A DNA stretch of 64,000 nucleotides, from positions 1,510,918 through 1,574,917 of the forward strand of contig NZ_FXXA01000002.1 in NCBI RefSeq assembly GCF_900184265.1, read 5' to 3'. Below are positions 1 to 64,000 of the stretch, one piece after another. Positions within the stretch are counted from its first letter, which is position 1. Every line of letters starts with the position of its first letter. Both the position numbers and the translations under genes were made by a program. This DNA comes from Eggerthella timonensis. Lineage in GTDB: Bacteria; Actinomycetota; Coriobacteriia; Coriobacteriales; Eggerthellaceae. The notes under the pieces were generated by a model, which was given only the letters and a program-made list of their open reading frames with translations, searched no databases and was not told where the DNA came from.

Positions 1-151
1 GGCAACCCTCGCTGGCGGCATAGATCGCGCGCCGATCCGGAATCGCTCAATGCCGAACGCCAGAATTCGAGAGCGGATATGTGCGAGATGACCGTTTTCA
101 TGGCGAGAGTGTAACATGGAATAACGCCAGGTAAAGAGACGATTTTCGCGC

Positions 152-254
152 GTTGGATCCACGTGGAATTCGCGCTGGATCGGCGTTGGGATCGTGCTAG
201 AACGACGTTGGAGCCATGCTGGGACGGCGTTGGAAGCACGCTGGAATCGCGTGG
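152..254. repeat. Degenerate 11/22-bp tandem array, copy 1
   Basis: Units resembling GTTGGATCCAC, GTGGAATTCGC and GCTGGATCGGC follow one another at exact 11-bp spacing (152, 163, 174). Three 22-bp units starting GTTGG follow at 185, 207 and 229. The consensus is roughly GYTGGAANCGC. The 18-mer GCGCTGGATCGGCGTTGG at 172-189 recurs exactly on the opposite strand at 32999-33016, inside a second array of the same period. Function is unknown. Confidence 0.75.
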
Positions 255-309
255 CTTTTGTCCAGATGCCCGACGCGGATGGGCGTTTGTCAAGCCAGCG
301 ACGTGCGAT

Positions 310-468
310 GGCAGATTTTGACGGAAAACCGCCATCGTGCGACTTTGCGGCTTCGCCCCCGGATTCTTATTGCAGCATCGCCGCAGATCAGCTGAGCGTC
401 ACCAAAGGGGTCGGAAAATCCGCTCTCGAAGGACCCCGTCCAAAGGCGGTTTTCCGTAAAAACCTGCC
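310..468. repeat. Inverted repeat element with TTTT-ACGGAAAACCGCC arms
   Basis: Left arm 310-333 and right arm 445-468 are reverse complements over 24 bp with two mismatches. They share the core ACGGAAAACCGCC. About 110 bp separate the arms. Related but longer arms occur in gene-free regions at 25093-25249 and 29443-29650, so this appears to be one member of a dispersed family. Confidence 0.75.
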
Positions 469-482
469 GTCAACGGTCGCGC

Positions 483-607
483 GGCGCGCAGCGCTCGCTC
501 GGCGTGCAGCGCTCGCCCGGCGCGCAGCGCTCGCCCGGCGCGCAGCGCTCGCCCGAACCGTGCGCCCGTCTGCGCATAGGGAATGCGCTCGCCCGAACCG
601 TGCGCCC
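483..607. repeat. Four 18-bp tandem units followed by a 23-bp direct repeat
   Basis: Four consecutive copies of GGCGCGCAGCGCTCGCYC lie at 483-500, 501-518, 519-536 and 537-554 with one or two substitutions. A 23-bp segment (545-567), with GCTCGCCCGAACC inside it, is repeated at 585-607. The perfect 18-bp phase (six codons) explains the Arg/Ala-rich false ORFs here. Confidence 0.8.
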
Positions 608-762
608 TTCTGCGCTCGCGCACGTTTCGAATCTTTGTCGAAAGCGAGCACGTTTGGAGGCATCGGGCGGCAGGGCCGTGTGCGAGCGGGTGTCATGGTA
701 GGATGAACCGGTCGCTGCGCTGACGCAGCTTGTGGAGCGAGCGTGTGCGGCTATATGCGGTA

Positions 763-789
763 TTGGCACTCTCAATACAAGAGTGCTAA
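763..789 (+). promoter_or_regulatory. CIRCE element (HrcA operator) upstream of clpC
   Basis: TTGGCACTC-N9-GAGTGCTAA matches the CIRCE consensus TTAGCACTC-N9-GAGTGCTAA with one mismatch in the left half and a perfect right half. It ends 46 bp before the clpC start. CIRCE is bound by the heat-shock repressor HrcA, so clpC is probably heat-inducible and HrcA-repressed. hrcA itself is not in the window. Confidence 0.9.
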
Positions 790-835
790 GATGGCACGGA
801 ACCATACGATAGACTCTGCGAGAATAGAGGCTAGC

Positions 836-3400
836 ATGTCATTTGAGAAATTCACGGACAAAGCGCGCAAGGTGCTTGTCCTGGCGCAAGACGAGGCGCG
901 ATCGCTTCATCAGCCCTACGTGGGCACCGAGCACATCCTGCTCGGCCTCATACAGGAGAAGGACGGTCTGGCCGCCCAGGCTCTCGACCGCCTCAACGTG
1001 AAGTACGACGCCGTCGTGCAGGCCATCCGCCAGGTCGTCGCCATCGACGAGGACACCGACGTGTCCGGCCACCTGTCGTTCACGCCGCGCGTGAAGCGCG
1101 TGCTGGAGAACAGCCTGCGCGAGGCCATGCAGATGGGACAATCCTACATCTCAACCGAGCATTTGCTGCTCGGCATCGTGCGCGAGGGCGACGGCACCGC
1201 GCTCGAGGTGCTCACGCGCCTCGGCGTGACCGGCGACGACGTGCGCGGCGCGCTCAACGACCTGGTGGGGCAGAGCCCCGTGTACGCCGGGCGCAACCCC
1301 TTCGATCCGAACGCCGGATCGTCGGACAGCGTGCTGAAGGAGTTCGGCACCGACCTTACGCAGAAGGCGCGCGACGGCAAGCTCGATCCGGTCATCGGCC
1401 GCGCGGGCGAGATCGAGCGCGTCATGCAGGTGCTTTCGCGCCGTCAGAAGAACAACCCGCTGCTCATCGGCGAGCCGGGCGTGGGCAAGACGGCCGTGGC
1501 CGAGGGCCTGGCCCAGCTCATCGTGTCGAACCAGGTGCCCGACATCCTGCGGGGCAAGCGCCTGTTCACGCTCGACGTGAGCGCGCTCGTGGCGGGCTCC
1601 AAGTACCGCGGCGAGTTCGAGGAGCGCCTGAAGAAGTGCATCAAGGAGGTGCAGGACGCGGGCGACATCATCCTGTTCATCGACGAGATCCACACGCTGA
1701 TCGGCGCAGGCTCGGCCGAGGGCTCCATCGACGCGGCCGCCATCCTGAAGCCGCCGCTGTCCCGCGGCGAGATACAGGTGGTGGGCGCCACCACCATCGA
1801 CGAGTACCGCAAGCACCTCGAGAAGGACTCCGCGCTCGAGCGCCGCTTCCAGCCCATCACCGTGGGCGAGCCGAACGAGGAGCAGGCGCTGCGCATCATG
1901 GAGGGCCTGCGCGACCGCTACGAAGCGCATCACCAGGTGCATTTCACCGACGAGGCGCTGCAGGCCGCCGTCGCGCTATCCAGCCGCTACATCCAGGACC
2001 GCTTCCTGCCCGACAAGGCCATCGACGTGCTGGACGAGGCGGGCGCGCGCATGCGCATCCGTAACATGACCCTGCCCAAGGAGCTGCGCGAGCTCGACGA
2101 GGAGCTGCGCAAGATCCGGGGCGAGAAGGACGGCGCCATCGCCGCCCAGGACTTCGAGCGCGCCGCCCAGCTGCGCGACGAGGAGTCGACGCTCAAGGCC
2201 AAGCGCGTCGAGGCCGAGAAGAAGTGGGAGGAGGACGCCCAGAAGTCCGTCCACCAGGTCACCGTCGAGGACATCGCCGACGTGGTGTCCATGACCACGG
2301 GCGTGCCCGTGTCGAACCTCACCGAGGCCGAGACCGAGAAGCTGTTGCGCATGGAAAGCGTGCTGCACGAGCGCGTCATCGGCCAGGAAGAGGCCGTCAC
2401 GGCGCTGTCGAAGGCCATCCGCCGTTCGCGCTCGGGCCTCAAGGACCCGCGTCGTCCCGCCGGCTCCTTCATCTTCCTGGGCCCCTCGGGCGTGGGCAAG
2501 ACGGAGCTGTCGAAGGCGCTGGCCGAGTTCCTGTTCAACTCCGAGGACGCGCTCTTGTCCTTCGACATGTCCGAGTACATGGAGAAGCACTCGGTGTCGC
2601 GCCTCGTGGGCTCGCCTCCGGGCTACGTGGGCTTCGACGAGGGCGGCCAGCTGACGAAGGCCGTGCGCCAGCGCCCCTACTCGGTCGTGCTGTTCGACGA
2701 GATCGAGAAGGCGCACCCCGACGTGTTCAACATCCTGCTCCAGATCCTGGAGGAGGGCCGCTTGACCGACGCCCAGGGCCGCACGGTGGACTTCCGCAAC
2801 GCGGTCATCATCATGACCTCGAACGTGGGCGCCCGCGAAATCGCGCAGCCCACCACGCTGGGCTTCTCCACCGAGGAGCACGCGGGGCTGTCCGACAAGG
2901 AGATCAAGAGCCGCGTCATGGCCGAGATGAAGAAGCTGTTCAGGCCTGAGTTCCTGAACCGCATCGACGAGATCATCGTGTTCAAGTCCCTGAACGACGA
3001 GCAGATCGCCGAGATCGTCAAGCTCATGGTGGCCGATTTGCGCGAGCGCTTGATCGAGCAGAACATGTCCATCAACCTGACCGAGGCGGCATGCAAGCTC
3101 GTCGCCAAGGAGGGCACCGACGCCACGTTCGGCGCTCGCCCGCTGCGCCGCGCCATCCAGCGTCTGCTGGAGGATCCGCTGTCCGAGGAGATCCTGGAAG
3201 GGAAGTGGACGAGCGGCTCGGTCATCGACGTCGATGCCGTGGACGGCGAGCTCGTGTTCACCGCCGGCTCGGGCTCCATCCCGGCGCCGCGCAAGCGCGA
3301 CAGCATCGCGCGCGAAGCCGAGCTCTTGCTGACGAACTACGATCTGGGCCATGCCGGCGTGAGCTCCGGCGGCTCGGTGAGCGGCGGCGCGGCCGACTAG
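836..3400 (+). CDS. clpC: ATP-dependent Clp protease ATP-binding subunit ClpC
   Basis: 854-residue Hsp100 unfoldase that threads substrates into ClpP in the cytoplasm. It has a duplicated Clp N-domain (about 1-150), a first AAA+ module with P-loop GEPGVGKT (212-219), a UVR-type coiled middle domain (about 420-460, AAQLRDEE), and a second AAA+ module with P-loop GPSGVGKT (549-556). It ends with the D2-small domain. The ATG at 836 is chosen because [14 protein letters not shown] aligns with ClpC N-termini and follows an AGAGG; an upstream in-frame start would add residues encoded by the CIRCE operator. Length is normal for ClpC. It appears monocistronic, with a terminator 18 bp after the stop. 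Confidence 0.97.
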
Positions 3401-3417
3401 CCCCGCCTCTGAGAGCG

Positions 3418-3460
3418 CCCCTGTTCCTTGGGTTCGAATCCGAAGCCCGGGGAGCAGGGG
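3418..3460 (+). terminator. Intrinsic terminator of clpC
   Basis: CCCCTGTTCC (3418-3427) pairs with GGAGCAGGGG (3451-3460) with one G-T wobble, followed by TTTCTTGTG. The loop contains a further small hairpin. Confidence 0.7.
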
Positions 3461-3464
3461 TTTC

Positions 3465-3495
3465 TTGTGTCCTGGGCTCACATTTGTCGTATACT
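3465..3495 (+). promoter_or_regulatory. Probable cysE promoter
   Basis: TTGTGT (3465-3470), a 19-bp spacer and TATACT (3490-3495) lie between the clpC terminator and cysE, leaving a leader of about 95 nt. The -10 box is good; the -35 assignment is tentative. Confidence 0.5.
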
Positions 3496-3597
3496 AGGCA
3501 CGTCGCAAGCCGACCGAAGGCGGCCATGCCGACGTGCGGCGCGGCAGGGGAGCGCGCGGCGGGAGGCGCAGCGCATCAACCGATTTCAGGAGGTTCC

Positions 3598-4539
3598 ATG
3601 TTCGGAGACAACCTCGATCGCATCGTGAAAAGCATCGAGAAGAACTACGAGGCCGACGAGATATTCTTCACCAAGCCCGGACGGCGGTTTCCCAGCCGCA
3701 TGGCCGTGAAGAGCGTCCTCAAAGACCTGCGCCGGGTGTTGTTTCCGGGCTACTTCGGCGAGGAGATGCTCACGCCGTCCACCAGCCCGGAGTACTTCAT
3801 CGGGGAGACGCTCATCCAAATCGAGCGGGTGCTGCGCGAGCAGATCGTCCTCGCGCTGGCCTACACCTCCGACGACCGCGACGCCCTGGAGGCCGACCCG
3901 GCACGCTCCCTGTGCGGCGGCACGCCCGAGCACATCTGCGAGCGCGCCTCCGAGGTGTGCACGGTGTTCTTCGACGAGCTTCCCAGCATCCAGCGGGTGC
4001 TGCTCACCGACGTGCAGGCGCTGTACGACGGCGATCCGGCGGCCGGATCGAAGGAGGAGGTCATCTTCTCGTACCCCGGCCTGTACGCCATCTACGTGTA
4101 CCGCATCGCGCACGTGCTCTACCAGCAGAACGTGCCCATCATCCCGCGCATCATGACCGAGCTGGCGCACAGCGGCACGGGCATCGACATCGGCGCCGGC
4201 GCCCAGATCGGCGAGTACTTCTTCATCGATCACGGCACGGGCGTGGTGATCGGCGAGACCACCATCATCGGCGATCACGTGAAGCTGTACCAGGGCGTCA
4301 CGCTGGGCGCGCTTTCCACGCGCGGCGGGCAGCGGCTCGCCGGGGTGCGGCGCCATCCCACCATCGAGGACGACGTGACCATCTACTCCAACGCCTCGGT
4401 GCTCGGCGGAGAGACGGTGGTGGGCGCAGGATCGGTCATCGCCGGCTCCACGTTCGTCACCTCGTCGGTTCCCCCCAATTCTCGCGTGTCGCTGAAGGCG
4501 CAGGAGATCACCGTGCGCCAGCCGGGCGAGCGGGACTAG
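3598..4539 (+). CDS. cysE: Serine O-acetyltransferase (CysE/EpsC type)
   Basis: Transfers acetyl from acetyl-CoA to L-serine to give O-acetylserine, the carbon skeleton for cysteine. The 313 residues comprise an alpha-helical N-terminal half (about 1-190) and a C-terminal left-handed hexapeptide-repeat domain. The DHGTG segment with the expected catalytic His is at 211-215, followed by [11 protein letters not shown] and the GVTLGA turn. The ATG at 3598 is preceded by AGGAGG at ideal spacing. The long N-terminal region fits the EpsC-like branch better than the shorter classical CysE. ispD follows 70 bp downstream, so the genes could be cotranscribed. cysS (8 in the order below) lies in the same block. 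Confidence 0.92.
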
Positions 4540-4609
4540 GCCCGTGACGTTTTCAGACGATGCAGTCGGGGGCGGCAGAAGAACAACCCACGGCGGAGAG
4601 GAAGACCCT

Positions 4610-5452
4610 ATGACGCAGACAATCGACCCGGTGTTCTCGTCCGCGGTGCTCAGCGCGCCCGAGCTCGCGCTGAACGACCTCGACTTCGATGCGCTGTCGC
4701 AGGCGATGGGCGGGCTCAAAGGCGAGGTCGACAAGAACCCGCAGACGGCCGCCATCATATTGGCAGGCGGCACGGGCGAGCGGTTCGGCAAGGAGGGCGG
4801 CAAGCAGCTCGTGGAGATCGCGGGCAAGCCCATCCTCACGTGGTCGGCCGAGGCGTTCGATGCCGTGGGCGACATCGGGCTCATCGTCATCGTGTGCCCC
4901 GAGGACCGCTGCGACGAGTACCTCAAGCGCGCGATCGACCCGTTCCCGTTCGTCACGCCCATCGTGGTGGCGCCCTCGGGTCCCAGCCGCCAGGAGTCGG
5001 CGTTCTCGGGCCTCGAGTACGTTCCGGACGACTACGAGTACGTCATCCTGCACGACGGCGCCCGCCCGCTCATCACGCCCGACCTCATCGCGCACACCAT
5101 CGCCACGCTCAAGGGCAACATCGACTGCGACGGCGCCGTGGTGGCCCATCCGGCCGTCGACACCCTCAAAGTGGTCGAGAACGGCGTGATCGTGGGAACG
5201 CCGGACCGCCGCGTGTTCTGGAACGCGCAGACGCCCCAGGTGTTCCGCGCCGGCATCTACCGCCGCGCGCACGCCTCGGCGTTGTCCGACGGCTTCATGG
5301 GCACCGACGACTCGTCGCTCATCGAGCGGCTGGGCGGCCGCGTGCTCGTGGTGGAGGGCAAGCGCGACAACATCAAGCTGACCGTGCCCGAGGACTACCT
5401 CATGCTGGCCGCGGCCGTGCGCACGATGTACATGAAGGGGGCGGAAGAGTGA
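4610..5452 (+). CDS. ispD: 2-C-methyl-D-erythritol 4-phosphate cytidylyltransferase
   Basis: Third step of the non-mevalonate isoprenoid pathway: couples CTP with MEP to form CDP-ME. The nucleotide-binding loop LAGGTGERFG is at 51-60 and HDGARPL, typical of the family, is near the middle. The ATG at 4610 follows GGAGAGGAAG. From it the protein is 280 residues, with about 45 residues of Asp/Leu-rich extension before the first beta strand; IspD usually starts within a few residues of that loop. A GTG at 4544 is also open but lacks a good binding site. The stop overlaps the ispF start (ATGA), so the two are translationally coupled. Confidence 0.9.
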   Translation: MTQTIDPVFSSAVLSAPELALNDLDFDALSQAMGGLKGEVDKNPQTAAIILAGGTGERFGKEGGKQLVEIAGKPILTWSAEAFDAVGDIGLIVIVCPEDRCDEYLKRAIDPFPFVTPIVVAPSGPSRQESAFSGLEYVPDDYEYVILHDGARPLITPDLIAHTIATLKGNIDCDGAVVAHPAVDTLKVVENGVIVGTPDRRVFWNAQTPQVFRAGIYRRAHASALSDGFMGTDDSSLIERLGGRVLVVEGKRDNIKLTVPEDYLMLAAAVRTMYMKGAEE

Positions 5453-5958
5453 TGGCCGATCAGGCGTTCAGCCCCGCGTCCCTGCGCATCGGGCAGGGGT
5501 ATGACGTGCATGCTTTCGCCGAAGGGCGGAAGCTTATCCTGGGGGGCGTGGACATCCCGCATTCGAAGGGGCTGCTCGGGCATTCGGATGCCGACGTGCT
5601 GGCGCATGCCATCGCCGACGCGCTGCTGGGAGGCATCCGCGGCGGCGACATCGGCAAGCTGTTCCCCGACACCGATCCCGCTTACCTGGACGCCGACTCG
5701 CTCAAGCTGCTGGCCGCCGTGGCTGACAAGGTGCGCGCCGAGGGCTACGACATCCTCGACGTGGACTCCGTCATCGCCGCGCAGGCGCCGAAGCTCTCGC
5801 CGTACCGCGAGGCCATGCGCGAGAACCTGGCTCGTGCCATGGGCGTCGCGGTGGAGAACGTGGGCGTGAAAGCCACCACCACCGAGCGCTTGGGGTTCGA
5901 GGGCCGCGAGGAGGGCATCTCCGCGACCGCCGTGTGTCTTCTGCATCGATGTAGGTAG
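5452..5958 (+). CDS. ispF: 2-C-methyl-D-erythritol 2,4-cyclodiphosphate synthase
   Basis: Cyclises CDP-ME 2-phosphate to MEcPP, releasing CMP, in the non-mevalonate pathway. The 168-residue protein shows the metal ligands in GYDVHAF (Asp18, His20), the HSDADVLAHAI stretch, the FPDTDP loop and the C-terminal KATTTERLGF segment that binds cytidine. All family landmarks are present and the length is normal. Its start overlaps the ispD stop. IspE, needed between IspD and IspF, is not in the window. Confidence 0.96.
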   Translation: MADQAFSPASLRIGQGYDVHAFAEGRKLILGGVDIPHSKGLLGHSDADVLAHAIADALLGGIRGGDIGKLFPDTDPAYLDADSLKLLAAVADKVRAEGYDILDVDSVIAAQAPKLSPYREAMRENLARAMGVAVENVGVKATTTERLGFEGREEGISATAVCLLHRCR

Positions 5959-6068
5959 GAGCCGCCGCTCAAGGTCGCGGCCGTCTCAGGCCGCTGTGCT
6001 AGAATTTCAGGTTGACGCGCGTCCTCAGGGGTGCGACGTTCGGACAGGCAGGATGCGAGGATACTACT

Positions 6069-7574
6069 ATGATCAGGCTATATAATACGAAGACCCGCAC
6101 GAAGGTCGATTTCGAGACGCGCGAGCGCGGCAAGGTGGGCATGTACGTGTGCGGGCCGACCGTGTACAACTACATCCACATCGGCAACGCGCGCACGTTC
6201 ATGAGCTTCGACGTGATCCGCCGCTACCTCATGTGGCGCGGCTTCGACGTGACGTTCGTGCAAAACGTCACCGACGTGGACGACAAGATCATCGCCAAGG
6301 CGAACGAAGAGGGCCGCAGCGCCGCCGAGGTGGCCGCCGAGTACACCGAGGCGTTCATCGAGGACATGCGCGACGCCGGCGTGCTCGATCCCGACATCCG
6401 CCCGAAGGCCACCGAGGAGATCCCCGCGATGATCGAGCTCATCCAGGAGCTCATCGACGGCGGCCACGCCTACGACGCGGACGGCGACGTGTACTTCAAC
6501 GTGCGCTCGTTCCCGGCGTACGGCGAGCTGTCGGGACGCAACGTGGACGAGATGGAGAGCGGCCACCGCGAGCTGCGTGCCGATGACAAAGCGGTGGGCG
6601 ATCGCAAGCGCGACCCGCTCGACTTCGCGCTGTGGAAGGCCGCCAAGCCCGGGGAACCGGCGTGGGAATCGCCCTGGGGCATGGGCCGTCCCGGCTGGCA
6701 CATCGAGTGCTCGGCCATGTCGCGCACGTACCTGGGGCTGCCTTTCGACATCCACGGCGGCGGCGCCGACCTCGTGTTCCCGCATCACGAGAACGAACGC
6801 GCGCAGAGCGAGGCCGCGTGCGGCTGCACGTTCGCGAACTACTGGATGCACGGCGGCATGCTACAGATCAACTCCGAGAAGATGAGCAAGTCGCTGGGCA
6901 ATTTCAAGCTGCTGCGCGACGTGCTGAAGGCGACCGACCCGAAGGTGCTGCGCTTCCTCATGCTGCAGACGCATTACCGCTCGCCGCTCGACTTCTCCGA
7001 CGAGCGCCTGGCCGAAGCGGGCGCGGCGCTGTGCCGCATCGAGAACGCGGTGAAGAACCTCGATTGGCTTTTGGGCAACGCCGAGGACATCCCCTCGCCG
7101 CTGGATTTGCGCGCGCTTATGGATCGCACGCGGCAGGCGAAGATGGGCTTCATCCTGGCCATGGACGACGACTTCAACACCTGCAAGGCGCTCGGCGAGG
7201 TGTTCGACTTCATCGCCGACGTGAACGCGCAGACGGCGGGCAAGACGCTGTCGCTGTCCGACGTGCCGCCCGTGCGCGACGCCCGCGCGCTCATCGTCGA
7301 GCTCATGGGCGTGTTCGGCATCGACGTGGAGGCCTCCGCGGATGCGTGCGCCGCGAACGGGTACCCGGCCGAGGTCGTGGCGCTTGCGGCCGATATCGCG
7401 GGCTACGAGGGTTCCGATGCCGTCGAGGCCGTGGATGCGCTGCTCGCAGCCCGCGCCGACGCGCGCGCCGCAAAGGACTGGGGCCGTGCCGACGCCGTGC
7501 GCGATGGCCTCGGCGGCTTGGGCTTCACGATCGAAGACACGCCGCAGGGAGCCCGCGTGAGCTACGGGGGATAA
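6069..7574 (+). CDS. cysS: Cysteinyl-tRNA synthetase
   Basis: Charges tRNA-Cys with cysteine. The 501-residue class I synthetase carries the zinc-site Cys28 (VCGPTVYN), a HIGH-type motif HIGN at 37-40 and KMSKS at 271-275, then the DALR-type helical C-terminus. The ATG at 6069 gives the standard N-terminus [19 protein letters not shown] -10 box at 6000-6005 suggests its own promoter with a ~57-nt leader. Too little leader is present for a full T-box. Clustering with ispD-ispF-cysE is a common arrangement. Confidence 0.96.
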
Positions 7575-7612
7575 CGGCGGCGCGTTCCGCAGGATTCGAT
7601 AGAAGCGTTTCC

Positions 7613-7641
7613 CGAAGGGCGGTCATCGAGGCCGCCCTTCG
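7613..7641 (+). terminator. Intrinsic terminator of cysS
   Basis: CGAAGGGCGG (7613-7622) and CCGCCCTTCG (7632-7641) form a perfect 10-bp stem with a 9-nt loop, followed by ATGTTTTCC. Confidence 0.8.
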
Positions 7642-7724
7642 ATGTTTTCCGTATGCGCGGCGAAGCTCTCTTGGAGCGAGGCGGTTCGACTCCGAAATGT
7701 CACGGGGCACCATGCGGCGGGCCT

Positions 7725-7870
7725 ATGTGTGGCAAAATCGGGATTCTGGCACTACTGGCGGGATGTTTCAAGGCACATTCGCGCGAAACCGCAGGTCGCG
7801 ATTTTTCACGGTCCGTCATAATCGGTTCCGGACGCATTCGGATTGCCAAAAACCCGATTTTGCCACACAT
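7725..7870. repeat. 25-bp inverted repeat pair upstream of the U32 gene
   Basis: Arms 7725-7749 (starting ATGTGTGGCAAAATCGGG) and 7846-7870 are reverse complements with two mismatches and are separated by 96 bp. The right arm ends 4 bp before the -10 box of the following gene, so any structure here would overlap the promoter. No gene is seen between the arms. Confidence 0.75.
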
Positions 7871-7874
7871 GCGC

Positions 7875-7880
7875 TACAAT
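7875..7880 (+). promoter_or_regulatory. -10 box TACAAT, 7 nt before the ATG of the U32 gene
   Basis: TACAAT ends 7 nt before the ATG at 7888. Transcription starting the usual ~7 nt downstream would begin at or next to the start codon, implying a leaderless mRNA. No Shine-Dalgarno sequence is present in this gap. Confidence 0.65.
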
Positions 7881-7887
7881 ACGGCGC

Positions 7888-9150
7888 ATGCAAACACGAC
7901 TGACAAGAACTCCCGAGCTGCTCGCGCCGGCCGGCGGGCAGGCGCAGCTGGAGGCCGCCATCCGCTTCGGCGCGGATGCGGTGTATTTGGCGGCCGACCG
8001 TTTCGGCCTCAGACAGCGCGCAGCCAACTTCGCGCTGGACGACGTTCCCGCCGCGACGGCGCACGCGCATGCCGCGGGCGCGCGGGTGTACGTGACGCTC
8101 AACGCGCTCATGGACGCCGACGACCTCGCGGCGCTTCCCGCGTACCTCGAGGCGCTCGCCGCGGCCGAGGTCGACGCGTTCATCGTGAGCGACCTGGGCG
8201 CGCTGCGCTTGGCGCAGCGCCACGCGCCCGAGGTGGAGCTGCACGTGAGCACCCAGGCTTCGGTGTGCAACGCCGAAGCGGCGCGCGTGTGGCACGAGCT
8301 GGGCGCGAGCCGCGTGGTGCTCGCGCGGGAGATGAGCGTGGAGGACATCGCGCGTCTGCGTGCCGACGCCCCGCGCGAGCTGGATCTGGAGGCGTTCGTG
8401 CACGGGGCCATGTGCATGGCCGTGTCGGGGCGCTGCCTGATCAGCTCCGCGCTGACGGGCCGCTCGGGCAACAAGGGCCACTGCACCCAGCCGTGCCGGT
8501 GGAGCTACGCGCTCGTGGAGGAGCAACGACCCGGCGAGTTCTTCCCCGTGGAGGAGGACGTGCGCGGGACGTACGTCATGAACGCGCAGGACCTCAACAT
8601 GCTGGCGCACCTCGACGACCTGGCCGCGGCCGGCGTCGACTCGTTCAAGATCGAAGGCCGCAACAAGAAGGCGTTCTACGTGGCCTCAGTGGTGCGCGCC
8701 TACCGCCAGGTGCTCGACGGCGTCCCGGCCGCCGAGGTGGCCGACGAGTTGTTGGCCGTGTCGCACCGTCCCTACGGCACCGGGTTCTACTACGGCGACG
8801 CGCAGCAGTCGCCCGCGGTCGACGGCTACACCACCGCTTGCCTGCATGCCGCCACCGTGGAATCGTGCGAGGCTTCTCCGTGGGAAGACGGCGCGTTCCG
8901 CGTGATCGCGCGCTGCTACAACCGCTTCTGCGAAGGCGACGAGCTGGAGGCGCTCTCGCCGCGCCCGCGCATCGCCCGCGTGCGCGTGCGCAACCTCGCC
9001 TGGCTGCCCTCGCCCGACGGCGACTGCCCGCAGCCCGAGCGCGTCCCGGTGGCCGTGGCGAACCGCTCGGCCGAGCGCTACGCGTTTGAAACCGGGGAGG
9101 AGCTGGCTCCCGGAGACTTCCTGCGCATGCGCGTCAACGTTGAGCGATAG
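7888..9150 (+). CDS. U32 family protein, TrhP-like tRNA 5-hydroxyuridine synthase
   Basis: A 420-residue member of the peptidase U32 family. N-terminal PELLAPAG and GADAVYL start the TIM-barrel-like domain. A Cys cluster follows (MCMAVSGRCLIS, then GHCTQPCRW), the pattern of iron-sulfur-dependent RNA-modifying U32 proteins such as TrhP (YegQ). On family grounds it probably hydroxylates uridine-34 of certain tRNAs using prephenate; the older peptidase label is likely wrong for this branch. The ATG at 7888 has no ribosome binding site but lies just after a -10 box. Nearest neighbours are unrelated, so it looks monocistronic. Confidence 0.8.
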   Translation: MQTRLTRTPELLAPAGGQAQLEAAIRFGADAVYLAADRFGLRQRAANFALDDVPAATAHAHAAGARVYVTLNALMDADDLAALPAYLEALAAAEVDAFIVSDLGALRLAQRHAPEVELHVSTQASVCNAEAARVWHELGASRVVLAREMSVEDIARLRADAPRELDLEAFVHGAMCMAVSGRCLISSALTGRSGNKGHCTQPCRWSYALVEEQRPGEFFPVEEDVRGTYVMNAQDLNMLAHLDDLAAAGVDSFKIEGRNKKAFYVASVVRAYRQVLDGVPAAEVADELLAVSHRPYGTGFYYGDAQQSPAVDGYTTACLHAATVESCEASPWEDGAFRVIARCYNRFCEGDELEALSPRPRIARVRVRNLAWLPSPDGDCPQPERVPVAVANRSAERYAFETGEELAPGDFLRMRVNVER

Positions 9151-9263
9151 GCTTGTGATCTGCGCCGAAGCGATGAAATACTGCTAAGGGGCCGTTGAGG
9201 CGCACCGCAGGGGGCGACGCTACACTGAGGGGTACCCTATTCCCTCAGAAAGCGAGGTGCATC

Positions 9264-10100
9264 ATGCCCCAACATGCGTATCGCGCCGCATCGGCGCCGG
9301 GCGTCGTGCAGCGTGCCCGCAACACGCGCACCGGCCGCAAGCTCGAGCGCGGCGGCTACCTGACCGCCGAGACCGTCACCATGTGGATCGTGTACGCCCT
9401 TACCCTGCTCGGCAACGCCATCATAGAGGGCGGCCAGGTGGGAGGAACCACGTCGGCGGACATCGCGTACGGCGTGTTCACCTGGTTCACGCCCGCCGGC
9501 TACGTGTTCGCCATCTGGTCGCTCATCTACATCGCGATGATCGTGTGGCTCGTGGCGTACACGCGCACGGCTCCCACGCGCCCCGACCGCTTCACCATGA
9601 CGTCGGTCCTGTTCATCGCCAGCTGCGCGCTCAACGTGCTGTGGCTTGCCCTGTGGCATTTCGAGCTGGTGGCCGTGTCGTTCATCGTGATCCTGGCCGA
9701 GTGGTTCGTGCTGGCGGCGCTGTATCTGAACGTGCGCCGCACGATGAAAACCGCTTCGGGGTGGGTTCCCGTGTCCATCTACACCGCATGGGTCACCGTG
9801 GCCACGTTGGCGAACCTGGCCATCCTCGTCACGCGCCTGTTCGACGGCGGCATCCCGTTTCTCAACGGCCTGTTCACCATCCTGCTGACGGCCGGCGTGC
9901 TGGCCTTCGGCTACGTGATGCGCAAGGCGTACGACGACATCGCGTTCCCGCTCGTATTCTTGTGGGCGCTCATCGGCGTAGGCGTGAACGTGTCGGGCGT
10001 TTCGGCGTTCACGGCGGCCGTCGTGTTCCTGCTGTGCGTCGTCGGGGCCATCCTGACGTTCGCGCCTATCGGCTCGATGAGGAAGCTCGTGCGCGGCTAG
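9264..10100 (+). CDS. TspO/MBR-related tryptophan-rich membrane protein
   Basis: The 278-residue protein has a basic N-terminus of about 35 residues and then eight or so hydrophobic segments. The stretch FTPAGYVFAIWSLIYI resembles the Trp/Tyr-rich signature of the TspO/MBR family (ligand-binding or sensory membrane proteins), but the protein is almost twice TspO length and seems to belong to an extended branch. The ATG at 9264 follows GCGAGG. TACACT at 9221-9226 is a likely -10 box. It stands alone between convergently unrelated genes. The substrate cannot be told from sequence. Confidence 0.65.
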   Translation: MPQHAYRAASAPGVVQRARNTRTGRKLERGGYLTAETVTMWIVYALTLLGNAIIEGGQVGGTTSADIAYGVFTWFTPAGYVFAIWSLIYIAMIVWLVAYTRTAPTRPDRFTMTSVLFIASCALNVLWLALWHFELVAVSFIVILAEWFVLAALYLNVRRTMKTASGWVPVSIYTAWVTVATLANLAILVTRLFDGGIPFLNGLFTILLTAGVLAFGYVMRKAYDDIAFPLVFLWALIGVGVNVSGVSAFTAAVVFLLCVVGAILTFAPIGSMRKLVRG

Positions 10101-10216
10101 CCCTGCGGCGTGCTCGGGAGCGCGGCGTATGACGCTGCCGAGCGCGTCCGGCGGCGCGCTCGTGGTGAAAAGGTGCGGCTTGGCGGGGCGGTGCGCCCGG
10201 CCAGGCCGCGCTTTCG

Positions 10217-10222
10217 TATAAT
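10217..10222 (+). promoter_or_regulatory. -10 box TATAAT, 6 nt before the metF ATG
   Basis: A perfect TATAAT (10217-10222) ends 6 nt before the ATG at 10229. The spacing implies a leaderless metF transcript. No clear -35 hexamer is visible at 16-18 bp. Confidence 0.65.
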
Positions 10223-10228
10223 GACGGC

Positions 10229-11113
10229 ATGACCCAGATACTCGACATATACCGCACCGCGAAGGCCGAAGGGCGCCAGCCCGTCTCGTTCGAGATATTC
10301 CCGCCGAAGGGAGATCTTTCGCTCGAAGCGGCGCACGCCATGGCCGGCCAGCTGGCCGATCTCGTGCCCGACTTCATCAGCGTGACGTACTCGGCCGGCG
10401 GCAGCGGCAACAAGCGGGCCACCGCCGACGTGGCGGCCATGATCCAATCCGACTTCGACGTGCCCACCGTGGCGCATCTGACGTGCGCGGACGCCACCGA
10501 CGAGGCGCTGTCGAGCACCATCGACGACCTCAAGCGCAAGGGCATCCGAAACGTGCTGGCCCTGCGCGGCGATGCGGCCCCGCCCTGCGACGGGCCGGAA
10601 GCGGGCGCGTTGCGCTATGCGAAGGACCTCGTGGCGATCCTCGCCGAGGAGGGGTTCTGCGTGGGTGCCGCCGCCTATCCCGAGGGACACATCGCGTGTG
10701 CCGACGCGCGCGCCAACGTCGAGCATCTCAAGCAGAAGCAGGACGCGGGCGCGTCGTTCTTCGTCACGCAGCTGTTCTTCGACAACGCGTACTTCTACCG
10801 TTTCTGGGAGGACGCGCTGGCGGCCGGCATCACCGCGCCCATCGCGTGCGGCATCATGCCGTTTCTGGGGAAGGCGCAAATCCAGCGCATGGTGTTCATG
10901 TGCGGCGCGTCGCTGCCGTCTCCCATCATCAAGCTGCTCGCGCGCTACGAGCACGCGCCCGACGATCTGCGCCGCGCGGGCATCGAGTACGCGAACGACC
11001 AGCTGGTCGATTTGGCGGCGCACGGCGTGGACGGCCTGCACGTGTACACGATGAACCAGCCCGACATCGCCCGTGCGAACGTCGCGGCGCTGCGGGCGGC
11101 GTGGCGGCGGTGA
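10229..11113 (+). CDS. metF: Methylenetetrahydrofolate reductase
   Basis: Reduces 5,10-methylene-THF to 5-methyl-THF, the methyl donor for MetH. The 294-residue TIM-barrel flavoprotein shows the PVSFEIFPPKG N-terminal signature, SVTYSAGG, VLALRGD and the FFVTQLFFDN strand, all typical of MetF. It is the first gene of a three-gene run: its stop overlaps the start of the MetH-activation protein, whose stop in turn overlaps metH. No Shine-Dalgarno precedes the ATG; the promoter spacing suggests a leaderless message. Confidence 0.95.
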   Translation: MTQILDIYRTAKAEGRQPVSFEIFPPKGDLSLEAAHAMAGQLADLVPDFISVTYSAGGSGNKRATADVAAMIQSDFDVPTVAHLTCADATDEALSSTIDDLKRKGIRNVLALRGDAAPPCDGPEAGALRYAKDLVAILAEEGFCVGAAAYPEGHIACADARANVEHLKQKQDAGASFFVTQLFFDNAYFYRFWEDALAAGITAPIACGIMPFLGKAQIQRMVFMCGASLPSPIIKLLARYEHAPDDLRRAGIEYANDQLVDLAAHGVDGLHVYTMNQPDIARANVAALRAAWRR

Positions 11114-11844
11114 GCGTGCGTCCCGACACGCTCGCGCCCGGATCCGGCCTCGCGCTCGACCGCGCCGAGGCGCTGCGCTACCTCGGCTACGCCGGTCAGG
11201 AGCTGGACGACGATCTGCGCGCGCGGTTCGAGCGCCTCGCCGACGCATGCGAGCGCACGCTGCGCCCTGCTTGCATCCACGCGACGTTCGACGTGGACGA
11301 GGCTCGCAGCTGCTGGGACGGCGACGAGCCGCGCGTAGCTTTTGCGGGAAGCCCGCTCGTGCTGGAGGGGCGCTCCATCGCCGCGCACCTGCGCGGCGCG
11401 CAGAAGGCGGCGCTCATGGCGTGCACGCTCGGTGCGGCCAGCGAGCGGGAGCTGCGCAAGCACGCCGCGCTCGGGCCGGTCGACGCGTTGCTGTACGGCG
11501 CGGCGGCGTCTGCGCTCGTGGAAGCGGCCGCGAACGCAACCGAGGCCGCCATCGTGGAAGAGGCCGCCGCTGAGGGCCTTCATGCGAACTTCCGCTTCAG
11601 CCCGGGCTACGGGGACCTGCCGCTGACGGTGCAGCCTGCGTTCCTGGCTGCGCTCGACGCGACGCGCCGCATCGGCCTTTCGGCCACCGAGGGCAACCTC
11701 CTCGTTCCCACCAAAAGCATCACGGCCGTCGTGGGGCTGTTCGACCGGCCGCTGCCGCGCACGGCCGGGCGCGACGCGTGCGCGTCGTGCCAGCTGCGCC
11801 CGTACTGCCAGCTCAGGAAGAAAGGAATCACCTGCCATGGCTGA
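11110..11844 (+). CDS. Stand-alone B12-dependent methionine synthase activation domain protein
   Basis: 244 residues from a GTG overlapping the metF stop (GTGA). The segment RFSPGYGDLPLTVQ, followed by IGLSATEGNLLVPTKSI, matches the SAM-binding activation domain of cobalamin-dependent methionine synthase. That domain catalyses reductive methylation of oxidised Cob(II)alamin. In E. coli MetH it is the C-terminal domain; here it is a separate polypeptide, with metH just downstream. A C-terminal Cys motif (CASCQLRPYC) is extra and might bind metal or a cluster. A second GTG at 11116 is an alternative start. Confidence 0.88.
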   Translation: MSVRPDTLAPGSGLALDRAEALRYLGYAGQELDDDLRARFERLADACERTLRPACIHATFDVDEARSCWDGDEPRVAFAGSPLVLEGRSIAAHLRGAQKAALMACTLGAASERELRKHAALGPVDALLYGAAASALVEAAANATEAAIVEEAAAEGLHANFRFSPGYGDLPLTVQPAFLAALDATRRIGLSATEGNLLVPTKSITAVVGLFDRPLPRTAGRDACASCQLRPYCQLRKKGITCHG

Positions 11845-14377
11845 CGTTTCCGCGTTCGACCCGCTCGACGGCATCGTCGTCGCCGACGAGCACCTGGCAC
11901 GCGCGCTGCGCGGCGAGGACTTCCTCGTGTTCGACGGCGGCATGGGCACCCAGCTGCAGGCGTGCGGCCTGGCGGACGCGGGGGCCGTGCCCGAGCTGCT
12001 GAACTTCTCGCATCCGCAGGCCATCGCCGCCATCCACGCCGACTACGTGGCGGCGGGGGCCGAGGTGATCACCACGAACACGTTCGGCGCGAACGCGCGC
12101 AAGCTGGAGGGCCGAGCGAGCGTGGCCGAGGTCTACCGCGCCGCCGCGGCGTGCGCGCGCGAGGCGGGGGCGCGCTACGTGGCGGGCGACATCGGGCCTT
12201 TGGGCGCGCTGCTGGAGCCGTTGGGAACCTGCACGTTCGAGGAGGCGTACGATTTGTTCGCCGAGCAGGTGGATGCCGTATGCGCCGCGGGCTGCGACCT
12301 CGTGCTCATCGAGACGATGGCCGACCTGCGCGAGGCGAAGGCGGCGCTCTTGGCCGCGCGCGAGCGCTGCGACCTGCCCGTGTTCGTCACGATGACGTTC
12401 GGCGAGGACGGGCGCACGTTCCTCGGCACGCCGCCCGAGGTGGCTGCCGCCACGCTGTCGTCCATGGGCGCGCATGCGGTGGGCCTCAACTGCTCGCTCG
12501 GTCCCGACGAGCTGCTGGGAGCCGCGCAGGCCATGGCGCGCTTCGCCCGCTGTCCCGTGCTCGTGCAGCCCAACGCCGGCTTGCCGCGCGTCGAGGACGG
12601 CCGCACGGTGTACGACGTGGATCCGGCGTCGTTCGCGCGCGCCATGGGGCGCATGCTGGAGGCGGGTGCCAGCATGGTGGGCGGATGCTGCGGCACGAGC
12701 CCCGCCTTCATCGAGCGGGTGCGCGCGCTCGTGGACGGCTTCGGTGCGCCGAAGCCGCGTCCGTACGAGCGCGCTTGCGTGCTGACGAGCGCCCAGGAGG
12801 CCGTCGTGCTGCCGGCGGGGCGCTCGCGCATCGCGGTCGTCGGCGAGCGCATCAACCCCACGGGCAAGCCGAAGCTCAAGGCCGCCCTGCGCGCCGGCGA
12901 CTTCGACTACCTGGTGGGCGAGGCGGTGGCCCAGCAGGAGGCCGGCGCCGATGTGCTCGACGTGAACGTGGGGCTGCCCGAGCTGGACGGGCCGGCCGCC
13001 CTGCGCGCCGCGGTGGAGAAGCTGCAGGCCACGGTCACGCTGCCGCTCGTGGTGGACTCGAGCGATCCGGCCGCCGTCGAAGCCGCCGTGCGCGGTTACG
13101 CGGGCAAGCCGCTCGTGAACTCCGTGAACGGCAAGCGCGAGAGCCTCGACGCGGTGCTGCCCATCGTGAAGCGCTACGGCTGCGCGGTGGTGGCGCTCAC
13201 GCTCGACGAGGACGGCATCCCGCCCACGGCCGAAGGGCGCTATGCCATCGCCGCGCGCATCGTGGAGGAGGCCGAGCGCCGGGGCATCCCGCGCGAGGAC
13301 GTGGTGGTGGACTGCCTCGTCATGGCGGCGGCCACCAACCAGGACGAGGCGCGCGAGATCCTGTGCGCCGTCGGGCTCGTCAAGGAGCGTCTCGGCGTGC
13401 GCACGGTGCTCGGCGTGTCGAACGTCAGCTTCGGTATGCCGCAACGCGGGCTCGTGAACGCCACGTTTTTGGCGGCGGCGTTCGGCGCGGGCCTCGACCT
13501 GCCCATCCTGAACCCGCTCTCGGGCCGCTACCGCGACACGGTGGCCGCGTTCAAGGTGTTGAACGGCCAGGATGCCGGTGCGACGGCGTTCATCGACGCC
13601 TACGCCGACGCCGCCGACCCCTACGCTGCGCCTGCCTCGAGCGGGTCCGAGCGAGACAGTAACCCCGTCCCTTCGTCTCATGACGCGTCTCCGGGCGACG
13701 ACGTCGTTGTCGTGCCGCCTGCGTTCGCCGACGTCGTCGACGAGGTGCGCGCGCTCGTGCGCCTCATCTTCACCGGCCGCAAGGGCCCCGTGCCCGATGC
13801 CGTCGCGCGCCTGCTGGAGAACCACGACGCGCTCGCGCTCATCGACGGCGTGTTCATCCCGGCGCTCGACGCGGTGGGCGAGCGGTTCGAGCGCGGCGCG
13901 TTCTTCCTGCCGCAGCTCATGGCCTCGGCCGAGGCGGTGAAGGCGGGCTTCGACGTGGTGAAGGCGCAGGCGGGCGATCCGGCTGCGGCGACCGACGACG
14001 CGCGCGCCATCGCGGTGGCCACGGTGAAGGGCGACATCCACGACATCGGCAAGAACATCGTCAAGATGCTGCTGGAGAACTACGGCTACCGCGTGGTGGA
14101 CCTCGGCCGCGACGTGGAGCCCGCCGAGGTGGTGCGCGTGGTCAAGGAGCAGGGCATCCGCCTCGTGGGGCTGTCGGCGCTCATGACCACCACGGTGAAG
14201 GCCATGGAGGAGACCGTGCGCCTCGTGCACGAGGAGGTGCCGGACGCGGCGGTGTTCGTGGGCGGGGCCGTGCTCACGCCCGAATACGCCCGCCAGATCG
14301 GCGCCGACTTCTACGGCAAGGACGCCGCCGAGGCCGCGCGCATCGCCGAGCGCTTCTTCGCCGGGAAAACGAGCTGA
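11837..14377 (+). CDS. metH: Cobalamin-dependent methionine synthase, activation domain absent
   Basis: Methylates homocysteine with 5-methyl-THF through methylcobalamin. The 846 residues contain a homocysteine S-methyltransferase barrel (about 1-300; zinc ligands within GGCCGTSP), a pterin-binding barrel (about 325-580; GERINPTG start), a variable linker (about 590-630), and a B12 cap plus Rossmann domain with GDIHDIGKNI, whose His ligates cobalt. It stops there: the reactivation domain is encoded by the preceding overlapping gene. The linker encodes SERDSNPVPSSHD (604-616), whose DNA resembles half of a palindromic repeat found at 39865-39934. The ATG at 11837 lies inside the upstream gene. 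Confidence 0.95.
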   Translation: MADVSAFDPLDGIVVADEHLARALRGEDFLVFDGGMGTQLQACGLADAGAVPELLNFSHPQAIAAIHADYVAAGAEVITTNTFGANARKLEGRASVAEVYRAAAACAREAGARYVAGDIGPLGALLEPLGTCTFEEAYDLFAEQVDAVCAAGCDLVLIETMADLREAKAALLAARERCDLPVFVTMTFGEDGRTFLGTPPEVAAATLSSMGAHAVGLNCSLGPDELLGAAQAMARFARCPVLVQPNAGLPRVEDGRTVYDVDPASFARAMGRMLEAGASMVGGCCGTSPAFIERVRALVDGFGAPKPRPYERACVLTSAQEAVVLPAGRSRIAVVGERINPTGKPKLKAALRAGDFDYLVGEAVAQQEAGADVLDVNVGLPELDGPAALRAAVEKLQATVTLPLVVDSSDPAAVEAAVRGYAGKPLVNSVNGKRESLDAVLPIVKRYGCAVVALTLDEDGIPPTAEGRYAIAARIVEEAERRGIPREDVVVDCLVMAAATNQDEAREILCAVGLVKERLGVRTVLGVSNVSFGMPQRGLVNATFLAAAFGAGLDLPILNPLSGRYRDTVAAFKVLNGQDAGATAFIDAYADAADPYAAPASSGSERDSNPVPSSHDASPGDDVVVVPPAFADVVDEVRALVRLIFTGRKGPVPDAVARLLENHDALALIDGVFIPALDAVGERFERGAFFLPQLMASAEAVKAGFDVVKAQAGDPAAATDDARAIAVATVKGDIHDIGKNIVKMLLENYGYRVVDLGRDVEPAEVVRVVKEQGIRLVGLSALMTTTVKAMEETVRLVHEEVPDAAVFVGGAVLTPEYARQIGADFYGKDAAEAARIAERFFAGKTS
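13653..13684 (+). repeat. Palindrome-derived repeat unit inside the metH linker
   Basis: The 32-bp stretch reading GAGACAGTAACCCCGTCCCT and on to CTCATGAC matches 39908-39939 with four differences. The latter is part of a perfect intergenic palindrome. The metH copy keeps the reading frame and falls exactly in the non-conserved linker between the pterin and B12 domains. Confidence 0.75.
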
Positions 14378-14459
14378 ACGATTCTGCCATTTCCGATGAA
14401 TCCGCTGAGACTTCTTGCTATGATAACGCCAAGGTGTTTTTCGGACGAAAGGGGCCGTT

Positions 14460-14756
14460 ATGGGAACGAAAGCTGCGGAGGCGCTCGACGTATCCTTCGA
14501 CGAGCTGCCGAACTACCTGCACGCGAAGCACTCCGTGTACATGGAGATCGGCGGCGAAACGTACTACCTGACCGACGTCAACGACCGCTACTGGCGCGCG
14601 CAGGACACGGCGAAGCTCAACGAAAAGGGACACTACGTCGACGCGAGCGAGCTGGTGCCGACGGTGAGCGAGTTCTTGACGCTTCCCTTCGTCGACGGCA
14701 AGGCGATCGCCGACGTGTTCGACCAAGCGGTATTCTACGCGTCTGAAAAAGCGTAA
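14460..14756 (+). CDS. Small acidic protein of unknown function
   Basis: 98 residues, soluble, with no membrane segment or signal. The centre (GGETYYLTDVNDRYWRAQDT) reads like a short beta-hairpin with aromatic residues, and the C-terminal half is helical. I do not recognise the family. The ATG follows GAAAGGGG at good spacing, a TTGCTATGAT-type -10 region lies at 14415-14424, and a strong terminator begins 5 bp after the stop, so it looks like a real single-gene transcript downstream of metH. The antisense frame is a shadow. Confidence 0.7.
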   Translation: MGTKAAEALDVSFDELPNYLHAKHSVYMEIGGETYYLTDVNDRYWRAQDTAKLNEKGHYVDASELVPTVSEFLTLPFVDGKAIADVFDQAVFYASEKA

Positions 14757-14760
14757 CGAC

Positions 14761-14794
14761 AACGGGGGCGGTCGCGCAAACGACCGCCCCCGTT
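14761..14794 (+). terminator. Strong intrinsic terminator
   Basis: AACGGGGGCGGTCG (14761-14774) and CGACCGCCCCCGTT (14781-14794) form a perfect 14-bp stem with a 6-nt loop, followed by TTGTTCTG. It ends the small gene on the + strand and separates it from the convergent EAL gene. Confidence 0.9.
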
Positions 14795-14837
14795 TTGTTC
14801 TGCCTCTTCGCCGAACGCGACCCGCGTATGCCGCTTG

Positions 14838-17636
14838 CTACGCGGGATCGGACGGCTCGATGGATCCTGCGGCGAACTGCGCGTCCGAGACGTCCCGCGC
14901 GACGGGGCGCGAGTAGAGGAAGCCCTGCGCGATGATGCGGTCGTCCATGCGCACGAGCATGGAGGCTTGGTCGCGCGTCTCCACGCCCTCCACTACCACC
15001 GCCACGTCGAGCTTGTCGGCGATGGACACCACGCCCTCGAGGATGGCCTTGCAGCGTTCGCCGCTCTCGCTGCTCATGAGGAAGCTGCGGTCAAGCTTCA
15101 GCACGTCGATGGGCAGGTTCTGCAGGGTTCCTAGCGACGAGTAGCCGCTGCCGAAGTCGTCGATGGCGATGCGGAACCCGAGGTCTTTCAGCCGCCGGCA
15201 CAGCCGCTCGGCGCGATCGAGGTCCTCCATGACGATGTCCTCCGTCAGCTCGAGCTCCAGCAGCTCCACGGGCACGCCATACTCGTCCACGATGCCTCTC
15301 ACCGTTTCGGGAAACGCGTCGTTTTGCAGGTGCCGGCGCGAGAAGTTGCAGGCGATGACGAGCGCCTGCGCACCGGTGTCGAGCTGCTCGCGGATGCGCG
15401 CGCAGACGAGGCGGAAGATGTGCAGGTCGAGGTCGATCACAAGGCCGGTGCGCTCGAACAGGGGAATGAACTCGTCGGGCGGCACGAGCCCGCGCTCGGG
15501 CGACACCCAGCGCGCGAGCGCCTCGAAGCCCACGAGGCGGTTCGTGGCGATCTCCACCTTGGGCTGGTAGAAGGCCGTGAACTCGCCGCGTTCGAGCGCG
15601 TCGTGCGCCACGGCCACGAGCGCGCGTTCGGCGACGTCGCGATCCTTCATACCGGCCGAGTACTGCGCGGCGGTGCTGCGCGAGATGTCGCCGATGCTGT
15701 CGCGGGCGTACCGGGCGCTGTCGACGAACTCGATGATGCTCTGCGCGTCGATGCGCGGCGTTTCGGCGCTGCGCTCGATGACGCATGCGCCCGCCTGCAG
15801 CAACAGGCGGTGCGACAGCCCGGTCAGCGTGCCCGTGCCGTTGAAGCGGCGGTCGAGCTCGTCGAAGCGCTCGAGCAGCGCCTCCCAGCCGTTCCAGCGC
15901 ACGAGCAGCACGAACTCGTCGGCGATGACGTGCGCGTAGCGCTCGTCGGGCGCTCGCATGGCGGCCAGGGTGTCGTTGAGGTCGTGCAGCACGCGGTCGC
16001 CGATGGCGTAGCCGAACGCCGCGTTGAAGCTTTTGAAGCGCTTCACGTCGAGGTACACGATGGCGTACGTGCCGTCGGGAGCGCTCGCGATGCGCGTGCC
16101 CACCTCGGAGCGGAAGCGGGCGAGGCTCCAGCCGCCGGTCAGCGGGTCGGTGAACGAGAACTCCTCCACGCGCCGCGCCGCGCGCAGCTTCACGCGGCTC
16201 ACGTACAGGGCGACGCCGAGGGCGATGCCGAACAGCGCGACGATGGCGGCGATGAACTGCACCGGGTACTGGCGCAGGAAGTCGACGGGGCTCGTGGGGT
16301 GGACGGCCAGCGAGCTCTGCGACAACCACGTGGTCATCTTGCTGTCCGCGGTGTACTGCACGCAGCGGTCGAGGATGCTGACCAGCCGGCTGTCGAGGTC
16401 GCGCCCGACTCCGATGCTCATGCTGTTGGAGAAGCTCGTGATGGTGGTCACGCTCAAACTCGCGTACTGCGACTCGGTCAGCAGGAAGTTCGCCACGTGG
16501 GTGTCGGCGTACGCGATGTCGGCGCGGCCCTGCAGCACGGCGTCCAGGCACTCTTTGGGCGTGTCGTAGTAGCTGACATCGTCGGCGGCGTGCACGGTCT
16601 GCGCCATGTTCGATGCGAGCGCGAAGCCGTGCGGCAGGGCCACGCGCGAGCCGGTCGGGTTCGCTCCCACGATGAGCGCCATCGGATCGCGCAGATAGGG
16701 ACCGGTGGTGGCGAGCTGGCTGACGGCGTTGGGATCCGAGTCGCGGTCGACGGCGTAGACGATGTCGGCTTCCCCGTCCTCGACGAGCCTGATGGCCTCG
16801 TCGTGACGCTCGACGGGAAGGAACTCGAACTGCAGGCCGGTGATGCGCGTGATGTCTTCGAACAGCGACGCCACCGCGCCGGCGAACGCGCCGGTTTCGG
16901 GGTCGGTGTAGGACAGCGGCGCCCTGAACGAGTCGTAGGCGACGCGCAGGGTGGGCGCCGTTTCGAGGTAGGCGTACTCGTCTTCGGTGAACACCGGATC
17001 CTGGTCGGTGTTGATGCCGAAGTAGCGGTCGTACAGCATCGCGGAGAAATCGGGGTCGCGCAGCTTGAGGCGGCTCATCGCGTCGTCGAGCTCCTCGGCT
17101 ATGTCGGTGCGCTCGGGAGGGACGGTGATGTAGAGCGGTTCGGGGGCGAACTGCGCGATCGTGCGGAAGCGCGAGTTCCTGCCGAGGTAGGTGATGGCGA
17201 TGGCGTCCACGGCGCCCTCGTCGAGCGCGCCCAGCAGGTCGCTCGTGGCACTGTAGGGGACGACGTCGACGGAGAAGTCGTTCTTCTCGCTGTACCGGAC
17301 GAATGCCTCGGCATCCTGGCTGTTCGCGATCACTCCCACGCGCATGCCCGAGAACGTGGAGAAATCCTCGTAGGCGTAGCGCGTGTCCTCGAGCCGCACG
17401 TTGAGCGTCGTGTATATCTCGCACAGAGACGATCCCGAGTAGAGCATGCGCTGCGCGCGCTCCTCGGTGTAGTATACGAGCGGCAGCAGGTCCACTTCGT
17501 TCGCCTCGAGGGCGGCGTAGGCCTCTTCCCAGCTCGGGTAGTTCGCGAACTCGTAGGTCCAGTCGGCGTAGCGCGCGATCTCGTTGAGGTACTCGATGTT
17601 GTAGCCGACGTAGTCGCCGTCTTCGTCGATGGACAT
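14838..17636 (-). CDS. Periplasmic-sensing EAL phosphodiesterase with degenerate GGDEF
   Basis: From the first Met (17636) 932 residues. Two SBP_bac_3 periplasmic binding domains (about 1-215 and 225-450), a membrane segment (about 463-487), a GGDEF-like domain (about 505-670) and an EAL domain (about 690-925). The GGDEF active-site loop reads IADEF, so cyclase activity is doubtful. The EAL motif (FEALAR) and DDFGSGYSSL are intact, predicting c-di-GMP hydrolysis under control of an amino-acid-like ligand. Odd start: 68 further in-frame codons before this Met encode a clear signal peptide (hydrophobic core ending SRACADE), but they contain no ATG, GTG or TTG before the stop at 17838-17840; an ATA lies at 17823-17825. 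The true start is probably upstream. Confidence 0.85.
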   Translation of the reverse strand: MSIDEDGDYVGYNIEYLNEIARYADWTYEFANYPSWEEAYAALEANEVDLLPLVYYTEERAQRMLYSGSSLCEIYTTLNVRLEDTRYAYEDFSTFSGMRVGVIANSQDAEAFVRYSEKNDFSVDVVPYSATSDLLGALDEGAVDAIAITYLGRNSRFRTIAQFAPEPLYITVPPERTDIAEELDDAMSRLKLRDPDFSAMLYDRYFGINTDQDPVFTEDEYAYLETAPTLRVAYDSFRAPLSYTDPETGAFAGAVASLFEDITRITGLQFEFLPVERHDEAIRLVEDGEADIVYAVDRDSDPNAVSQLATTGPYLRDPMALIVGANPTGSRVALPHGFALASNMAQTVHAADDVSYYDTPKECLDAVLQGRADIAYADTHVANFLLTESQYASLSVTTITSFSNSMSIGVGRDLDSRLVSILDRCVQYTADSKMTTWLSQSSLAVHPTSPVDFLRQYPVQFIAAIVALFGIALGVALYVSRVKLRAARRVEEFSFTDPLTGGWSLARFRSEVGTRIASAPDGTYAIVYLDVKRFKSFNAAFGYAIGDRVLHDLNDTLAAMRAPDERYAHVIADEFVLLVRWNGWEALLERFDELDRRFNGTGTLTGLSHRLLLQAGACVIERSAETPRIDAQSIIEFVDSARYARDSIGDISRSTAAQYSAGMKDRDVAERALVAVAHDALERGEFTAFYQPKVEIATNRLVGFEALARWVSPERGLVPPDEFIPLFERTGLVIDLDLHIFRLVCARIREQLDTGAQALVIACNFSRRHLQNDAFPETVRGIVDEYGVPVELLELELTEDIVMEDLDRAERLCRRLKDLGFRIAIDDFGSGYSSLGTLQNLPIDVLKLDRSFLMSSESGERCKAILEGVVSIADKLDVAVVVEGVETRDQASMLVRMDDRIIAQGFLYSRPVARDVSDAQFAAGSIEPSDPA

Positions 17637-18041
17637 ATAGTCGCCGTCTTCGAAGTAGGCGACGGTTACGACGCGCTCGCCGTACGTGGTGAACTCGTCG
17701 GCGCAAGCTCTCGAAGGGTGGCTGGCGAACGCGGCCAGCAGCGCGACGGCGCACGCGACGGCGCAGAACCAGGCGAATGCTGGCGGTTGGGACCGCGAGG
17801 CGCTGTGTGTTTCTGCCGGTGCTATCCTTCGCTCCGATCAACGGGGTGGTATCGTCGGATGGGTTGCGGGTTGCAGCGTATTACCTTACCACACTATAGG
17901 CCGTTGCCGATAGGGCATCCCGGGGTGGCTTTTTCTCGTTTTTTAGCGTGTGACGAGGTGCGATGAGGTCATGGTTCGGCGACGGCGCATGGGTTTACGA
18001 ACCTTCTTTGAGCGAGCGCATAACTTTTTCGAAAAAAGTGC

Positions 18042-18069
18042 TTGACCGGATTTCAGCTTCCGGTATACT
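18042..18069 (+). promoter_or_regulatory. Promoter of tRNA-Ala
   Basis: TTGACC (18042-18047), 16-bp spacer, TATACT (18064-18069), 17 bp before the mature tRNA 5' end. It is the best sigma-70 consensus match in this part of the window. Confidence 0.85.
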
Positions 18070-18086
18070 AGGCTTCGCACTTTTTC

Positions 18087-18162
18087 GGGGCCTTAGCTCA
18101 GCTGGGAGAGCGCATGGCTGGCAGCCATGAGGTCAGGGGTTCGATCCCCCTAGGCTCCACCA
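18087..18162 (+). tRNA. tRNA-Ala, anticodon GGC
   Basis: 76 nt with all arms. The acceptor stem GGGGCCT/AGGCTCC contains one G-U pair. The D-arm is AGCTCAGCTGGGAGAGC, the anticodon loop CTGGCAG has GGC at 34-36, the T-arm contains GGTTCGATCC, and the CCA end is encoded. A terminator follows within 10 nt, so it is a single-gene transcript. Confidence 0.97.
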
Positions 18163-18170
18163 TCAACTAC

Positions 18171-18200
18171 GCGGGCCAAGCAATTCATTGCTTGGCCCGC
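18171..18200 (+). terminator. Terminator of tRNA-Ala
   Basis: GCGGGCCAAGCAA (18171-18183) and TTGCTTGGCCCGC (18188-18200) form a 13-bp stem with a 4-nt loop, then TTTCCATTTT. The remaining ~210 bases to the convergent flavoprotein gene hold nothing I recognise. Confidence 0.88.
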
Positions 18201-18408
18201 TTTCCATTTTCAGGCACGGGGGAAAGGATGTCCCGGGCTGACATCCGAGCGCATCGCATCTGGCCTCGACGCGAGCCTTCCGACCCCTTTTCGGCAACTC
18301 CTCTGATTGATCGGCAGAACCGTTCGGTTTGCCGCTTCTTGTACGACGTTGCGTGTTCGTCTCGATATGAAACCTCATCGCACGGCTCGGCGAGGCTTTT
18401 GCTTGCCT

Positions 18409-18442
18409 GCGCGCGGCCGTCGCTTCCCTGACGGCCGCGCGC
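18409..18442 (-). terminator. Hairpin terminator of the flavoprotein gene
   Basis: GCGCGCGGCCGTC (18409-18421) and GACGGCCGCGCGC (18430-18442) form a perfect 13-bp stem with an 8-nt loop, 12 bp beyond the stop of the minus-strand flavoprotein gene. The T-run is weak. Confidence 0.6.
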
Positions 18443-18454
18443 GAAGCGCGGCTC

Positions 18455-20104
18455 CTACTCCAAGTCGGCGAGGTGGCGTCCTACCAAGTAGCCGAAGGTG
18501 AGGCAGCGGCCGTGGCTGATGGCGCTGATGTGGTGCGGGTACGTGCCGTTGAACATGCTGCCCGAGACGTTGCCGAGGGCGTAGAGCCCTTCGATGGGCT
18601 TGTCGGAGGGGTTCAGCACACGCGATCCCGCATCGGTGCGCAGGCCGTTCACGCTCACGAGGCAGCATCCGCTCTCCTCAACGGCGTAGAAGGGGCCTTC
18701 CTCGAGGGGAATCAGGTCGTTCGGGTTCTTGCCGAAGTCGGCGTCCTCTCCTGCGGCGCACAGCTCGTTGTAGCGTTCGACCGTGGCGGCCAGGTTGGCG
18801 CTGTCGATGCCGCACTTTTCCGCCAGCTCGTCAAGCGTGTCGGCTTCAACGAGCACGTTCTTGATGGATTCGTACATGTCCTCCGGGGTCCATGGGGCGC
18901 CGCCCTTGGCCTTCTCGAGTGCGGGCAGGATGTCGCCCGCTATGAGGACGAAGTCGTGCGCTCCTGGCTGGTACATGATGGCGTTGCTCATGTACTCGAA
19001 CGAGAGGTTCTCGTTTACGAACCGCTTGCCGTTCTCGTTCACGCGCAGGAAAGCGAGCATGGCGCCGTTCGCACGGTTGCCGGTCTTCGCCCCGGCGGGA
19101 TCGTTCATCAGGATGTGCGGCCAATCGTCCTCGGCGGCCCCAGCGGCGAGGCCCATGAGAAGGCCGTCGCCCGTATCGGTCGTCGTCGGGTTGATCCACG
19201 CGTACACGGCCAGGTCGCGCGGGCGGATGCGCTGGGTCAGAAGGTCCCAGTTGAACTCGTAGCCGCCGGTGGCCAGCACGACGCCCTTGCGCGCGATGAA
19301 TTTCACGTAGCCGTCGGCACCCTTGGCGATGACCCCGGTCACCTTCTCGCCTTCCTGCACCAGCTGAACCGCCGGCGTGTCGTAGCGGATGTCGGTTCCG
19401 AAGCCGGCGGCCTTGTCCGCCATGGCTTCGACGAACGAGGCGATGCCCTTCTCCAGGCGCACGCCGGTGCCCCAGGTGGTGACGCCTGCGAAGCGCGTGT
19501 TGCCTCCCTTGCAGAAGAACTCGCCGCACGCGTCGCCCACCTGCTCGCGGCCCCAGTCGAGCGCTTCCCCGGAACGCTCGATCCATTTCAGCCAAACGTC
19601 GCGGTCGCAGCGGAAATGCGCGGTGTTCATCGCGTCTCCGAGGAACTCTTCAGGGTCGAGCTCGATGCCGGCTTCGGCATGGATGCTGTCGCCGATGGCG
19701 GCGATCTCCGTGCCGCGTGCGGCGAACGTCGACCCTTTCTCCAAGAGCACGGTATTCAGCCCGTTCTCGCTGGCCGAGACCGCAGCGCTCACGCCCGACA
19801 TCCCCGCGCCGCAGACCACCACGTCGCATTCGACGGTTTCCACGATGCTCGCCTCGTCGATCGGGGCTTCCTCGAAGGCGACCTTGCCTCCCTGCGGTTG
19901 CGCGAACTTGAGGTCTGCGCTGTTGGGCAGCAGGGTCTCGCCCGTCTTCTGCGGAGCGTCGGCGCCTCCTTCGACAACGGGCTGTGCGTCGGGCCCGCTT
20001 TCCTTAGGAGAGCATCCGGACAGGCCTGCGACGGCTCCCATGGCTCCGAGGCAGCCGATTCCCACGAAGCTCCTTCTCGTCATCGATGCGTCTTTAGCTT
20101 TCAT
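18455..20104 (-). CDS. Tat-exported FAD-dependent reductase, fumarate-reductase flavoprotein family
   Basis: 549 residues. The N-terminus has a twin-arginine signal (TRRSFVG) and a hydrophobic stretch ending in a lipobox-like LSGC, predicting export folded and anchoring outside. The FAD-binding Rossmann start DVVVCGAGMSGVSAA is near residue 100, and the flavocytochrome-c-type reductase domain follows to the C-terminus. Related proteins reduce fumarate, urocanate, cinnamates or other alkenes as respiratory acceptors; the substrate cannot be read here. The ATG at 20104 follows GGAGGAGGAAGG. A LuxR gene diverges 156 bp away and is the probable regulator. A paralogue lies at 48394-50022. Confidence 0.85.
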   Translation of the reverse strand: MKAKDASMTRRSFVGIGCLGAMGAVAGLSGCSPKESGPDAQPVVEGGADAPQKTGETLLPNSADLKFAQPQGGKVAFEEAPIDEASIVETVECDVVVCGAGMSGVSAAVSASENGLNTVLLEKGSTFAARGTEIAAIGDSIHAEAGIELDPEEFLGDAMNTAHFRCDRDVWLKWIERSGEALDWGREQVGDACGEFFCKGGNTRFAGVTTWGTGVRLEKGIASFVEAMADKAAGFGTDIRYDTPAVQLVQEGEKVTGVIAKGADGYVKFIARKGVVLATGGYEFNWDLLTQRIRPRDLAVYAWINPTTTDTGDGLLMGLAAGAAEDDWPHILMNDPAGAKTGNRANGAMLAFLRVNENGKRFVNENLSFEYMSNAIMYQPGAHDFVLIAGDILPALEKAKGGAPWTPEDMYESIKNVLVEADTLDELAEKCGIDSANLAATVERYNELCAAGEDADFGKNPNDLIPLEEGPFYAVEESGCCLVSVNGLRTDAGSRVLNPSDKPIEGLYALGNVSGSMFNGTYPHHISAISHGRCLTFGYLVGRHLADLE

Positions 20105-20260
20105 GTGCCTTCCTCCTCCTTCGATCCTTGTACGCGGCACCTTCCCCGGCGAGCTGTCCGCGTTTCGTGCTACGATGCGGGTGTGAAGCGGTTCCGGGGA
20201 AGGATGGGGGCATCGTAGCCTCGGGCGCGGTCCTCGCCATCCGACAAAAAGGTCAGAATA

Positions 20261-21715
20261 ATGAAAGAAGGCATCCTCCAGAAAGTACGACGCGATCTAC
20301 CTGCGGTTTCGCTGGGCGAAGGTGCGACGAGCGCCGCGGGACTCGCGCTGTTCTTCGTATGGAACCTTACCGACATCTACGCCGATCCCCTTATCGGAGC
20401 CGGCTCTGCGGCGCAGGGCTTCGCCTGGCTTCACGTCGTTTCCTCGTTGTGCAACATATGCGGGTACCTGCTTGCCGCGCTGCTGTTCTCGCGGCTCGCG
20501 CGCTTCCGTGCTCGCGCCGTCGCGTGCGCGGCGGCCGTCGCGGTGGGGATTGCGACCCTTGCGCTGTACGCGTTCTCGTCGTGGGGCCTTGTGGACGCCG
20601 GAGCCGCGCTTGCGCTGTACCGAGGGTTGACGCGGTTGTGCTCGGCATCGGTCATCGTCGCGTGGGGCATGCGCTTCAGCCGGATGGAGGCGCACGAGTT
20701 GACGATGCGCGCCCTCGCCGCGTTCGCGCTTGCGGCTTTGGGCTACCTTTTCCTCAATGCGCTGACCGGCGGGGTGCGGGCGATCCTGCTTGCCGCGTTG
20801 CTGCCGACCTCGGCGTTGCTGCTCTGCACGGCGGGGAACGGATGCGGCGAGGACGCGCCTCGAAAGGAGGGTGGAGCGCGTCCGTTCCTCTCGCTGACCT
20901 GGCGCGTGCTGATCATCCTGTTCCTCATGGGGATCATCGCGTGGACGGTCATCATCGGCGCGCAGCAGCGCCAGGCGCTCGGGTCCGATATAGGATCCTA
21001 CGTGGCCGTGGTCAGCCTCGCGGTTGCCGCGGCGCTTCTGCTGCTCGCCGTGTCGTGCCGGGGCATGCTCTCCTACTCGTACATCTATAAAATCGTGCTG
21101 CCGCTGGTCATGGCGGGGGTGCTGCTCGTGGGAAGCTTCAGCCTGACGATGGGGGTGGGCTTCACGCTCGTGTCCGTGGGGTACACCTGCCTCGACCTAT
21201 TCTGCTTCGTGATGGTGGCTGACGCCTGCCAGCGAACGGGCGTGAACGCCGCGATGGCTTTCGGTTGGTATCGGGCGCTCGAATGCAGCGTTCCCTTGTT
21301 CGCTTTAGGGGTGCTGGGCGTGGTGGAGGCGCTCGGGGGAACGCAAGGCGGCTCGTTCCTCGACTCGTTTGGCGTTGCATGCGCGCTTGCCATCGCGGTA
21401 TCCTTCCTACTCGATGGCCGGCGGGTGTTCGAGGGCGGCCAGCGCGAGTCGTCGGTCGAATACCCGAAGATCGAGATCGTGCAGTTCGCCGCCCAATGCG
21501 AAGAGGCGATCAGGAAGTACGGCCTGACGGAACGGGAGGCCGAGGTGCTCGGGCTCATCGTGCGCGGAAGAAGCGTCCCTCATATCTCGGAACGCCTGCA
21601 TATTTCGAAGACGACGACCAAAACGCACGTCGCCCACATCTACCAGAAATTCGGAGTGCGAGACCGCCAGGAGATGATCGACCTCATAGAGATGATTGAG
21701 GCTCCGAACGGCTGA
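20261..21715 (+). CDS. LuxR-type regulator with multi-spanning membrane N-terminus
   Basis: 484 residues: about ten to twelve hydrophobic segments (about 15-390) and a C-terminal LuxR HTH (about 415-480; YGLTEREAEVLGLI, then ISKTTTKTHVAHIYQKF). This membrane-sensor plus HTH arrangement is typical of Eggerthella-type genomes, where such genes sit next to reductases. Divergence from the Tat flavoprotein gene across a 156-bp gap suggests that it senses a compound at the membrane and switches that reductase on. The ATG at 20261 lies just after the shared promoter region. Confidence 0.85.
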   Translation: MKEGILQKVRRDLPAVSLGEGATSAAGLALFFVWNLTDIYADPLIGAGSAAQGFAWLHVVSSLCNICGYLLAALLFSRLARFRARAVACAAAVAVGIATLALYAFSSWGLVDAGAALALYRGLTRLCSASVIVAWGMRFSRMEAHELTMRALAAFALAALGYLFLNALTGGVRAILLAALLPTSALLLCTAGNGCGEDAPRKEGGARPFLSLTWRVLIILFLMGIIAWTVIIGAQQRQALGSDIGSYVAVVSLAVAAALLLLAVSCRGMLSYSYIYKIVLPLVMAGVLLVGSFSLTMGVGFTLVSVGYTCLDLFCFVMVADACQRTGVNAAMAFGWYRALECSVPLFALGVLGVVEALGGTQGGSFLDSFGVACALAIAVSFLLDGRRVFEGGQRESSVEYPKIEIVQFAAQCEEAIRKYGLTEREAEVLGLIVRGRSVPHISERLHISKTTTKTHVAHIYQKFGVRDRQEMIDLIEMIEAPNG

Positions 21716-21754
21716 TCGGCCGAAAGGGTCGGACTGGGGCATCGGTTTTCCTGG

Positions 21755-21760
21755 TACAAT
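21755..21760 (+). promoter_or_regulatory. -10 box TACAAT, 6 nt before the ATG at 21767
   Basis: TACAAT is followed by GACCCG and the ATG, so the start site would coincide with the start codon. Leaderless-type arrangement. Confidence 0.6.
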
Positions 21761-21766
21761 GACCCG

Positions 21767-22270
21767 ATGGAACGATTATCCGCAAAGACGAGGGCCCTCA
21801 TGGACGGAGCCGGGAGAGCGGGGGCGCTTGTCGGCGACGACGGTGTTCCCATGACCACTTGGCAGATGTGGCTGCGGCGGCTGTGCCTGTTCGTCATCGT
21901 GTGGGCCGTCGTCGAGCTGCTGCTGGGCGCCGCGCTGTGGGGCGGTTACCTGTTCGGGCGCCTGGTGCTGGGCGCCGAGCCATCCGTGCTGGCCGAGCCC
22001 GTCGTGGGCGCCATGGCGATGGTTGGCGCGTGCCTCAACCTGGTCATCGGCTTGCTGGGCCTGCGCGGTGCGCGCAACCCGCGCAAGATCACCCTGTTCT
22101 TCTGGATCACGTTCATCGACGCGATGCTGACGGCTTGGGCGCTTGCCAGCAGCGTGTCCGCGGGTTCGTGCGACCTCACCTCGCTCGTGAGCGGCCTGTT
22201 CGTCATCGCGCTGGCCGTGTGCACGTGGCAGGTGCGCGGACAGACGGGGTATTTCGACGTGCACCCTTAA
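21767..22270 (+). CDS. Small four-helix membrane protein, unknown function
   Basis: 167 residues. A hydrophilic N-terminus of about 35 residues is followed by four predicted membrane helices (about 36-60, 75-95, 105-125, 135-155). No catalytic motif is visible. The ATG sits 6 nt after a -10 box with no ribosome binding site. It lies between the LuxR gene and convergent mrp, and ends shortly before a hairpin-rich bidirectional terminator zone. I cannot assign a family beyond a general similarity to small integral membrane proteins. Confidence 0.7.
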   Translation: MERLSAKTRALMDGAGRAGALVGDDGVPMTTWQMWLRRLCLFVIVWAVVELLLGAALWGGYLFGRLVLGAEPSVLAEPVVGAMAMVGACLNLVIGLLGLRGARNPRKITLFFWITFIDAMLTAWALASSVSAGSCDLTSLVSGLFVIALAVCTWQVRGQTGYFDVHP

Positions 22271-22335
22271 AGGCTGCCAAAGCCTATCGGCCGACGAAGC
22301 CGCTCGATGCAGCGAAGGTCTCCTGGATTCGGAAT

Positions 22336-22394
22336 CCATCTTCGCTCGGAAAACACGCCATAGCCGATGTGGCGTGTTTTCCGAGCGAAGATGG
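22336..22394. repeat. 25-bp perfect inverted repeat hairpin
   Basis: Arms 22336-22360 and 22370-22394 are perfectly complementary with a 9-nt loop. The arm contains TTCGCTCGGAAAACACGC, close to the arm of the hairpin at 48249-48310 (TTCGCCCGAAACACACGC). It lies between convergent genes. Confidence 0.85.
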
Positions 22395-22396
22395 GT

Positions 22397-22434
22397 GGGC
22401 GAGCGGCGCAGTTCAAATCCCGCGCCGCTCGCCC
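22397..22434. terminator. Bidirectional terminator between the convergent membrane-protein gene and mrp
   Basis: GGGCGAGCGGCGC (22397-22409) and GCGCCGCTCGCCC (22422-22434) form a 13-bp stem followed by CTTTTCC on the + strand. It directly abuts the inverted repeat at 22336-22394. Confidence 0.75.
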
Positions 22435-22460
22435 CTTTTCCATATTCGATAGCGGTCGGG

Positions 22461-23303
22461 TTACTCGGCTTCCACCGCTTCGATCTGGGCGATGATGGGG
22501 TCGAGCGCGCCGGCCACGTCGTAGTCCTCCACCTTGCCCGCATCGCACAGGCGCGCGAAGCTGGGGTCGATGGGCAGCGTGGCGTAGGCGGGGATGCCGT
22601 AGCGCTCGGCCACGGCCGCGCCCTGGGGCTCGCCGAAGATGTGGTGCTTCTTATCGCATTCGTCGCACACGAAGTAGGCCATGTTCTCCACGAGGCCCAG
22701 CAGCTCCACGTCCATGTCGTGGGCCAGGTTCACGGCCTTGCCCACGATCATGGCCACGAGCTCCTGCGGGGCGGACACGGTGACGATGCCGTCGACCGGC
22801 AGCGACTGGAACACGGTAAGCAGCACGTCGGAGGTTCCCGGAGGCATGTCGACGAACAGGTAGTCGATCTCGCCCCAGTTCGTCTCGCTGTAGAACTGGC
22901 GGATGGCGTTGGACACCACGGGGCCGCGCCAGGCGACGGGAATGTCGTCCTTCGGCAGCATGAGGTTGGTGGACATCACCTTGATGCCGCTTTGCGTCTG
23001 GCCAGGAAGGATGCCGTCGGCGTCAGCCGTCAGCGGGTTCGTGATGCCGAAGGTCTTGGGGATGGACGGGCCGGTGACATCGGCGTCGAGGATGCCCACC
23101 TTCTTGCCGCGCTTCTGCATCTCGCTGGCGAGCAGGCTGGTGACCAGCGACTTTCCCACGCCGCCCTTGCCAGACACGACGCCGATGACGTGCTTGATGT
23201 TCGAGCGGGAGTTCGCCTCGATGGTGCTGGGGCCCTGGGCGGTGCGGTCGCCGCAGCCGGACTCGCCGCAGCTGCTGCACTCGTGCGTGCATTCTTCTGC
23301 CAT
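22461..23303 (-). CDS. mrp: Mrp/NBP35-type iron-sulfur carrier ATPase
   Basis: 280 residues. The N-terminus is Cys-rich (Cys 5, 9, 12, 17). A deviant Walker A SGKGGVGKS (44-52) is followed by the DADVTGPS switch, the DMPPGTSD segment and a C-terminal CDECDKKHH with the CxxC pair used to bind a bridging 4Fe-4S cluster in this family. Role: ATP-dependent assembly and delivery of Fe-S clusters in the cytoplasm. The extra N-terminal Cys motif is common in anaerobe Mrp proteins. It is monocistronic as far as seen and is not a ParA, although parS sites are nearby. Confidence 0.9.
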   Translation of the reverse strand: MAEECTHECSSCGESGCGDRTAQGPSTIEANSRSNIKHVIGVVSGKGGVGKSLVTSLLASEMQKRGKKVGILDADVTGPSIPKTFGITNPLTADADGILPGQTQSGIKVMSTNLMLPKDDIPVAWRGPVVSNAIRQFYSETNWGEIDYLFVDMPPGTSDVLLTVFQSLPVDGIVTVSAPQELVAMIVGKAVNLAHDMDVELLGLVENMAYFVCDECDKKHHIFGEPQGAAVAERYGIPAYATLPIDPSFARLCDAGKVEDYDVAGALDPIIAQIEAVEAE

Positions 23304-23444
23304 GGTTCCTTCTTTCTGGGTTTTCAGCGCCCGCGCGCGGCGGACGCGCCACTCGTCTTATCGGGATGATAGCATAAGCTTTATACTTGGACGGAAGGAA
23401 TCGACCCGCAGGCAGGACAAGCGTGCGGAGGAGAAGGAGCGCGC

Positions 23445-24746
23445 ATGCTGTTCGCGGATATCGACCTGCTTGACGAGGATCTCGACTATCGCACCCGACA
23501 GTGGGTGGGGGTGCGCGACGGCCGCATCGCCTATCTCGGCGACGAGGCGCCCGCGGGCGAAGAGGCCGCGGCGTACGGCGAGGTGTACGACGGCCGCGGC
23601 AAGCTGCTGGTGCCTGCATTCTACAACGCGCACGCGCACGCGCCCATGACGCTGTTGCGCGGCTACGCCGAGAACCTCCCCTTGCAGGCATGGCTCAACG
23701 ACAAGGTGTTTCCCTTCGAGGATCGGATCACGCCCGAGGACTGCTACTGGGGCACGACGCTCGCGTGCGCCGAGATGGCGCGCTACGGCTGCGTGAGCTT
23801 CTCGGACATGTACTACCATATGGAGGAGGGCGCGCGCGCCGCGCTCGACGCCGGCCTGAAGATGAACCTTTCCGACTCGTTGCTGGCGTTCAACGGCGAA
23901 GGCCTGGACGAGCTGCCCGTGGACGCGCAGAATCGCCGCCTGCTGCACGATTTGCAGGGAGCGGGCGACGGGCGCATCGTGGTGGATTGCAACATCCACG
24001 CCGAGTACACGTCGAATCCGCGCGCGGTGGCCGACCTTGCCGCGTTCGCACGCGAGCAGGGGCTGCGCGTGCAGGTGCACGTGTCCGAGACGCGCGCGGA
24101 GCACGAGGAGTGCCGGCAGCGCCACGGCGGCTTGACGCCCGTGCGCTACTTCGACAGCCTGGGCCTGTTCGACGCGCCCGTGACGGCGGCGCATTGCGTG
24201 TGGGTGGACGACGAGGACATCGACGTGCTGGCGGCGCGCGGGGTGTTCGTGGCGGCGAACCCCGCGTCGAACATGAAGCTGGGCAGCGGGTTCGCGCCCG
24301 TGCCGAAGATGCTCGAGCGCGGCGTCAAGGTGTGTCTCGGCACCGACGGCATGGCGTCGAACAACAACCATGACATGATGCAGGACCTGTACCTGCTGGC
24401 GCTGCTGTACAAGGGCTCGACGAACGACCCGTCCGTGGTTACGCCGAAGCAGGCGCTGGCGGCCGCCACGCGCATGGGCGCGCTGTCGCAGGGCCGCGAT
24501 GACTGCGGGTACGTGGCCATCGGGGCGAAGGCCGACCTGTGCGTGTTCGACGTGTCGGGGCCGTCGTGGGCGCCGATGACGAACCCGCTGGTGAACGTCG
24601 TGTATGCCGGCCACGGAGCCGACGTGTGCCTCACCATGTGCGACGGGCGCGTGGTGTACCGCGACGGCGCGTATCCCACGCTCGACGTGGAGCGCGCGAA
24701 GGCCGAGGTGAACGCCCGCACGCAGCGCATCGTCGGCGAGCTGTAG
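23445..24746 (+). CDS. mtaD: Amidohydrolase, SAH/MTA deaminase type
   Basis: 433 residues of the amidohydrolase superfamily. Metal ligands: HAH at 63-65 (NAHAHAPMTLLRG), His in HVSETRAEH, a later His (TAAHCVW) and Asp in CLGTDGMASNN. These match S-adenosylhomocysteine/5'-methylthioadenosine deaminases, which convert SAH to S-inosylhomocysteine; other nucleoside or triazine deaminases share the pattern. Disposal of SAH would connect with the metF-metH operon earlier in the window. The ATG at 23445 follows GGAGAAGGAGCGC. Single gene. Confidence 0.8.
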   Translation: MLFADIDLLDEDLDYRTRQWVGVRDGRIAYLGDEAPAGEEAAAYGEVYDGRGKLLVPAFYNAHAHAPMTLLRGYAENLPLQAWLNDKVFPFEDRITPEDCYWGTTLACAEMARYGCVSFSDMYYHMEEGARAALDAGLKMNLSDSLLAFNGEGLDELPVDAQNRRLLHDLQGAGDGRIVVDCNIHAEYTSNPRAVADLAAFAREQGLRVQVHVSETRAEHEECRQRHGGLTPVRYFDSLGLFDAPVTAAHCVWVDDEDIDVLAARGVFVAANPASNMKLGSGFAPVPKMLERGVKVCLGTDGMASNNNHDMMQDLYLLALLYKGSTNDPSVVTPKQALAAATRMGALSQGRDDCGYVAIGAKADLCVFDVSGPSWAPMTNPLVNVVYAGHGADVCLTMCDGRVVYRDGAYPTLDVERAKAEVNARTQRIVGEL

Positions 24747-24780
24747 GGCGTCGTTTCGGCGAAGCGCCTCCGTCGTCCCC

Positions 24781-24809
24781 TTGCGCGGGAGCGCGTCGCT
24801 CGGTACAAT
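24781..24809 (+). promoter_or_regulatory. Strong promoter facing into a gene-free region
   Basis: TTGCGC (24781-24786), a 17-bp spacer and TACAAT (24804-24809). No coding region follows for 800 bp, so it probably drives a non-coding RNA. Confidence 0.65.
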
Positions 24810-24815
24810 GGCAGG

Positions 24816-24930
24816 CGAGCCGCAGGGAGCGCGAACTCCCCACGGCTCTCGGACTCGCTTCGGCGGTTCGGATTTTTAGTGTGATCCCGGTTCGTCCTCT
24901 TGGGACGACCGGGGCTTATCTTTCGGCCGC
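24816..24930 (+). ncRNA. Candidate small non-coding RNA
   Basis: The promoter above predicts a start near 24816-24817. That is exactly where a two-tier hairpin begins: GAGCCG (24817) pairs with CGGCTC (24843), and inside it GGGAG pairs with CTCCC around CGCGAA. After a T-rich single-stranded stretch (GGATTTTTAG) a second hairpin, CCCGG.CGTCC with GGACGACCGGG (about 24887-24917), is followed by CTTATCTTT and could terminate. I see no SRP, tmRNA or 6S signature. No ORF or downstream gene in the same direction is close enough for this to be a leader. Confidence 0.45.
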
Positions 24931-24950
24931 GCTTGAAGCGTCAACGTACG

Positions 24951-24966
24951 TGTTTCACGTGAAACA
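24951..24966. promoter_or_regulatory. parS site 1
   Basis: TGTTTCACGTGAAACA is the canonical 16-bp parS palindrome bound by the chromosome-partitioning protein ParB. It is perfect, lies in a gene-free stretch and is followed 10 bp later by a large inverted-repeat element. Confidence 0.92.
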
Positions 24967-24976
24967 TCCGTTCTGG

Positions 24977-25423
24977 CTCCCCCTTTGACGCACAACGGCC
25001 GCCCGAGCGCTTTTCCCGGGCGGGCCCAGGTCCCCGCCTCGTCCTGTCCGGCATGCGCCCGCCGCTTCGCCGTCGGCGCGAGGGGCCCGGTTCGCGGCGG
25101 TTTTCGACGGAAAAACGCCTTCGGACGCCTTTCCCGCCCGCCCCGGCGTCCGTCTTCTCCCAGGTCGCGGAGGCACCGCGGGAAGGGCTCGCGAGAAATA
25201 CTGTCGGACGGGGCCGTCCGAGGGCGTTTTTCCGTCGAAAACCGCCGCGGGCCGCGACCTCGTCCCCCCTCCTTCTCGGAACCGGCGCTGCAGCAGGGGC
25301 CGCCCCGCTCCGCCGTTTCCGGGCCCATGCGGAAAGCGCCTGTTCGGCGCATTCGTCCCGATTGTGCGCTCGAGGCATGATCGCATAGCGCCCGTCGGCG
25401 GGCGTTGTGCGTCAAAGGGGGAG
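24977..25423. repeat. 450-bp nested inverted-repeat element next to parS
   Basis: Outer arms 24977-24997 (starting CTCCCCCTTTGACGCAC) and 25403-25423 are perfect 21-bp reverse complements. Inner arms 25093-25127 and 25215-25249 match over 35 bp with one mismatch and carry the core TTTTCGACGGAAAAACGCC. The 14-bp sequence TGAAACATCCGTTC (24960-24973) before the element recurs as TGAAACATTCGTTC (25425-25438) after it. The ORFs through it are Arg/Pro-rich in all frames and look non-coding. The organisation resembles a non-autonomous transposable element or a structured repeat. Confidence 0.7.
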
Positions 25424-25552
25424 TTGAAACATTCGTTCGTTTTCGGTTTCGAGTCGAAGCATCTTCGCGTTGCGCCGATGGCACGCTGTGCCCGCGAACC
25501 GGCACGGCGCCCGCCTCTGGTACGCCCTAATCCAGCGGCCGCGCGCGCCGGC

Positions 25553-25620
25553 CGCGACGCTGTACGTAAAATACAGCTAGCCGCGTCGCGCGCGTTGGTC
25601 TATTCTGGGATGGCTACAAT
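25553..25620 (+). promoter_or_regulatory. Operator-like palindrome and -10 box upstream of the ModD/NadC-like gene
   Basis: GCTGTA-N7-TACAGC (25559-25577) sits inside a wider match CGCGACGC (25553) / GCGTCGCG (25583). It is followed by TTGGTC and a TACAAT -10 box at 25615-25620. The palindrome position just upstream of the promoter suggests a dimeric regulator; which one is unknown. Confidence 0.5.
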
Positions 25621-25641
25621 CGTAAAGAGGGAAGGGGCGGC

Positions 25642-26484
25642 ATGCTGAGACTATCCGACGCGCGCATCGACGGGTTCATCGCCGAGGACGTGCCGTACGT
25701 CGATCTGACGTGCGCGGTGCTGGGCATCGGCGACGAGCCGGGCGAGATGGCGTACTTCACGCGCGAGGACTGCGTGCTAGCTGGCTCGAACGTGGTGCGG
25801 CGCATCATGGGCAAGCTCGGCTGCGACGTGGTGGAGGCGCGCCGCGACGGCGATCGCGTGGCGGCGGGGGAGGCGTTCTTCGTCGTGCGCGGCGCCGCGG
25901 TCGACTTGCATGCGGCGTGGAAGGTGTGCCTCAACGTGTTCGACCACCTGTCGGCCGTGGCCACGAAGACGCGGGCCATGGTTGACGCGGCGCACGCCGC
26001 GAACCCGCGCTGCGAGGTGCTGACCACGCGCAAGAGCATGCCGGGCGCCAAGGATCTGCTCACCGAGGCCGTCATGGCCGGCGGCGCGTTCCCGCATCGG
26101 CTGGGGCTGTCCGAGACGGTGCTCGTGTTCGACCATCACCTCACGTTCTTCGGCGGCTTCGACGCGTTCGTGGAGCAGCTGCCCGCCATCAAGGCCCGTT
26201 GCATCGAGAAGAAGCTGTTCGTGGAGGCAGATGCCGAGCGCGCCCGCGTGCTCGCGCGCGTCGGCGTGGACGGCATCCAGGTGGACAAGGTGCCGCCGAA
26301 TGAGCTGGCGCCGCTCGTGCGAGAGCTGCGCGAGATCGACCGGCACCTCACGCTCGTCGCTGCTGGCGGCGTGAACCCGCAGAACGCGGGCGCGTACGCG
26401 GCCACCGGCGTGGACGGGCTCGCCACGACGGCCCCCTTCGCCGCCAAGCCCCTCGATATGAGCGTGCGCATGAGCCGCTTGTAG
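25642..26484 (+). CDS. ModD/NadC-like phosphoribosyltransferase family protein
   Basis: 280 residues with the quinolinate phosphoribosyltransferase fold. The N-terminal EDVPYVDLTC, the centre LHAAWKVCLNVFDHLSAVAT and TTRKSMPGAKDLLTEAV, and GGAFPHRLGLSE closely follow the ModD branch (putative pyrophosphorylase linked to molybdate genes) rather than true NadC. No molybdate transporter lies nearby, so the reaction remains uncertain: a phosphoribosyl transfer on an aromatic acid is the safest statement. The ATG at 25642 follows GAAGGGGCGG. The palindrome upstream suggests regulation. Confidence 0.7.
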   Translation: MLRLSDARIDGFIAEDVPYVDLTCAVLGIGDEPGEMAYFTREDCVLAGSNVVRRIMGKLGCDVVEARRDGDRVAAGEAFFVVRGAAVDLHAAWKVCLNVFDHLSAVATKTRAMVDAAHAANPRCEVLTTRKSMPGAKDLLTEAVMAGGAFPHRLGLSETVLVFDHHLTFFGGFDAFVEQLPAIKARCIEKKLFVEADAERARVLARVGVDGIQVDKVPPNELAPLVRELREIDRHLTLVAAGGVNPQNAGAYAATGVDGLATTAPFAAKPLDMSVRMSRL

Positions 26485-26535
26485 GGGGCGGCGGCTCGTT
26501 GCCGCGCGGCTTCCGCGCGGTTTTTCCGAATAGGG

Positions 26536-26564
26536 TGTAACCTTTTCCCGGCCGGGTGCGTCTA
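26536..26564 (+). promoter_or_regulatory. ECF-type promoter upstream of the sigma gene
   Basis: TGTAACC (26536-26542), 16-bp spacer, CGTCTA (26559-26564). The AAC-type -35 and CGTC-type -10 are the usual signature of promoters used by ECF sigma factors. It lies 31 bp before the GTG start, which suggests that the sigma factor activates its own operon. Confidence 0.75.
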
Positions 26565-26595
26565 ATGAGCAACCGACCTTGAAGGGGGCGCCTGC

Positions 26596-27189
26596 GTGGA
26601 CGATCTGATACAACGAGCTCGAAAGGGCGACGGCGAGGCGTTCGCCGCGCTGTTCGAGCACGGCAAGCAGCCGCTGTGGCGCGCTGCGATGGCGGTGCTC
26701 GGCAACGTGGACGACGCGTCCGACGCGCTGCAGGAAACGGCGGCGAAAGCGTGGCGCGCGATGCCGCGCTTCGGCGGTCGCAGCGCCGTGGGCACGTGGT
26801 TCATGCGCATCCTGCTGCGCACATGCTACGACCTGCGCCGCACGCGCAAGCGCGAGACGCCGTGCGCGATGGGGATATTCGACATCGACGTGGACGGCTC
26901 GGACGTGTCGTGGGAACCGTCGGCGGGGCTTGCATCGGCGGGGCGCGGCGCGGGGCGCGACCCCGACCGCGACGAGGCGATGGACGTGCGCGACGCGCTC
27001 GGGCGCCTCACGGCCGACGACCGGCTCGTGCTCGTGCTGTTCTACGTGAACGATTTCCCCGTGCGCCAGATATCCCAGATTATGAACGTGTCGGAGGGCG
27101 CCGTGCGCACCCGCCTGTCGCGGGCGCGCGATCGGTTCAAGGTTGCCTATACAGACGGATCGAACGAGGAAGCCGAGGTGGCGCGATGA
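26596..27189 (+). CDS. ECF-family RNA polymerase sigma factor
   Basis: 197 residues. The sigma2 region (about 5-75) includes ALFEHGKQPLWR and the DASDALQETAAKAWR helix. A variable linker with Gly/Asp-rich sequence follows (about 95-125), then the sigma4 HTH (about 130-185; DRLVLVLFYVNDFPVRQISQIMNVSEGAVRTRLSRAR). GTG start at 26596 after GAAGGGGG. The downstream gene overlaps by ATGA and encodes a membrane-anchored protein with an outside domain, the expected anti-sigma partner. An autoregulatory promoter is visible upstream. Confidence 0.92.
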   Translation: MDDLIQRARKGDGEAFAALFEHGKQPLWRAAMAVLGNVDDASDALQETAAKAWRAMPRFGGRSAVGTWFMRILLRTCYDLRRTRKRETPCAMGIFDIDVDGSDVSWEPSAGLASAGRGAGRDPDRDEAMDVRDALGRLTADDRLVLVLFYVNDFPVRQISQIMNVSEGAVRTRLSRARDRFKVAYTDGSNEEAEVAR

Positions 27190-28847
27190 GTTGGAAGAGC
27201 ATCGACAACGAGGACGAGCTGCGGCGGGCGGTGATCGACGAGCTGGATGCGGGCCCGTTGCCGCGCGAGGCGCAGGCCAAGCTCGACGGCGTGTACGCGT
27301 CGCTCGGATCCATCCCCCAGGATCGCCCGGCTCCGGCGGAGGCGACCGCGCAGCGGGCGCAGCCGGTGAGGCGTCGCACCGTTGAGCGAGCGGCGCACGG
27401 CAAGCCTACGGGCGGGCGCGTGGTGCGGCGCGGCGCGCTGGTGGCCGCGGCCGCCGTGACCGTGGCGCTGCTGGGCGGCGCGGCGTTCGCCGCCACGACG
27501 CTGCTGCAGATGCAGCCGGGCGATGCGCCGTTCTTCGCCGGGGGCAAGAACCTGCCGATCTACGGGAGCTTGCAAGAGGGCGTGTCCAGCTTGAACGCCG
27601 AGGTGGGCGAGACCGTCGAGGTCGACGGAGTGCAGGTGACGCTCGACTCCGTGTCGTCCGACCGCAACATCGTCAACCTATTCTTTACATTGGAGAAGGA
27701 GGGCGGCTTCGATCTGACCGAGCAGTCTAGCTACGAGGGCTCGCAGGAGAACGAGTGGGCGCGCCTGCAAAGGCTGGCGCCGCGCTTCACCTGCGCGCTT
27801 TCGAGCAACGGCGAGTCGATCGGCACCGATGCGGTCTATCTGCTGGACGCCTACCAGGAGGACGGCAAGGTGAAGGTCATGCAGCGCATCGTGCCGAAAA
27901 CGACGCTGCCCGACCAGGTGGACGTCGCGCTGGAGGGATGGGCGACTTGGAAGCCCTACGAGGAGGGCGACGAGCCCTTCACGTTCGACGTCGGCCTCGA
28001 CCTGAGCACGGTGGCCCAGCCGCGCGAGCTGGGCGCGCAGGACCTCACGTTCGCCACGAGCGAGGGCGAAAAAACCATGGGCATCGAGCGCTTCACGGCC
28101 TCCGAGCTGGGGTGCGTGATGGTGGTGCGCAACGACAGCGATTGGACGGGGGAGCCGGGCGCCTACGGATCGTCTTACGGACCGCCTGACAACGTGCTGC
28201 CCCCGAGTATGCTGAAGATGACGGACGACCAGGGCAACGTACTGCACTTCGTGAATGCGGGGGACGGCACGGGCTACAATCCCGAAGGCTCTACCGTGGT
28301 GGAGCTGGCGGGACTGTCGCCCGACGCGACCAGCGTCACGTTCACGCCGATGACGTATACCGAGACGGCGCAAAAGGGCAACGTGCCGGGCAGCGACCAA
28401 GACGCGATCGACGCTCGTACGCAGCTCAACGACCTGAATATACAAACGATCGACGTCTCGCAGATCGGGGCCAAGCTGGAGACGAGCGAATACGGCGGCT
28501 ACGAGCTGACGGGCTGGGACGTAGCCGACGGCACGGTGAGCATCTCGCTCAAGCCTTACGGATGGACTCCCGGAGGCCTTCACTCCATGTTCGAACTGAT
28601 GCCCTCCGACGACGTGACGTACTTGGCGAGCGAATGGACCGATCCTGAAACGGGAGAGACGGGCACGGGCTACCATTCGGCTATTCGCTACGGAAAATAC
28701 GATTACCATACAGGCGATTACGTGCAGATGGATTCGTACTATGCGGCATCGGACGAAGAACTGCGCGGGTTGACGGAATATCGCTATCACTCTGAATTCG
28801 GATACTTCGTAGAGGAAACTGACGCGTCGCAGACGCTTTCCTTCTAG
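27186..28847 (+). CDS. Membrane-anchored anti-sigma candidate with DUF4179-type extracellular region
   Basis: 553 residues. A cytoplasmic N-terminus (about 1-83) that could bind the sigma factor, one membrane helix (about 84-104; ALVAAAAVTVALLGGAAFAA), and about 450 residues outside. These contain a DUF4179-like beta domain (GETVEVDGVQVTLDSV), Asp/Gly-rich sequence and a Tyr-rich tail. The start overlaps the sigma gene stop, implying fixed stoichiometry. Role by analogy: hold the sigma factor at the membrane until an envelope signal is sensed. GC and codon use are lower toward the 3' end than in its neighbours. Confidence 0.8.
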   Translation: MSWKSIDNEDELRRAVIDELDAGPLPREAQAKLDGVYASLGSIPQDRPAPAEATAQRAQPVRRRTVERAAHGKPTGGRVVRRGALVAAAAVTVALLGGAAFAATTLLQMQPGDAPFFAGGKNLPIYGSLQEGVSSLNAEVGETVEVDGVQVTLDSVSSDRNIVNLFFTLEKEGGFDLTEQSSYEGSQENEWARLQRLAPRFTCALSSNGESIGTDAVYLLDAYQEDGKVKVMQRIVPKTTLPDQVDVALEGWATWKPYEEGDEPFTFDVGLDLSTVAQPRELGAQDLTFATSEGEKTMGIERFTASELGCVMVVRNDSDWTGEPGAYGSSYGPPDNVLPPSMLKMTDDQGNVLHFVNAGDGTGYNPEGSTVVELAGLSPDATSVTFTPMTYTETAQKGNVPGSDQDAIDARTQLNDLNIQTIDVSQIGAKLETSEYGGYELTGWDVADGTVSISLKPYGWTPGGLHSMFELMPSDDVTYLASEWTDPETGETGTGYHSAIRYGKYDYHTGDYVQMDSYYAASDEELRGLTEYRYHSEFGYFVEETDASQTLSF

Positions 28848-28861
28848 CGGCAGCGAATGAA

Positions 28862-28890
28862 AAGCGGGCCCCTCGACGAGGGGCCCGCTT
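28862..28890. terminator. Bidirectional terminator between convergent genes
   Basis: AAGCGGGCCCCTCG (28862-28875) and CGAGGGGCCCGCTT (28877-28890) make a near-perfect palindrome with flanking T- and A-rich ends. It serves the anti-sigma gene (+) and the small membrane protein (-). Confidence 0.8.
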
Positions 28891-28912
28891 CGTTTGCGCG
28901 CGTTAGCTTCGG

Positions 28913-29251
28913 CTATTTGCCGAGCACTTTCTTGATGCCCTTGGCGGCCACGACGGCGCCGCCGCCGATGGCCAGCAGGCCGGGGCCGGGCAGGATGAGC
29001 ATCGGCACGCCCACGAGCATGATCGCGCCGCCGACGGCAGTCTGCACGGCGCCGCCGATGCGGCTGGGCTTCTTCTTACCGGAGGCAGGGCCTCCGTCGA
29101 TAATGGTGGCGTTGACGGAGGCGGCCTGCGCGGCGTCCTTCCCGTACGACGGCGCGCGGAACCCGTCGCCGTCTGCAGGCCGTCCGCTCCGCGCGGCTTC
29201 GCTTGCGCTGGCGACGGGGTTGACGTCGATGATGGGGCTGTGGTCGCTCAT
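28913..29251 (-). CDS. Small PGPGW-like membrane protein
   Basis: 112 residues. A hydrophilic, low-complexity N-terminal half is followed by a hydrophobic hairpin (about 66-108) with the turn MLILPGPGLLAIGGG and a basic end KGIKKVLGK. The LPGPG turn is characteristic of the PGPGW family of small transmembrane proteins of unknown role. The ATG at 29251 follows GAGGAG. A minus-strand TATAAT lies at 29303-29308. It is a single gene; an upstream extension of the frame is possible but lacks a binding site. Confidence 0.7.
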   Translation of the reverse strand: MSDHSPIIDVNPVASASEAARSGRPADGDGFRAPSYGKDAAQAASVNATIIDGGPASGKKKPSRIGGAVQTAVGGAIMLVGVPMLILPGPGLLAIGGGAVVAAKGIKKVLGK

Positions 29252-29922
29252 AGTCTCCTCGCTTATAGTGGGTGGCGGCTCGAAGCCGCGTGTTTGCTTG
29301 CGATTATACGGGCTGCACGAGGCCATGCGCCTTGGGGCGGGGCCCGGCGACAGGTTCGTCACCGTTCGGTAACGTGTTGTTCGCGGGTTCTCCAAAGACG
29401 AGCGCTGCGAAGAAGCCTTGAAATCGGCGATTCGGGCAGCAGCGCGTCAGGGAAATCGCGAATGGCGGCCGTTTTCGACGGAAATACGTCTTTCGCTGGA
29501 GGCCTTCTCGTTTGCTGCGCGCTCATTTGATCCTCTGAGCAGGGACGATGCAAAAGCGACGCGCTCGCTTTCTCCCTCGGACCGGATTCGTCCTCTCCCG
29601 ATGACGGACATCCGTCGAAAACGGCCGCCATTCGCGATTTCCCTGACGCGTGACTTTGGGGCTGCGCCGCCGCGATCCTGAGCAAGCTCAGGGATCCTTC
29701 GACTCCGGCCGGCGTTGTCGCAGTGGGGCCATCAGCGGGAGGGTCGGGTCCGGGGTCGAATTCCGGCGTTGTGGACGCCGCGAGCGGCCATTTGCGATAC
29801 ACTATGGGTCAAGGTTTCAGGTACGCGTTTGAAGTTCGTTTCTGGTAAGGCCCGGTTGGTTCGCGCCTTGACGACAACACGACAACGGCGTGGGCCACGC
29901 AACAGGAAAGTTGGTGGTCAAC
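29252..29922. other. Gene-free region before EF-G2
   Basis: Contains the minus-strand promoter of the small membrane protein, the 40-bp inverted-repeat element (29443-29650), a short hairpin GATCCTGAGC/GCTCAGGGATC near 29679-29700, and a TACACT -10 box at 29798-29803 that probably serves EF-G2. I see no coding region; the frames here lack binding sites and are explained by the inverted repeat. Confidence 0.6.
29443..29650. repeat. 40-bp perfect inverted repeat element
   Basis: Left arm 29443-29482 and right arm 29611-29650 are perfect reverse complements over 40 bp. The arm starts CGCGTCAGGGAAATCGCG and ends in the core GTTTTCGACGGA. The 128-bp centre is A/T-richer and non-coding. The core links it to the elements at 310-468 and 25093-25249. 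Confidence 0.85.
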
Positions 29923-31995
29923 ATGGCAGCTCCTGCTACCGAACACGTGCGAAACATTGTGCTGGTGGGCCAAGACGGCGCCGGCAAGACATCGCTCGCC
30001 GAAGCGATGCTGCACGTCTCCGGCCGTACGCCCCGCATGGGCACGACGCACGACGGGAAATCCTACCTCGACTACGACGATGAGGAGATCCGGCGCAAAT
30101 TCACCATCGGCACCTCCATCGCTCCCATTCCGTACAAGGACTACAAGATCAACCTGCTGGACACCTCCGGCCACCCCGACTTCATCGGCGACACGCTGGC
30201 CACCATGCAGGCGGCCGAGATGGCGCTGTTCGTGGTCGACGCCGTGGCGGGCCCGCAGGTCATGACCACCAAGCTGTGGCGCGAGGCCGAGGACATGCGC
30301 CTGTCGCGCGCCGTATTCATCAACCACATCGACCGCGAGAACGCCGACTTCGACACCGCCATGGCGCTGCTGCACGCGCGCTTCGGCTCGCGCCTGGGCC
30401 CCGTGACCATCCCCATCGGCGTGGACAAGGACTTCAAGGGCGTCATCGACATCATCCGCATGAAGGCGCGCTACTTCGATCCCGGCAGCGAGCAGGAGCG
30501 CATCGAGGAGATCCCGGCCGAGTACGCCGACGCCGCCCAGGCCGCGCGCGACAAGCTGTGCGATCTCGTGGCCGAGGCCGACGACGACCTCATGATGAAG
30601 TACCTCGACGGCGAAGAGCAGCTCACCCAAGACGAGCTCGAGCAGCTGCTGGACAAGGCCATCGCCCAAGAGCTGTTCATCCCCGTGTTCGTGGGCTCCA
30701 CGATCATCGAGCAGGGCATCCAGGGCGTCATGGAGGACATCGCCACCTACTTCCCGCACCCCCGCCATCACGGCCGCTTCCGCCTGGCAAACGGCGAGGA
30801 GACGCTCGTCGACGAAACGGGCGAGCCTGCGGCGTTCATCTTCAAGACGGTGTCCGACCCGTTCGTCGGCCGCCTGAGCTTCCTCAAGGTCATCTCGGGC
30901 GTGCTGGAGCCGGGCATGGAGCTGATCAACGCGCGCACGGGCAAGAAGGACCGTCTCGGCCACCTCTACGTGATGATGGGCAAGGAAGCCACCGACGTGA
31001 AGAGCGCGAAGGCCGGCGACATCATCGTGGTGCCGAAGCTCACCGACACGCGCGCCGGCGACACGATGTCGAAGTCGGGCGACGTGGCCATCGACCCGCT
31101 TCCGCTGCCCATCCCGCAGTATCCGGTTGCCATCGAGGCCGCGAACAAGAAGGACGAGGACAAGCTGGGCACGTTCCTGGCGCGCGCTGCCGAGAACGAC
31201 CCCACGCTCGTCATCAGCCGCAGCGAGGAGACGCACCAGACCGTGATCACGGCGATGGGCGAGGCGCAGATCGAGACGCTCATCGCGAAGCTCAAGGAGC
31301 AGACCGGCGTCGAGGCGAAGCTCATTCCCGTGCGCATCCCGTATCGCGAGACCATCCGCAAAACCGCCGAGGCGCAGGGCCGCCACAAGAAGCAGACGGG
31401 CGGCGCGGGCCAGTTCGGCGACTGCTGGCTGCGCATCGAGCCGAATCCGGGCGCGGGCTACGAGTTCGTCGACGAGATCGTGGGTGGCAAGATCCCGCGC
31501 GGCTACCTGCCGGCCATCGACAAGGGCGTGCAGGACGCCATGCGCGAGGGCTTTTTGGCGGGCTATCCCATGGAGGACATCAAGTGCGCGGTGTACGACG
31601 GTTCGTACCATGCCGTCGACTCCAACGAGATGGCGTTCAAGACCGCCGCGCGCATCGGCTTCCGCGCTGCATGCGAGAAGGCCGAGCCCATCCTGCTCGA
31701 GCCGATGGCGAACCTCGACGTGGTTGTGGGCGAGGAATACGCCGGCGCGGTGATGGGAGACATTTCCACGCGACGCGGCCGCATCGTGGGCACCGACTCG
31801 AACGACGCGGGCGAGACGGTCATCATGGTGCGCGTGCCGTACGCCGAAGTGGTCACGTACACGAAGGACCTGCGCGCCATCACGCGCGGCTCGGGGTCGT
31901 ACTCGCTCGAGCTGGAAGGCTACGAGCAGGCGCCGGCCGACGTGACGAAGAAGCTGGTGGAGGCCTACCGGGCGGCGCGCGCTGCGGGGAACTAG
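29923..31995 (+). CDS. Elongation factor G-like protein (EF-G2 type)
   Basis: 690-residue translational GTPase. G1 GQDGAGKTS (16-24); G3 DTSGHPDFIG instead of the usual DTPGHVDF; G4 NHIDRENAD instead of NKxD, so guanine recognition may differ. EF-G domains II-V follow (GAGQFGDCWLRIEPNPG in domain IV and AVMGDISTRRGRI in domain V). The substitutions match the actinobacterial EF-G-like paralogues rather than the main FusA; no ribosomal-protein operon is nearby. The ATG at 29923 is taken because it directly precedes the conserved N-terminus; binding site is GAAAG. The role in translation of this paralogue is not established. Confidence 0.85.
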   Translation: MAAPATEHVRNIVLVGQDGAGKTSLAEAMLHVSGRTPRMGTTHDGKSYLDYDDEEIRRKFTIGTSIAPIPYKDYKINLLDTSGHPDFIGDTLATMQAAEMALFVVDAVAGPQVMTTKLWREAEDMRLSRAVFINHIDRENADFDTAMALLHARFGSRLGPVTIPIGVDKDFKGVIDIIRMKARYFDPGSEQERIEEIPAEYADAAQAARDKLCDLVAEADDDLMMKYLDGEEQLTQDELEQLLDKAIAQELFIPVFVGSTIIEQGIQGVMEDIATYFPHPRHHGRFRLANGEETLVDETGEPAAFIFKTVSDPFVGRLSFLKVISGVLEPGMELINARTGKKDRLGHLYVMMGKEATDVKSAKAGDIIVVPKLTDTRAGDTMSKSGDVAIDPLPLPIPQYPVAIEAANKKDEDKLGTFLARAAENDPTLVISRSEETHQTVITAMGEAQIETLIAKLKEQTGVEAKLIPVRIPYRETIRKTAEAQGRHKKQTGGAGQFGDCWLRIEPNPGAGYEFVDEIVGGKIPRGYLPAIDKGVQDAMREGFLAGYPMEDIKCAVYDGSYHAVDSNEMAFKTAARIGFRAACEKAEPILLEPMANLDVVVGEEYAGAVMGDISTRRGRIVGTDSNDAGETVIMVRVPYAEVVTYTKDLRAITRGSGSYSLELEGYEQAPADVTKKLVEAYRAARAAGN

Positions 31996-32033
31996 CGCAG
32001 GCGCGACCGTCGGAGGACGGCGAGAGAGTTGGG

Positions 32034-32061
32034 GAGGGGGCCGCGTTCGCGCGGCCCCCTC
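32034..32061. terminator. Bidirectional terminator after EF-G2
   Basis: GAGGGGGCCGCG (32034-32045), TTCG loop, CGCGGCCCCCTC (32050-32061): a perfect 12-bp stem between the convergent EF-G2 and hicB genes. Confidence 0.7.
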
Positions 32062-32067
32062 GCGCGT

Positions 32068-32541
32068 CTAGGCTTCGAGGGCGGGGGACTCTTCCTCTAC
32101 GGTGGCGGACTTGCGTTTCGGGCGGCCGGCGGAGGGCCGCTCCCTCAAGCGGGCCTCCACGCTGTAACGGGTCACCCAGGTGTTGTGCCCGTACTTGAAC
32201 GCCTCGAGGAGCCCGTCGCGGATCATGTGGCTCACGCGCGACGGGGACACTCCCAGCGCCCGCGCCGCCTCGGCGGCCGTCATGCGCGGGATGGTGTGCA
32301 GGCCGGCGTCGACGGCGACCCACATGATTCTGCCTCCGTGACGCGGCTCGTTGTCGAACGTGGGCTCGGGAAGGGGGGTGCCCTCCATGGCCCTGAATTC
32401 GATTTCCAGCTTGAGCCAATCGGCTGCGTATTCGGCAACTTCTCGCATGTCGTGGCCTTCTGTGCCGCCTTCGAAATCGAAAGGAGATGCGAGAAGGCGC
32501 TGCTCGCTTTCGTACACTTCGAATTCGTATACGTGAACCAT
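32068..32541 (-). CDS. hicB: HicB-type antitoxin with C-terminal HTH
   Basis: 157 residues. The N-terminal part (about 1-80; YEFEVYESEQRLLASPFDF, IMWVAVDAG) fits a partially degenerate HicB RNase-H-like fold. The second half has a helix-turn-helix (about 88-130; MTAAEAARALGVSPSRVSHMI) of the kind that lets HicB repress its own operon. A basic-acidic tail ends the protein. It starts 20 bp after hicA, the usual toxin-first order. Neutralises HicA by blocking its active site, on family grounds. Confidence 0.8.
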   Translation of the reverse strand: MVHVYEFEVYESEQRLLASPFDFEGGTEGHDMREVAEYAADWLKLEIEFRAMEGTPLPEPTFDNEPRHGGRIMWVAVDAGLHTIPRMTAAEAARALGVSPSRVSHMIRDGLLEAFKYGHNTWVTRYSVEARLRERPSAGRPKRKSATVEEESPALEA

Positions 32542-32561
32542 GGCGATCCCTTTCTCCGGGG

Positions 32562-32738
32562 TTATCTGAGCTTCGATTGCTTCAGTATGCCTTCGAACGT
32601 GTCGTCGATTATCTCCTGATGGCGTGGGACGGTTGTTCTCCTGCCATCGGGGTGCTTGAACGTGTCGTGCTTTGCCCCACCCATGTTGACAAAGCCGTTC
32701 CGTTTGAGAATTCTCACGACCTCTCTTCGTTTGACCAT
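32562..32738 (-). CDS. hicA: HicA-type mRNA interferase toxin
   Basis: 58 residues, below common gene-calling limits. It encodes MVKRREVVRILKRNGF, then GGAKHDTFKHPDGRRT, VPRHQEI and a C-terminal GILKQSKL. This is the full HicA double-stranded-RNA-binding-like fold with catalytic His24 in the KHD motif. A GGAGATAGG binding site precedes the ATG. HicA cleaves mRNA when free; HicB downstream neutralises it. The pair is lower in GC than its surroundings, which suggests transfer. Confidence 0.92.
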   Translation of the reverse strand: MVKRREVVRILKRNGFVNMGGAKHDTFKHPDGRRTTVPRHQEIIDDTFEGILKQSKLR

Positions 32739-32809
32739 CCTATCTCCGATCCTTTAAAACGTCAATAGTATTTATAGTTTCGCTTGCATGCGAAGCGCGA
32801 TGGTCCTTG

Positions 32810-32850
32810 TTCGACGGGCGGAGCCGAGTTGGGGTTCTCCGCCCGTCGAA
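32810..32850. repeat. 13-bp inverted repeat hairpin
   Basis: TTCGACGGGCGGA (32810-32822) and TCCGCCCGTCGAA (32838-32850) are perfect reverse complements with a 15-nt loop. It may act as a factor-independent stop for readthrough or be another TTCGACGG-type repeat. Confidence 0.65.
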
Positions 32851-32962
32851 GGCGGCGCGGCGGGCGATGCCGGGCCATGGCCGTTCCCTGTTCGCCGATG
32901 GCGGCATCGCCGTTGTGCCGTACCTCTATGATAACGAGCTGGTCTTACGTTTCGATGGCGTG

Positions 32963-33105
32963 CGTCCAGCGCGCCGTGCCTTCGAATCTTGCGCGGTTCC
33001 AACGCCGATCCAGCGCGGTTTCCACGATTCGTGCCACTGTTTCCAGCGCGCTTTCGATGCGCCTTGCACGCGCTTCCAACGTGCGTGCGGCGTCCGTTCG
33101 GCACG
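32963..33105. repeat. Degenerate 11-bp tandem array, copy 2 (opposite orientation)
   Basis: From 32996 eight successive 11-mers run without a gap: GTTCCAACGCC, GATCCAGCGCG, GTTTCCACGAT, TCGTGCCACTG, TTTCCAGCGCG, CTTTCGATGCG, CCTTGCACGCG, CTTCCAACGTG. Looser units extend to both sides. On the minus strand the consensus is GYTGGAANCGC, the same as the array at 152-254, with which it shares an exact 18-mer. Confidence 0.75.
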
Positions 33106-33164
33106 TACCGTTTCAACGTGCGGTTGATTCTCTCGGCTGATCGCGAAAACGAGGTTCGCACGCG

Positions 33165-33193
33165 TTGCGCGCGCTCCCTCGATGGGCTATCTT
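33165..33193 (+). promoter_or_regulatory. Probable promoter of the YhgE/Pip pair
   Basis: TTGCGC (33165-33170), 17-bp spacer, TATCTT (33188-33193), about 60 bp before the first gene. The -10 is imperfect. Confidence 0.45.
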
Positions 33194-33259
33194 TGCCTGT
33201 ACGCATTGGTGATGAGGGGATCGGCCGTCTCTGCGGCCCGACGAAGACGAGAGTTCCGC

Positions 33260-35839
33260 ATGAAGACGGTTTTTCAGATACTGCTGCGCGACCTGAAGCG
33301 GCTCGCGCGCAATCCCGTGGCGATCATCGTGACGCTGGGCGTGTGCGTCATCCCGTCGCTGTACGCGTGGTACAGCATCGAGGCGAACTGGGATCCGTAC
33401 GCGAACACGTCCGGCATCCGCGTCGCCGTCAGCAACGAGGACGCGGGCACGCGCGACGACGTGGTGGGCGACCTCGACGTGGGCGCCGAGGTGGTGGACG
33501 GCTTGCGCGACAACACCCAGCTGGGGTGGGAGTTCGTGTCGCAGGACGAGGCGATGGAGGGCGTGCGGTCGGGGGCGTACTACGCCGCCATCGTCATCCC
33601 GAGGTCGTTCAGCGAGGATCTGGTGAGCGCGGCGTACGGCGGCTCGGAGAAGCCGCAGCTCGAATACTACGTGAACGAGAAGAAGAACTCGGTGGCCCCG
33701 AAGGTGACCGATGCGGGCGCCGCAGCCATCGAGGAGCAGATCAACTCGATGTTCATCCAGACGGTGAGCAAGGCCGTCGTCAGCGGGGCACAGCAGGCGG
33801 GGCACGAGGCCGAGGACGGAGTTGCCGCTGCCGAGGGCAGCTTGACGAGGGGCGTGAGCGAGGCAGCGTCGGCGCTCGGCGACGCGCGCGGCCTGCTCGA
33901 CGGCATGGGCGGCACCGTGGCCGCGTCGCGAGACTCTGCGGCGCGCGCCCGCGCCACGCTGTCCGACCTGCTCAACCAGCTGCCCGCCCTGTCGGCGGCG
34001 CTCGACGAGGGCGGCGGTCTCCTCATCGAAGCGCGCGACGCGGCGAACGGGTACTTCTCGTCCGCGGCCTCGTCCGTGGGGCAGGCTAGCTCGCTTGTGA
34101 GCAGCGCCGCCGTGCAGACGAACGCGGCCATCGGCCAGACGGCGGGCGACGTGACCGCGCTCCAGGGGCGCGTGGACGGCCTGCTGGCCGATGCGGAGAA
34201 GCTGGCGAAGGACAACGAAACCATGCTCGAGGCGCTCAAGGACCTGGAAAAAAGCCACCCCGAGCTGGCCGGCATCATCGAGCAGCTCGAGCAGCAGAAC
34301 GCCCAGCAGCAGGAAACCATCGAGGCGCTCAAGCAGGCGAGCGCCACCGTCGCCGAGACGGCCGGCAAGGCCGTCGACGCCTCGCAGGCGGTGACTGGCG
34401 TCGTGCAGGACGAGGCGCAGGGCCTGACCCAGTCGCAGCAATCGCTGTCCACCGACGTGCTGCCGCAGCTGTCGTACGGGCTCGACGGCCTGTCGCAGGC
34501 CACCGGCACGCTGTCGGGCGCGGTGGCCGCGCTCGACGGGCTCGTGCGGCAGGCCGATGCTGCGGTGGCGCAGCTCGACGCGACGCTCGGCCAGGCCGAG
34601 CAGGCGCTCTCGTCGTCCAGCTGGTCGCTCGGCTCGGTGCAGGGCCACCTGAGCACGATGGCCACCGACCTGGCCGCCCTCAGCGACTCGGCCTCGCTCG
34701 ACCAGCTGTCCACCCTGCTCGGCGTCAATCCCGACGCGGCCGCCAGCTTCATGGCCGCACCCGTGACGCTGCGCACCGAGACCGTCTTCCCCGTGGACAC
34801 GTACGGTGCTGGCGTGGCCCCGTTCTACACGAACCTCGCGCTGTGGGTGGGCGGCTTCGTCCTCATCGCCATCTTCAAGCTGGAAGTGGACCGCGTCGGC
34901 GTGGGGCGCATGAGCCCGACGCAGAGCTACTTCGGCCGCTGGCTGCTGCTCGTGGCGCTCGCCGCGGTGCAGGCGGTCATCGTGTGCGTGGGCGACCTCG
35001 TGCTCGGCGTGCAATGTGTCGAGCCCGTGGCCTTCGTGGCGGCCGGCGTGTTCGCCTCGTTCGTCTACCTCAACATCATCTACGCGCTGGCCGTGGCGTT
35101 CAAGCACATCGGCAAGGCGCTGGCCGTCGTGCTGCTCATCATGCAGATACCCGGGTCGTCGGGCATGTACCCCGTGGAGATGATGTCCGGGTTCTTTCAG
35201 GTCATCCATCCGTTCCTGCCGTTCACCTACGGCATCGGGGCGCTGCGCGAGGCTATCGGCGGTATGTACGGCCAGGCGTTCTGGATCGACCTCGCGCATC
35301 TCGCGCTGTTCCTGCCCGTCGCGTTCCTCATCGGGCTCGTGGCCCGCCCGTACCTGCTGAACATCAACCTGCTGTTCGACCGCAAGCTGGCCGAGACCGA
35401 CGTGATGGTCAGCGAACGCGGCGAGCTCGAGCACAAGCGCTACCGTCTGCGCACGGTGATCCGTGCGCTGTTGGACACCGACGCGTACCGCGAGACGCTC
35501 GTCAGACGCTTCGAGCGTTTCGGCAGGAACTACCGCCGCTTCATCCGCGCGGGCTTCGCGGCGTTGGCGGCGCTGTCGGTGCTCATACTCGTGCTGCTGT
35601 CCACCGTGCAGGTGGACGCCGACGGCAAGCTGCTCATGCTCGTGGTGTGGATCGCCGTGCTCGTGGCGGTTGACGGCTACCTGATAGCCATCGAGTACGT
35701 GCACGAGAACCTGGACTACCAGATGGACCTCGCCTCGATGGACGAGGAGGGCTTGCGCGACAAGGTGCGCTCGCATCTCACGTTCGGACCGGGCAAGCAG
35801 GCGGATGCCGCCGATGACGAAGGGGGCGAGCAGGCATGA
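33260..35839 (+). CDS. YhgE/Pip family membrane protein 1
   Basis: 859 residues. An N-terminal membrane helix (about 17-38) and the YhgE/Pip N-terminal domain (SLYAWYSIEANWDPYAN, VAVSNEDAG) are followed by a long extracytoplasmic helical stalk (about 180-500) with coiled-coil repeats (LEQQNAQQQETIEALKQ). Then comes an ABC2-like block of five or six membrane helices (about 530-715) and, unusually, an added cytoplasmic segment plus two more helices near the C-terminus (about 780-830). Family members are exporter- or phage-receptor-like; function is not settled. The ATG at 33260 is the start that places the membrane helix correctly. It overlaps the next gene by ATGA. Confidence 0.85.
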   Translation: MKTVFQILLRDLKRLARNPVAIIVTLGVCVIPSLYAWYSIEANWDPYANTSGIRVAVSNEDAGTRDDVVGDLDVGAEVVDGLRDNTQLGWEFVSQDEAMEGVRSGAYYAAIVIPRSFSEDLVSAAYGGSEKPQLEYYVNEKKNSVAPKVTDAGAAAIEEQINSMFIQTVSKAVVSGAQQAGHEAEDGVAAAEGSLTRGVSEAASALGDARGLLDGMGGTVAASRDSAARARATLSDLLNQLPALSAALDEGGGLLIEARDAANGYFSSAASSVGQASSLVSSAAVQTNAAIGQTAGDVTALQGRVDGLLADAEKLAKDNETMLEALKDLEKSHPELAGIIEQLEQQNAQQQETIEALKQASATVAETAGKAVDASQAVTGVVQDEAQGLTQSQQSLSTDVLPQLSYGLDGLSQATGTLSGAVAALDGLVRQADAAVAQLDATLGQAEQALSSSSWSLGSVQGHLSTMATDLAALSDSASLDQLSTLLGVNPDAAASFMAAPVTLRTETVFPVDTYGAGVAPFYTNLALWVGGFVLIAIFKLEVDRVGVGRMSPTQSYFGRWLLLVALAAVQAVIVCVGDLVLGVQCVEPVAFVAAGVFASFVYLNIIYALAVAFKHIGKALAVVLLIMQIPGSSGMYPVEMMSGFFQVIHPFLPFTYGIGALREAIGGMYGQAFWIDLAHLALFLPVAFLIGLVARPYLLNINLLFDRKLAETDVMVSERGELEHKRYRLRTVIRALLDTDAYRETLVRRFERFGRNYRRFIRAGFAALAALSVLILVLLSTVQVDADGKLLMLVVWIAVLVAVDGYLIAIEYVHENLDYQMDLASMDEEGLRDKVRSHLTFGPGKQADAADDEGGEQA

Positions 35840-37995
35840 GGGTCGTATGGGAAATCTTCAAGGGCGACCTCAAGAACGCGACGAAGAGCGTCGTGGGCCT
35901 CGTGGTGCTCGTGGGCCTCGTCGTGGTGCCGGCGCTGTACGCCTGGTTCAACATCCTGGGCGGATGGGACCCCTACGAGAACACCGACGGCCTCAAGGTG
36001 GCCGTGGCCAACGAGGACGAGGGCTACTCGAGCGACCTCGTTCCCGTCGACCTGAACATCGGGAACAGCGTGGTCTCGGCGCTGCGCGCGAACGACCAGT
36101 TCGACTGGGAGTTCATGAGCGAGGACGAGGCGGTGGAAGGCGTGCGCTCGGGCGCGTACTACGCCGCCATCGTGATCCCGCAGAGCTTCAGCGCCGACAT
36201 GATGACGCTGTTCTCCACCGACATCAGGCATTCCGACATCGTGTACTACTCGAACCAGAAGGAGAACGCCATCGCGCCGCGCGTCACCGACAAGGGCGCG
36301 AGCGCCGTGCAGTCGAGCATCGACGAGACGTTCACCAGCACGGTTGACGAGGTGGGGCTCAAGACCATCTCCCAGCTCGTCGACTTCATGGACGGCGACT
36401 CGATGAATTCCTACGCCTCCACGCTCAAGCGCAACCTCGAGTTCGCGATGGCCGACCTCGACAGCGCCGCCTCGCAGACCACGGCGTTCTCCGCGCTCGT
36501 CTCGTCCACGTCGTCGCTTGTGCAGACCACGGGCGGCATCATGGGCGACTCGGGGAATTCGTCGGCGGCCGCGCGCGACGCGCTCGGCGAGGCGCAAGCG
36601 GGCCTTGCGGGCGTGGGCGACTCGCTGTCGGGCGCGGCATCGCTCGTCGATGCGGCGCTCGCGCAGAGCGAGGCCGGCTTCGACGCCATCGCGAAACGCA
36701 TTGACCAGGGCCTCGATGCGGCCGAGGGCCAGGTGTCGGACGTGGAGGACGACATGGGGCTGGCCGCGGACGACGTGAGGAGCATGGCCGACGCGTTCGC
36801 CACCGCGCGCGACGCCGTGGCGAAGATCGATCCCGACAACCCCGTGCTCGACCAGTTCGACCGCACGATCGCGCTGCTCACCGCGCTTGCGGACGGCATC
36901 GGCGACGTGGCCGGCGATGTGGACGGCACGGCGAAGACCGCCGCCGAGCAGCGCAAGGCCGTGGAGGGCCTGCTGGACGACGCGCGCGCGAGCCTGGGCG
37001 GCGTGCGCACCGGCTACGAGGGCGATCTGGCGTATCGGGCCGAGACGCTGCGCTCGACCCTCGCGTCCGTGAGCGATTCGTCAGTGCGCGTGTCGAACGA
37101 CGTGGACTACGTGCTGTCGTCGCTGGCCTCGACGTCCGGCTCGCTGTCGAGCGACCTGGCGGGCGCGCAGGGAGCGCTCGACGAGGCGACGGGCGTGCTG
37201 ATGCGGGCGAGCGCGAAGCTCCAGGACGCGCTGACCCAGCTGGAGGGAGCTCTGTCGTCGGGCGACCTCGAGCAGGTGAAGGGCATCATCGGCTCGAACC
37301 CCCAGAGCATGGCGTCGTTCCTGTCCTCGCCGGTGAGCATCGACCGCCACAGCGTGTACGGCATCGCGAACTACGGCTCGTCCATGGCGGCGTTCTACAC
37401 CATCCTGTCGATGTGGGTGGGCTCGATCATCCTCGTGGCGCTCATGAAGGTGGAGGTGTCCGAGCAGCGCATCGCGTCGCTGTCGCGCGCGCCGCGCCGC
37501 TGGGAGCTGTACCTCGGTCGCTTCGGCATCTTCGCGCTGCTGGCGTTTTTGCAGAGCGCGTTCGTGTGTGCGGGCGACCTGCTGTTCCTCGGCATCCAGT
37601 GTCAGCACCCGTTGCTGTTCATGCTGGCAGGATGGGCGGCGGGGCTCGTGTTCAGCTTCTTCGTGTACACGCTCGTGGTGTCGTTCGGCGACATCGGCAA
37701 GGCGGTGGCCGTGGTGCTGCTCGTCATGCAGGTGGCCGGCTCGGGAGGCACGTTCCCTATCGAGATGACCAGCAGCTTCTTCCAGGCCGTCTACCCGTAC
37801 CTGCCCTTCACGCACGGCATCGCGGCCATGCACGCGTGCATCGGCGGCATCTACGGCATGGAGTATTGGGTGGAGCTCGGCACCCTGCTGCTGTTCCTGA
37901 TCCCGGCGCTGCTGCTGGGCCTCGTGCTGCGCAAGCCTGTCATCAAGCTGAACACCTTCGTCATCGAGAAGCTGGAGGAGACGAAGATCATGTAG
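35836..37995 (+). CDS. YhgE/Pip family membrane protein 2
   Basis: 719 residues, paralogous to the preceding protein: the same N-terminal helix and domain (ALYAWFNILGGWDPYENTDG, VAVANEDEG), a helical extracellular region (about 190-490), and a six-helix C-terminal block (about 510-710) with SGGTFPIEMTSSFFQAVYPYLPFTHG. That segment is conserved in ABC-2-type membrane domains of this family. The overlap with the first gene implies the two products are made in equal amounts and may form a heteromer. No ATPase is encoded between them. A bidirectional terminator follows. Confidence 0.85.
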   Translation: MRVVWEIFKGDLKNATKSVVGLVVLVGLVVVPALYAWFNILGGWDPYENTDGLKVAVANEDEGYSSDLVPVDLNIGNSVVSALRANDQFDWEFMSEDEAVEGVRSGAYYAAIVIPQSFSADMMTLFSTDIRHSDIVYYSNQKENAIAPRVTDKGASAVQSSIDETFTSTVDEVGLKTISQLVDFMDGDSMNSYASTLKRNLEFAMADLDSAASQTTAFSALVSSTSSLVQTTGGIMGDSGNSSAAARDALGEAQAGLAGVGDSLSGAASLVDAALAQSEAGFDAIAKRIDQGLDAAEGQVSDVEDDMGLAADDVRSMADAFATARDAVAKIDPDNPVLDQFDRTIALLTALADGIGDVAGDVDGTAKTAAEQRKAVEGLLDDARASLGGVRTGYEGDLAYRAETLRSTLASVSDSSVRVSNDVDYVLSSLASTSGSLSSDLAGAQGALDEATGVLMRASAKLQDALTQLEGALSSGDLEQVKGIIGSNPQSMASFLSSPVSIDRHSVYGIANYGSSMAAFYTILSMWVGSIILVALMKVEVSEQRIASLSRAPRRWELYLGRFGIFALLAFLQSAFVCAGDLLFLGIQCQHPLLFMLAGWAAGLVFSFFVYTLVVSFGDIGKAVAVVLLVMQVAGSGGTFPIEMTSSFFQAVYPYLPFTHGIAAMHACIGGIYGMEYWVELGTLLLFLIPALLLGLVLRKPVIKLNTFVIEKLEETKIM

Positions 37996-38028
37996 GTTCC
38001 GCCGGTCTGTCGAGCGGCTGAACGTTAT

Positions 38029-38060
38029 GCACCCGCGGAGCTCTTGCGCCCCGCGGGTGC
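38029..38060. terminator. Terminator between convergent genes
   Basis: GCACCCGCGG (38029-38038) pairs with CCGCGGGTGC (38051-38060), 10-bp stem, between the YhgE/Pip operon and the minus-strand permease gene. Confidence 0.6.
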
Positions 38061-38125
38061 CCGCTGTGTCAGCAGGCGCGCAACGATGGCTGGCGCCGCT
38101 GCGCCTACCTGCGCGCGTCCTCTGC

Positions 38126-38863
38126 CTAGTTGTCGCGAGAAAGGCGCCTGTAGATGAGCGCGAAGGCGACGGCGGCCACGACGATCCAGGCGAGCATGCC
38201 CACGGTGGGCAGCACGGCTTCGGAGGTGAACAGCGCGCCGTCGGCCAGCAGGGTGCCCAGCTTGTCCATGCCGCCGGTGGGCAGGTAGGGGGCGATGTTC
38301 GAGAACCCATCGATGAACTGGGAGTACATGGGGGCGATTCCCACCAGCAGGATGGGCATGCTCAACAGGCCGGCTGACATCTGGTCGCGGGCGGCCAGCC
38401 CCAGCAAGAGCGAGATCAGCACGAAGGGCACCGACCCCACGACGCCGATGGCGAGGAAGGCGGGCAGCCCGGTGAGAGGCTGGCCGAGCACGAGGTAGCA
38501 GGCCGCGTCCACCACCGCGATGGCGATGAGCGCCACGAGCCCGCGCGACAGCAGGATCTGCTCAGGCCCCACGTTCGCCAGCATGAGCGTGCGCAGCGTG
38601 TGCTTCTCCTTCTCCTCCGCGATGGCGGTTATCGTGGCCATGGTCGACACCATGGTGCATGTGAACAGCAGGGCGTACGACAGCATCGTGGCGTCGAAGG
38701 CGTGCTGGGCCTCGGCGCCCTCGACGTTGCCGCCCATGACCTTGCTGAAGAAGACGATGAACCCGAGGGGAAGCAGGCAGCATACGAGCATGGTGGGGTT
38801 CTTCACCACGTCCTTGAGGTCCTTCTCGAACAGCGTGGCGGTTTTGCGCATGACGGCTTCCAT
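38126..38863 (-). CDS. ABC-2 type transporter permease
   Basis: 245 residues with six predicted membrane helices. After a short cytoplasmic start come helix 1 (LVCCLLPLGFIVFFSKV), a loop with the conserved EKEKHTLRTLMLANV coupling segment, and the C-terminal helix (AWIVVAAVAFALIYRRL). It starts one base after the stop of the ATPase gene, so the two form one exporter. A paralogue lies at 39944-40687, suggesting that the working transporter may be a heterodimer with two different membrane subunits. Substrate unknown; antimicrobial or lipid export is typical of the family. Confidence 0.85.
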   Translation of the reverse strand: MEAVMRKTATLFEKDLKDVVKNPTMLVCCLLPLGFIVFFSKVMGGNVEGAEAQHAFDATMLSYALLFTCTMVSTMATITAIAEEKEKHTLRTLMLANVGPEQILLSRGLVALIAIAVVDAACYLVLGQPLTGLPAFLAIGVVGSVPFVLISLLLGLAARDQMSAGLLSMPILLVGIAPMYSQFIDGFSNIAPYLPTGGMDKLGTLLADGALFTSEAVLPTVGMLAWIVVAAVAFALIYRRLSRDN

Positions 38864-39706
38864 TTAGAACTCCCTTCCCGTGAGCTCGAGAAACACTTCT
38901 TCCAAATCGGGTTCCACCGAGTGGATCGAGAGGCATTCGCCCGTCTGCAGCGCTTCGGCTATGAGCGCGGCGCCGGCGGCGTCCTTCGTGGTGCGCACGA
39001 TGCGGCCGTCGGCAACGCGGACGAGCACCTCGTTTTTCGCGAACCGCAGGCGCAGCGCATCAGGCGTGTCGCAGGCGACGAGCGCCCCCTCGTCGAGGAT
39101 GCCCACGCGGCGGCAGAGGCCCTCGGCTTCAGCCATGTCGTGCGTGGTGAGGAACACGGTGGTGCCGTGGTCGTTCAGCTCGTGCAGCATAGTGTGCACC
39201 TCGGCGCGCGCGGCGGGGTCGAGGCCGCTCGTGGGCTCGTCGAGGAACAGCAGCTCGGGCACGTGTACGATCGCCGCCAGCAGCGCGGCGCGCTGGCGCA
39301 TGCCCTTCGAGCAGTTCTTGATGAGCGTCTTGTTGTCCGCGGCCAGGTTCATGCGCTCGAGCAGCGCGGGGATGTTGTTGCCCGTCACGCCGCGCACCTT
39401 CGCGTAGAAGCGCAGGTTCTCCTCGATGGTCATGCGCTCGTAGAGGGCGCTCGTGTCCGAGAGGATGCCGATGCGCTCGTAGTCGTTGTTCGTGGCGTGC
39501 TCGATGGCGCGTCCGAACAGCATGATGCGGCCGGAATCCTTGACGAGCTGGCGCGTGAGCAGCTTGATGGTGGTGGTCTTGCCGGCGCCCGAGGGGCCCA
39601 GGAAGCCGAAGCACTCGCCGCGCTCCACCTCGAAGGAGAGGTGGCTCAGCACGCGCTTCGCCTTGAAGCTGAGGGACACGTCGTCCATGGACAGCAGGGG
39701 GTTCAT
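38864..39706 (-). CDS. ABC transporter ATP-binding protein
   Basis: 280 residues with a complete nucleotide-binding domain: Walker A GPSGAGKTT (about 38-46), Q-loop region, signature CSKGMRQR, Walker B LLFLDEPTSGLDP and the H-loop TTHDMAEAE, followed by a short C-terminal extension typical of drug-export ATPases. The ATG at 39706 follows AAAGGAG; an upstream in-frame start at 39766 is less likely. It is immediately followed by its permease and is the only complete P-loop ATPase of this cluster, so it may also power the second permease. Confidence 0.92.
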   Translation of the reverse strand: MNPLLSMDDVSLSFKAKRVLSHLSFEVERGECFGFLGPSGAGKTTTIKLLTRQLVKDSGRIMLFGRAIEHATNNDYERIGILSDTSALYERMTIEENLRFYAKVRGVTGNNIPALLERMNLAADNKTLIKNCSKGMRQRAALLAAIVHVPELLFLDEPTSGLDPAARAEVHTMLHELNDHGTTVFLTTHDMAEAEGLCRRVGILDEGALVACDTPDALRLRFAKNEVLVRVADGRIVRTTKDAAGAALIAEALQTGECLSIHSVEPDLEEVFLELTGREF

Positions 39707-39864
39707 GTGGTTGCTCCTTTCGTTTTCGACAGGGAGCAGTTTCCCTCGACGCATGCCCCTGAGCAAGGGAAACGCGACGCCGGGAGCGCGCCGCGCGACG
39801 AGAGGAGCAGGGGAGGCGACGACAGGAGCACCGAGACTGACGTGAGACGGGGGGTGAGACAGAG

Positions 39865-39934
39865 GAGACAGAGGGACGGGGTTATTGTCTCATTTCGCAT
39901 GCGAAATGAGACAATAACCCCGTCCCTCTGTCTC
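39865..39934. repeat. Perfect 70-bp palindrome
   Basis: Arms 39865-39899 and 39900-39934 are exactly complementary with no spacer, centred on GCATGC. The arm reads GAGACAGAGGGACGGGGTTA and continues to the centre. It lies 10 bp past the stop of the second permease gene and would fold into a 35-bp hairpin in RNA. Its half-sequence recurs inside metH (13653-13684), so it is a dispersed repeat and not only a terminator. Confidence 0.95.
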
Positions 39935-39943
39935 ACGACCGCG

Positions 39944-40687
39944 CTACTCGTCGCGGGGGATGCGCGGCGCGACGATGACGAACGCGACGAGGCTCACGAC
40001 GATCCACGCGAGCTGCGCGAGCGCGGGAACGATGGACGCGGGGGCGAACAGCATGCCTTCCGCCAGCGCGTAGACGAGCGCGAACCCGCCGCCGGTGGGC
40101 AGGAGGGGCAGCGCCTGGAACGTGGCTTCGGCGTACATGAAGAGCATGGGCGCGATGCCGATGAGGATGATGGGCAGGCTGGAGAAGCTGGCCGCCATCT
40201 GGTTGCGCGAGGCGAGGCCCAACGCCAGCGACAGCGCGATCAGCGGGATGCCGGCCAGCACGGTGATCGTCATGAAGGGAAGCATGCAATCGAGCGGGGC
40301 GCCCGACACCAGAAAGCAGGCCGTTCCCACGAGCGCGGTGTACAGCGTGCCGACGATGCCGTGCGCGGCGATCATCGGGGCGCGGCCGACGCCGGCCAGC
40401 GTGAGCATGCGCAGCGCGTGCTTCTCACGCGCCTCGGCCATGGGGTAGACGATCGTCGTGCCGGGTACCATGCCGGTGGTGAACAGCATGCTGAAGACGA
40501 GCAGGAACAGGCGCGCGTCGTTTTGCTCGAGCGAGCCGACGATGACGAAGCGGCAAATGAGCAGGAAAAACGCGGGGAATAGGCAGCACGCAAGCAGCCC
40601 GGGGCTTTTCGCCACGTCCATGAAGAACTTCCGCACGAGCGTCCCGAAGATGCCCGGCTGGGAGGCGGCCTGCTTCTCGTTCACCAT
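39944..40687 (-). CDS. ABC-2 type transporter permease, paralogue
   Basis: 247 residues, six membrane helices, clearly related to the permease at 38126-38863 (shared LLACCLFPAFFLLI-like first helix, EAREKHALRMLTLAGV coupling segment, and SLALGLASRNQMAASFSSLPI-type fifth region). The ATG at 40687 overlaps the end of the LytTR gene by 7 bp, so translation is coupled. A GTG at 40684 is an alternative. It has no adjacent complete ATPase of its own except the one 237 bp downstream beyond the palindrome. Confidence 0.85.
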   Translation of the reverse strand: MVNEKQAASQPGIFGTLVRKFFMDVAKSPGLLACCLFPAFFLLICRFVIVGSLEQNDARLFLLVFSMLFTTGMVPGTTIVYPMAEAREKHALRMLTLAGVGRAPMIAAHGIVGTLYTALVGTACFLVSGAPLDCMLPFMTITVLAGIPLIALSLALGLASRNQMAASFSSLPIILIGIAPMLFMYAEATFQALPLLPTGGGFALVYALAEGMLFAPASIVPALAQLAWIVVSLVAFVIVAPRIPRDE

Positions 40688-41595
40688 CGGTAGCGCTCCC
40701 GCATCTGTTCGGCACGCCCCTTCGCCAGCGGGATGGACGTGTGCGCGGCGTCGCCCAGCGTGAGGTTGAAGCTGTTGCGCGTGTAGCGCTCCACCTTCGC
40801 CACTTTCTGCACGTTCACGAGGAACGATCGATGGCAGCGGAAGAACCCGGCGCGCGACAGCTCGTGCTCCAGCTCGTCCATCGTGCGCGGCGTTTGGTAG
40901 CGCTCGCCGCGCACGACGAGGTACGTGGCCTTGTTCATGCTCTCGGCGAAGTCGATGTCGCGCGGGTCGAACAGCAGCGTGGCTGTCTCGGTGTGCGCGG
41001 GGATCTTGAGCACGTGCACCTCGTCGCCCTCGTACGCGGCGCCCCCGTCCTCGTCTTCGCCGTCGTCCTGGTCCACCGCGATGAAGCGACCCTCTTCGTG
41101 CCAGCAGGCCACGCCGGGCATGAGCAACGCCTCGCGCAGCGGCTCGACCGTCGTGATGAAGCGGCAGCCCTGCTCCATCCGATCGGCGATCCAGGCGAGC
41201 GCGACGGCGCGCCCCTCGGCGTCGAGGTCGGACAGCGGGCGTTCGAGGAAGCATATCTCCGGCTCGAAGAGGCTCGCGCGCGCCAGGTTCACGAGTGCGA
41301 GTGTCGAGGGGGCGAGGCCGCCGATCTTGCGCTTCGCGACGCCGCGCAGGTTGAAGTGCGAGATGGCGTCCTCGTGATGCACCGAGCTGCGCGCGATGCT
41401 GCCGTAGAAGCGCAGGTGCGAGGACACGGAGTCGCGCTCGAAGCCGCGGTCGGTTTCCAGGACGAACGCACATCGCTGCGTGCGGTAGCGGGCGCGCACG
41501 GCCGCCAACAGGGCGGCGGACGTCTCGCGGCTGCATTCGATGTGCACGCTGCGGCCGTCGGCCACCAGCTCGTCGATGGAGGCGAATTCAGTCAC
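40681..41595 (-). CDS. LytTR regulator fused to a P-loop-less ABC-ATPase-like domain
   Basis: 304 residues. The first ~185 resemble the second half of an ABC ATPase: KRKIGGLAPSTLALVNLAR stands where the signature motif would be, and ICFLERPLSDLDAEG resembles Walker B plus D-loop. No Walker A is present, and the catalytic Glu region is altered. An acidic linker (DQDDGEDEDGG) precedes a LytTR DNA-binding domain (about 205-304; YLVVRGERYQTPRTMDELE, FFRCHRSFLVNV). It probably regulates the neighbouring transporter and may sense it by docking like an ATPase subunit. It sits between a VOC gene (6 bp) and a permease (overlap). Confidence 0.8.
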   Translation of the reverse strand: MTEFASIDELVADGRSVHIECSRETSAALLAAVRARYRTQRCAFVLETDRGFERDSVSSHLRFYGSIARSSVHHEDAISHFNLRGVAKRKIGGLAPSTLALVNLARASLFEPEICFLERPLSDLDAEGRAVALAWIADRMEQGCRFITTVEPLREALLMPGVACWHEEGRFIAVDQDDGEDEDGGAAYEGDEVHVLKIPAHTETATLLFDPRDIDFAESMNKATYLVVRGERYQTPRTMDELEHELSRAGFFRCHRSFLVNVQKVAKVERYTRNSFNLTLGDAAHTSIPLAKGRAEQMRERYRW

Positions 41596-41601
41596 CGGGC
41601 G

Positions 41602-41979
41602 TTACTCCGCGCGCATCGCCGGGAGGATCTCGAGCCAGCAGCCGTCGGGGTCCTCGATGAAGTAGATGCCCATGCGCTCGTTCACGAAGCACACGCAGCC
41701 CATCTCCTCGTGCAGGGCGCGCGCGGCGTCGATGTCGTCCACCTCGAAGGCCAGGTGCGTGTCGCGGCCGCCGTTGACGTAGGGCTCGGTGCGCCCGCGG
41801 TTCCATGTGAGCTCCACCTGGAAGTCGGTCTCGTCGTTGCCGATGAACACGTTCTCCCACGACCCGTCCTCGGGCCCCATGCGCCGCTGCACGACGAGGC
41901 CCAACGCGCGCTCGTAGAACGCGAGCGACGCGTCCAGATCGAGGACGTGGATGCAACGGTGGATCATCTTCGCTTTCAT
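41602..41979 (-). CDS. Glyoxalase/VOC superfamily protein
   Basis: 125 residues with two beta-alpha-beta-beta-beta modules. HRCIHVLDLDASLAFYERALG gives the first metal His. VELTWNRG, HLAFEVDDI and the end FIEDPDGCWLEIL supply the Glu/His ligands of lactoylglutathione-lyase-like enzymes. A methylglyoxal or related function is possible, but the superfamily is broad. It heads a minus-strand run VOC, LytTR, permease, with only 6 bp to the LytTR gene. A TATACT box lies upstream at 42036-42041. Confidence 0.85.
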   Translation of the reverse strand: MKAKMIHRCIHVLDLDASLAFYERALGLVVQRRMGPEDGSWENVFIGNDETDFQVELTWNRGRTEPYVNGGRDTHLAFEVDDIDAARALHEEMGCVCFVNERMGIYFIEDPDGCWLEILPAMRAE

Positions 41980-42035
41980 GGCGGCTCCTTCTCTGCGCAG
42001 CCTCGCGCGCGGGTGCGCGCGGTTCGTTCGCTGGA

Positions 42036-42041
42036 AGTATA
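42036..42041 (-). promoter_or_regulatory. -10 box for the VOC-LytTR-permease operon
   Basis: TATACT on the minus strand, about 57 bp before the VOC start. No good -35 hexamer is seen. Confidence 0.45.
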
Positions 42042-42198
42042 CCCGAGATCACGGTCGTATGACGGCCGCTCAACGGAACTCCCGAAGAGGAGGGGAGGGG
42101 GCGCTCCGTCGGTGCGAGAGTAGTCTGTGAACGCGCGTCCCGTCGAGCGCCGGCGCAACGCGCTCGATAAGAAGGCCGGCCGCGTCGTGCTGCGTGAA

Positions 42199-42214
42199 TG
42201 TTTCACGTGAAACA
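42199..42214. promoter_or_regulatory. parS site 2
   Basis: A second perfect TGTTTCACGTGAAACA. The bases after it (TTTGTTCG) resemble those after parS site 1 (TCCGTTCT), extending the similarity to TGAAACATYYGTTC. It lies between divergent operons in a gene-free region. Confidence 0.92.
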
Positions 42215-42258
42215 TTTGTTCGTGCGATTCGCGCTGCCGTTGACGCCGGGTTTGTTCG

Positions 42259-42453
42259 CGAAAACCGACCTGCGAGTCGCAAAAACCGGCGCTGTGAAGC
42301 TCGACGAGAGATCCGCGTACCCTTGGTATTTCGCGATTTGGGAAAACGCGCTCAGGTTTCGGGGCAATGGCGACTGGCGAGCGGTCGTGCACGCTTCGAT
42401 GCCTCGAAGTCGTTTCATCGCGGCGGTTTTTGCGACCGCGAGGAGCGTTTTCG
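42259..42453. repeat. Imperfect 33-bp inverted repeat pair near parS 2
   Basis: Arms 42259-42291 (starting CGAAAACCGACC, ending TCGCAAAAACCGGCG) and 42421-42453 are reverse complements at 25 of 33 positions, separated by about 130 bp. Layout and A-tract content resemble the elements near parS 1 and upstream of EF-G2, but the core is diverged. Confidence 0.6.
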
Positions 42454-42531
42454 GCTTGATGCGATGGGGAAGACGCGGTTTGGGCGGGTTTTGACAAGCT
42501 CCGACGGGTTCTGCGAGTTCGCGTGAAGCGC

Positions 42532-42585
42532 TTGCACCTTTCCGCGAAGATGCTATACTTCCGTATGAAAAACTGACTAGTCAGT
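42532..42585 (+). promoter_or_regulatory. Promoter with TetR-type palindromic operator
   Basis: TTGCAC (42532-42537), 16-bp spacer, TATACT (42554-42559), then the 14-bp perfect palindrome ACTGACTAGTCAGT (42572-42585) just past the expected start site. TetR-family repressors commonly use such TGACTAGTCA-like sites. A TetR gene closes the operon, so autogenous repression is likely. Confidence 0.75.
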
Positions 42586-42621
42586 CAAAAAAGTGGGCTG
42601 ACGCACGACACGAAGGACGTG

Positions 42622-43332
42622 ATGGACATGCAGGATACGCTGGCGCGCCCGGAATCGGGCACGTTCGTGCGCGAGGACGCCGCGTTCGACGGCACGCCGT
42701 ACATCAGCGCGCGCGGGTTGGGGCTCAAGACCTACGCGGGGTTCGCGTACCGCGACGTGGACGTCGATGTGCATCGCGGCGAGCTGGTGGCCGTGCGCGG
42801 GCGCAACGGAAGCGGCAAGACGGCGCTCTTGCTCACGCTGGCGGGGCGCATGAAGCAGACCGAGGGCACGCTGACCGTGGGCGGTTTCGAGCTGCCGCGC
42901 CAGCGCGCGAAAGCGGAACGTCGCGTAGGATTGGGCCTGTTCGGCGGCTTGAACGACCTGCAGGAAAGCCTGACGGCGGCGTATGCGCTCGGCGCCGAGT
43001 TCGAGCTGTACGGCCGCAAGCCGCGCCGCGAGGCGGTGACGGGCTACCTGCAGCAGTGGCAGCTCGCCGACGTGGCGAACGTGCGCGTGAAGGACCTCAC
43101 GTCGCAGAAGCTCACGCAGCTCGGCATCGCGCTCGCGTTCGTGGGCGAGCCCGACGCTGTGGTGGTGGACGACGTGGAGAGCCAGTTGACGATGTCGCAG
43201 TCGGGGGCCCTCGTCGAGCTGCTGCTCGATGCGGCGCGCACGCGCAACGCGGCTATCGTCGTGGGCGTGGTGGAGCGCGACCTGGCCGCCATGGCCGACG
43301 CGACGGTGTACCTTTCGAAGGACGGTGAGTAG
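42622..43332 (+). CDS. ABC transporter ATP-binding protein partnered with YhgE/Pip 3
   Basis: 236 residues. Walker A GRNGSGKTALL (about 60) is intact. The signature position reads VKDLTSQKLTQLG, lacking the canonical LSGGQ, and Walker B reads AVVVDDVESQL without the usual DEP. The ATPase is therefore divergent and may hydrolyse ATP poorly. It is followed 3 bp later by a YhgE/Pip gene, which suggests an ABC-like complex. Start ambiguous: GTG 42619, ATG 42622 or ATG 42628; AAGGA lies just upstream. Confidence 0.8.
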   Translation: MDMQDTLARPESGTFVREDAAFDGTPYISARGLGLKTYAGFAYRDVDVDVHRGELVAVRGRNGSGKTALLLTLAGRMKQTEGTLTVGGFELPRQRAKAERRVGLGLFGGLNDLQESLTAAYALGAEFELYGRKPRREAVTGYLQQWQLADVANVRVKDLTSQKLTQLGIALAFVGEPDAVVVDDVESQLTMSQSGALVELLLDAARTRNAAIVVGVVERDLAAMADATVYLSKDGE

Positions 43333-43335
43333 CGT

Positions 43336-45966
43336 ATGAGCTTCAAGGGTTTGCGGTTTGCAGGGCTCGAGTGGAAGAACATCACGGCTTCGAAGGTGAT
43401 GTGGGTGGTCATCGCTGCCATCGCCATCATGCCGCTCTTGTACGGCGCGCTGTATCTGGCGGCGTTCCAAGACCCGTACGCACGCCTGAACACGGTGCCC
43501 GTCGCCGTGGTGAACGAGGATGAGGGCGCGATCATCTCCGCCGAGCAGCGCAACCTCGGCGACGACGTGGTGCAGGAGCTCAAGGACACCGACGACGGCC
43601 TGCAATGGCATTTCGTGTCGGCCGACGAGGCGCAGAAGGGACTCGAAGACGGCACGTACTTCATGACGTGCACGATCCCCTCCGACTTCTCGGCGAGCGT
43701 GGCGTCGGTCGATGGCGACAGCCCGGAGAAGGCGCAGCTGAAGATCGACTACAACCAGAGCGAGAACATGCTGGCGTCCCAGATCGGCGAGACCGTGTGG
43801 AAAGAGGTGCGCACGCGCGTGAGCGACACGGTGGCCACCGAGTACTGGACGACGGTTCTCGGTCGCGTGGCCGACTCGGGCAAGGACATCCAGAAGGCGG
43901 CCGACGGCGCGGGCGATTTGGAAGACGGCCTCGTGACGGCGAAGGACGGAAGCTCCGCCATCACATCGAACCTCGGCACGCTCAAGGACGGTGCGCTGAC
44001 GCTCGACACCGGCCTGGGCAGCCTCGTCGGCGGCGCGTCGTCCCTCGACGCCGGCTTGGGCACGCTGAGCAGCGGCGCATCCGTGCTGAAAGACGGCACG
44101 CAGTCGTTGGTGGCGGGCGCGAACCAGCTGCATGACGGCGCGAGCCAGGTTGCCGAAGGCGCCGACGGCGTGTCGAGCGGCGCGTCGAAGCTGCAATCCG
44201 ACGGCACCAGCAAGGTGGCCGCAGGCGCCAGCGAGCTGGCGGAAGCAACGAGCGGTCTGCCCGACAGCGCTCACGAGCTGGCAAGCGGATCGCGGCAGAT
44301 CACCGAAGGGCTTGCGACAGCGGTGTCGAGCATCGGCTCGACCGAGGAGCCCGGCCAGACGCTTGCATACACGTCCGGCACCGTCACGAACGGGCTTGCG
44401 ACGCTTGCATCGGGGTTGGAAAACGGCAAAAGCGGCGCCGATCGGGTTAACGGCGGTCTCGTGCAGCTGCAATCGGGATTATCCACCGCGCAAGACGGGG
44501 CCCAATCGCTCGAAGGCGCGCTGGTTACGGCCATCACGGCGTTGCAGAACAGCAGCGACCCTTCCTCCCAAGCAGCGGCAGCCCAGCTTGTCAATGCGGG
44601 GGCTTTGGAGCTTGCGCAGGGCAAGGCGGTGTCGGGCGGGCTAGCCGGTGCCGTCGCAACGTTGGGGGACGCTTCGAGCCCTCAGACCCTGATCGGCGGA
44701 ACGGCAGCGGTATCGAGCGGCTTGTCCGAAGCAGTCGCGAGCATCGGCGACGCCTCGACTCCTGGCAACACGCTGGCATACGGCTCCTCCTCGGTCACGA
44801 GCGGACTCGGCACGCTGGGGTCGGGTTTGGCCGCAGCGCAAGCCGGTTCCCAGCGCATCAGCGACGGTGCCGCCGAGCTCGCGGGCGCAGCTCCCGCGCT
44901 GGTAGCTTCCGTCGAACGACTCAGTTCCGGCGCCAGCGAGGTGAACGACAACATGTCCGAGCTCGTGTCCGGCTCCTCGCGGGTGGCCTCCGGCGCCTCC
45001 CAGGTGAACGACGGCGCGGCTTCGGCGGTGTCGGGGGCGGGCCAGCTCGATGCCGGCGCTTCCCAGCTCGCCGACGGCGCGCAGTCGGCCAAGAGCGGCG
45101 CGGGCCAGTTGGCCGCAGGCGCGCAGAGCGCCAAGGACGGCTCCGCGCAGATCGCCGACGGCGCCACGCAGCTTGAGGAAGGCAGCGGCACGCTCACCAC
45201 GGGCCTCGCCGATGCGGTGGACGGCTCAGGCGAGCTGGCCGGCGCGCTTGCCGACGGCGCGAAGACGGCAGCCGATCAGACCTCGAACATCGACGGCAAG
45301 TCCGAGGTGATGAGCGACCCGATCGAGCTCGTGAACGAGTACTACACCACGGTGAAGAACTACGGCACCGGCTTCGCCCCGTACTTCATGGCGCTGGGCC
45401 TGTGGGTGGGCGGCCTCGTGGCGGGCTTCGTGTTCAAGCCGCTCAACAGCCGCCTCATCATGTCGGGCGCGAACCCCGTGACGGTGGCGTTCGCGAACTA
45501 CCTGCCGGTGGCGTTCTTCTCGCTCATCCAGGCGACGTTGCTCATGGTGGTGCTCCAGTTCGGCTTGCAGCTGCAAATCGACAACGTGCCCGCGTTCTAC
45601 GCGATGGGCTACCTCACGGCGCTCGTGTTCGCGGCCATCATGCAGGTGCTCATGGCGGCGTTCGGGTTCCCCGGCAAGTTCGTGGCCATCATCCTGCTCA
45701 TGTTGCAGCTGACGGCCTGCGCCGGCACGTTCCCCATCCAGACGACGCCGGACTTCTTCCAGGCCATCAACCCGTACATGCCCATGACGTACGTGGTGCA
45801 GGGCATGCGCCAGATCATGACGGGCCTGGATTACGGCATCGTGGGCTTCGACTGCCTCGTGCTGTTCGCCATAGGCGCGGTGTGCTTCGCGCTCACGTGC
45901 CTCGTGGCGTACCGCAAGCGCACGGTGCGCATGGAGGACTTGCACCCGGTGCTGCAGCTGGGATAG
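43336..45966 (+). CDS. YhgE/Pip family membrane protein 3 with Gly/Ala/Ser repeats
   Basis: 876 residues. An N-terminal helix (about 20-42) and YhgE/Pip domain (VPVAVVNEDEGAI) are followed by a very long extracytoplasmic repeat region (about 190-650). It is built from units like SGASQLxDGAxxL, LGTLSSGASVLKDG and ASQLADGAQSAKSG, which are heptad-like and probably form a rod. Six helices then form the C-terminal block (about 680-865; ACAGTFPIQTTPDFFQAINPYMP). Such stalks are known from mycobacterial and firmicute Pip proteins. Operon with the divergent ATPase upstream and TetR downstream. Confidence 0.88.
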   Translation: MSFKGLRFAGLEWKNITASKVMWVVIAAIAIMPLLYGALYLAAFQDPYARLNTVPVAVVNEDEGAIISAEQRNLGDDVVQELKDTDDGLQWHFVSADEAQKGLEDGTYFMTCTIPSDFSASVASVDGDSPEKAQLKIDYNQSENMLASQIGETVWKEVRTRVSDTVATEYWTTVLGRVADSGKDIQKAADGAGDLEDGLVTAKDGSSAITSNLGTLKDGALTLDTGLGSLVGGASSLDAGLGTLSSGASVLKDGTQSLVAGANQLHDGASQVAEGADGVSSGASKLQSDGTSKVAAGASELAEATSGLPDSAHELASGSRQITEGLATAVSSIGSTEEPGQTLAYTSGTVTNGLATLASGLENGKSGADRVNGGLVQLQSGLSTAQDGAQSLEGALVTAITALQNSSDPSSQAAAAQLVNAGALELAQGKAVSGGLAGAVATLGDASSPQTLIGGTAAVSSGLSEAVASIGDASTPGNTLAYGSSSVTSGLGTLGSGLAAAQAGSQRISDGAAELAGAAPALVASVERLSSGASEVNDNMSELVSGSSRVASGASQVNDGAASAVSGAGQLDAGASQLADGAQSAKSGAGQLAAGAQSAKDGSAQIADGATQLEEGSGTLTTGLADAVDGSGELAGALADGAKTAADQTSNIDGKSEVMSDPIELVNEYYTTVKNYGTGFAPYFMALGLWVGGLVAGFVFKPLNSRLIMSGANPVTVAFANYLPVAFFSLIQATLLMVVLQFGLQLQIDNVPAFYAMGYLTALVFAAIMQVLMAAFGFPGKFVAIILLMLQLTACAGTFPIQTTPDFFQAINPYMPMTYVVQGMRQIMTGLDYGIVGFDCLVLFAIGAVCFALTCLVAYRKRTVRMEDLHPVLQLG

Positions 45967-46001
45967 CCTTCGAACTGGTACACTGAGGAATAACAGACGA
46001 A

Positions 46002-46026
46002 CGGCCCGGCGTGTCACGCCGGGCCG
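46002..46026 (+). terminator. Hairpin between yhgE-like gene 3 and tetR
   Basis: CGGCCCGGCGTG (46002-46013) and CACGCCGGGCCG (46015-46026) form a 12-bp stem without a T-run. A TACACT box at 45979-45984 suggests tetR also has its own promoter. The hairpin could attenuate readthrough. Confidence 0.5.
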
Positions 46027-46039
46027 CGGGGGTGATGCA

Positions 46040-46699
46040 ATGGCGGGAACGAAGCGCACCGAGAAAGCGTGCGCGACGCGCAAGCAGCTGCTGGACGCGG
46101 CGCTGGCGGTGATCGGCGAGAAGGGGTACTCGGCGGCCACGGTCGACGAGATCGTCGAGGCGGCCGGCGTGTCGAAGGGCGTGGCGTACTATCACTTCAA
46201 AAGCAAGGCCGCCATGGCCGAGAGCATCTTGGAGGAGGGCATCGGCGACCTCATCGAAGGCTTCGAGCGCATCGCCGCGGAAGCCCCCAGCGCGCCCGTG
46301 GCGCTCACCGGCATGGTGGAGCTGTTCGCCACGCGCATTTTCGAGAACAAAGCGTTCGGACGCTTTTTCGTGTCCGAGCTGTGGCGCGAGGGGCGCGTGT
46401 GGTCGGAATCCATGCGCAGCTACGAAGGCCGTCTCCTCGACGTGCTGGAGAGCCAGCTGGCGCGCGGCCAGCAAGAGGGCATCATCCGGCCCGAGATCGA
46501 CCCCGCGTTTGAGGCCGTGGCCCTCATCGGCATGGTGCTGACCACCACGCTGTACTACATCGGCGACGAAGGTTTGCTGACGAGCGCGCCGTCGCGTCAG
46601 CGAGCAGGGGCGCAGGCGATCGGCGGCAAAGAGGGCTTCATCGAGCGCATCGCCGATTTCGTCCGTCACGCCAACGCCCGTCCGGGGATTCTCGACTAG
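46040..46699 (+). CDS. TetR/AcrR family repressor
   Basis: 219 residues. The N-terminal HTH (about 12-58; TRKQLLDAALAVIGEKGYSAATVDEIVEAAGVSKGVAYYHFKSK, shortened here to its ends) is canonical. The C-terminal ligand domain is helical and contains a membrane-protein-like loop ALIGMVLTTTLYYIG. It probably represses the ABC/YhgE operon from the palindrome at 42572-42585. The ATG at 46040 follows GGGGGTG. Confidence 0.9.
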   Translation: MAGTKRTEKACATRKQLLDAALAVIGEKGYSAATVDEIVEAAGVSKGVAYYHFKSKAAMAESILEEGIGDLIEGFERIAAEAPSAPVALTGMVELFATRIFENKAFGRFFVSELWREGRVWSESMRSYEGRLLDVLESQLARGQQEGIIRPEIDPAFEAVALIGMVLTTTLYYIGDEGLLTSAPSRQRAGAQAIGGKEGFIERIADFVRHANARPGILD

Positions 46700-46729
46700 A
46701 AGCAGGGCGTGGGACTCGGGGCGCGGCCG

Positions 46730-48160
46730 TCAGGCGCGCTCGGGGCGCTCCCTGTCGTCCACGCCAATGATGTCGCGCAACTGCTTGCGGCTGTTGATGC
46801 CCATCTTTTCGTAGATGTGCCGCGTGTGGGCCTTGAACGTCCCCTCGGCGATGAACAGTTCGCGTTCGATGGCGGGTCCGGTCTTGCCACGGGCGATGAG
46901 CCGCAGGATCTCGTCCTCGCGCGGGCTGAGCCGATAGCGCTTCACGATCTCGTCGCAGCGCGCTTCCAGTCGTTCCTCCTCGGCGCTGCGCTCGATGAGG
47001 CCGCCCGATTCCAGCAGTGACACGCCCCATTTCGAGGTGAGCTCGCGCTCCGAGTACAGGATGAAGGTGGCAACCAGCACAAGCGCCGCCACGAGGCCGG
47101 TGACGGCGGTTTCGTGGACGCCGTTCGGAAGCAGCTGCGCAAGCGCGTTCGCCGCATCGTTTCCCCAGATGATGAACACCTGCTCGACGCTCTTGACGCT
47201 GGCGAGCGCGACGACGGCGATGCCGAGCCGTTTCGAGATGTCGTACAGCAGAAGCGACACGAGCACGGTCATCAGCGAGTAGCTCATGGAGATGAAGTAG
47301 CTGGACACGCTCGCGCCGAACAGCGATTCGGCGGGGATCAACAGGAATCCGCACACCATGAGCAGCAACGGCGAGCGGTACAACACGCCGATGCCCACGC
47401 GTTGGGACAGCAGCAGCACGAACGCGAACAGGGCCGCCATGGTGAGGGCGGTGGACAGCGACGAGTGCATGCCTGCGCCCGCGGCCAGCTGCTGCTGTCG
47501 CAGGCCGTACGCGAACGAGTAGACCGCGAACAGGGCGAACAGCTTCCACGGATACGAAAAGCGTGGGTACGTGGATTTCTGCCGCTCGGAAGCGGGCAGT
47601 GCGCGGTTCGCGTACGCCACGCTGGCGACGGCCGCGACGGGCAGCGCGACCAGCGCGATGCTGCTGCGCAGCTCGTCGAACCCCTCGCAGAAGAACACGA
47701 TGACCACGGCCGTGAACGTGGATGCCGCGGTGTACAGCACGATGCGGATAAGGCTGAGCGCGCCGATGGTCTCGGCCCAAAGGAGCAGGAACACGCTGAA
47801 CCCGATGCCGCCGGCCACGCCGCCCGCGACCAGCAGCCCGGTCGCGTCGAAGGGAGCGCCCTGCGCGAGCACGAGGCAGATCGATGCGCCCAGCATGCCC
47901 AGCAGCGCTGCGGGCTTCGTCCATCTTCGGCTGCAGAACGGCACCACGCGGCGGGCCGTGAGCGCGATGGCGAGCGCGAGCAGGCAGTACGCATAGTCGA
48001 ACACCACATGCGGGTCGAAGGGCGCCGCGACGGCCTGGATGGGCGCGGCGAACGTCAGCGTCATCCATGCTCGCGCGCATCCGAGCGCGAAGAGGTAGGG
48101 GACGATGGTGTCGAGGTAGGCCAGCTTCGAAGGCCCGTCGGATCGCTTGAGGGTTTCCAT
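46730..48160 (-). CDS. LuxR-type regulator with multi-spanning membrane N-terminus, second copy
   Basis: 476 residues: about ten to twelve hydrophobic segments (about 15-400) and a C-terminal LuxR HTH (about 415-470; YRLSPREDEILRLIARGKTG, FIAEGTFKAHTRHIYEKMG). Same architecture as the regulator at 20261-21715. It is encoded downstream of a Tat flavoprotein gene on the same strand and probably controls it. Its ATG lies 6 nt after a perfect TATAAT, implying a separate, leaderless transcript. Confidence 0.85.
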   Translation of the reverse strand: METLKRSDGPSKLAYLDTIVPYLFALGCARAWMTLTFAAPIQAVAAPFDPHVVFDYAYCLLALAIALTARRVVPFCSRRWTKPAALLGMLGASICLVLAQGAPFDATGLLVAGGVAGGIGFSVFLLLWAETIGALSLIRIVLYTAASTFTAVVIVFFCEGFDELRSSIALVALPVAAVASVAYANRALPASERQKSTYPRFSYPWKLFALFAVYSFAYGLRQQQLAAGAGMHSSLSTALTMAALFAFVLLLSQRVGIGVLYRSPLLLMVCGFLLIPAESLFGASVSSYFISMSYSLMTVLVSLLLYDISKRLGIAVVALASVKSVEQVFIIWGNDAANALAQLLPNGVHETAVTGLVAALVLVATFILYSERELTSKWGVSLLESGGLIERSAEEERLEARCDEIVKRYRLSPREDEILRLIARGKTGPAIERELFIAEGTFKAHTRHIYEKMGINSRKQLRDIIGVDDRERPERA

Positions 48161-48166
48161 GCCGCC

Positions 48167-48172
48167 ATTATA
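48167..48172 (-). promoter_or_regulatory. -10 box TATAAT, 6 nt before the LuxR ATG
   Basis: On the minus strand TTGCTATAAT is followed by GGCGGC and the ATG at 48160. Extended -10 with leaderless spacing. Confidence 0.7.
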
Positions 48173-48248
48173 GCAAGCGGATCCTCCGAGCACGAGCGCG
48201 GTTGCGTCTCCTCGGGGCCTCCTATCTTCGGGAAGCTCGACTGCTATG

Positions 48249-48310
48249 CGCGCATTCGCCCGAAACACACGCATCAGCTCCCTGGAGCGTGTGTTTCGGG
48301 CGAATGCGCG
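48249..48310. repeat. 24-bp perfect inverted repeat hairpin
   Basis: Arms 48249-48272 and 48287-48310 are perfectly complementary with a 14-nt loop. The arm includes TTCGCCCGAAACACACGC, related to the hairpin at 22336-22394. It lies between the flavoprotein terminator and the LuxR promoter. Confidence 0.85.
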
Positions 48311-48337
48311 TGCGGGATGCCGGCAGAGAGACGGGGG

Positions 48338-48372
48338 GCCGCCGCCTTGGGGGGAGGGGTCAAGGCGGCGGC
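48338..48372 (-). terminator. Terminator of the second Tat flavoprotein gene
   Basis: GCCGCCGCCTTG (48338-48349) and CAAGGCGGCGGC (48361-48372) form a 12-bp stem 21 bp after the minus-strand stop. No T-run, so efficiency is uncertain. Confidence 0.55.
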
Positions 48373-48393
48373 ACGAGTGGGCTGGGTTTCGAC

Positions 48394-50022
48394 TTACCGC
48401 TGGGCGACGTGCGCGCCTGCGACGTAGCCCGACGTGATGGCGCGCCCGATGGAGAGGCCCTCGATGTCCATGGGGTAGTCGACGCCGCCGAAGAACTGGC
48501 CGGACGCGTTGCCTACGGCGAACAGGCCGTCGATGGGCTGGAACTGCTCGTTCAGGCACTGGTGGTCGGCGTTCACCACGAGGCCGCCCAGGATGGCAGG
48601 CAGCTTGTTGGAGCCGCGGGGGACGGCGTAGTAGGGGCCGCCCTCGATGGGGACGAGATACTTCGCCGCCTTGCCGAAGTCCTCGTCGCGTCCGGCGGCG
48701 CACAGCTCGTTGTACCGGGAGATGGATTCCACGATGCGCTGTTTGTCCAGCTGCATCGCGGTCCAGTCGTTCTCCTGTGCGTAGGCGATCATGGCGTCGG
48801 CCAGCTCTTCTACCGTGTCGGCCTTGATCCACTTTTCGGGATTCACCTTGTTGTCGCCGTTGTACTGCGAGATGTCGAAGGGCGCCTCCGCCTTCCACTC
48901 CTCGAAGTAGTCCTCCCACGTGCTGGGCACGATGCTGAAGAACTTGGCGGCGGTGGAATCCTGGAACCCGGCCTCGGCCAAGTAGGGCCGCGCGAAGTTG
49001 TTCATGTAGCCCATGCGGCAGCAGCTTTCGTCCATGAAGCGGTCGCCGTGGACGTCGAGGAACAGAAACGGCATCTCGAGGCGAACGGCGGCGGGTTCGC
49101 CGTGGATCATCTTCGTGTGCGTCGTCGGCGTCATGAGCGCGCCTGCCCACATGCCGGCGCACAGCGCGCTGCCGTCGCGGAACGTGGTGAACAGCGAGAA
49201 GCCCTTCGTGTCCGGTGCGTAGTAATCGAGCATGTCCTGGTTGCTGGAGTAGTCGCCGCAGGCGAGGATGACGCCCTTGCCTGCCTTGAACAGAAGGTGC
49301 TCGTCCTTATCGTTTTTGCAGATGACGCCCGTGACGCGGCCGTTTTCCTGCTGCAGCTGCACGCAGGGCGTGTTGTAGAAGAACTCGGCGCCGGCCGCGG
49401 CGAGGCGCTCGGCAATGACGAGTGCGGCTGCGTTGTGGTTGCCTTCCACGTGGAAGTACGTGTTCGCGTGGAGGTGGATGTCGTAGCCGTTGTACGACAG
49501 TGTCGCCTCGTGCGGTTTCGACTCCACGCCGCCCTGGGCAGCCTCGTCGGCCCACCACGCGAGGGCTTCCTGAGAATTGTGCGCCCACACGTTCACGAGG
49601 TCGCGGTTCGAGCGGTAGTCGCTCTTCCAGTTGATGAAGCTCACGCAGGCCTGCACGGCGGCTTCGTCGGTTTGTGTGAGATCGATAGATGCCGCCATGT
49701 TGCCGGTCGTCTGAGCCGTGCCGATGTTCTGCACACACGCGACGCTCGCGCCGGCCTCGAGTGCGGAGTGCACGGCTGACAGCCCGGATTCGCCTGCGCC
49801 AACCACGACGACATCGTACTCGTAGGTGGCGGCGAAGTCGGTGATGGGCTCTGGCGCTTGCAGGAAGCTCGGGCCTGCTTGCGTCTGAGCGGCGGTGGCA
49901 TGTGCGGAGGATGCGTGCTGCGGCGTGCATCCGGCCAGCGCGTTCGCGCCGAGCGCGCCTAACGCGGCGACGCCGCCGAGCCTGAGCGCATCGCGGCGCG
50001 TGACGTTCAAGAAATCTTTCAT
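48394..50022 (-). CDS. Tat-exported FAD-dependent reductase, second copy
   Basis: 542 residues. N-terminal twin-arginine signal (VTRRDALRLGG) and lipobox-like LAGC, then the FAD Rossmann start DVVVVGAGESGLSAVHSA near residue 80 and the fumarate-reductase-type flavoprotein domain (MGYMNNFARPYL, VVNADHQCLNEQ toward the C-terminus). Substrate unknown; the conserved catalytic segment differs from that of the first copy, so specificity probably differs too. The ATG at 50022 is preceded by GGAAGGGG; the frame extends further but without a signal. The partner regulator lies downstream. Confidence 0.85.
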   Translation of the reverse strand: MKDFLNVTRRDALRLGGVAALGALGANALAGCTPQHASSAHATAAQTQAGPSFLQAPEPITDFAATYEYDVVVVGAGESGLSAVHSALEAGASVACVQNIGTAQTTGNMAASIDLTQTDEAAVQACVSFINWKSDYRSNRDLVNVWAHNSQEALAWWADEAAQGGVESKPHEATLSYNGYDIHLHANTYFHVEGNHNAAALVIAERLAAAGAEFFYNTPCVQLQQENGRVTGVICKNDKDEHLLFKAGKGVILACGDYSSNQDMLDYYAPDTKGFSLFTTFRDGSALCAGMWAGALMTPTTHTKMIHGEPAAVRLEMPFLFLDVHGDRFMDESCCRMGYMNNFARPYLAEAGFQDSTAAKFFSIVPSTWEDYFEEWKAEAPFDISQYNGDNKVNPEKWIKADTVEELADAMIAYAQENDWTAMQLDKQRIVESISRYNELCAAGRDEDFGKAAKYLVPIEGGPYYAVPRGSNKLPAILGGLVVNADHQCLNEQFQPIDGLFAVGNASGQFFGGVDYPMDIEGLSIGRAITSGYVAGAHVAQR

Positions 50023-50220
50023 GGTTTCCCCTTCCGGTTGGACAGCGCCTGTCTCGGCGCCTCTTTCGACGCCCCGCACTATGGCCCGTCTGCGCGGTTG
50101 GCCGCATCGACCGATGGGGAAGAAGAGGTTTAAAGCTATAAACCTCACCATAAACCTCGACTATTTATGATAGAAATTGTAATAGTATAGATACGGTCAA
50201 CATTAAGAAAGGAGATAGAT

Positions 50221-50334
50221 ATGCTGTTCTACAGTGAAGGTGCGACGTATGGTGTTTGTCCGAGCATAGGCCTCGGTTTTATCTGCTTCGACCTCGGGAT
50301 GCATTCGCTGCCTCTGAAGAAACCTTCAATATAG
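50221..50334 (+). CDS. Putative 37-residue peptide
   Basis: Very strong Shine-Dalgarno (AAAGGAG, 7 nt before ATG) and an open frame of 37 codons to TAG. The peptide starts MLFYSEGATYGVCPSIG, has a hydrophobic middle with two Cys, and ends with Lys/Pro residues. It lies 16 bp before the DUF2975 gene in an AT-rich island. No family is recognised. The strength of the binding site is the main argument for translation; it could be a leader peptide or a signal for the membrane protein downstream. Confidence 0.5.
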   Translation: MLFYSEGATYGVCPSIGLGFICFDLGMHSLPLKKPSI

Positions 50335-50350
50335 GAAGCCTGTGCTGACG

Positions 50351-50890
50351 ATGTCAGTGCGAAGAATTGAAGAGTCGCTTGCGAAGATACAGACGCTCGG
50401 TTCGAAGTTGGGCGTATTGTTCTTGGTGCTTTTCGTCGCGTTATGCGTTTACTTGGTCGCGCTCGTTGCTCTAGAGATTTTCAGCTATGCTTCTTCGTCG
50501 ATTACGCCCGATCCGTATGTGGTATTCCAGTTTGTGTCGTCCGTCCTCATAAATGTTACGTACGCCGCGATGCTCTTGGTCATGAGAAGCGTTGCCCAAG
50601 ACGTGGCTCAAGGTCGCTCTCCTTTTACTTTCGCGCATGCCAAGCAGATCAAGATCATCGCTTGGATGTTCGTCGTTGGGGTTGTTCTCAACCTCTTCAT
50701 TTCACCAGACTTCATCGAGATGATACACATTGGAGATGTTGATCTAGGCGTCGTTTCCGATCAGTCAAGAAGGTATCCAACCATGCGCATCGACGTCAAA
50801 TCCCTCGTCGGGGCAATCGTTTGTTTCTCGCTTTCTTCTGTTTGGAAGTACGGGGCGCTGTTGCAAGCCGATTCGGACGATTACCTTTAG
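50351..50890 (+). CDS. DUF2975-like membrane protein, module 1
   Basis: 179 residues with four membrane helices (about 22-45, 65-85, 103-122, 150-168). It has the SPFTFAHAKQIKIIAW stretch between helices 2 and 3 and a C-terminal KYGALLQADSDD. It is paralogous to the protein at 54967-55524. DUF2975 proteins usually sit beside a small XRE regulator, as here (10 bp downstream). Base composition is clearly lower in GC than the surroundings. Function is unknown. ATG at 50351; a GTG at 50342 is possible. Confidence 0.8.
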   Translation: MSVRRIEESLAKIQTLGSKLGVLFLVLFVALCVYLVALVALEIFSYASSSITPDPYVVFQFVSSVLINVTYAAMLLVMRSVAQDVAQGRSPFTFAHAKQIKIIAWMFVVGVVLNLFISPDFIEMIHIGDVDLGVVSDQSRRYPTMRIDVKSLVGAIVCFSLSSVWKYGALLQADSDDYL

Positions 50891-50900
50891 GGGCTTGAAT

Positions 50901-51233
50901 ATGGGAAAGCACCTGATAGTCGAATTGGAAGCGATGCTGCTCGAGCGCGGCAAGAGCAGCAACGACCTTGCGCGCGCCACCGGCCACACGAAGGTCAACG
51001 TATCGAGGATACGGCAGGCGAAGATGCGCGGCATCAGGATGGACACGCTCATGGAAATCTGCCTCGAGCTCGATTGCCAGCCGGGCGACATCCTCAAGAT
51101 CGTCACCGACGAGGAGTTCGACCGTCTGGTCGAAGAGCGCCGCAAAGTCGGGGAGGTCCGCATCAAGACGGGCTTGAAGCGGACCGCCCCCGAGCGTGTG
51201 TACGAGATCGATTTAGACCTCGGAAACGAATGA
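50901..51233 (+). CDS. XRE-family small regulator, module 1
   Basis: 110 residues. A Cro/C1-type HTH (about 5-65; LIVELEAMLLERGKSSNDLA, HTKVNVSRIRQAKMRGI, LELDCQPGDILKI) is followed by a charged tail of 45 residues with beta character. It pairs with the upstream DUF2975 gene and probably controls it. The HTH is close to that of the 90-residue protein at 54685-54957; the longer tail distinguishes it. Start ATG 50901 after AGGGGC. Confidence 0.85.
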   Translation: MGKHLIVELEAMLLERGKSSNDLARATGHTKVNVSRIRQAKMRGIRMDTLMEICLELDCQPGDILKIVTDEEFDRLVEERRKVGEVRIKTGLKRTAPERVYEIDLDLGNE

Positions 51234-51310
51234 GGAGCGCCGTTCGCCGGAAGAACGCGACTTTTATCATTTAGCGATAAATATGCTGCTAGTATTCCTG
51301 CTTACTAGTC

Positions 51311-51973
51311 TTGAGCAAAGGGGGAAGCACGGCCCGTTTCGCACTGCTTTTGCGCATGGTCGACGAAGGCATCGTGTCCTTCTCCGTAGCGGCGGCTTTC
51401 TTGGTCGCGGTGCCTTTGTGCGCCGTTCAGGGGAGCTGGCTCGTGGAGTGGTCTTTCGGCATGTTCGTAGCCACCTGGGTCTTGGCGTTCCTGACAGCCT
51501 ACCCGTTCGTATGCGCGCTGCTCAACGCCTGTTATCTGACGGCTTCGCCCGATGACGCTGCCCGGGCGGCGGCCGGCAAACGCATGGAGACCGCGACGAT
51601 CGCGGCAGGGGCGTTCGGCGTGCTGTGCGCGGCCCTCCTGACGTCCCCGTCTCGTGTCGATGCGGCAGCGGCGGACGCGCTCGCCGTCGTCGGCGCCGGT
51701 ATGCTCGCGTGCCTGGCCTGGCATGCGGCGACGCGCGTGCGGGCAAAGGGCGACTGTTCCGACCCTTCGGCGTCCTCGATGGCGGCGCTTTCGGCGCTCG
51801 TCGCGTCGTCCACGGCGTTCGGCCTGATCTGCACCGCCTGCTCGGCTCTCGTGTGGAAGGTTCTCGTCCTGCTCTATCCCTTCAACCTTGCTCTCATCCT
51901 CGTCAAGCATCTGAGGGCGCAGATGCATGCACGGCGCGGTGAGCAGGGGAGGCGAGCCCGCCCTCTTCGTTGA
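51311..51973 (+). CDS. Hydrophobic membrane protein of unknown function
   Basis: 220 residues from a TTG at 51311, with six or seven membrane helices and a short basic tail. No ribosome binding site precedes the TTG; an ATG at 51356 is an alternative and would shorten the first helix region. No motif is recognised. It lies between the XRE gene and glmS. A palindrome TTATC-N7-GATAA at about 51265-51281 may be a binding site for the adjacent XRE protein. Confidence 0.55.
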   Translation: MSKGGSTARFALLLRMVDEGIVSFSVAAAFLVAVPLCAVQGSWLVEWSFGMFVATWVLAFLTAYPFVCALLNACYLTASPDDAARAAAGKRMETATIAAGAFGVLCAALLTSPSRVDAAAADALAVVGAGMLACLAWHAATRVRAKGDCSDPSASSMAALSALVASSTAFGLICTACSALVWKVLVLLYPFNLALILVKHLRAQMHARRGEQGRRARPLR

Positions 51974-52046
51974 CGGGAAAGATGCGTTTATTGAGCGGAT
52001 GTGCGACTTCGCCCGACGCGCGTTCGCGCGTGCGGAACCGGTGCGC

Positions 52047-52052
52047 TACACT
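52047..52052 (+). promoter_or_regulatory. -10 box of glmS
   Basis: TACACT (52047-52052) leaves a leader of about 25 nt containing AAGGAG. The leader is too short for a glmS ribozyme. Confidence 0.5.
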
Positions 52053-52083
52053 ATCGGCGAACCCGAGCACCAAGGAGCCAACT

Positions 52084-53913
52084 ATGTGCGGAATCGTCGG
52101 ATACACTGGAAAGCGTCCCGTCAAGGACATCCTCATCGAAGGCCTGTCGCGACTTGAGTATCGCGGCTACGACTCGGCCGGTATCGCCGTCGAACAGGAC
52201 GGCAAGCTGGAAGTCGTGCACTGCAAGGGGAAAGTGAGCGGCCTCGCGCGGCTCGTCGAGCCCCTTAACCTCACCGGCACCTGCGGCATCGGCCACACGC
52301 GCTGGGCCACCCACGGCCGCCCGAGCGAGGCGAACGCGCATCCCCATACCTCCTGCGACGGCCATGTCGCCGTCGTGCACAACGGCATCATCGAGAACTT
52401 CGCCGAGCTGCGCGAAGAGCTGGAAGGCCGCGGCCACGAGTTCACGAGCCAGACCGACACCGAGGTCATCGCGCACCTGGTTGAAGAGAACCTGCGCGAA
52501 AGCAACGATCTGCTGCAAGCTGTGCGCGATGCCACCGAGCGCCTGATCGGCGCGTACGCCATTGCGGCCGTCAGCGACCAAGAGCCCGGCACCCTCGTTG
52601 CGGCGCGCAAGGACTCGCCGCTCGTGGTGGGGCTCGCCGACGACGGGGCGTACGTGGCCTCCGACATCATCGCCATGATCGACGACACGCGCAACGTGGT
52701 GGTTCTGGCCGACGGCGACCTGGCGAAGCTCACGCCTACGGCCACCACGTTCTTCAACGTGCGGGGCGAGGCGTACGAGCCGGAGGTCACGCACGTGGAT
52801 TGGGATCTCGACGTGGCCGAGAAGGGCGGCTACCCCGACTTCATGCTCAAGGAGATACACGAGCAGCCGCGCGTCATCCGCGACACGCTGGCGGGCCGTC
52901 TCGTGAACGGCGCGCTGGCCATCGACGAGCTGGACCTCTCGCTGGAGGAGCTCAACCTCATCGACCGCGTGTACGTCATCGCGTGCGGCACGAGCTACCA
53001 CGCCGGCCTCATCGCGAAGAACCTCATCGAGGGCTGGGCGCGCATCCCCTGCGAGGTGGAGGTGGCCAGCGAGTTCCGCTACCGCAACCCCATCATCACG
53101 CCGTCCACCCTCGTGGTGGCGGTGTCGCAGTCGGGCGAGACCGCCGATACGCTGGCGGCTATCCGCGACGCGCGCGTGAAGGGCGCGAAGGTGTTCGGCA
53201 TCACGAACGTCGTGGGATCGCCCGTGGCGCGCGAGAGCGACGGCGTCATCTACACGAAGGCCAACAAGGAGATCGCCGTGGCGTCCACGAAGTCGTTCTT
53301 GGGCCAGGTGGTGTCGCTCACGCTGCTCGCCATGCTGCTTGCGCAGGTCAAGGGCAAGCTCAAGACGAACCAGGTGCGCCTTTTGTTCCACGAGCTGGCC
53401 GACACGGCCGAGCAGGTGGAGCGCATACTGGCCGACGATGCCGCCATCACGCAAGCGGCGCGCGCGTGCAAGGACGCTTCGAGCGCGCTGTTCGTCGGGC
53501 GCGGCATGGGCGCCGCCATCGCGTGCGAAGGCGCGCTCAAGCTCAAGGAGATCAGCTATCTGCATGCCGAGGCCTATCCGGCCGGCGAGATGAAGCACGG
53601 TCCCATCGCGCTCATCGACGAGGGCTTCCCGGTCATCGCGGTGGCCACGAAGAGCCCCGTGTACGACAAGCTCGTGTCGAACTTGCAGGAGGCGAAGGCG
53701 CGCGGCGCCATGGTGGTGGCCATCGCCACCGAGGGCGACGAGGATATCAAACACCACGCCGACCATGTCATCTACATCCCGAAGGTGCGCGATGCCTTCT
53801 CGGCTATCACGGCCAGCGTACCGTTGCAGCTGTTCGCGCGAGCCATCGCCGTCGAGCGCGGCTGCGACGTGGACCAGCCCCGCAACCTGGCTAAGTCGGT
53901 GACCGTTGAGTAG
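52084..53913 (+). CDS. glmS: Glutamine-fructose-6-phosphate aminotransferase (isomerizing)
   Basis: Makes glucosamine-6-phosphate for peptidoglycan and other amino sugars. 609 residues. The N-terminal glutaminase domain has the nucleophile Cys2 (MCGIVGY) and conserved GHTRWATHG and HNGIIENF. Two SIS domains follow (AVSQSGETADT; FVGRGMGAAIACEGALKLKEIS) and the C-terminal DQPRNLAKSVTVE is invariant. Start chosen because Cys must be residue 2 after Met removal; AAGGAG lies at proper spacing. Its stop overlaps the acpS frame. Confidence 0.97.
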   Translation: MCGIVGYTGKRPVKDILIEGLSRLEYRGYDSAGIAVEQDGKLEVVHCKGKVSGLARLVEPLNLTGTCGIGHTRWATHGRPSEANAHPHTSCDGHVAVVHNGIIENFAELREELEGRGHEFTSQTDTEVIAHLVEENLRESNDLLQAVRDATERLIGAYAIAAVSDQEPGTLVAARKDSPLVVGLADDGAYVASDIIAMIDDTRNVVVLADGDLAKLTPTATTFFNVRGEAYEPEVTHVDWDLDVAEKGGYPDFMLKEIHEQPRVIRDTLAGRLVNGALAIDELDLSLEELNLIDRVYVIACGTSYHAGLIAKNLIEGWARIPCEVEVASEFRYRNPIITPSTLVVAVSQSGETADTLAAIRDARVKGAKVFGITNVVGSPVARESDGVIYTKANKEIAVASTKSFLGQVVSLTLLAMLLAQVKGKLKTNQVRLLFHELADTAEQVERILADDAAITQAARACKDASSALFVGRGMGAAIACEGALKLKEISYLHAEAYPAGEMKHGPIALIDEGFPVIAVATKSPVYDKLVSNLQEAKARGAMVVAIATEGDEDIKHHADHVIYIPKVRDAFSAITASVPLQLFARAIAVERGCDVDQPRNLAKSVTVE

Positions 53914-54505
53914 GGAGGCGGCGGCCCAGCAGGCCGCGACCGTCAGCGCCGCCGAGGCGGCGTCGTCGGCGTTCGAGGGCGTCGAAGGCGCGGTGGGCCT
54001 CGGCGTGGACATCGTCGAGATCGCTCGCATGCGGCGCATCCTCGAGCGCACCCCGAGCTTCCGCGAAAAGGTGTTCTCCGAAGAAGAGCGCGCCTACTGC
54101 GAATCCACGGCCAACCCCGAGGTGCACTACGCCACGCGCTTCGCCGCGAAAGAGGCCGTGCTCAAGGCGCTCGGCACCGGGTTCTCGCGCGGCGTTGCCA
54201 ACCACGACGTGGAAGTGCGCCGCAACGCGAAGGGCCGTCCTTTCGTGGTGCTGCATGGACGGGCGAAGGAGATCGCCGCCGAGCAGGGCGTGCGCGAGCT
54301 GCCGCTGTCGCTGTCGTACACGCATACCGACGCCGTGGCCTGCGCGCTCGCCATCACGGAGGAGTCGGTGCGTGCGCAGGAGGAACGCGTGAACCCCATG
54401 GAGGAGCTGGCGAAGCAGTTCAAGGAAGCCCGCAGCCTCCTCGACGAGATGGACAAGCCGACGGCGGGAGAGACGGGAGCGGCGGAGGCCGAGCCGCGCG
54501 CGTAG
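53906..54505 (+). CDS. acpS: Holo-[acyl-carrier-protein] synthase with extended ends
   Basis: Transfers 4'-phosphopantetheine from CoA to acyl carrier protein. Motifs GLGVDIVEIARM and ATRFAAKEAVLKALG carry the metal- and CoA-binding Asp and Glu. From the TTG at 53906 (overlapping glmS) the protein is 199 residues, whereas AcpS is normally about 120. There are 29 extra Ala-rich residues before the core and about 55 after it (EELAKQFKEARSLLDEMD, a probable helix). A GTG at 53993 would begin exactly at the core and is a serious alternative. The overlap supports coupling to glmS. Confidence 0.85.
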   Translation: MSREAAAQQAATVSAAEAASSAFEGVEGAVGLGVDIVEIARMRRILERTPSFREKVFSEEERAYCESTANPEVHYATRFAAKEAVLKALGTGFSRGVANHDVEVRRNAKGRPFVVLHGRAKEIAAEQGVRELPLSLSYTHTDAVACALAITEESVRAQEERVNPMEELAKQFKEARSLLDEMDKPTAGETGAAEAEPRA

Positions 54506-54560
54506 ACCGGCGGCGCGGGCGGAGGCCGCCGCGCCTTCGACATGCGAATCGTGCAGGTTC

Positions 54561-54581
54561 AAGCAATTTTGGCGTTTTGCG
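54561..54581. repeat. AAGCAATTTT-type repeat, copy 1
   Basis: The 21-mer starting AAGCAATTTTGGCG matches 61389-61409 at 20 of 21 positions, and similarity (GCGAATC) extends upstream of both. Both copies lie just past the 3' ends of housekeeping genes. A small hairpin GCGAG-AAAA-CTCGC at 54662-54675 followed by a T-run may terminate transcription between the convergent acpS and XRE genes. Confidence 0.55.
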
Positions 54582-54684
54582 AACTTCGCTCCGCGCTCAA
54601 AACCAACCAGATTTTGCGCTGCGCGCAAAGCATCAGGTCATGTGCGCATGCGAAAATCCGTGCGAGAAAACTCGCGTTTTTCGC

Positions 54685-54957
54685 TCAAGGCTCGTCGAAG
54701 AAACTTCGGTAGTCGTTCCAGAAGCCGTCGCCGAAGCGGCGGCGGGCTTCGTCGTCCTCCATGTATTCCAGCAGGTCGCCCGGCTGGCAATCGAAGATGC
54801 GGCAGAGCTCGTCGAGCGTCTCGATGCGAAACGCTCGAATCTTGCCGTTCTTGATACGCGACACGGTCTGCACGGTGCAGTCGAGCTCGGCCGCGAGCTC
54901 TACCGACTGCATCTTCTTCGCGGCCAGCAGCTTGTCGAGGTTGAAGATAATCGCCAT
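54685..54957 (-). CDS. XRE-family small regulator, module 2
   Basis: 90 residues with a Cro/C1-type HTH (about 3-66; NLDKLLAAKKMQSVELAAEL, VQTVSRIKNGKIRA, FDCQPGDLLEYM) and a short acidic-aromatic tail. It follows the DUF2975 gene by 9 bp on the same strand. It is homologous in the HTH to the 110-residue protein at 50901-51233 and is the regulatory half of the second, inverted module. Confidence 0.88.
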   Translation of the reverse strand: MAIIFNLDKLLAAKKMQSVELAAELDCTVQTVSRIKNGKIRAFRIETLDELCRIFDCQPGDLLEYMEDDEARRRFGDGFWNDYRSFFDEP

Positions 54958-54966
54958 AAGGATCGC

Positions 54967-55524
54967 CTACACCGTATCGTCTGTAAGGCGCTGTAGCAGG
55001 GCGCCATACTTGAACACGTACGATAGGAAAAACGATAGTGCCGCTCCGTATACAAGGGGCATGTTTATGCGAAGCTCGGGATTGCCCGCCTGCGAATCTT
55101 GTGCCGGGCCGATGCCGAGATGCACCTGACTGGACTGCACCATCAAGGGGTCGATTGCCAACGAGGGGATATCCAATACCACCCCAACCGCGAGAAGGAT
55201 GCCGATCAGGCGGATCCTGCTCGCTTGCTTTTCCGTAAACGGGGAGGTTCCCCGTGCGATGTCGTCGAACACTTTGATAGCGACGAACAGGGTCAAACAG
55301 AACACTGCGGCAGTCAGCACATGGTACGCGACGCTCATCAGCAGAGCGACGATGTCGATTTCCCCGTCAAACGTGCCGAGCTGGTAGAAATACAGGGCGA
55401 GAAGAAGAGCTACGAATGCGCACGTGGCGACGAAGACGGCCCTGAGCGCGACAGCGATGACCTTGCTTGCTTTCGCCATGCGAGACAGGGCGACCTTTGT
55501 GAGTGTGGCGTTCTTCGAGCGCAT
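54967..55524 (-). CDS. DUF2975-like membrane protein, module 2
   Basis: 185 residues with four membrane helices. It shares TSPFTEKQASRIRLIGILL and the C-terminal VFKYGALLQRLTDD with the protein at 50351-50890. The ATG at 55524 follows GGAGAGGAG. A minus-strand TATAAT lies at about 55574-55579 in an AT-rich upstream stretch. It is paired with an XRE regulator. Function is unknown; the family is often found in two-gene units with such regulators. Confidence 0.82.
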   Translation of the reverse strand: MRSKNATLTKVALSRMAKASKVIAVALRAVFVATCAFVALLLALYFYQLGTFDGEIDIVALLMSVAYHVLTAAVFCLTLFVAIKVFDDIARGTSPFTEKQASRIRLIGILLAVGVVLDIPSLAIDPLMVQSSQVHLGIGPAQDSQAGNPELRINMPLVYGAALSFFLSYVFKYGALLQRLTDDTV

Positions 55525-55711
55525 GGGGCAGTGCTCCTCTCCGGGGCTACGTGGCTCAATGATGCTGTAAGCGATTATAGTTTCTCAGATTGCCTCTCAG
55601 CGTATAAAGTTAACCGATTCTTTTAATTTATTAAGCGAAAGGATTGAATTTCAGGAGTGAACCATCTAATTTGAATTGAAGCATACGCACGGAGAGACGA
55701 GGAGGCGCCCT

Positions 55712-57325
55712 ATGACGCCGGAACACGACACGCAAGGCCAACCCGACGGCCGTCAGGCGACGCCCTCCCACGATGCCGACGACTTCCCGCCTCCCGATCA
55801 GTTCACCTCGTTCGTGCCGGCTTCGCGCGGCGGGCGCAAGGCGCCCGCTCACGGCGCGCCCGGCGGATTCGGCGTTCCCGACAACCAGCGCGGCCCGTCG
55901 CGGCAAAAGCCTGCGTTCACCAAGAAGGCCGCCCTCATCGCCCTCGGTGCGCTCGTGGGCGTGGTCGCGATCGTCTATCTGGCGGGAGCGTTCACGTTCA
56001 CGGACCGCTTCATGCCGAACACCACCATCATGGGCAAGGACGTGTCGCTGAAAACCACCGCCGAAGTGCAGGACCTGCTCACCGACGTGGCGAAGAGCTA
56101 CCAGCTGAACGTCTCGGGGCAGGGCTTCTCGCTGACCCTCACCTCGTCAGACATGGGCACGGCCATCAACAGCGAGAGCGTGACGGATGCCATGCACGCC
56201 GATGCCAGCCCTTGGGCGTGGCCGATCGAGATCTTCGCCACGCACGACGAGACCGACAAGCTGGCCACCTCGAACGGCAAGCTGGACGAATCGGTGCGCA
56301 AGGCGGTCGAAGCGTTCAACGAGCAGGCGGAAGCGCCGCGCAACGCCGGGCTCGACTACGACGGCGGCAGCTCGCGGTTCGTCGTGCGCGCCGAGACGAC
56401 CGGCACCGCGCTCGATGCCGACAAGGTGGTCGAGGCGGTGAACGCGGCCGTCGCCGAGCTCGAAACGTCCGTCGCCCTCACCGAGGACGCGCTGCAGCAG
56501 CCCACGCTGTTCTCGGACGACGAACGTCTGGCGAAGTCGGCCGACGACGCGAACGCGCTGCTGAAAGCCGACTTCTCGCTCAACCTGGGCGACACGCCCG
56601 TGGCCCAGGTGGATGCCGACCAGATAGCCGATTGGATGCGCCTGCGCGACGACGCGTCGGTGGGCATCGACGAGGAGCTCGTGGCCGCTTGGGTGCAGGA
56701 CATGGCATCCGCGTGCAACACCTACCAGGCTCGCCGCACGTTCACGCGCGCCGACGGCAAGGACGTCACCGTATCGGGCGGCGTGTACGGCTGGATCATC
56801 GACAAGGGCAAGCTCAAGGAGACCGTCATGAACGGCGTGAGCTCCGCGCAGACCGGCGACGTGGCCATCCCCTGCGAGCAGGAGGCAGGCGCCTACGACG
56901 GCCTGCACGGGCGCGATTGGGGCAACCGCTACATCGACGTCGACCTCGACGAGCAGCACGCGCGCTTCTACGACGACAGCGGCGCCCTCATATGGGAGTC
57001 GGACGTGGTCACGGGCACGCCGGACGGCGAGCACGACACCCCTGAGGGCGTGTACGTGGTCAACGGCAAGGAGAGCCCGTCGAAGCTGATAGGCCAGATG
57101 GAGCCCGAGACGGGCGAGCCGGAGTACAAGACGGAAGTGAAAACGTGGATGCCGTTCGTGGAGAACTACATCGGCTTCCACGACGCCGATTGGCAGTCCG
57201 CGTTCGGCGGCTCGCGCTACTCCTCGGGCTACGGCAGCCACGGCTGCGTCAACCTGCCGCCCGATAAGTCGGTGCAGCTCTACGACCTCATCGAAGTGGG
57301 CGACGTCGTGGTGAGCCACTGGTAG
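55712..57325 (+). CDS. L,D-transpeptidase (YkuD) with peptidoglycan-binding-like domain
   Basis: 537 residues. Cytoplasmic Pro/Gly-rich start (about 1-68), one membrane helix (about 69-92), two VanW/PG-binding-4-like domains outside (about 100-390), and a C-terminal YkuD catalytic domain (about 405-537). The active site reads HDADWQSAFGG, then YGSHGCVNLP with nucleophile Cys512. Cross-links peptidoglycan 3-3 or attaches proteins to it. The ATG at 55712 follows GAGGAGG. Single gene with a strong AT-rich upstream segment. Confidence 0.9.
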   Translation: MTPEHDTQGQPDGRQATPSHDADDFPPPDQFTSFVPASRGGRKAPAHGAPGGFGVPDNQRGPSRQKPAFTKKAALIALGALVGVVAIVYLAGAFTFTDRFMPNTTIMGKDVSLKTTAEVQDLLTDVAKSYQLNVSGQGFSLTLTSSDMGTAINSESVTDAMHADASPWAWPIEIFATHDETDKLATSNGKLDESVRKAVEAFNEQAEAPRNAGLDYDGGSSRFVVRAETTGTALDADKVVEAVNAAVAELETSVALTEDALQQPTLFSDDERLAKSADDANALLKADFSLNLGDTPVAQVDADQIADWMRLRDDASVGIDEELVAAWVQDMASACNTYQARRTFTRADGKDVTVSGGVYGWIIDKGKLKETVMNGVSSAQTGDVAIPCEQEAGAYDGLHGRDWGNRYIDVDLDEQHARFYDDSGALIWESDVVTGTPDGEHDTPEGVYVVNGKESPSKLIGQMEPETGEPEYKTEVKTWMPFVENYIGFHDADWQSAFGGSRYSSGYGSHGCVNLPPDKSVQLYDLIEVGDVVVSHW

Positions 57326-57340
57326 GATCGCCGGCCCGTC

Positions 57341-57376
57341 GCGCAGCCCCCGCGTCCTTCGACACGCGGGCTGCGC
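57341..57376. terminator. Bidirectional terminator between convergent genes
   Basis: GCGCAGCCC (57341-57349) with GGGCTGCGC (57368-57376), extended by CGCGT/ACGCG across a small bulge. It lies between the L,D-transpeptidase gene and nnrD. Confidence 0.55.
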
Positions 57377-57393
57377 TCGCCATGGAGAGGCTC

Positions 57394-58266
57394 CTACGCG
57401 CCCACGAGCTCCGCGAGCGCGTCGGGGATGCATGCGATGACGTCCTCCGCCGTCGCGGCGATGGTCGACCAGCGGGCCGCCGCGGCCAACCCGGCACGGC
57501 CGTGCAGCTCGGTGCCCAGCACGCATGCTTCGAACGGGTCGAGCCCCTGCGCCAGCAGCGCCGCCGTCATGCCGGCCAGCACGTCACCCGTTCCCGCCTT
57601 GGCCAGCGCGGGGGTGCCGTGCGTCATGCGCACGATCCGCTCCCCGTCCGAGACGTACGTGACCGGTCCTTTCACCACCGCGATCACGCCGTATGCCAGC
57701 GACAACCCCTGCGCGAGCGCGCCCGGGTCGTCGGTGGGCAGGTCGAAGGGGCGCGCGAGGCGTGCGGCCTCGCCTGCGTGCGGCGTGACCACGGTGGGGT
57801 TCTCGTTGAGAAAGCGCCGCTTCAGCAGACGCCGCCCCTTTTCCGAGACGAGCGCGTTCAGCCCGGTGCCGTCCACGAGCACGGGCGCGTCGGCGTGCTT
57901 GAGCACGAAGTGGACGAGCTTGTCGGTGGCGCCGTCGTCCGCATCGAAGCCGCAGCCCGCGAGATAGGCGCGCGGCTTGCCGGGCGTCGAGGCCGGCAAG
58001 CTCGCCGTCAGGGCCGCGCGGGGGCGCACGACGAGGGAGGGCCGATAGCCTTGCACGAGCGGCACGGCCGACGGATGGGTGAACACCTCGGTGTAGCCGG
58101 CGCCCATGCGCTGGCTCGCGTAGGCCGCCAGGCACGCCGCGCCCGGATAGCGCTCGCTGCCCACGACGGCGCCCAGCGTGCCGCGCGTGTATTTGTTCGC
58201 GTCGTCGGCCGGCAGCGGCACGAGGGCCACCAGCTCGTCGTTGCTGTATTCCCGGACGTCCTGCAT
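57394..58266 (-). CDS. nnrD: ADP-dependent NAD(P)H-hydrate dehydratase
   Basis: Repairs hydrated NADH and NADPH using ADP or ATP. 290 residues of the ribokinase-like carbohydrate-kinase fold. Landmarks are TRGTLGAVVGS, AYLAGCGFD, VTPHAGEAARL and the nucleotide-binding KAGTGDVLAG. The epimerase domain often fused at the N-terminus (NnrE) is absent, so this is the single-domain form. acpS, its usual neighbour, is 3 kb away, separated by the DUF2975/XRE module and the transpeptidase gene. ATG 58266 taken; GTG 58272 is possible. Confidence 0.9.
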   Translation of the reverse strand: MQDVREYSNDELVALVPLPADDANKYTRGTLGAVVGSERYPGAACLAAYASQRMGAGYTEVFTHPSAVPLVQGYRPSLVVRPRAALTASLPASTPGKPRAYLAGCGFDADDGATDKLVHFVLKHADAPVLVDGTGLNALVSEKGRRLLKRRFLNENPTVVTPHAGEAARLARPFDLPTDDPGALAQGLSLAYGVIAVVKGPVTYVSDGERIVRMTHGTPALAKAGTGDVLAGMTAALLAQGLDPFEACVLGTELHGRAGLAAAARWSTIAATAEDVIACIPDALAELVGA

Positions 58267-58521
58267 GGGCACACCGCCTTGTCTTTCGGGGAGCGCGAGG
58301 TTGCGCGTGCTCGCATTCTACCGCGTATCGCGGGCGAGCGCGACCGGGGGCGCGAAAGCGTAACGCGATGCCGGATCGGCCCGTAACCGTGCGTAAACAG
58401 ATGTCGGAGCCGCGCGTTCCGCTTCTCGCGCGCGATAAAATAGCAGGAACAACACTATCGCGTCGCAACCCGCCTTTCGGCGCGTCTGCGGCGCGATCAC
58501 AGCGACCAAGGAGCGCATCTC

Positions 58522-59049
58522 ATGGATACGACCAACAAGCACGACTGGGGCCTCATCATCGCGGGCGCCCTGCTCGTCATCTGCAGCATGTTCTTCCTCT
58601 TCGCGCCGGGCCTGGCGCTCGTCACCATCACGGTGATCGCCGGCGCGGCGTTCCTCGTGTCGGGCATCTTCGACATCGTCAACTACTTCCGCTTCCGCAA
58701 GGCCATGAACCTGTCGGGCTGGGCGCTGGCCTACGCGGCGCTCGACATCGTGCTGGGCGTCCTGTTCCTCGTGAACCCGCTCGTGTCGGCCGGCGCGCTC
58801 GCGTGGTTCATCGGCGCGTTCTTCATCGTGTTCGGCGTATTCGAGGCCATCGGGGCGTTCAAGGTCCGCAACATGGGCGTGTCCATGTGGGGCTGGATGC
58901 TATTCTCGGGCATCGTCGGCGCGCTGTGCGGCCTGACGTTCTTCATCGCGCCCGCCATGCTGGGCGTCTTCCTGTCCGTGTTCATCCTGATGCGCGGCGC
59001 ATCGCTCATCTTCTACGGCTGGAACACCGGTAAGGCGATGCTCGCGTAG
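58522..59049 (+). CDS. HdeD-family membrane protein
   Basis: 175 residues with six short membrane helices in three related pairs (LIIAGALLVICSMFFLFAPG, ALDIVLGVLFLVNPL, GIVGALCGLTFFIAPAM), the repeated pattern of HdeD/DUF308 proteins linked to acid stress in enterobacteria. No charged active site. The ATG at 58522 lies after AAGGAG. A TAAAAT -10 candidate is at 58435-58440. Role here is inferred only from family. Confidence 0.8.
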   Translation: MDTTNKHDWGLIIAGALLVICSMFFLFAPGLALVTITVIAGAAFLVSGIFDIVNYFRFRKAMNLSGWALAYAALDIVLGVLFLVNPLVSAGALAWFIGAFFIVFGVFEAIGAFKVRNMGVSMWGWMLFSGIVGALCGLTFFIAPAMLGVFLSVFILMRGASLIFYGWNTGKAMLA

Positions 59050-59139
59050 CGAAGGCGGCGCATGGAACGTTTGCTGAAACCCTGAGCCGAGCGCGCAGCG
59101 AGGTCGCGGCTCGTGGTAGAATTCCGAGGAAAACAGGCG

Positions 59140-59164
59140 AAGGCCCCGAATCGTTCGGGGCCTT
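59140..59164 (+). terminator. Terminator upstream of ligA
   Basis: AAGGCCCCGAA (59140-59150), TCG loop, TTCGGGGCCTT (59154-59164), then CTTCCC. It lies 29 bp before ligA and after a TAGAAT box (59117-59122), so it could either end the HdeD transcript or attenuate ligA. Confidence 0.7.
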
Positions 59165-59175
59165 CTTCCCGATAG

Positions 59176-61335
<2,160 letters not shown>

Positions 61336-61387
61336 CCTCCATCGTCCCCGAGCGAGCAAAGGCCGGGACACGCGAATCGCCGAATTC

Positions 61388-61547
61388 TAAGCAATTTTTG
61401 CGTTTTGCGGCTACTCAGGGTGCGATCCGGCCGGTTTCCCCCGAATCGGAAAAAGCTGACCTGGGACGATGCGGGAAGTTTCGCGCCCGACGGCAGCCGG
61501 AAGCCTCTCAGAGCGGCGAATCGTTCGCAAAACGAAAAAATCGCTTA
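61388..61547. repeat. AAGCAATTTT-type inverted repeat element, copy 2
   Basis: Left arm 61388-61409 (starting TAAGCAATTTTTGCG) and right arm 61526-61547 are reverse complements at 20 of 22 positions, 116 bp apart. The left arm is homologous to 54561-54581. No coding region is seen from 61336 to 61799; besides this element, the region contains the operators below. Confidence 0.7.
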
Positions 61548-61658
61548 CTTCGAGCTGATTTGCGTGTCCGGTCGTCGCGCCCGGTTGCGTGGGTGCAGGC
61601 CGTCCGACGCCGCGCCGCGGTTCGCGTTCGCCAGGTTCTGCCCGCCGCTCACCCAGGG

Positions 61659-61685
61659 GAGTTACGGAAATGAAATTCGTAACAC
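61659..61685 (+). promoter_or_regulatory. NikR-like operator 1
   Basis: GAGTTAC-N13-GTAACAC. One base from a perfect inverted repeat of GTAACAC halves. See operator 2; their centres are 53 bp apart, about five helical turns. Confidence 0.7.
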
Positions 61686-61705
61686 CATCAAGGGGAAACC
61701 TCTGG

Positions 61706-61738
61706 TATAGTGTGTTACGCAATTGGAAATCGTAACAC
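61706..61738 (+). promoter_or_regulatory. Promoter -10 box and NikR-like operator 2
   Basis: TATAGT (61706-61711) is immediately followed by GTGTTAC-N13-GTAACAC (61712-61738), a perfect 7-bp inverted repeat. As I recall it, GTGTTAC-N13/14-GTAACAC is the NikR motif reported for some anaerobes. Location over the start site predicts repression, here by nickel. Confidence 0.7.
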
Positions 61739-61799
61739 ATGAGCATGAGGTGCTGCGCCGGATCGCGAGGGAGCCGTCGCAGCGGGTGGGAGGATTCGC

Positions 61800-63449
61800 A
61801 TGACAACACTGACGCGGCGCGACTTCGCGAAGCTGACGGGCGCGACGGCGGCGACGCTGTCGCTGGGTGGGCTGCTGGCCAGCTGCACGAGCGGCGAGGT
61901 GGACAAGCCGGCCGAAGCCACGCCGACCACCGCGGGCGAGGAAACCCCTTCGCAGGTCATCGTGTCGATGACCACCGGCTCCGAGCCGGCGGCGGGCTTC
62001 GATCCCTTCGTGTCGTGGGGCTGCGGCGAACATGTGCACGAGCCGCTCATCCAGTCCACGCTGATCACCACCGACACGGATCTCAGCTTCAAGAACGACC
62101 TCGCCACGTCGTACGAGGCGTCCGAGGACGGCATGACGTGGACGTTCACCATCCGCGACGACGCGAGGTTCACCGACGGCACGCCGCTCACGGCGCGCGA
62201 CGTGGCCTTCACCATCAACGGCATCTTGAACGCCGAGGCGTCCGAGTGCGACATGTCCATGGTGAAGGAGGCCGTGGCGAAGGACGACGCCACGGTCGTC
62301 ATCTCTATGGAGAAGCCGTTCAACGCGCTGCTGTACACGCTGGCCGTCGTGGGCATCGTGCCCGAGCATGCCTACGGCGACACGTACGGCGACAACCCCA
62401 TCGGCTCGGGCCGCTACCTGCTTGAGCAGTGGGACAAGGGCCAGCAGGTCATCCTCAAGGCCAACCCCGATTACTACGGCGAGGCGCCGAAGATCGAGCG
62501 CGTCGTGGTCGTGTTCATGGAAGAGGACGCCTCGCTCGCCGCGGCGCAGTCCGGCCAGGTTGACGTGGCGTACACCTCCGCGACGTTCGCGGACAAGCAG
62601 CCGAGCGGCTACGACCTGCTGAACTGCGCGTCCGTCGACTCGCGCGGCATCTCGCTGCCGACCATCCCGGCGGGCGCCTCGAAAACCGACGAGAAGGGCG
62701 AGGCGGCCGCCGGCAACGACGTCACCTGCGATCTCGCCATCCGCCAGGCCATCAACTACGGCGTCGACCGCGACAAGATGATCGACAACGTGCTGAACGG
62801 CTTCGGCACCGTCGCCTACAGCGTGGGCGACGGCATGCCCTGGTCGTCGCCCGACATGAAATGCGCCACCGACGTGGAGCGGGCGAAGAAGCTGCTCGAC
62901 GACGGCGGTTGGGCGGTCGGCTCGGACGGCATTCGCGAGAAGAACGGCACGCGCGCCTCGATGAACCTGTACTACTCGGCCGGCGACACCGTGCGCCAGG
63001 GCATCGCGGAGGAGTTCTCCAACCAGATGAAGGAGCTCGGCATCGAGATTGCCGTCAAGGGCGCGAGCTGGGACGATCTGTATCCGCACCAGTTCACCGA
63101 TCCGGTGGTGTGGGGCTGGGGCACGAACGCCCCCACCGAGACGTACAACCTGTTCTATTCCAAGGGCACGGGCAACTACGCTTGCTACGAGAGCGCCGCT
63201 ACCGATGCGTACCTCGATGAGGCGTTAGCGAAACCCCAGGTGGAGGACTCGTTCGAGCTGTGGCAGAAGGCTCAATGGGACGGCTCGTCCGGCATCGCGC
63301 CCCAGGGCGACGCGCCGTGGGTGTGGTTCGCGAACATCGACCATTTGTACTTCGCCAGGGAGAACCTCAAGGTGGCCGAGCAGAAGCCCCATCCGCACGG
63401 CCACGGCTGGTCGCTGGTGAATAACGTCGACCAGTGGTCTTGGGCGTAA
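61800..63449 (+). CDS. Peptide/nickel-type ABC transporter substrate-binding lipoprotein
   Basis: 549 residues, SBP_bac_5 family. N-terminal twin-arginine signal (LTRRDFAKL) and lipobox LASC, so Tat-exported and lipid-anchored. TWTFTIRDDARFTDGTPLTARD and NPIGSGRYLLEQWDKGQQVIL are family landmarks. A His-rich C-terminus (HPHGHGW) could help bind metal. The NikR-like operators upstream suggest nickel, or a nickel-metallophore complex, rather than peptides. A permease gene follows after a structured 200-bp gap. Confidence 0.82.
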   Translation: MTTLTRRDFAKLTGATAATLSLGGLLASCTSGEVDKPAEATPTTAGEETPSQVIVSMTTGSEPAAGFDPFVSWGCGEHVHEPLIQSTLITTDTDLSFKNDLATSYEASEDGMTWTFTIRDDARFTDGTPLTARDVAFTINGILNAEASECDMSMVKEAVAKDDATVVISMEKPFNALLYTLAVVGIVPEHAYGDTYGDNPIGSGRYLLEQWDKGQQVILKANPDYYGEAPKIERVVVVFMEEDASLAAAQSGQVDVAYTSATFADKQPSGYDLLNCASVDSRGISLPTIPAGASKTDEKGEAAAGNDVTCDLAIRQAINYGVDRDKMIDNVLNGFGTVAYSVGDGMPWSSPDMKCATDVERAKKLLDDGGWAVGSDGIREKNGTRASMNLYYSAGDTVRQGIAEEFSNQMKELGIEIAVKGASWDDLYPHQFTDPVVWGWGTNAPTETYNLFYSKGTGNYACYESAATDAYLDEALAKPQVEDSFELWQKAQWDGSSGIAPQGDAPWVWFANIDHLYFARENLKVAEQKPHPHGHGWSLVNNVDQWSWA

Positions 63450-63465
63450 GTTTTTCATTGCCGGC

Positions 63466-63552
63466 GCGTGAGGGGCGGGCCATGCCCAGTCGCTCAGACA
63501 GTCCTCGCTTCGCTGCGGAACTCGCTTGGTGGGCATTGCCCGCCCCTCACGC
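63466..63552. repeat. 23-bp inverted repeat between binding protein and permease genes
   Basis: Arms 63466-63488 (starting GCGTGAGGGGCGGGC) and 63530-63552 are reverse complements with one mismatch, 41-nt loop. It is transcribed if the operon is read through and could set the level of the binding protein over that of the membrane parts, as in many importers. Confidence 0.8.
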
Positions 63553-63639
63553 TGACAGTGGTGGACTTGTGCGTTGGCTGACTGGTCGCCGTTTGCGCTT
63601 GTTGAGGGGGATTGTTGTGGGGTATTTGGACTTGTGAGG

Positions 63640-63645
63640 TTATAG
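63640..63645 (+). promoter_or_regulatory. -10 box TATAGT, 6 nt before the permease ATG
   Basis: TATAGT-N6-ATG. Same leaderless-type spacing as other genes in this window; suggests that the permease genes also have their own promoter. Confidence 0.55.
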
Positions 63646-63651
63646 TAGGCG

Positions 63652-64000
63652 TATGCCGCGATTTGTTGTTCGGAATATCTTGAAGTTCGTCCTGCTCATG
63701 CTTGCCGTGAGCATAGTGACGTTCGTGCTGGTGAGCGTGTCTCCCATCGACCCCGTGCAGGCGAACGTGGGGCAGACGGCCTACATCAACATGAGCGAGG
63801 CCAAGCGCGCGCAGCTGGCCGAGTACTGGGGCGTGAACACGCCCCTCTGGGAGCGTTACGTCAACTGGTTCGCCGACCTCTTGCACGGCGACCTGGGTAC
63901 GTCGCTGCGGTTCAACGCCCCGGTGATCGACGTCATCGCCACGCGGGCGGTGAACTCGCTGGCGCTCATGGCCACGGCCTGGGTGATCAGCGGCGTGCTG
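63652..64000 (+). CDS. Peptide/nickel-type ABC transporter permease, truncated by window end
   Basis: 116 codons are visible before the window ends. It begins MPRFVVRNILKFVLLMLAV with the first membrane helix (about 9-31), then the extracytoplasmic region SPIDPVQANVG, LAEYWGVNTPLWERYVNWF, LLHGDLGTSLRFNAPV and the start of the second helix. This is the standard N-terminus of NikB/DppB-type permeases. It is the partner of the binding protein upstream. The rest of the transporter lies outside the window. Confidence 0.88.

Follow-up and report, generated by a model that had tools for sequence, protein, structure and literature searches.

Several described systems come close to the putative operators reported here. 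Binding sites of PhoB/OmpR-family regulators usually consist of one or two repeat pairs. For PhoP of Mycobacterium tuberculosis, these are built from 7-bp motifs with a 4-bp spacer (PMC4832192). BldC of Streptomyces is a MerR-like protein that forms cooperative head-to-tail multimers on direct repeats, the number of which varies (PMC5859096). The mycobacterial WYL protein PafBC activates a class of DNA-damage promoters by reprogramming RNA polymerase (PMC11804915). The DNA analysed here, a 64-kb stretch of the Eggerthella timonensis genome (the window), carries two arrays of 11-bp direct repeats. Together with similar arrays elsewhere, they point to a conserved promoter system serving genes for competence, DNA repair and toxins in Eggerthella and genera related to it, which is undescribed as far as the literature searched shows.

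Two periodic arrays and their relatives

Array 1 consists of nine consecutive 11-bp units (CGTTGGATCCA ... CGCTGGAATCG) on the forward strand at window positions 151-249 (genome C2:1511068-1511174), each scoring above 4 bits in an 11-column matrix. Array 2 comprises nine in-phase 11-mers on the reverse strand (33081-32983), seven of which exceed 4 bits; one of the other two is weak (3.5 bits) and one (GTGGCACGAAT) is off consensus yet in phase. The direct-repeat consensus of both is CGYTGGAWNCG. Self-identity at lag 11 amounts to 0.53 in array 1 and 0.45 in array 2, as compared to means of 0.27 and 0.28 after dinucleotide shuffling, with none of 2000 shuffles reaching the observed value in either case, and nowhere else in the window is the lag-11 signal as strong as at these arrays. 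Summed over five units, the matrix gives 56.8 for array 1 and 50.8 for array 2 against a maximum of 5.7 when the window is reversed or complemented. Since the window arrays and other arrays of the same genome went into the matrix, the shuffles serve as the independent test. Hence the 11-bp periodicity and the opposite orientation described in the earlier note hold, with slightly shifted coordinates, and a lag-11 comparison with shuffled sequence, a kind of test that it proposed, places both arrays far above the shuffles. The 18-mer that it reported as shared, GCGCTGGATCGGCGTTGG, is indeed present in array 1 and array 2.

The arrays are members of a larger family. A three-unit pattern allowing at most 3 mismatches occurs at 16 places in the 3.92-Mb genome, against 0 for the backwards control, and with a four-unit profile based on sequence alone (R1), about 20 separate arrays emerge in the same genome (G000). 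The search of the genome and its relatives suggested in the earlier note therefore returned about 20 more arrays in the genome and others in further genera, rather than none. At E ≤ 1e-5, a profile covering array and core over 109 positions (R2, the core being described below) matches 15 of 249 genomes of the order; these represent 7 of 100 genera, all of one family, and one of the seven (g7) rests on a single R2 match. At this threshold no match came from any of the remaining 234 genomes sampled in the order. Relaxing the threshold to E ≤ 1e-3 yields 31 of the family's 119 genomes; the weakest of these have single matches that perhaps arose by chance. Array counts per genome are lower bounds, as few candidates were scored in each. 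An exact-pattern scan of named genomes found two contigs of Ca. Rubneribacter avistercoris and 12 scattered single matches in unrelated taxa. In agreement with the earlier statement that no named family fits, neither an Rfam match to the arrays nor a named family was found.

Promoter module and positional grammar

Most arrays form one end of a fixed module in which 8-10 units are followed by a spacer and the core GCTGGAT-N4-GCCAT-N21-TAnnnT, the last element being a TATACT-like -10 box. Relative to this box, the units extend from about -159 to -60, and a spacer 11-mer comes next at -49. Within the core, a further unit follows at -38, then an inverted one, GCCAT, at -26 and a third, weaker unit at -16. 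In each of the 50 modules, taken from four genera, GCCAT precedes the -10 box by 26 nt, a figure that is partly built in because distances of 24 to 27 nt were admitted in the search and 26 earned one extra point; the GCCAT-26-TAnnnT spacing is nevertheless directly visible in the aligned module sequences. Upstream positions -175 to -45 were also scored with phase ignored. Counted from the -10 box, 333 of the 339 units then fell into one or other of two neighbouring phases modulo 11, and there are two because the spacer differs by an optional 1 bp. A clear -35 box is lacking: the best match to TTGACA has 2-4 of 6 positions in all 50 class I promoters, although this absence is incomplete, since 4-of-6 matches occur in 14 of the 50 as compared to 6.5% at random positions. 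In five peptide promoters (L109, L110, L111, L156 and L157) a dyad, TTTCCATGG...CCATGGAAA, spans the core and represents extra inverted units.

Array 2 is of the full module type and is predicted to be the promoter of hicAB. On the reverse strand, its nine 11-mers (32983..33081) occupy -148 to -60, that at -104 being the off-consensus one, and are followed by the core unit CGCTGGACGCA at -38 (32961..32971), the inverted GCCAT 26 nt 5' of the -10 box (32955..32959), the core unit CGTAAGACCAG at -16 (32939..32949) and the -10 box TATCAT (32928..32933). The first gene 3' of the array encodes the HicA toxin (PF07927, 32562..32738), and a hicB-like antitoxin gene with an HTH_17 domain follows (32068..32541), both on the same strand.

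The units follow a positional grammar and are products of neither slippage nor free drift. In G000, units within one array are 59% identical (0.593), much like units at different positions of different arrays (60%, 0.601), whereas units at the same position of different arrays are 69% identical. With the paralogous peptide promoters left out, the 7 remaining promoters of G000 have a same-position identity of 0.697, where 0.608 ± 0.013 is expected, and the 5 of E. lenta one of 0.683, where the expectation is 0.610. The expectation was obtained by shuffling units among positions inside their own array, and none of 1000 shuffles reached the observed value in either genome. The contrast is weaker in G006 (0.737 versus 0.717). 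In the G000 set, a unit of the TGGAAW type invariably fills the slot at -93, and that at -104, typically NNGGCAAGRNR, is never consensus. The drifting sequence perceived in the earlier note is therefore not drifting freely, as position-specific unit types recur in unrelated promoters.

These data also bear on readings in which the arrays have no role in transcription initiation. Tandem repeats created by slippage during replication, or a repeat element dispersed through the genome, in either case functionless, would be in keeping with short tandem repeats in intergenic DNA and with the fact that some arrays are paralogous copies travelling with peptide genes. Slippage is contradicted by the identities given above: sharing an array makes two units no more similar than coming from different arrays does, while sharing a position makes them more similar. 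With the spacing to the -10 box fixed and arrays kept at orthologous genes across genera, this whole class of explanation is extremely improbable. A structured RNA, riboswitch or transcribed repeat, for which only the intergenic location speaks, has a negligible probability: the arrays lie 5' of the -10 box, folding z-scores of -1.24, -0.15 and -1.44 indicate no real excess of structure, and Rfam at the gathering threshold detected only a tRNA in the window.

Genes behind modules and core-less arrays

Target genes were assigned from Pfam and NCBIfam matches and by inspection of homologous loci. Modules precede recA (L101, L125, L137, L150), rpsF-ssb (L089, L138, L153, with a weaker one at L143), comEA-comEC (L102, L107, L133, L145, L159), comF, where the core is divergent (L098, L120, L136, L155, L163), yraN-comM (L178, L141, L149), cpaB with a TadA-type ATPase in a Tad-pilus operon (L092, L146) and a gene for a Y-family polymerase (L099). 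Arrays occur at the same orthologous targets in several genera for recA, ssb, comEA, comF, yraN-comM and cpaB, and the DNA-uptake and -processing genes among these (comEA-comEC, comF, yraN-comM and the cpaB/TadA-type operon) carry the common promoter element repeatedly across genera. Some targets lie outside the competence genes. Toxin-antitoxin pairs are common among them, including the hicAB, HI1419/HI1420, Gp49/HTH_3 and BrnT types. Thus, the array-linked genes are competence, repair, toxin-antitoxin and nuclease-like genes rather than a strongly transcribed class, and the earlier assignment of each array to a strongly transcribed gene or operon does not stand. Array 2 points away from the forward-strand gene that follows it, and toward hicAB. 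The sequence strongly supports the view that the array-bearing genes form a regulon.

A family of peptides of about 41 amino acids with one hydrophobic stretch is restricted to array-bearing genera among 30 genomes tested; from their look, our guess is that they may be toxic. Thirteen clear copies are present in Eggerthella, 12 of which sit 70-92 bp 3' of a module, and the 13th (L090) adjoins a decayed, fused module remnant. At this locus (G000:C2:825.6-825.8 kb) the core and the peptide start seem to have been deleted, so that the array is fused to a headless small membrane peptide. Three genera encode large exported proteins whose N-terminal regions are related (SISGTCYVECLNPE type), at L128, L154 and L142; two of these genes lie behind a full core module and that of L142 behind a short, weak array alone. 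The first 130 amino acids of the L128 protein gave no Pfam match. A weaker array with a core promoter is located before a DUF559 nuclease-like gene at L190 (G000:C2:534851), near a ParA-like gene.

The remaining arrays, including array 1, are without the core module. Many of these adjoin a divergent nuclease-like paralog with an N-terminus like MHTVLAYTSALEFWR (L099, L103, L119, L121), and more distant paralogs, judged by eye, are found at L116, L124, L135, L148 and L151; where tested, the nuclease-like proteins show a weak match to the MTES_1575 nuclease family below the curated cut-off. Core-less arrays also lie at recJ (L121) and at recQ or an ECF sigma factor gene (L097, L117), where the link is positional only. 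Left of array 1, the 5' end of such a nuclease-like gene occupies window positions 1..101 on the reverse strand (full ORF L093:4063-5019:-, 318 amino acids). Its product gives the same weak MTES_1575 match, and a paralog adjoins the L099 array. Candidate -35 (TTTACC, 130..135) and -10 (TACACT, 108..113) boxes of this divergent gene were read from the reverse strand, and the upstream region in L099 is paralogous. For array 1, the strongly transcribed gene meant in the earlier note was probably clpC. That assignment was rejected: the gene starts at 836, 587 bp beyond the array, and has its own CIRCE-like operator. With modest confidence, we consider array 1 better assigned to the nuclease-like gene. 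The operator, TTGGCACTC-N9-GAGTGCTAA (763-789), lies just 5' of clpC and implies heat-shock control of the HrcA type. Between array 1 and clpC there is also an 18-bp tandem repeat, TCGCCCGGCGCGCAGCGC, of 4.4 copies with 93% matches (477-555).

Candidate mechanism and relation to known systems

We think it probable, from sequence features, that the arrays are operators for an oligomerizing regulator that would assemble on them to recruit RNA polymerase, thereby activating a competence and DNA-repair regulon. Each of the 11-bp head-to-tail sites would bind one copy of a protein, and contacts between touching neighbours would fix the 11-bp step. Head-to-tail repeats at such a constant step imply that the protomers face the same direction and probably touch. 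The earlier note offered selection on helical phase as an explanation of the conserved spacing. Conserved spacing with varying sequence, in a register that reaches the -10 box, does fit one protein contact per turn, but a period of 11.0 bp differs from the repeat of relaxed B-DNA, which is about 10.5 bp per turn. Over ten 11-bp steps the contact face would consequently rotate by about half a turn, so that spacing set by neighbour contacts explains the 11.0 bp better than selection for a single face. The register fixed to the -10 box and the inverted core unit suggest contact with RNA polymerase, which the assembled regulator would help recruit to a promoter that is weak alone; activation is favoured over repression because the promoters are without a good -35 box. 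Under an inducing condition, comEA-comEC, comF, yraN-comM, the Tad pilus, recA, rpsF-ssb and the Y-family polymerase would be switched on in concert, along with the toxin-antitoxin pairs and small membrane peptides, and we infer an activator-driven competence response. More tentatively, and on balance beyond what we would expect to hold in full, a new master regulator of competence or DNA stress in Eggerthella and sister genera might assemble as a defined complex, some ten protomers in size, on arrays in which the slot at -104, and mostly that at -137, departs from consensus and which are joined in register to the core with its units at -38, -26 (inverted) and -16; it would jointly induce uptake, repair, toxins and nucleases.

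Proteins on the core units at -38, -26 and -16 would share their DNA with RNA polymerase, an arrangement that would also suit a repressor or silencer. An oligomerizing protein could coat the array and the overlapping promoter, keeping costly or toxic genes off until it is displaced; a protein bound to units that continue through these positions would block polymerase, many targets are toxins, nucleases and uptake genes, and BldC is a known regulator that oligomerizes on direct repeats (PMC5859096). We nonetheless hold silencing to be unlikely, since the fixed -10 spacing and the recurrent, GC-rich and sequence-specific positional grammar look more like a dedicated activator complex, and promoters devoid of a good -35 box would need help.

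No regulator gene clearly under array control was found. That a PhoB/OmpR-family response regulator binds the arrays is doubtful, as known sites of this family usually hold one or two repeat pairs, as against 8-10 units and an inverted core unit here. In favour of such a regulator, members of the family sit head to tail on direct repeats with a length of about 11 bp, as with the 7-bp motifs and 4-bp spacer of PhoP (PMC4832192). Two further types of regulator were rejected: LexA was found in 37 of 41 relatives, whether or not they carry arrays, and a LytTR regulator in nearly all relatives, which does not discriminate. The window itself encodes a LytTR DNA-binding domain in a 306-amino acid frame (40693-40980, reverse strand). 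HTH_17 matches occur in nearly all genomes, and G000 has five, the two listed ones lying in frames of 223 and 293 amino acids. No array-tracking HTH_17 or BldC-like family was visible in the profile matches of the relatives, nor was a small BldC-like HTH_17 protein obvious in G000 among the matches listed, the weak ones being listed in part.

An HTH_11-WYL-WCX protein (L199:5474-6382) that would sense single-stranded DNA as PafBC and DriD do was also considered. The strong type of this protein occurs in 12 of 13 array genomes and in none of 17 array-free ones (the 30-genome test), it has a PafC-type HTH match (E 4e-8), and PafBC controls a DNA-damage regulon and is triggered by single-stranded DNA (PMC11804915). 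Across 119 genomes, however, the WYL protein is also present in the genera g59 and g66, where arrays were not detected, and is missing from the array-bearing G026. Its neighbours, GyrI-like, DJ-1-like and acetyltransferase-like by eye, are those of a local regulator, its locus is without an array of its own, and the array genera share ancestry, which makes co-occurrence weak evidence. We regard this candidate as quite improbable. The cluster itself, in which the regulator gene is accompanied by these three kinds of gene (L199-L210), is found in the array genera and at least two more.

A sequence-defined, multi-genus regulon in common gut Actinobacteria would link toxin-antitoxin and nuclease-like genes with the uptake and recombination of DNA, and the module promoters supply DNA bait for finding the regulator. 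The literature searched yielded no account of competence in Coriobacteriia. If the proposed regulon is right, natural transformation under a dedicated switch becomes a candidate property of E. lenta and its relatives, with a bearing on how genes are exchanged in the gut. About ten in-phase operators in register with the -10 box over 150 bp would also be an unusual test case for contact between an oligomerizing regulator and RNA polymerase.

In gene content, the array targets resemble the competence regulons governed by CRP/Sxy in Haemophilus and by ComX in streptococci, with which they share comEA/comEC, comF, comM, pilus genes, ssb and recA; the operator is a different one, and a homologous regulator is not recognized. 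As in the LexA/SOS system, recA, a Y-family polymerase and toxins are among the targets, but the array units are direct repeats and LexA does not track them. Similar to PafBC, the arrays mark a promoter class for DNA-damage genes in Actinobacteria, although the WYL candidate fits poorly given g59, g66 and G026, and we know of no operator array for PafBC. The arrays share with BldC direct repeats that are variable in number and, bar one inverted core unit, in one orientation; unlike the 11-bp, GC-rich TGGA units, BldC repeats are AT-rich and of 9 bp, AATTXXXX(C). With PhoB/OmpR-family sites they have in common the head-to-tail arrangement and an 11-bp period, which 7-bp motifs and 4-bp spacers add up to, but they differ in their 8-10 units, fixed off-consensus slots, inverted core unit and common core promoter.

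Follow-up and report, generated by a model that had tools for sequence, protein, structure and literature searches.

Directly beside a parS site of Eggerthella timonensis lies a gene-less structure of nested inverted repeats, followed by a direct repeat that overlaps the parS palindrome. Is this a mobile element that was inserted at parS, or does it form, together with parS, a site that organises the chromosome? A sequence-only reading had raised both possibilities. We addressed the question in the window, by which we mean the whole stretch of 64,000 nucleotides that was analysed (C2:1510918-1574917 of a genome of 3,916,897 bases in two contigs). Two exact parS copies are present in the window (24951-24966 and 42199-42214), where 0.04 matches at up to 3 mismatches are expected by chance, and the first is where the earlier reading had placed it. 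The structure itself lies between two genes, one for an amidohydrolase (23445-24746) and one whose product has quinolinate phosphoribosyltransferase domains (25642-26484). The features are listed below by window position; G001, G002 and G003 are congeners.

24951..24966, no strand: parS, exact 16-bp palindrome TGTTTCACGTGAAACA, intact after insertion, the orthologous loci of G003 and G001 having the identical 16 bp
24964..24971, + strand: left copy of the proposed 8-bp target duplication, ACATCCGT, a probable length (any length from 6 to 14 bp suits the permutation test equally well)
24967..24973, + strand: arm TCCGTTC of the extended parS (TTCGTTC in G003), its final two bases doubling as the element tip in the preferred reading
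24972..25428, + strand: IS1595-type miniature inverted-repeat element, gene-less, full copy of about 457 bp, best-supported boundaries
24972..24997, + strand: left terminal inverted repeat, TCTGGCTCCCCCTTTGACGCACAACG
25083..25127, + strand: left arm of the inner inverted repeat, with the GGCGGTTTTCGACGGAAA core common to the stand-alone hairpin repeats of the genome
25215..25259, - strand: right arm of the inner inverted repeat
25403..25428, - strand: right terminal inverted repeat, read on the - strand as TTCAACTCCCCCTTTGACGCACAACG
25429..25436, + strand: right copy of the proposed target duplication, ACATTCGT, the same as the empty site of G003
42199..42221, + strand: second parS of the window (parS at 42199-42214) with arm TTTGTTC, without an element, conserved in G003

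The outer inverted repeats (24977-25003 and 25397-25423) extend over 27 nt at 96% identity, and the first 21 positions are perfect, as had been claimed. The inner repeats, described earlier as 35 perfect base pairs, do exist, though the 35-bp stretch is 97% identical and lies inside 45 nt at 89% (25083-25127 and 25215-25259). Likewise, the proposed element of 450 bp starting 10 bp past parS is real, its boundaries now being set at 24972-25428. The 14-bp direct repeat said to overlap the right half of parS was found after the element, where the 14-mer TGAAACATCCGTTC (24960-24973) recurs as TGAAACATTCGTTC (25425-25438) with a 13/14 match. Other hairpins occur in the window. A stand-alone hairpin repeat of about 208 bp (29443-29650) has 48-nt arms (94%) and has the GGCSGTTTTCGACGGAAA core in common with the inner repeat of the element; a second hairpin (42259-42453), 45 bp past the second parS, has 40-nt arms at 75% and a left part that is conserved in G003. 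A third, GGTTCGTCC..GGGACGACC at 24880-24925 upstream of the first parS, is shared with G001, is absent from G003 and has no Rfam match, a tRNA being the sole match of the Rfam search.

Mobility is indicated by the distribution of the element. The same genome contains three further copies at 87-90% identity, a full one at 1.846 Mb and two right-truncated ones at 0.614 Mb and 2.314 Mb. The empty site that the sequence-only reading had suggested seeking in relatives was found: the orthologous locus of G003 reads CGTACG-parS-TTCGTTCGGTTTCGG (parS-TTCGTTCGG) without an element, and that of G001 has a single parS after which the right-hand flank continues, again with no element, whilst G002 has no parS there. 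A DNA search of 40 relatives recovered no full copy. The terminal repeat CTCCCCCTTTGACGCACAA, at up to 2 mismatches, is found in 11 of 138 family genomes including our own, and in this family-wide search a GTTCTGA-like tip precedes the repeat in 15 of 20 places outside the own genome; the other five (G086, G090, G123, G126 and G142) were discarded for lack of such a tip. Two of the ten pattern matches in the own genome (2011922 and 3556629) were not counted as elements, and 2011922 had no end in a separate scan for ends. That scan covered 2.39 Mb of fetched sequence and gave 50 matches at 19/27 positions or better, overlaps between stretches counted, and 6 in the reversed sequence. Moreover, a scan of GTDB contigs for the terminal repeat gave 67 loci, all of which were checked for parS. 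L125 and L073 were viewed in detail, and of these two only L125, from Rubneribacter badeniensis, was recognised as such an element; its ends are the same, its inner inverted repeat is another one and a parS adjoins it directly on the left.

The family of the element can be read from its relatives. The search for the same ends elsewhere and near transposase genes, also proposed earlier, returned them in other genera, and in G104 two such ends, matching 24 and 25 of 27 consensus positions, flank 1.07 kb that encodes a PF12760 zinc ribbon (1.1e-5) and a PF12762 ISXO2-like domain (1.9e-16), both above the Pfam cut-offs and in two pieces of a broken frame. As these ends enclose an IS1595-type transposase, the window element is most likely a non-autonomous IS1595-type element, for which a transposase would be supplied in trans. 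Two PF12762 genes are present in the own genome, in two identical IS1595-type elements of about 1134 bp (L290 at 679 kb and L292 at 3339 kb). The ends of these, TCCGCTGTTAAACCA, are unlike those of the window element and no end of the window type surrounds either gene; therefore, no cognate transposase was found in the own genome, though a more diverged partner may exist. A MITE need not share its genome with a cognate transposase and may be orphaned. Nevertheless, it counts against the explanation we favour that the one transposase recovered with these ends has a broken frame and belongs to another genus. The 614-kb copy of the window element appears to be cut short by a shorter relative whose ends are GTTAAACCACCGTTGAC. 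As far as the available part of PMC12561309 goes, ISApl4, a member of the IS1595 family, resembles the elements here in three respects: a Zn-ribbon and ISXO2-like transposase, here in the full-length relative, terminal inverted repeats and a duplication compatible with 8 bp. In that same portion ISApl4 duplicates A/T-rich 8-mers at varied places, whereas the elements here prefer ACATTYGT at parS, have TCTGACTCCCCC-type terminal inverted repeats and, in the window copy, contain no gene.

The direct repeat had been attributed to duplication of a 14-bp target by an inserted element. Duplication itself is borne out by the empty sites, the extra copies, the IS1595-type ends and a test of the flanks; the length is not. 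In a set of 12 elements with both ends, whose tip positions were chosen by eye after seeing the data, 8-bp flanks matched at 5.92/8 within elements and 3.89/8 between elements, and flanks of 12 bp at 8.25 within and 6.23 between; in both cases 0 of 2000 permutations reached the observed value. Therefore, since flanks agree better within than between elements, the direct repeat is read as a target duplication. All lengths from 6 to 14 bp fit this test equally, and we prefer 8 bp because IS1595-family elements are reported with 8-bp duplications (ISApl4, in the accessible part of PMC12561309). The duplication would then most simply be ACATCCGT/ACATTCGT. A fixed 12-bp duplication has an equal statistical fit, yet its TC and GA edge bases are element tips in most copies. 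The 14 bp serve as an upper bound only: other copies have right ends of the form ..GGAGTCAGAA before the duplication, so that the TGAA of the window can be the end of the element. Under the 8-bp reading this TGAA, standing before the right copy of the duplication, is the element's end, and therefore the half-parS noted on the far side, whilst present as sequence, would be partly the element's own end, with the duplication as the remainder. The duplications are imperfect, with 7/8 matches in the window and 4/12 in element G006d.

parS is usually described as origin-proximal and as present in at most a few tens of copies. In the own genome we found 125 exact parS (0 with a reversed-pattern control), and in three congeners 109, 130 and 148. 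Three other genera of the family have 108, 126 and 104, two more have 39 and 48, and in the others among the 36 family genomes searched the count ranges from 0 to 26. Outside the family the largest count was 21, in 383 genomes among 396 drawn from the phylum. Canonical chromosomal parS number from one to 20 per genome in the portion of PMC10197239 available to us, and the text seen of PMC4255298 mentions parS only as origin-proximal. The likeness to canonical parS lies in the same 16-bp core and in a ParB gene within a cluster of sites, the ParB match at C2:532968-533498 being inside a cluster of 12 exact parS (529-542 kb). The difference is that here more than 100 copies are distributed along the entire chromosome, and most of them have a TYYGTTC arm on one side. 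Four more ParB-family matches are found in the own genome (C2:494953, 501638, 1411649 and 3709967).

This arm was seen in the 95 sites, out of 125, for which flanks were at hand: 58 read TGTTTCACGTGAAACA-NNYGTTC on one side (two of them on both sides), mostly as T-Y-Y-G-T-T-C-G, and none of the 12 origin-cluster sites has this arm (parS-TYYGTTC). The flank of the second parS in the window, which had been taken for the same flank as that of the element, is TTTGTTC, the general 7-nt arm of most dispersed parS of the genome, and is no trace of the same element. Genome-wide, the armed pattern occurs 83 times in the own genome and 58 to 95 times in the congeners, 6 to 23 times in other parS-rich genera and 0 to 2 times in genomes with at most 14 parS. 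By crude ORF calls, from a gene caller that is rough above all near the origin, 79/95 sites lie outside ORFs, while ORFs cover 80% of the sequence. The arm shows no bias relative to the downstream gene (14 towards, 13 away). Terminator hairpins were considered as a cause of the parS palindromes and rejected, with only some unarmed sites (e.g. at 420.9 kb and 532.7 kb) lying inside longer palindromes. A small module, in which two parS copies (degenerate in some cases) enclose a CGCAATG..TGCGATA hairpin at a spacing of about 48 bp, is repeated at C2:426158, 554092, 589922, 672448 and 885528 of the own genome, and at C2:652023 such a module has a degenerate partner.

Do the elements prefer these sites? 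In searches blind to parS, 9/18 elements lie at parS, which is left intact: 5/6 of the own elements (four at an exact parS, one at a site with one mismatch) and 4/12 of those from other genera (three exact, one with one mismatch). The tips are at the same place beside parS in all nine, a position at which, by our own arithmetic, a random insertion would fall about 6 times in 100,000. Variant parS-like palindromes, GGTTCACGTGAACC and TGTTTCACGTGAACCA, adjoin elements of the same kind at G003:C1:1173103 and in G106 (L136 at 1119). We propose that the elements prefer an armed-parS target, which would be read as DNA alone or via bound ParB. The cut would be made around ACATTCGT, that is, the last three parS bases and five arm bases. 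As insertion would occur just outside the palindrome and the target would be duplicated, parS would stay intact. An intact parS would in turn render insertion harmless, which may account for the use of parS as a landing pad. It counts against this explanation that half of the elements (9/18) are away from parS.

With close to an even chance, the adjacency to parS is a by-product of a DNA target resembling AC(N4)GT, of which more than 100 armed parS would supply most of the good matches, and ParB would have no role. The elements away from parS have partly similar 8-mers as duplications, e.g. ACAAACGT and ACATTTGT, such that the target would be half of an armed parS and contact with a protein would be unnecessary. 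However, in the three homologous own copies that adjoin parS (window, 614 kb and 2.314 Mb) it is the same end that points towards parS, as it is in the Rubneribacter and G106 copies; recognition of a near-palindrome alone does not need such an orientation, though this objection is not decisive.

It is much less probable that parS belongs to the element, a mobile unit carrying a terminal parS and spreading it through the genome. The 125 exact copies would suit such a unit, as would the six own loci with parS where G003 has none and the element at 1306234-1306563, which is bordered by a complete armed parS left and right at a place where G003 has a single copy, an arrangement that a simple 8-bp duplication fails to explain. 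However, G003 and G001 have parS without an element at the window locus, parS is missing from several elements with these ends in other genera, the three own copies differ in what lies upstream of parS, and most dispersed parS have no recognisable element end adjoining them; for the window copy this reading is already unlikely. Lastly, a structured chromosome-organising site, in which nested inverted repeats and parS are selected as a single functional unit, is the least probable reading of all and unnecessary for the element itself: the inner arms are long and nearly perfect and parS with its arm is conserved between species, but three congeners lack the element at this locus, the 40 relatives gave no full match and the Rubneribacter copy combines the same ends with another inner repeat.

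Taken together, the sequence data show a multicopy element with empty sites, a target duplication, an IS1595-type relative with the same ends and repeated adjacency to parS. We consider it highly probable that the structure arose when a MITE-type element of the IS1595 family, itself devoid of genes, moved into the arm of an extended parS.

Chromosome-maintenance sites of the dif and res kinds are known targets of transposons, and the Tn5053/Tn402 'res site hunters' are multi-gene transposons aimed at resolvase sites, unlike the gene-less window element. Compared by description alone, and from part of the source, these 'hunters' (PMC7765201) share with the elements here a preference for a maintenance site. 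The nearest counterpart comes from the IS1202 family: the ISAjo2 group, according to the available sections of PMC10132070, targets pdif and dif and inserts 5 bp away from the pdif XerC site in a single orientation; in both systems a mobile element inserts a small, constant number of bases away from a maintenance site of a chromosome or plasmid, in one orientation. As described there, the ISAjo2 group differs in having another transposase family, a 5-bp duplication and a XerC/XerD site as its target rather than parS. The TnsB-like transposase of 441-457 aa typical of ISAjo2 and IS1202 was not encountered, the transposase of the full-length relative being of IS1595 type. In the open-licence literature on parS/ParB, Eggerthella and Coriobacteriia, as far as its accessible text extends, we found no report of a transposon targeting parS, nor, in that on parS, Eggerthella and Coriobacteriia, of more than 100 dispersed parS in Eggerthella.

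Are the dispersed sites themselves maintained? When regions near the origin of G001 and G003 were first compared with stretches of the own genome, hardly anything aligned, and the same G001 and G003 stretches were later compared with other own sites. For 21 own loci a counterpart in G003 could be located, which contains parS in 15 cases and lacks it in 6; these six absences indicate that gain or loss of parS also takes place within the genus. Over the 15 rows the core is identical at 239/240 positions and the arm at 70/77, the latter being lowered because in row 1088751 the G003 site is set against own site 1088130. The seven bases on the opposite side are identical at 46/77 positions and bases 8-20 outwards at 137/281, ungapped. 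Own sites 1306234, 1088130 and 1810265 were left out of the rows as second sites of a locus. That core and arm are held while the neighbouring intergenic DNA changes indicates selection, whichever protein acts there.

The larger and more unusual finding is the abundance and conservation of the extended parS in this lineage, more than the element. Tentatively, and with somewhat less than an even chance in our estimation, Eggerthella and some related genera would have more than 100 selected parS that form a network along the whole chromosome, in Eggerthella mostly armed and distinct from the origin cluster, at which ParB, possibly with an arm-reading partner, would load chromosome-wide rather than only near the origin, and an IS1595-type lineage would have specialised on this network as a safe landing place. 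In this human gut genus parS number more than 100, are spread round the chromosome and are conserved where neighbouring intergenic DNA is not. If ParB does load at all of these sites, ParB-SMC folding from one origin-proximal loading zone would not apply to this lineage.
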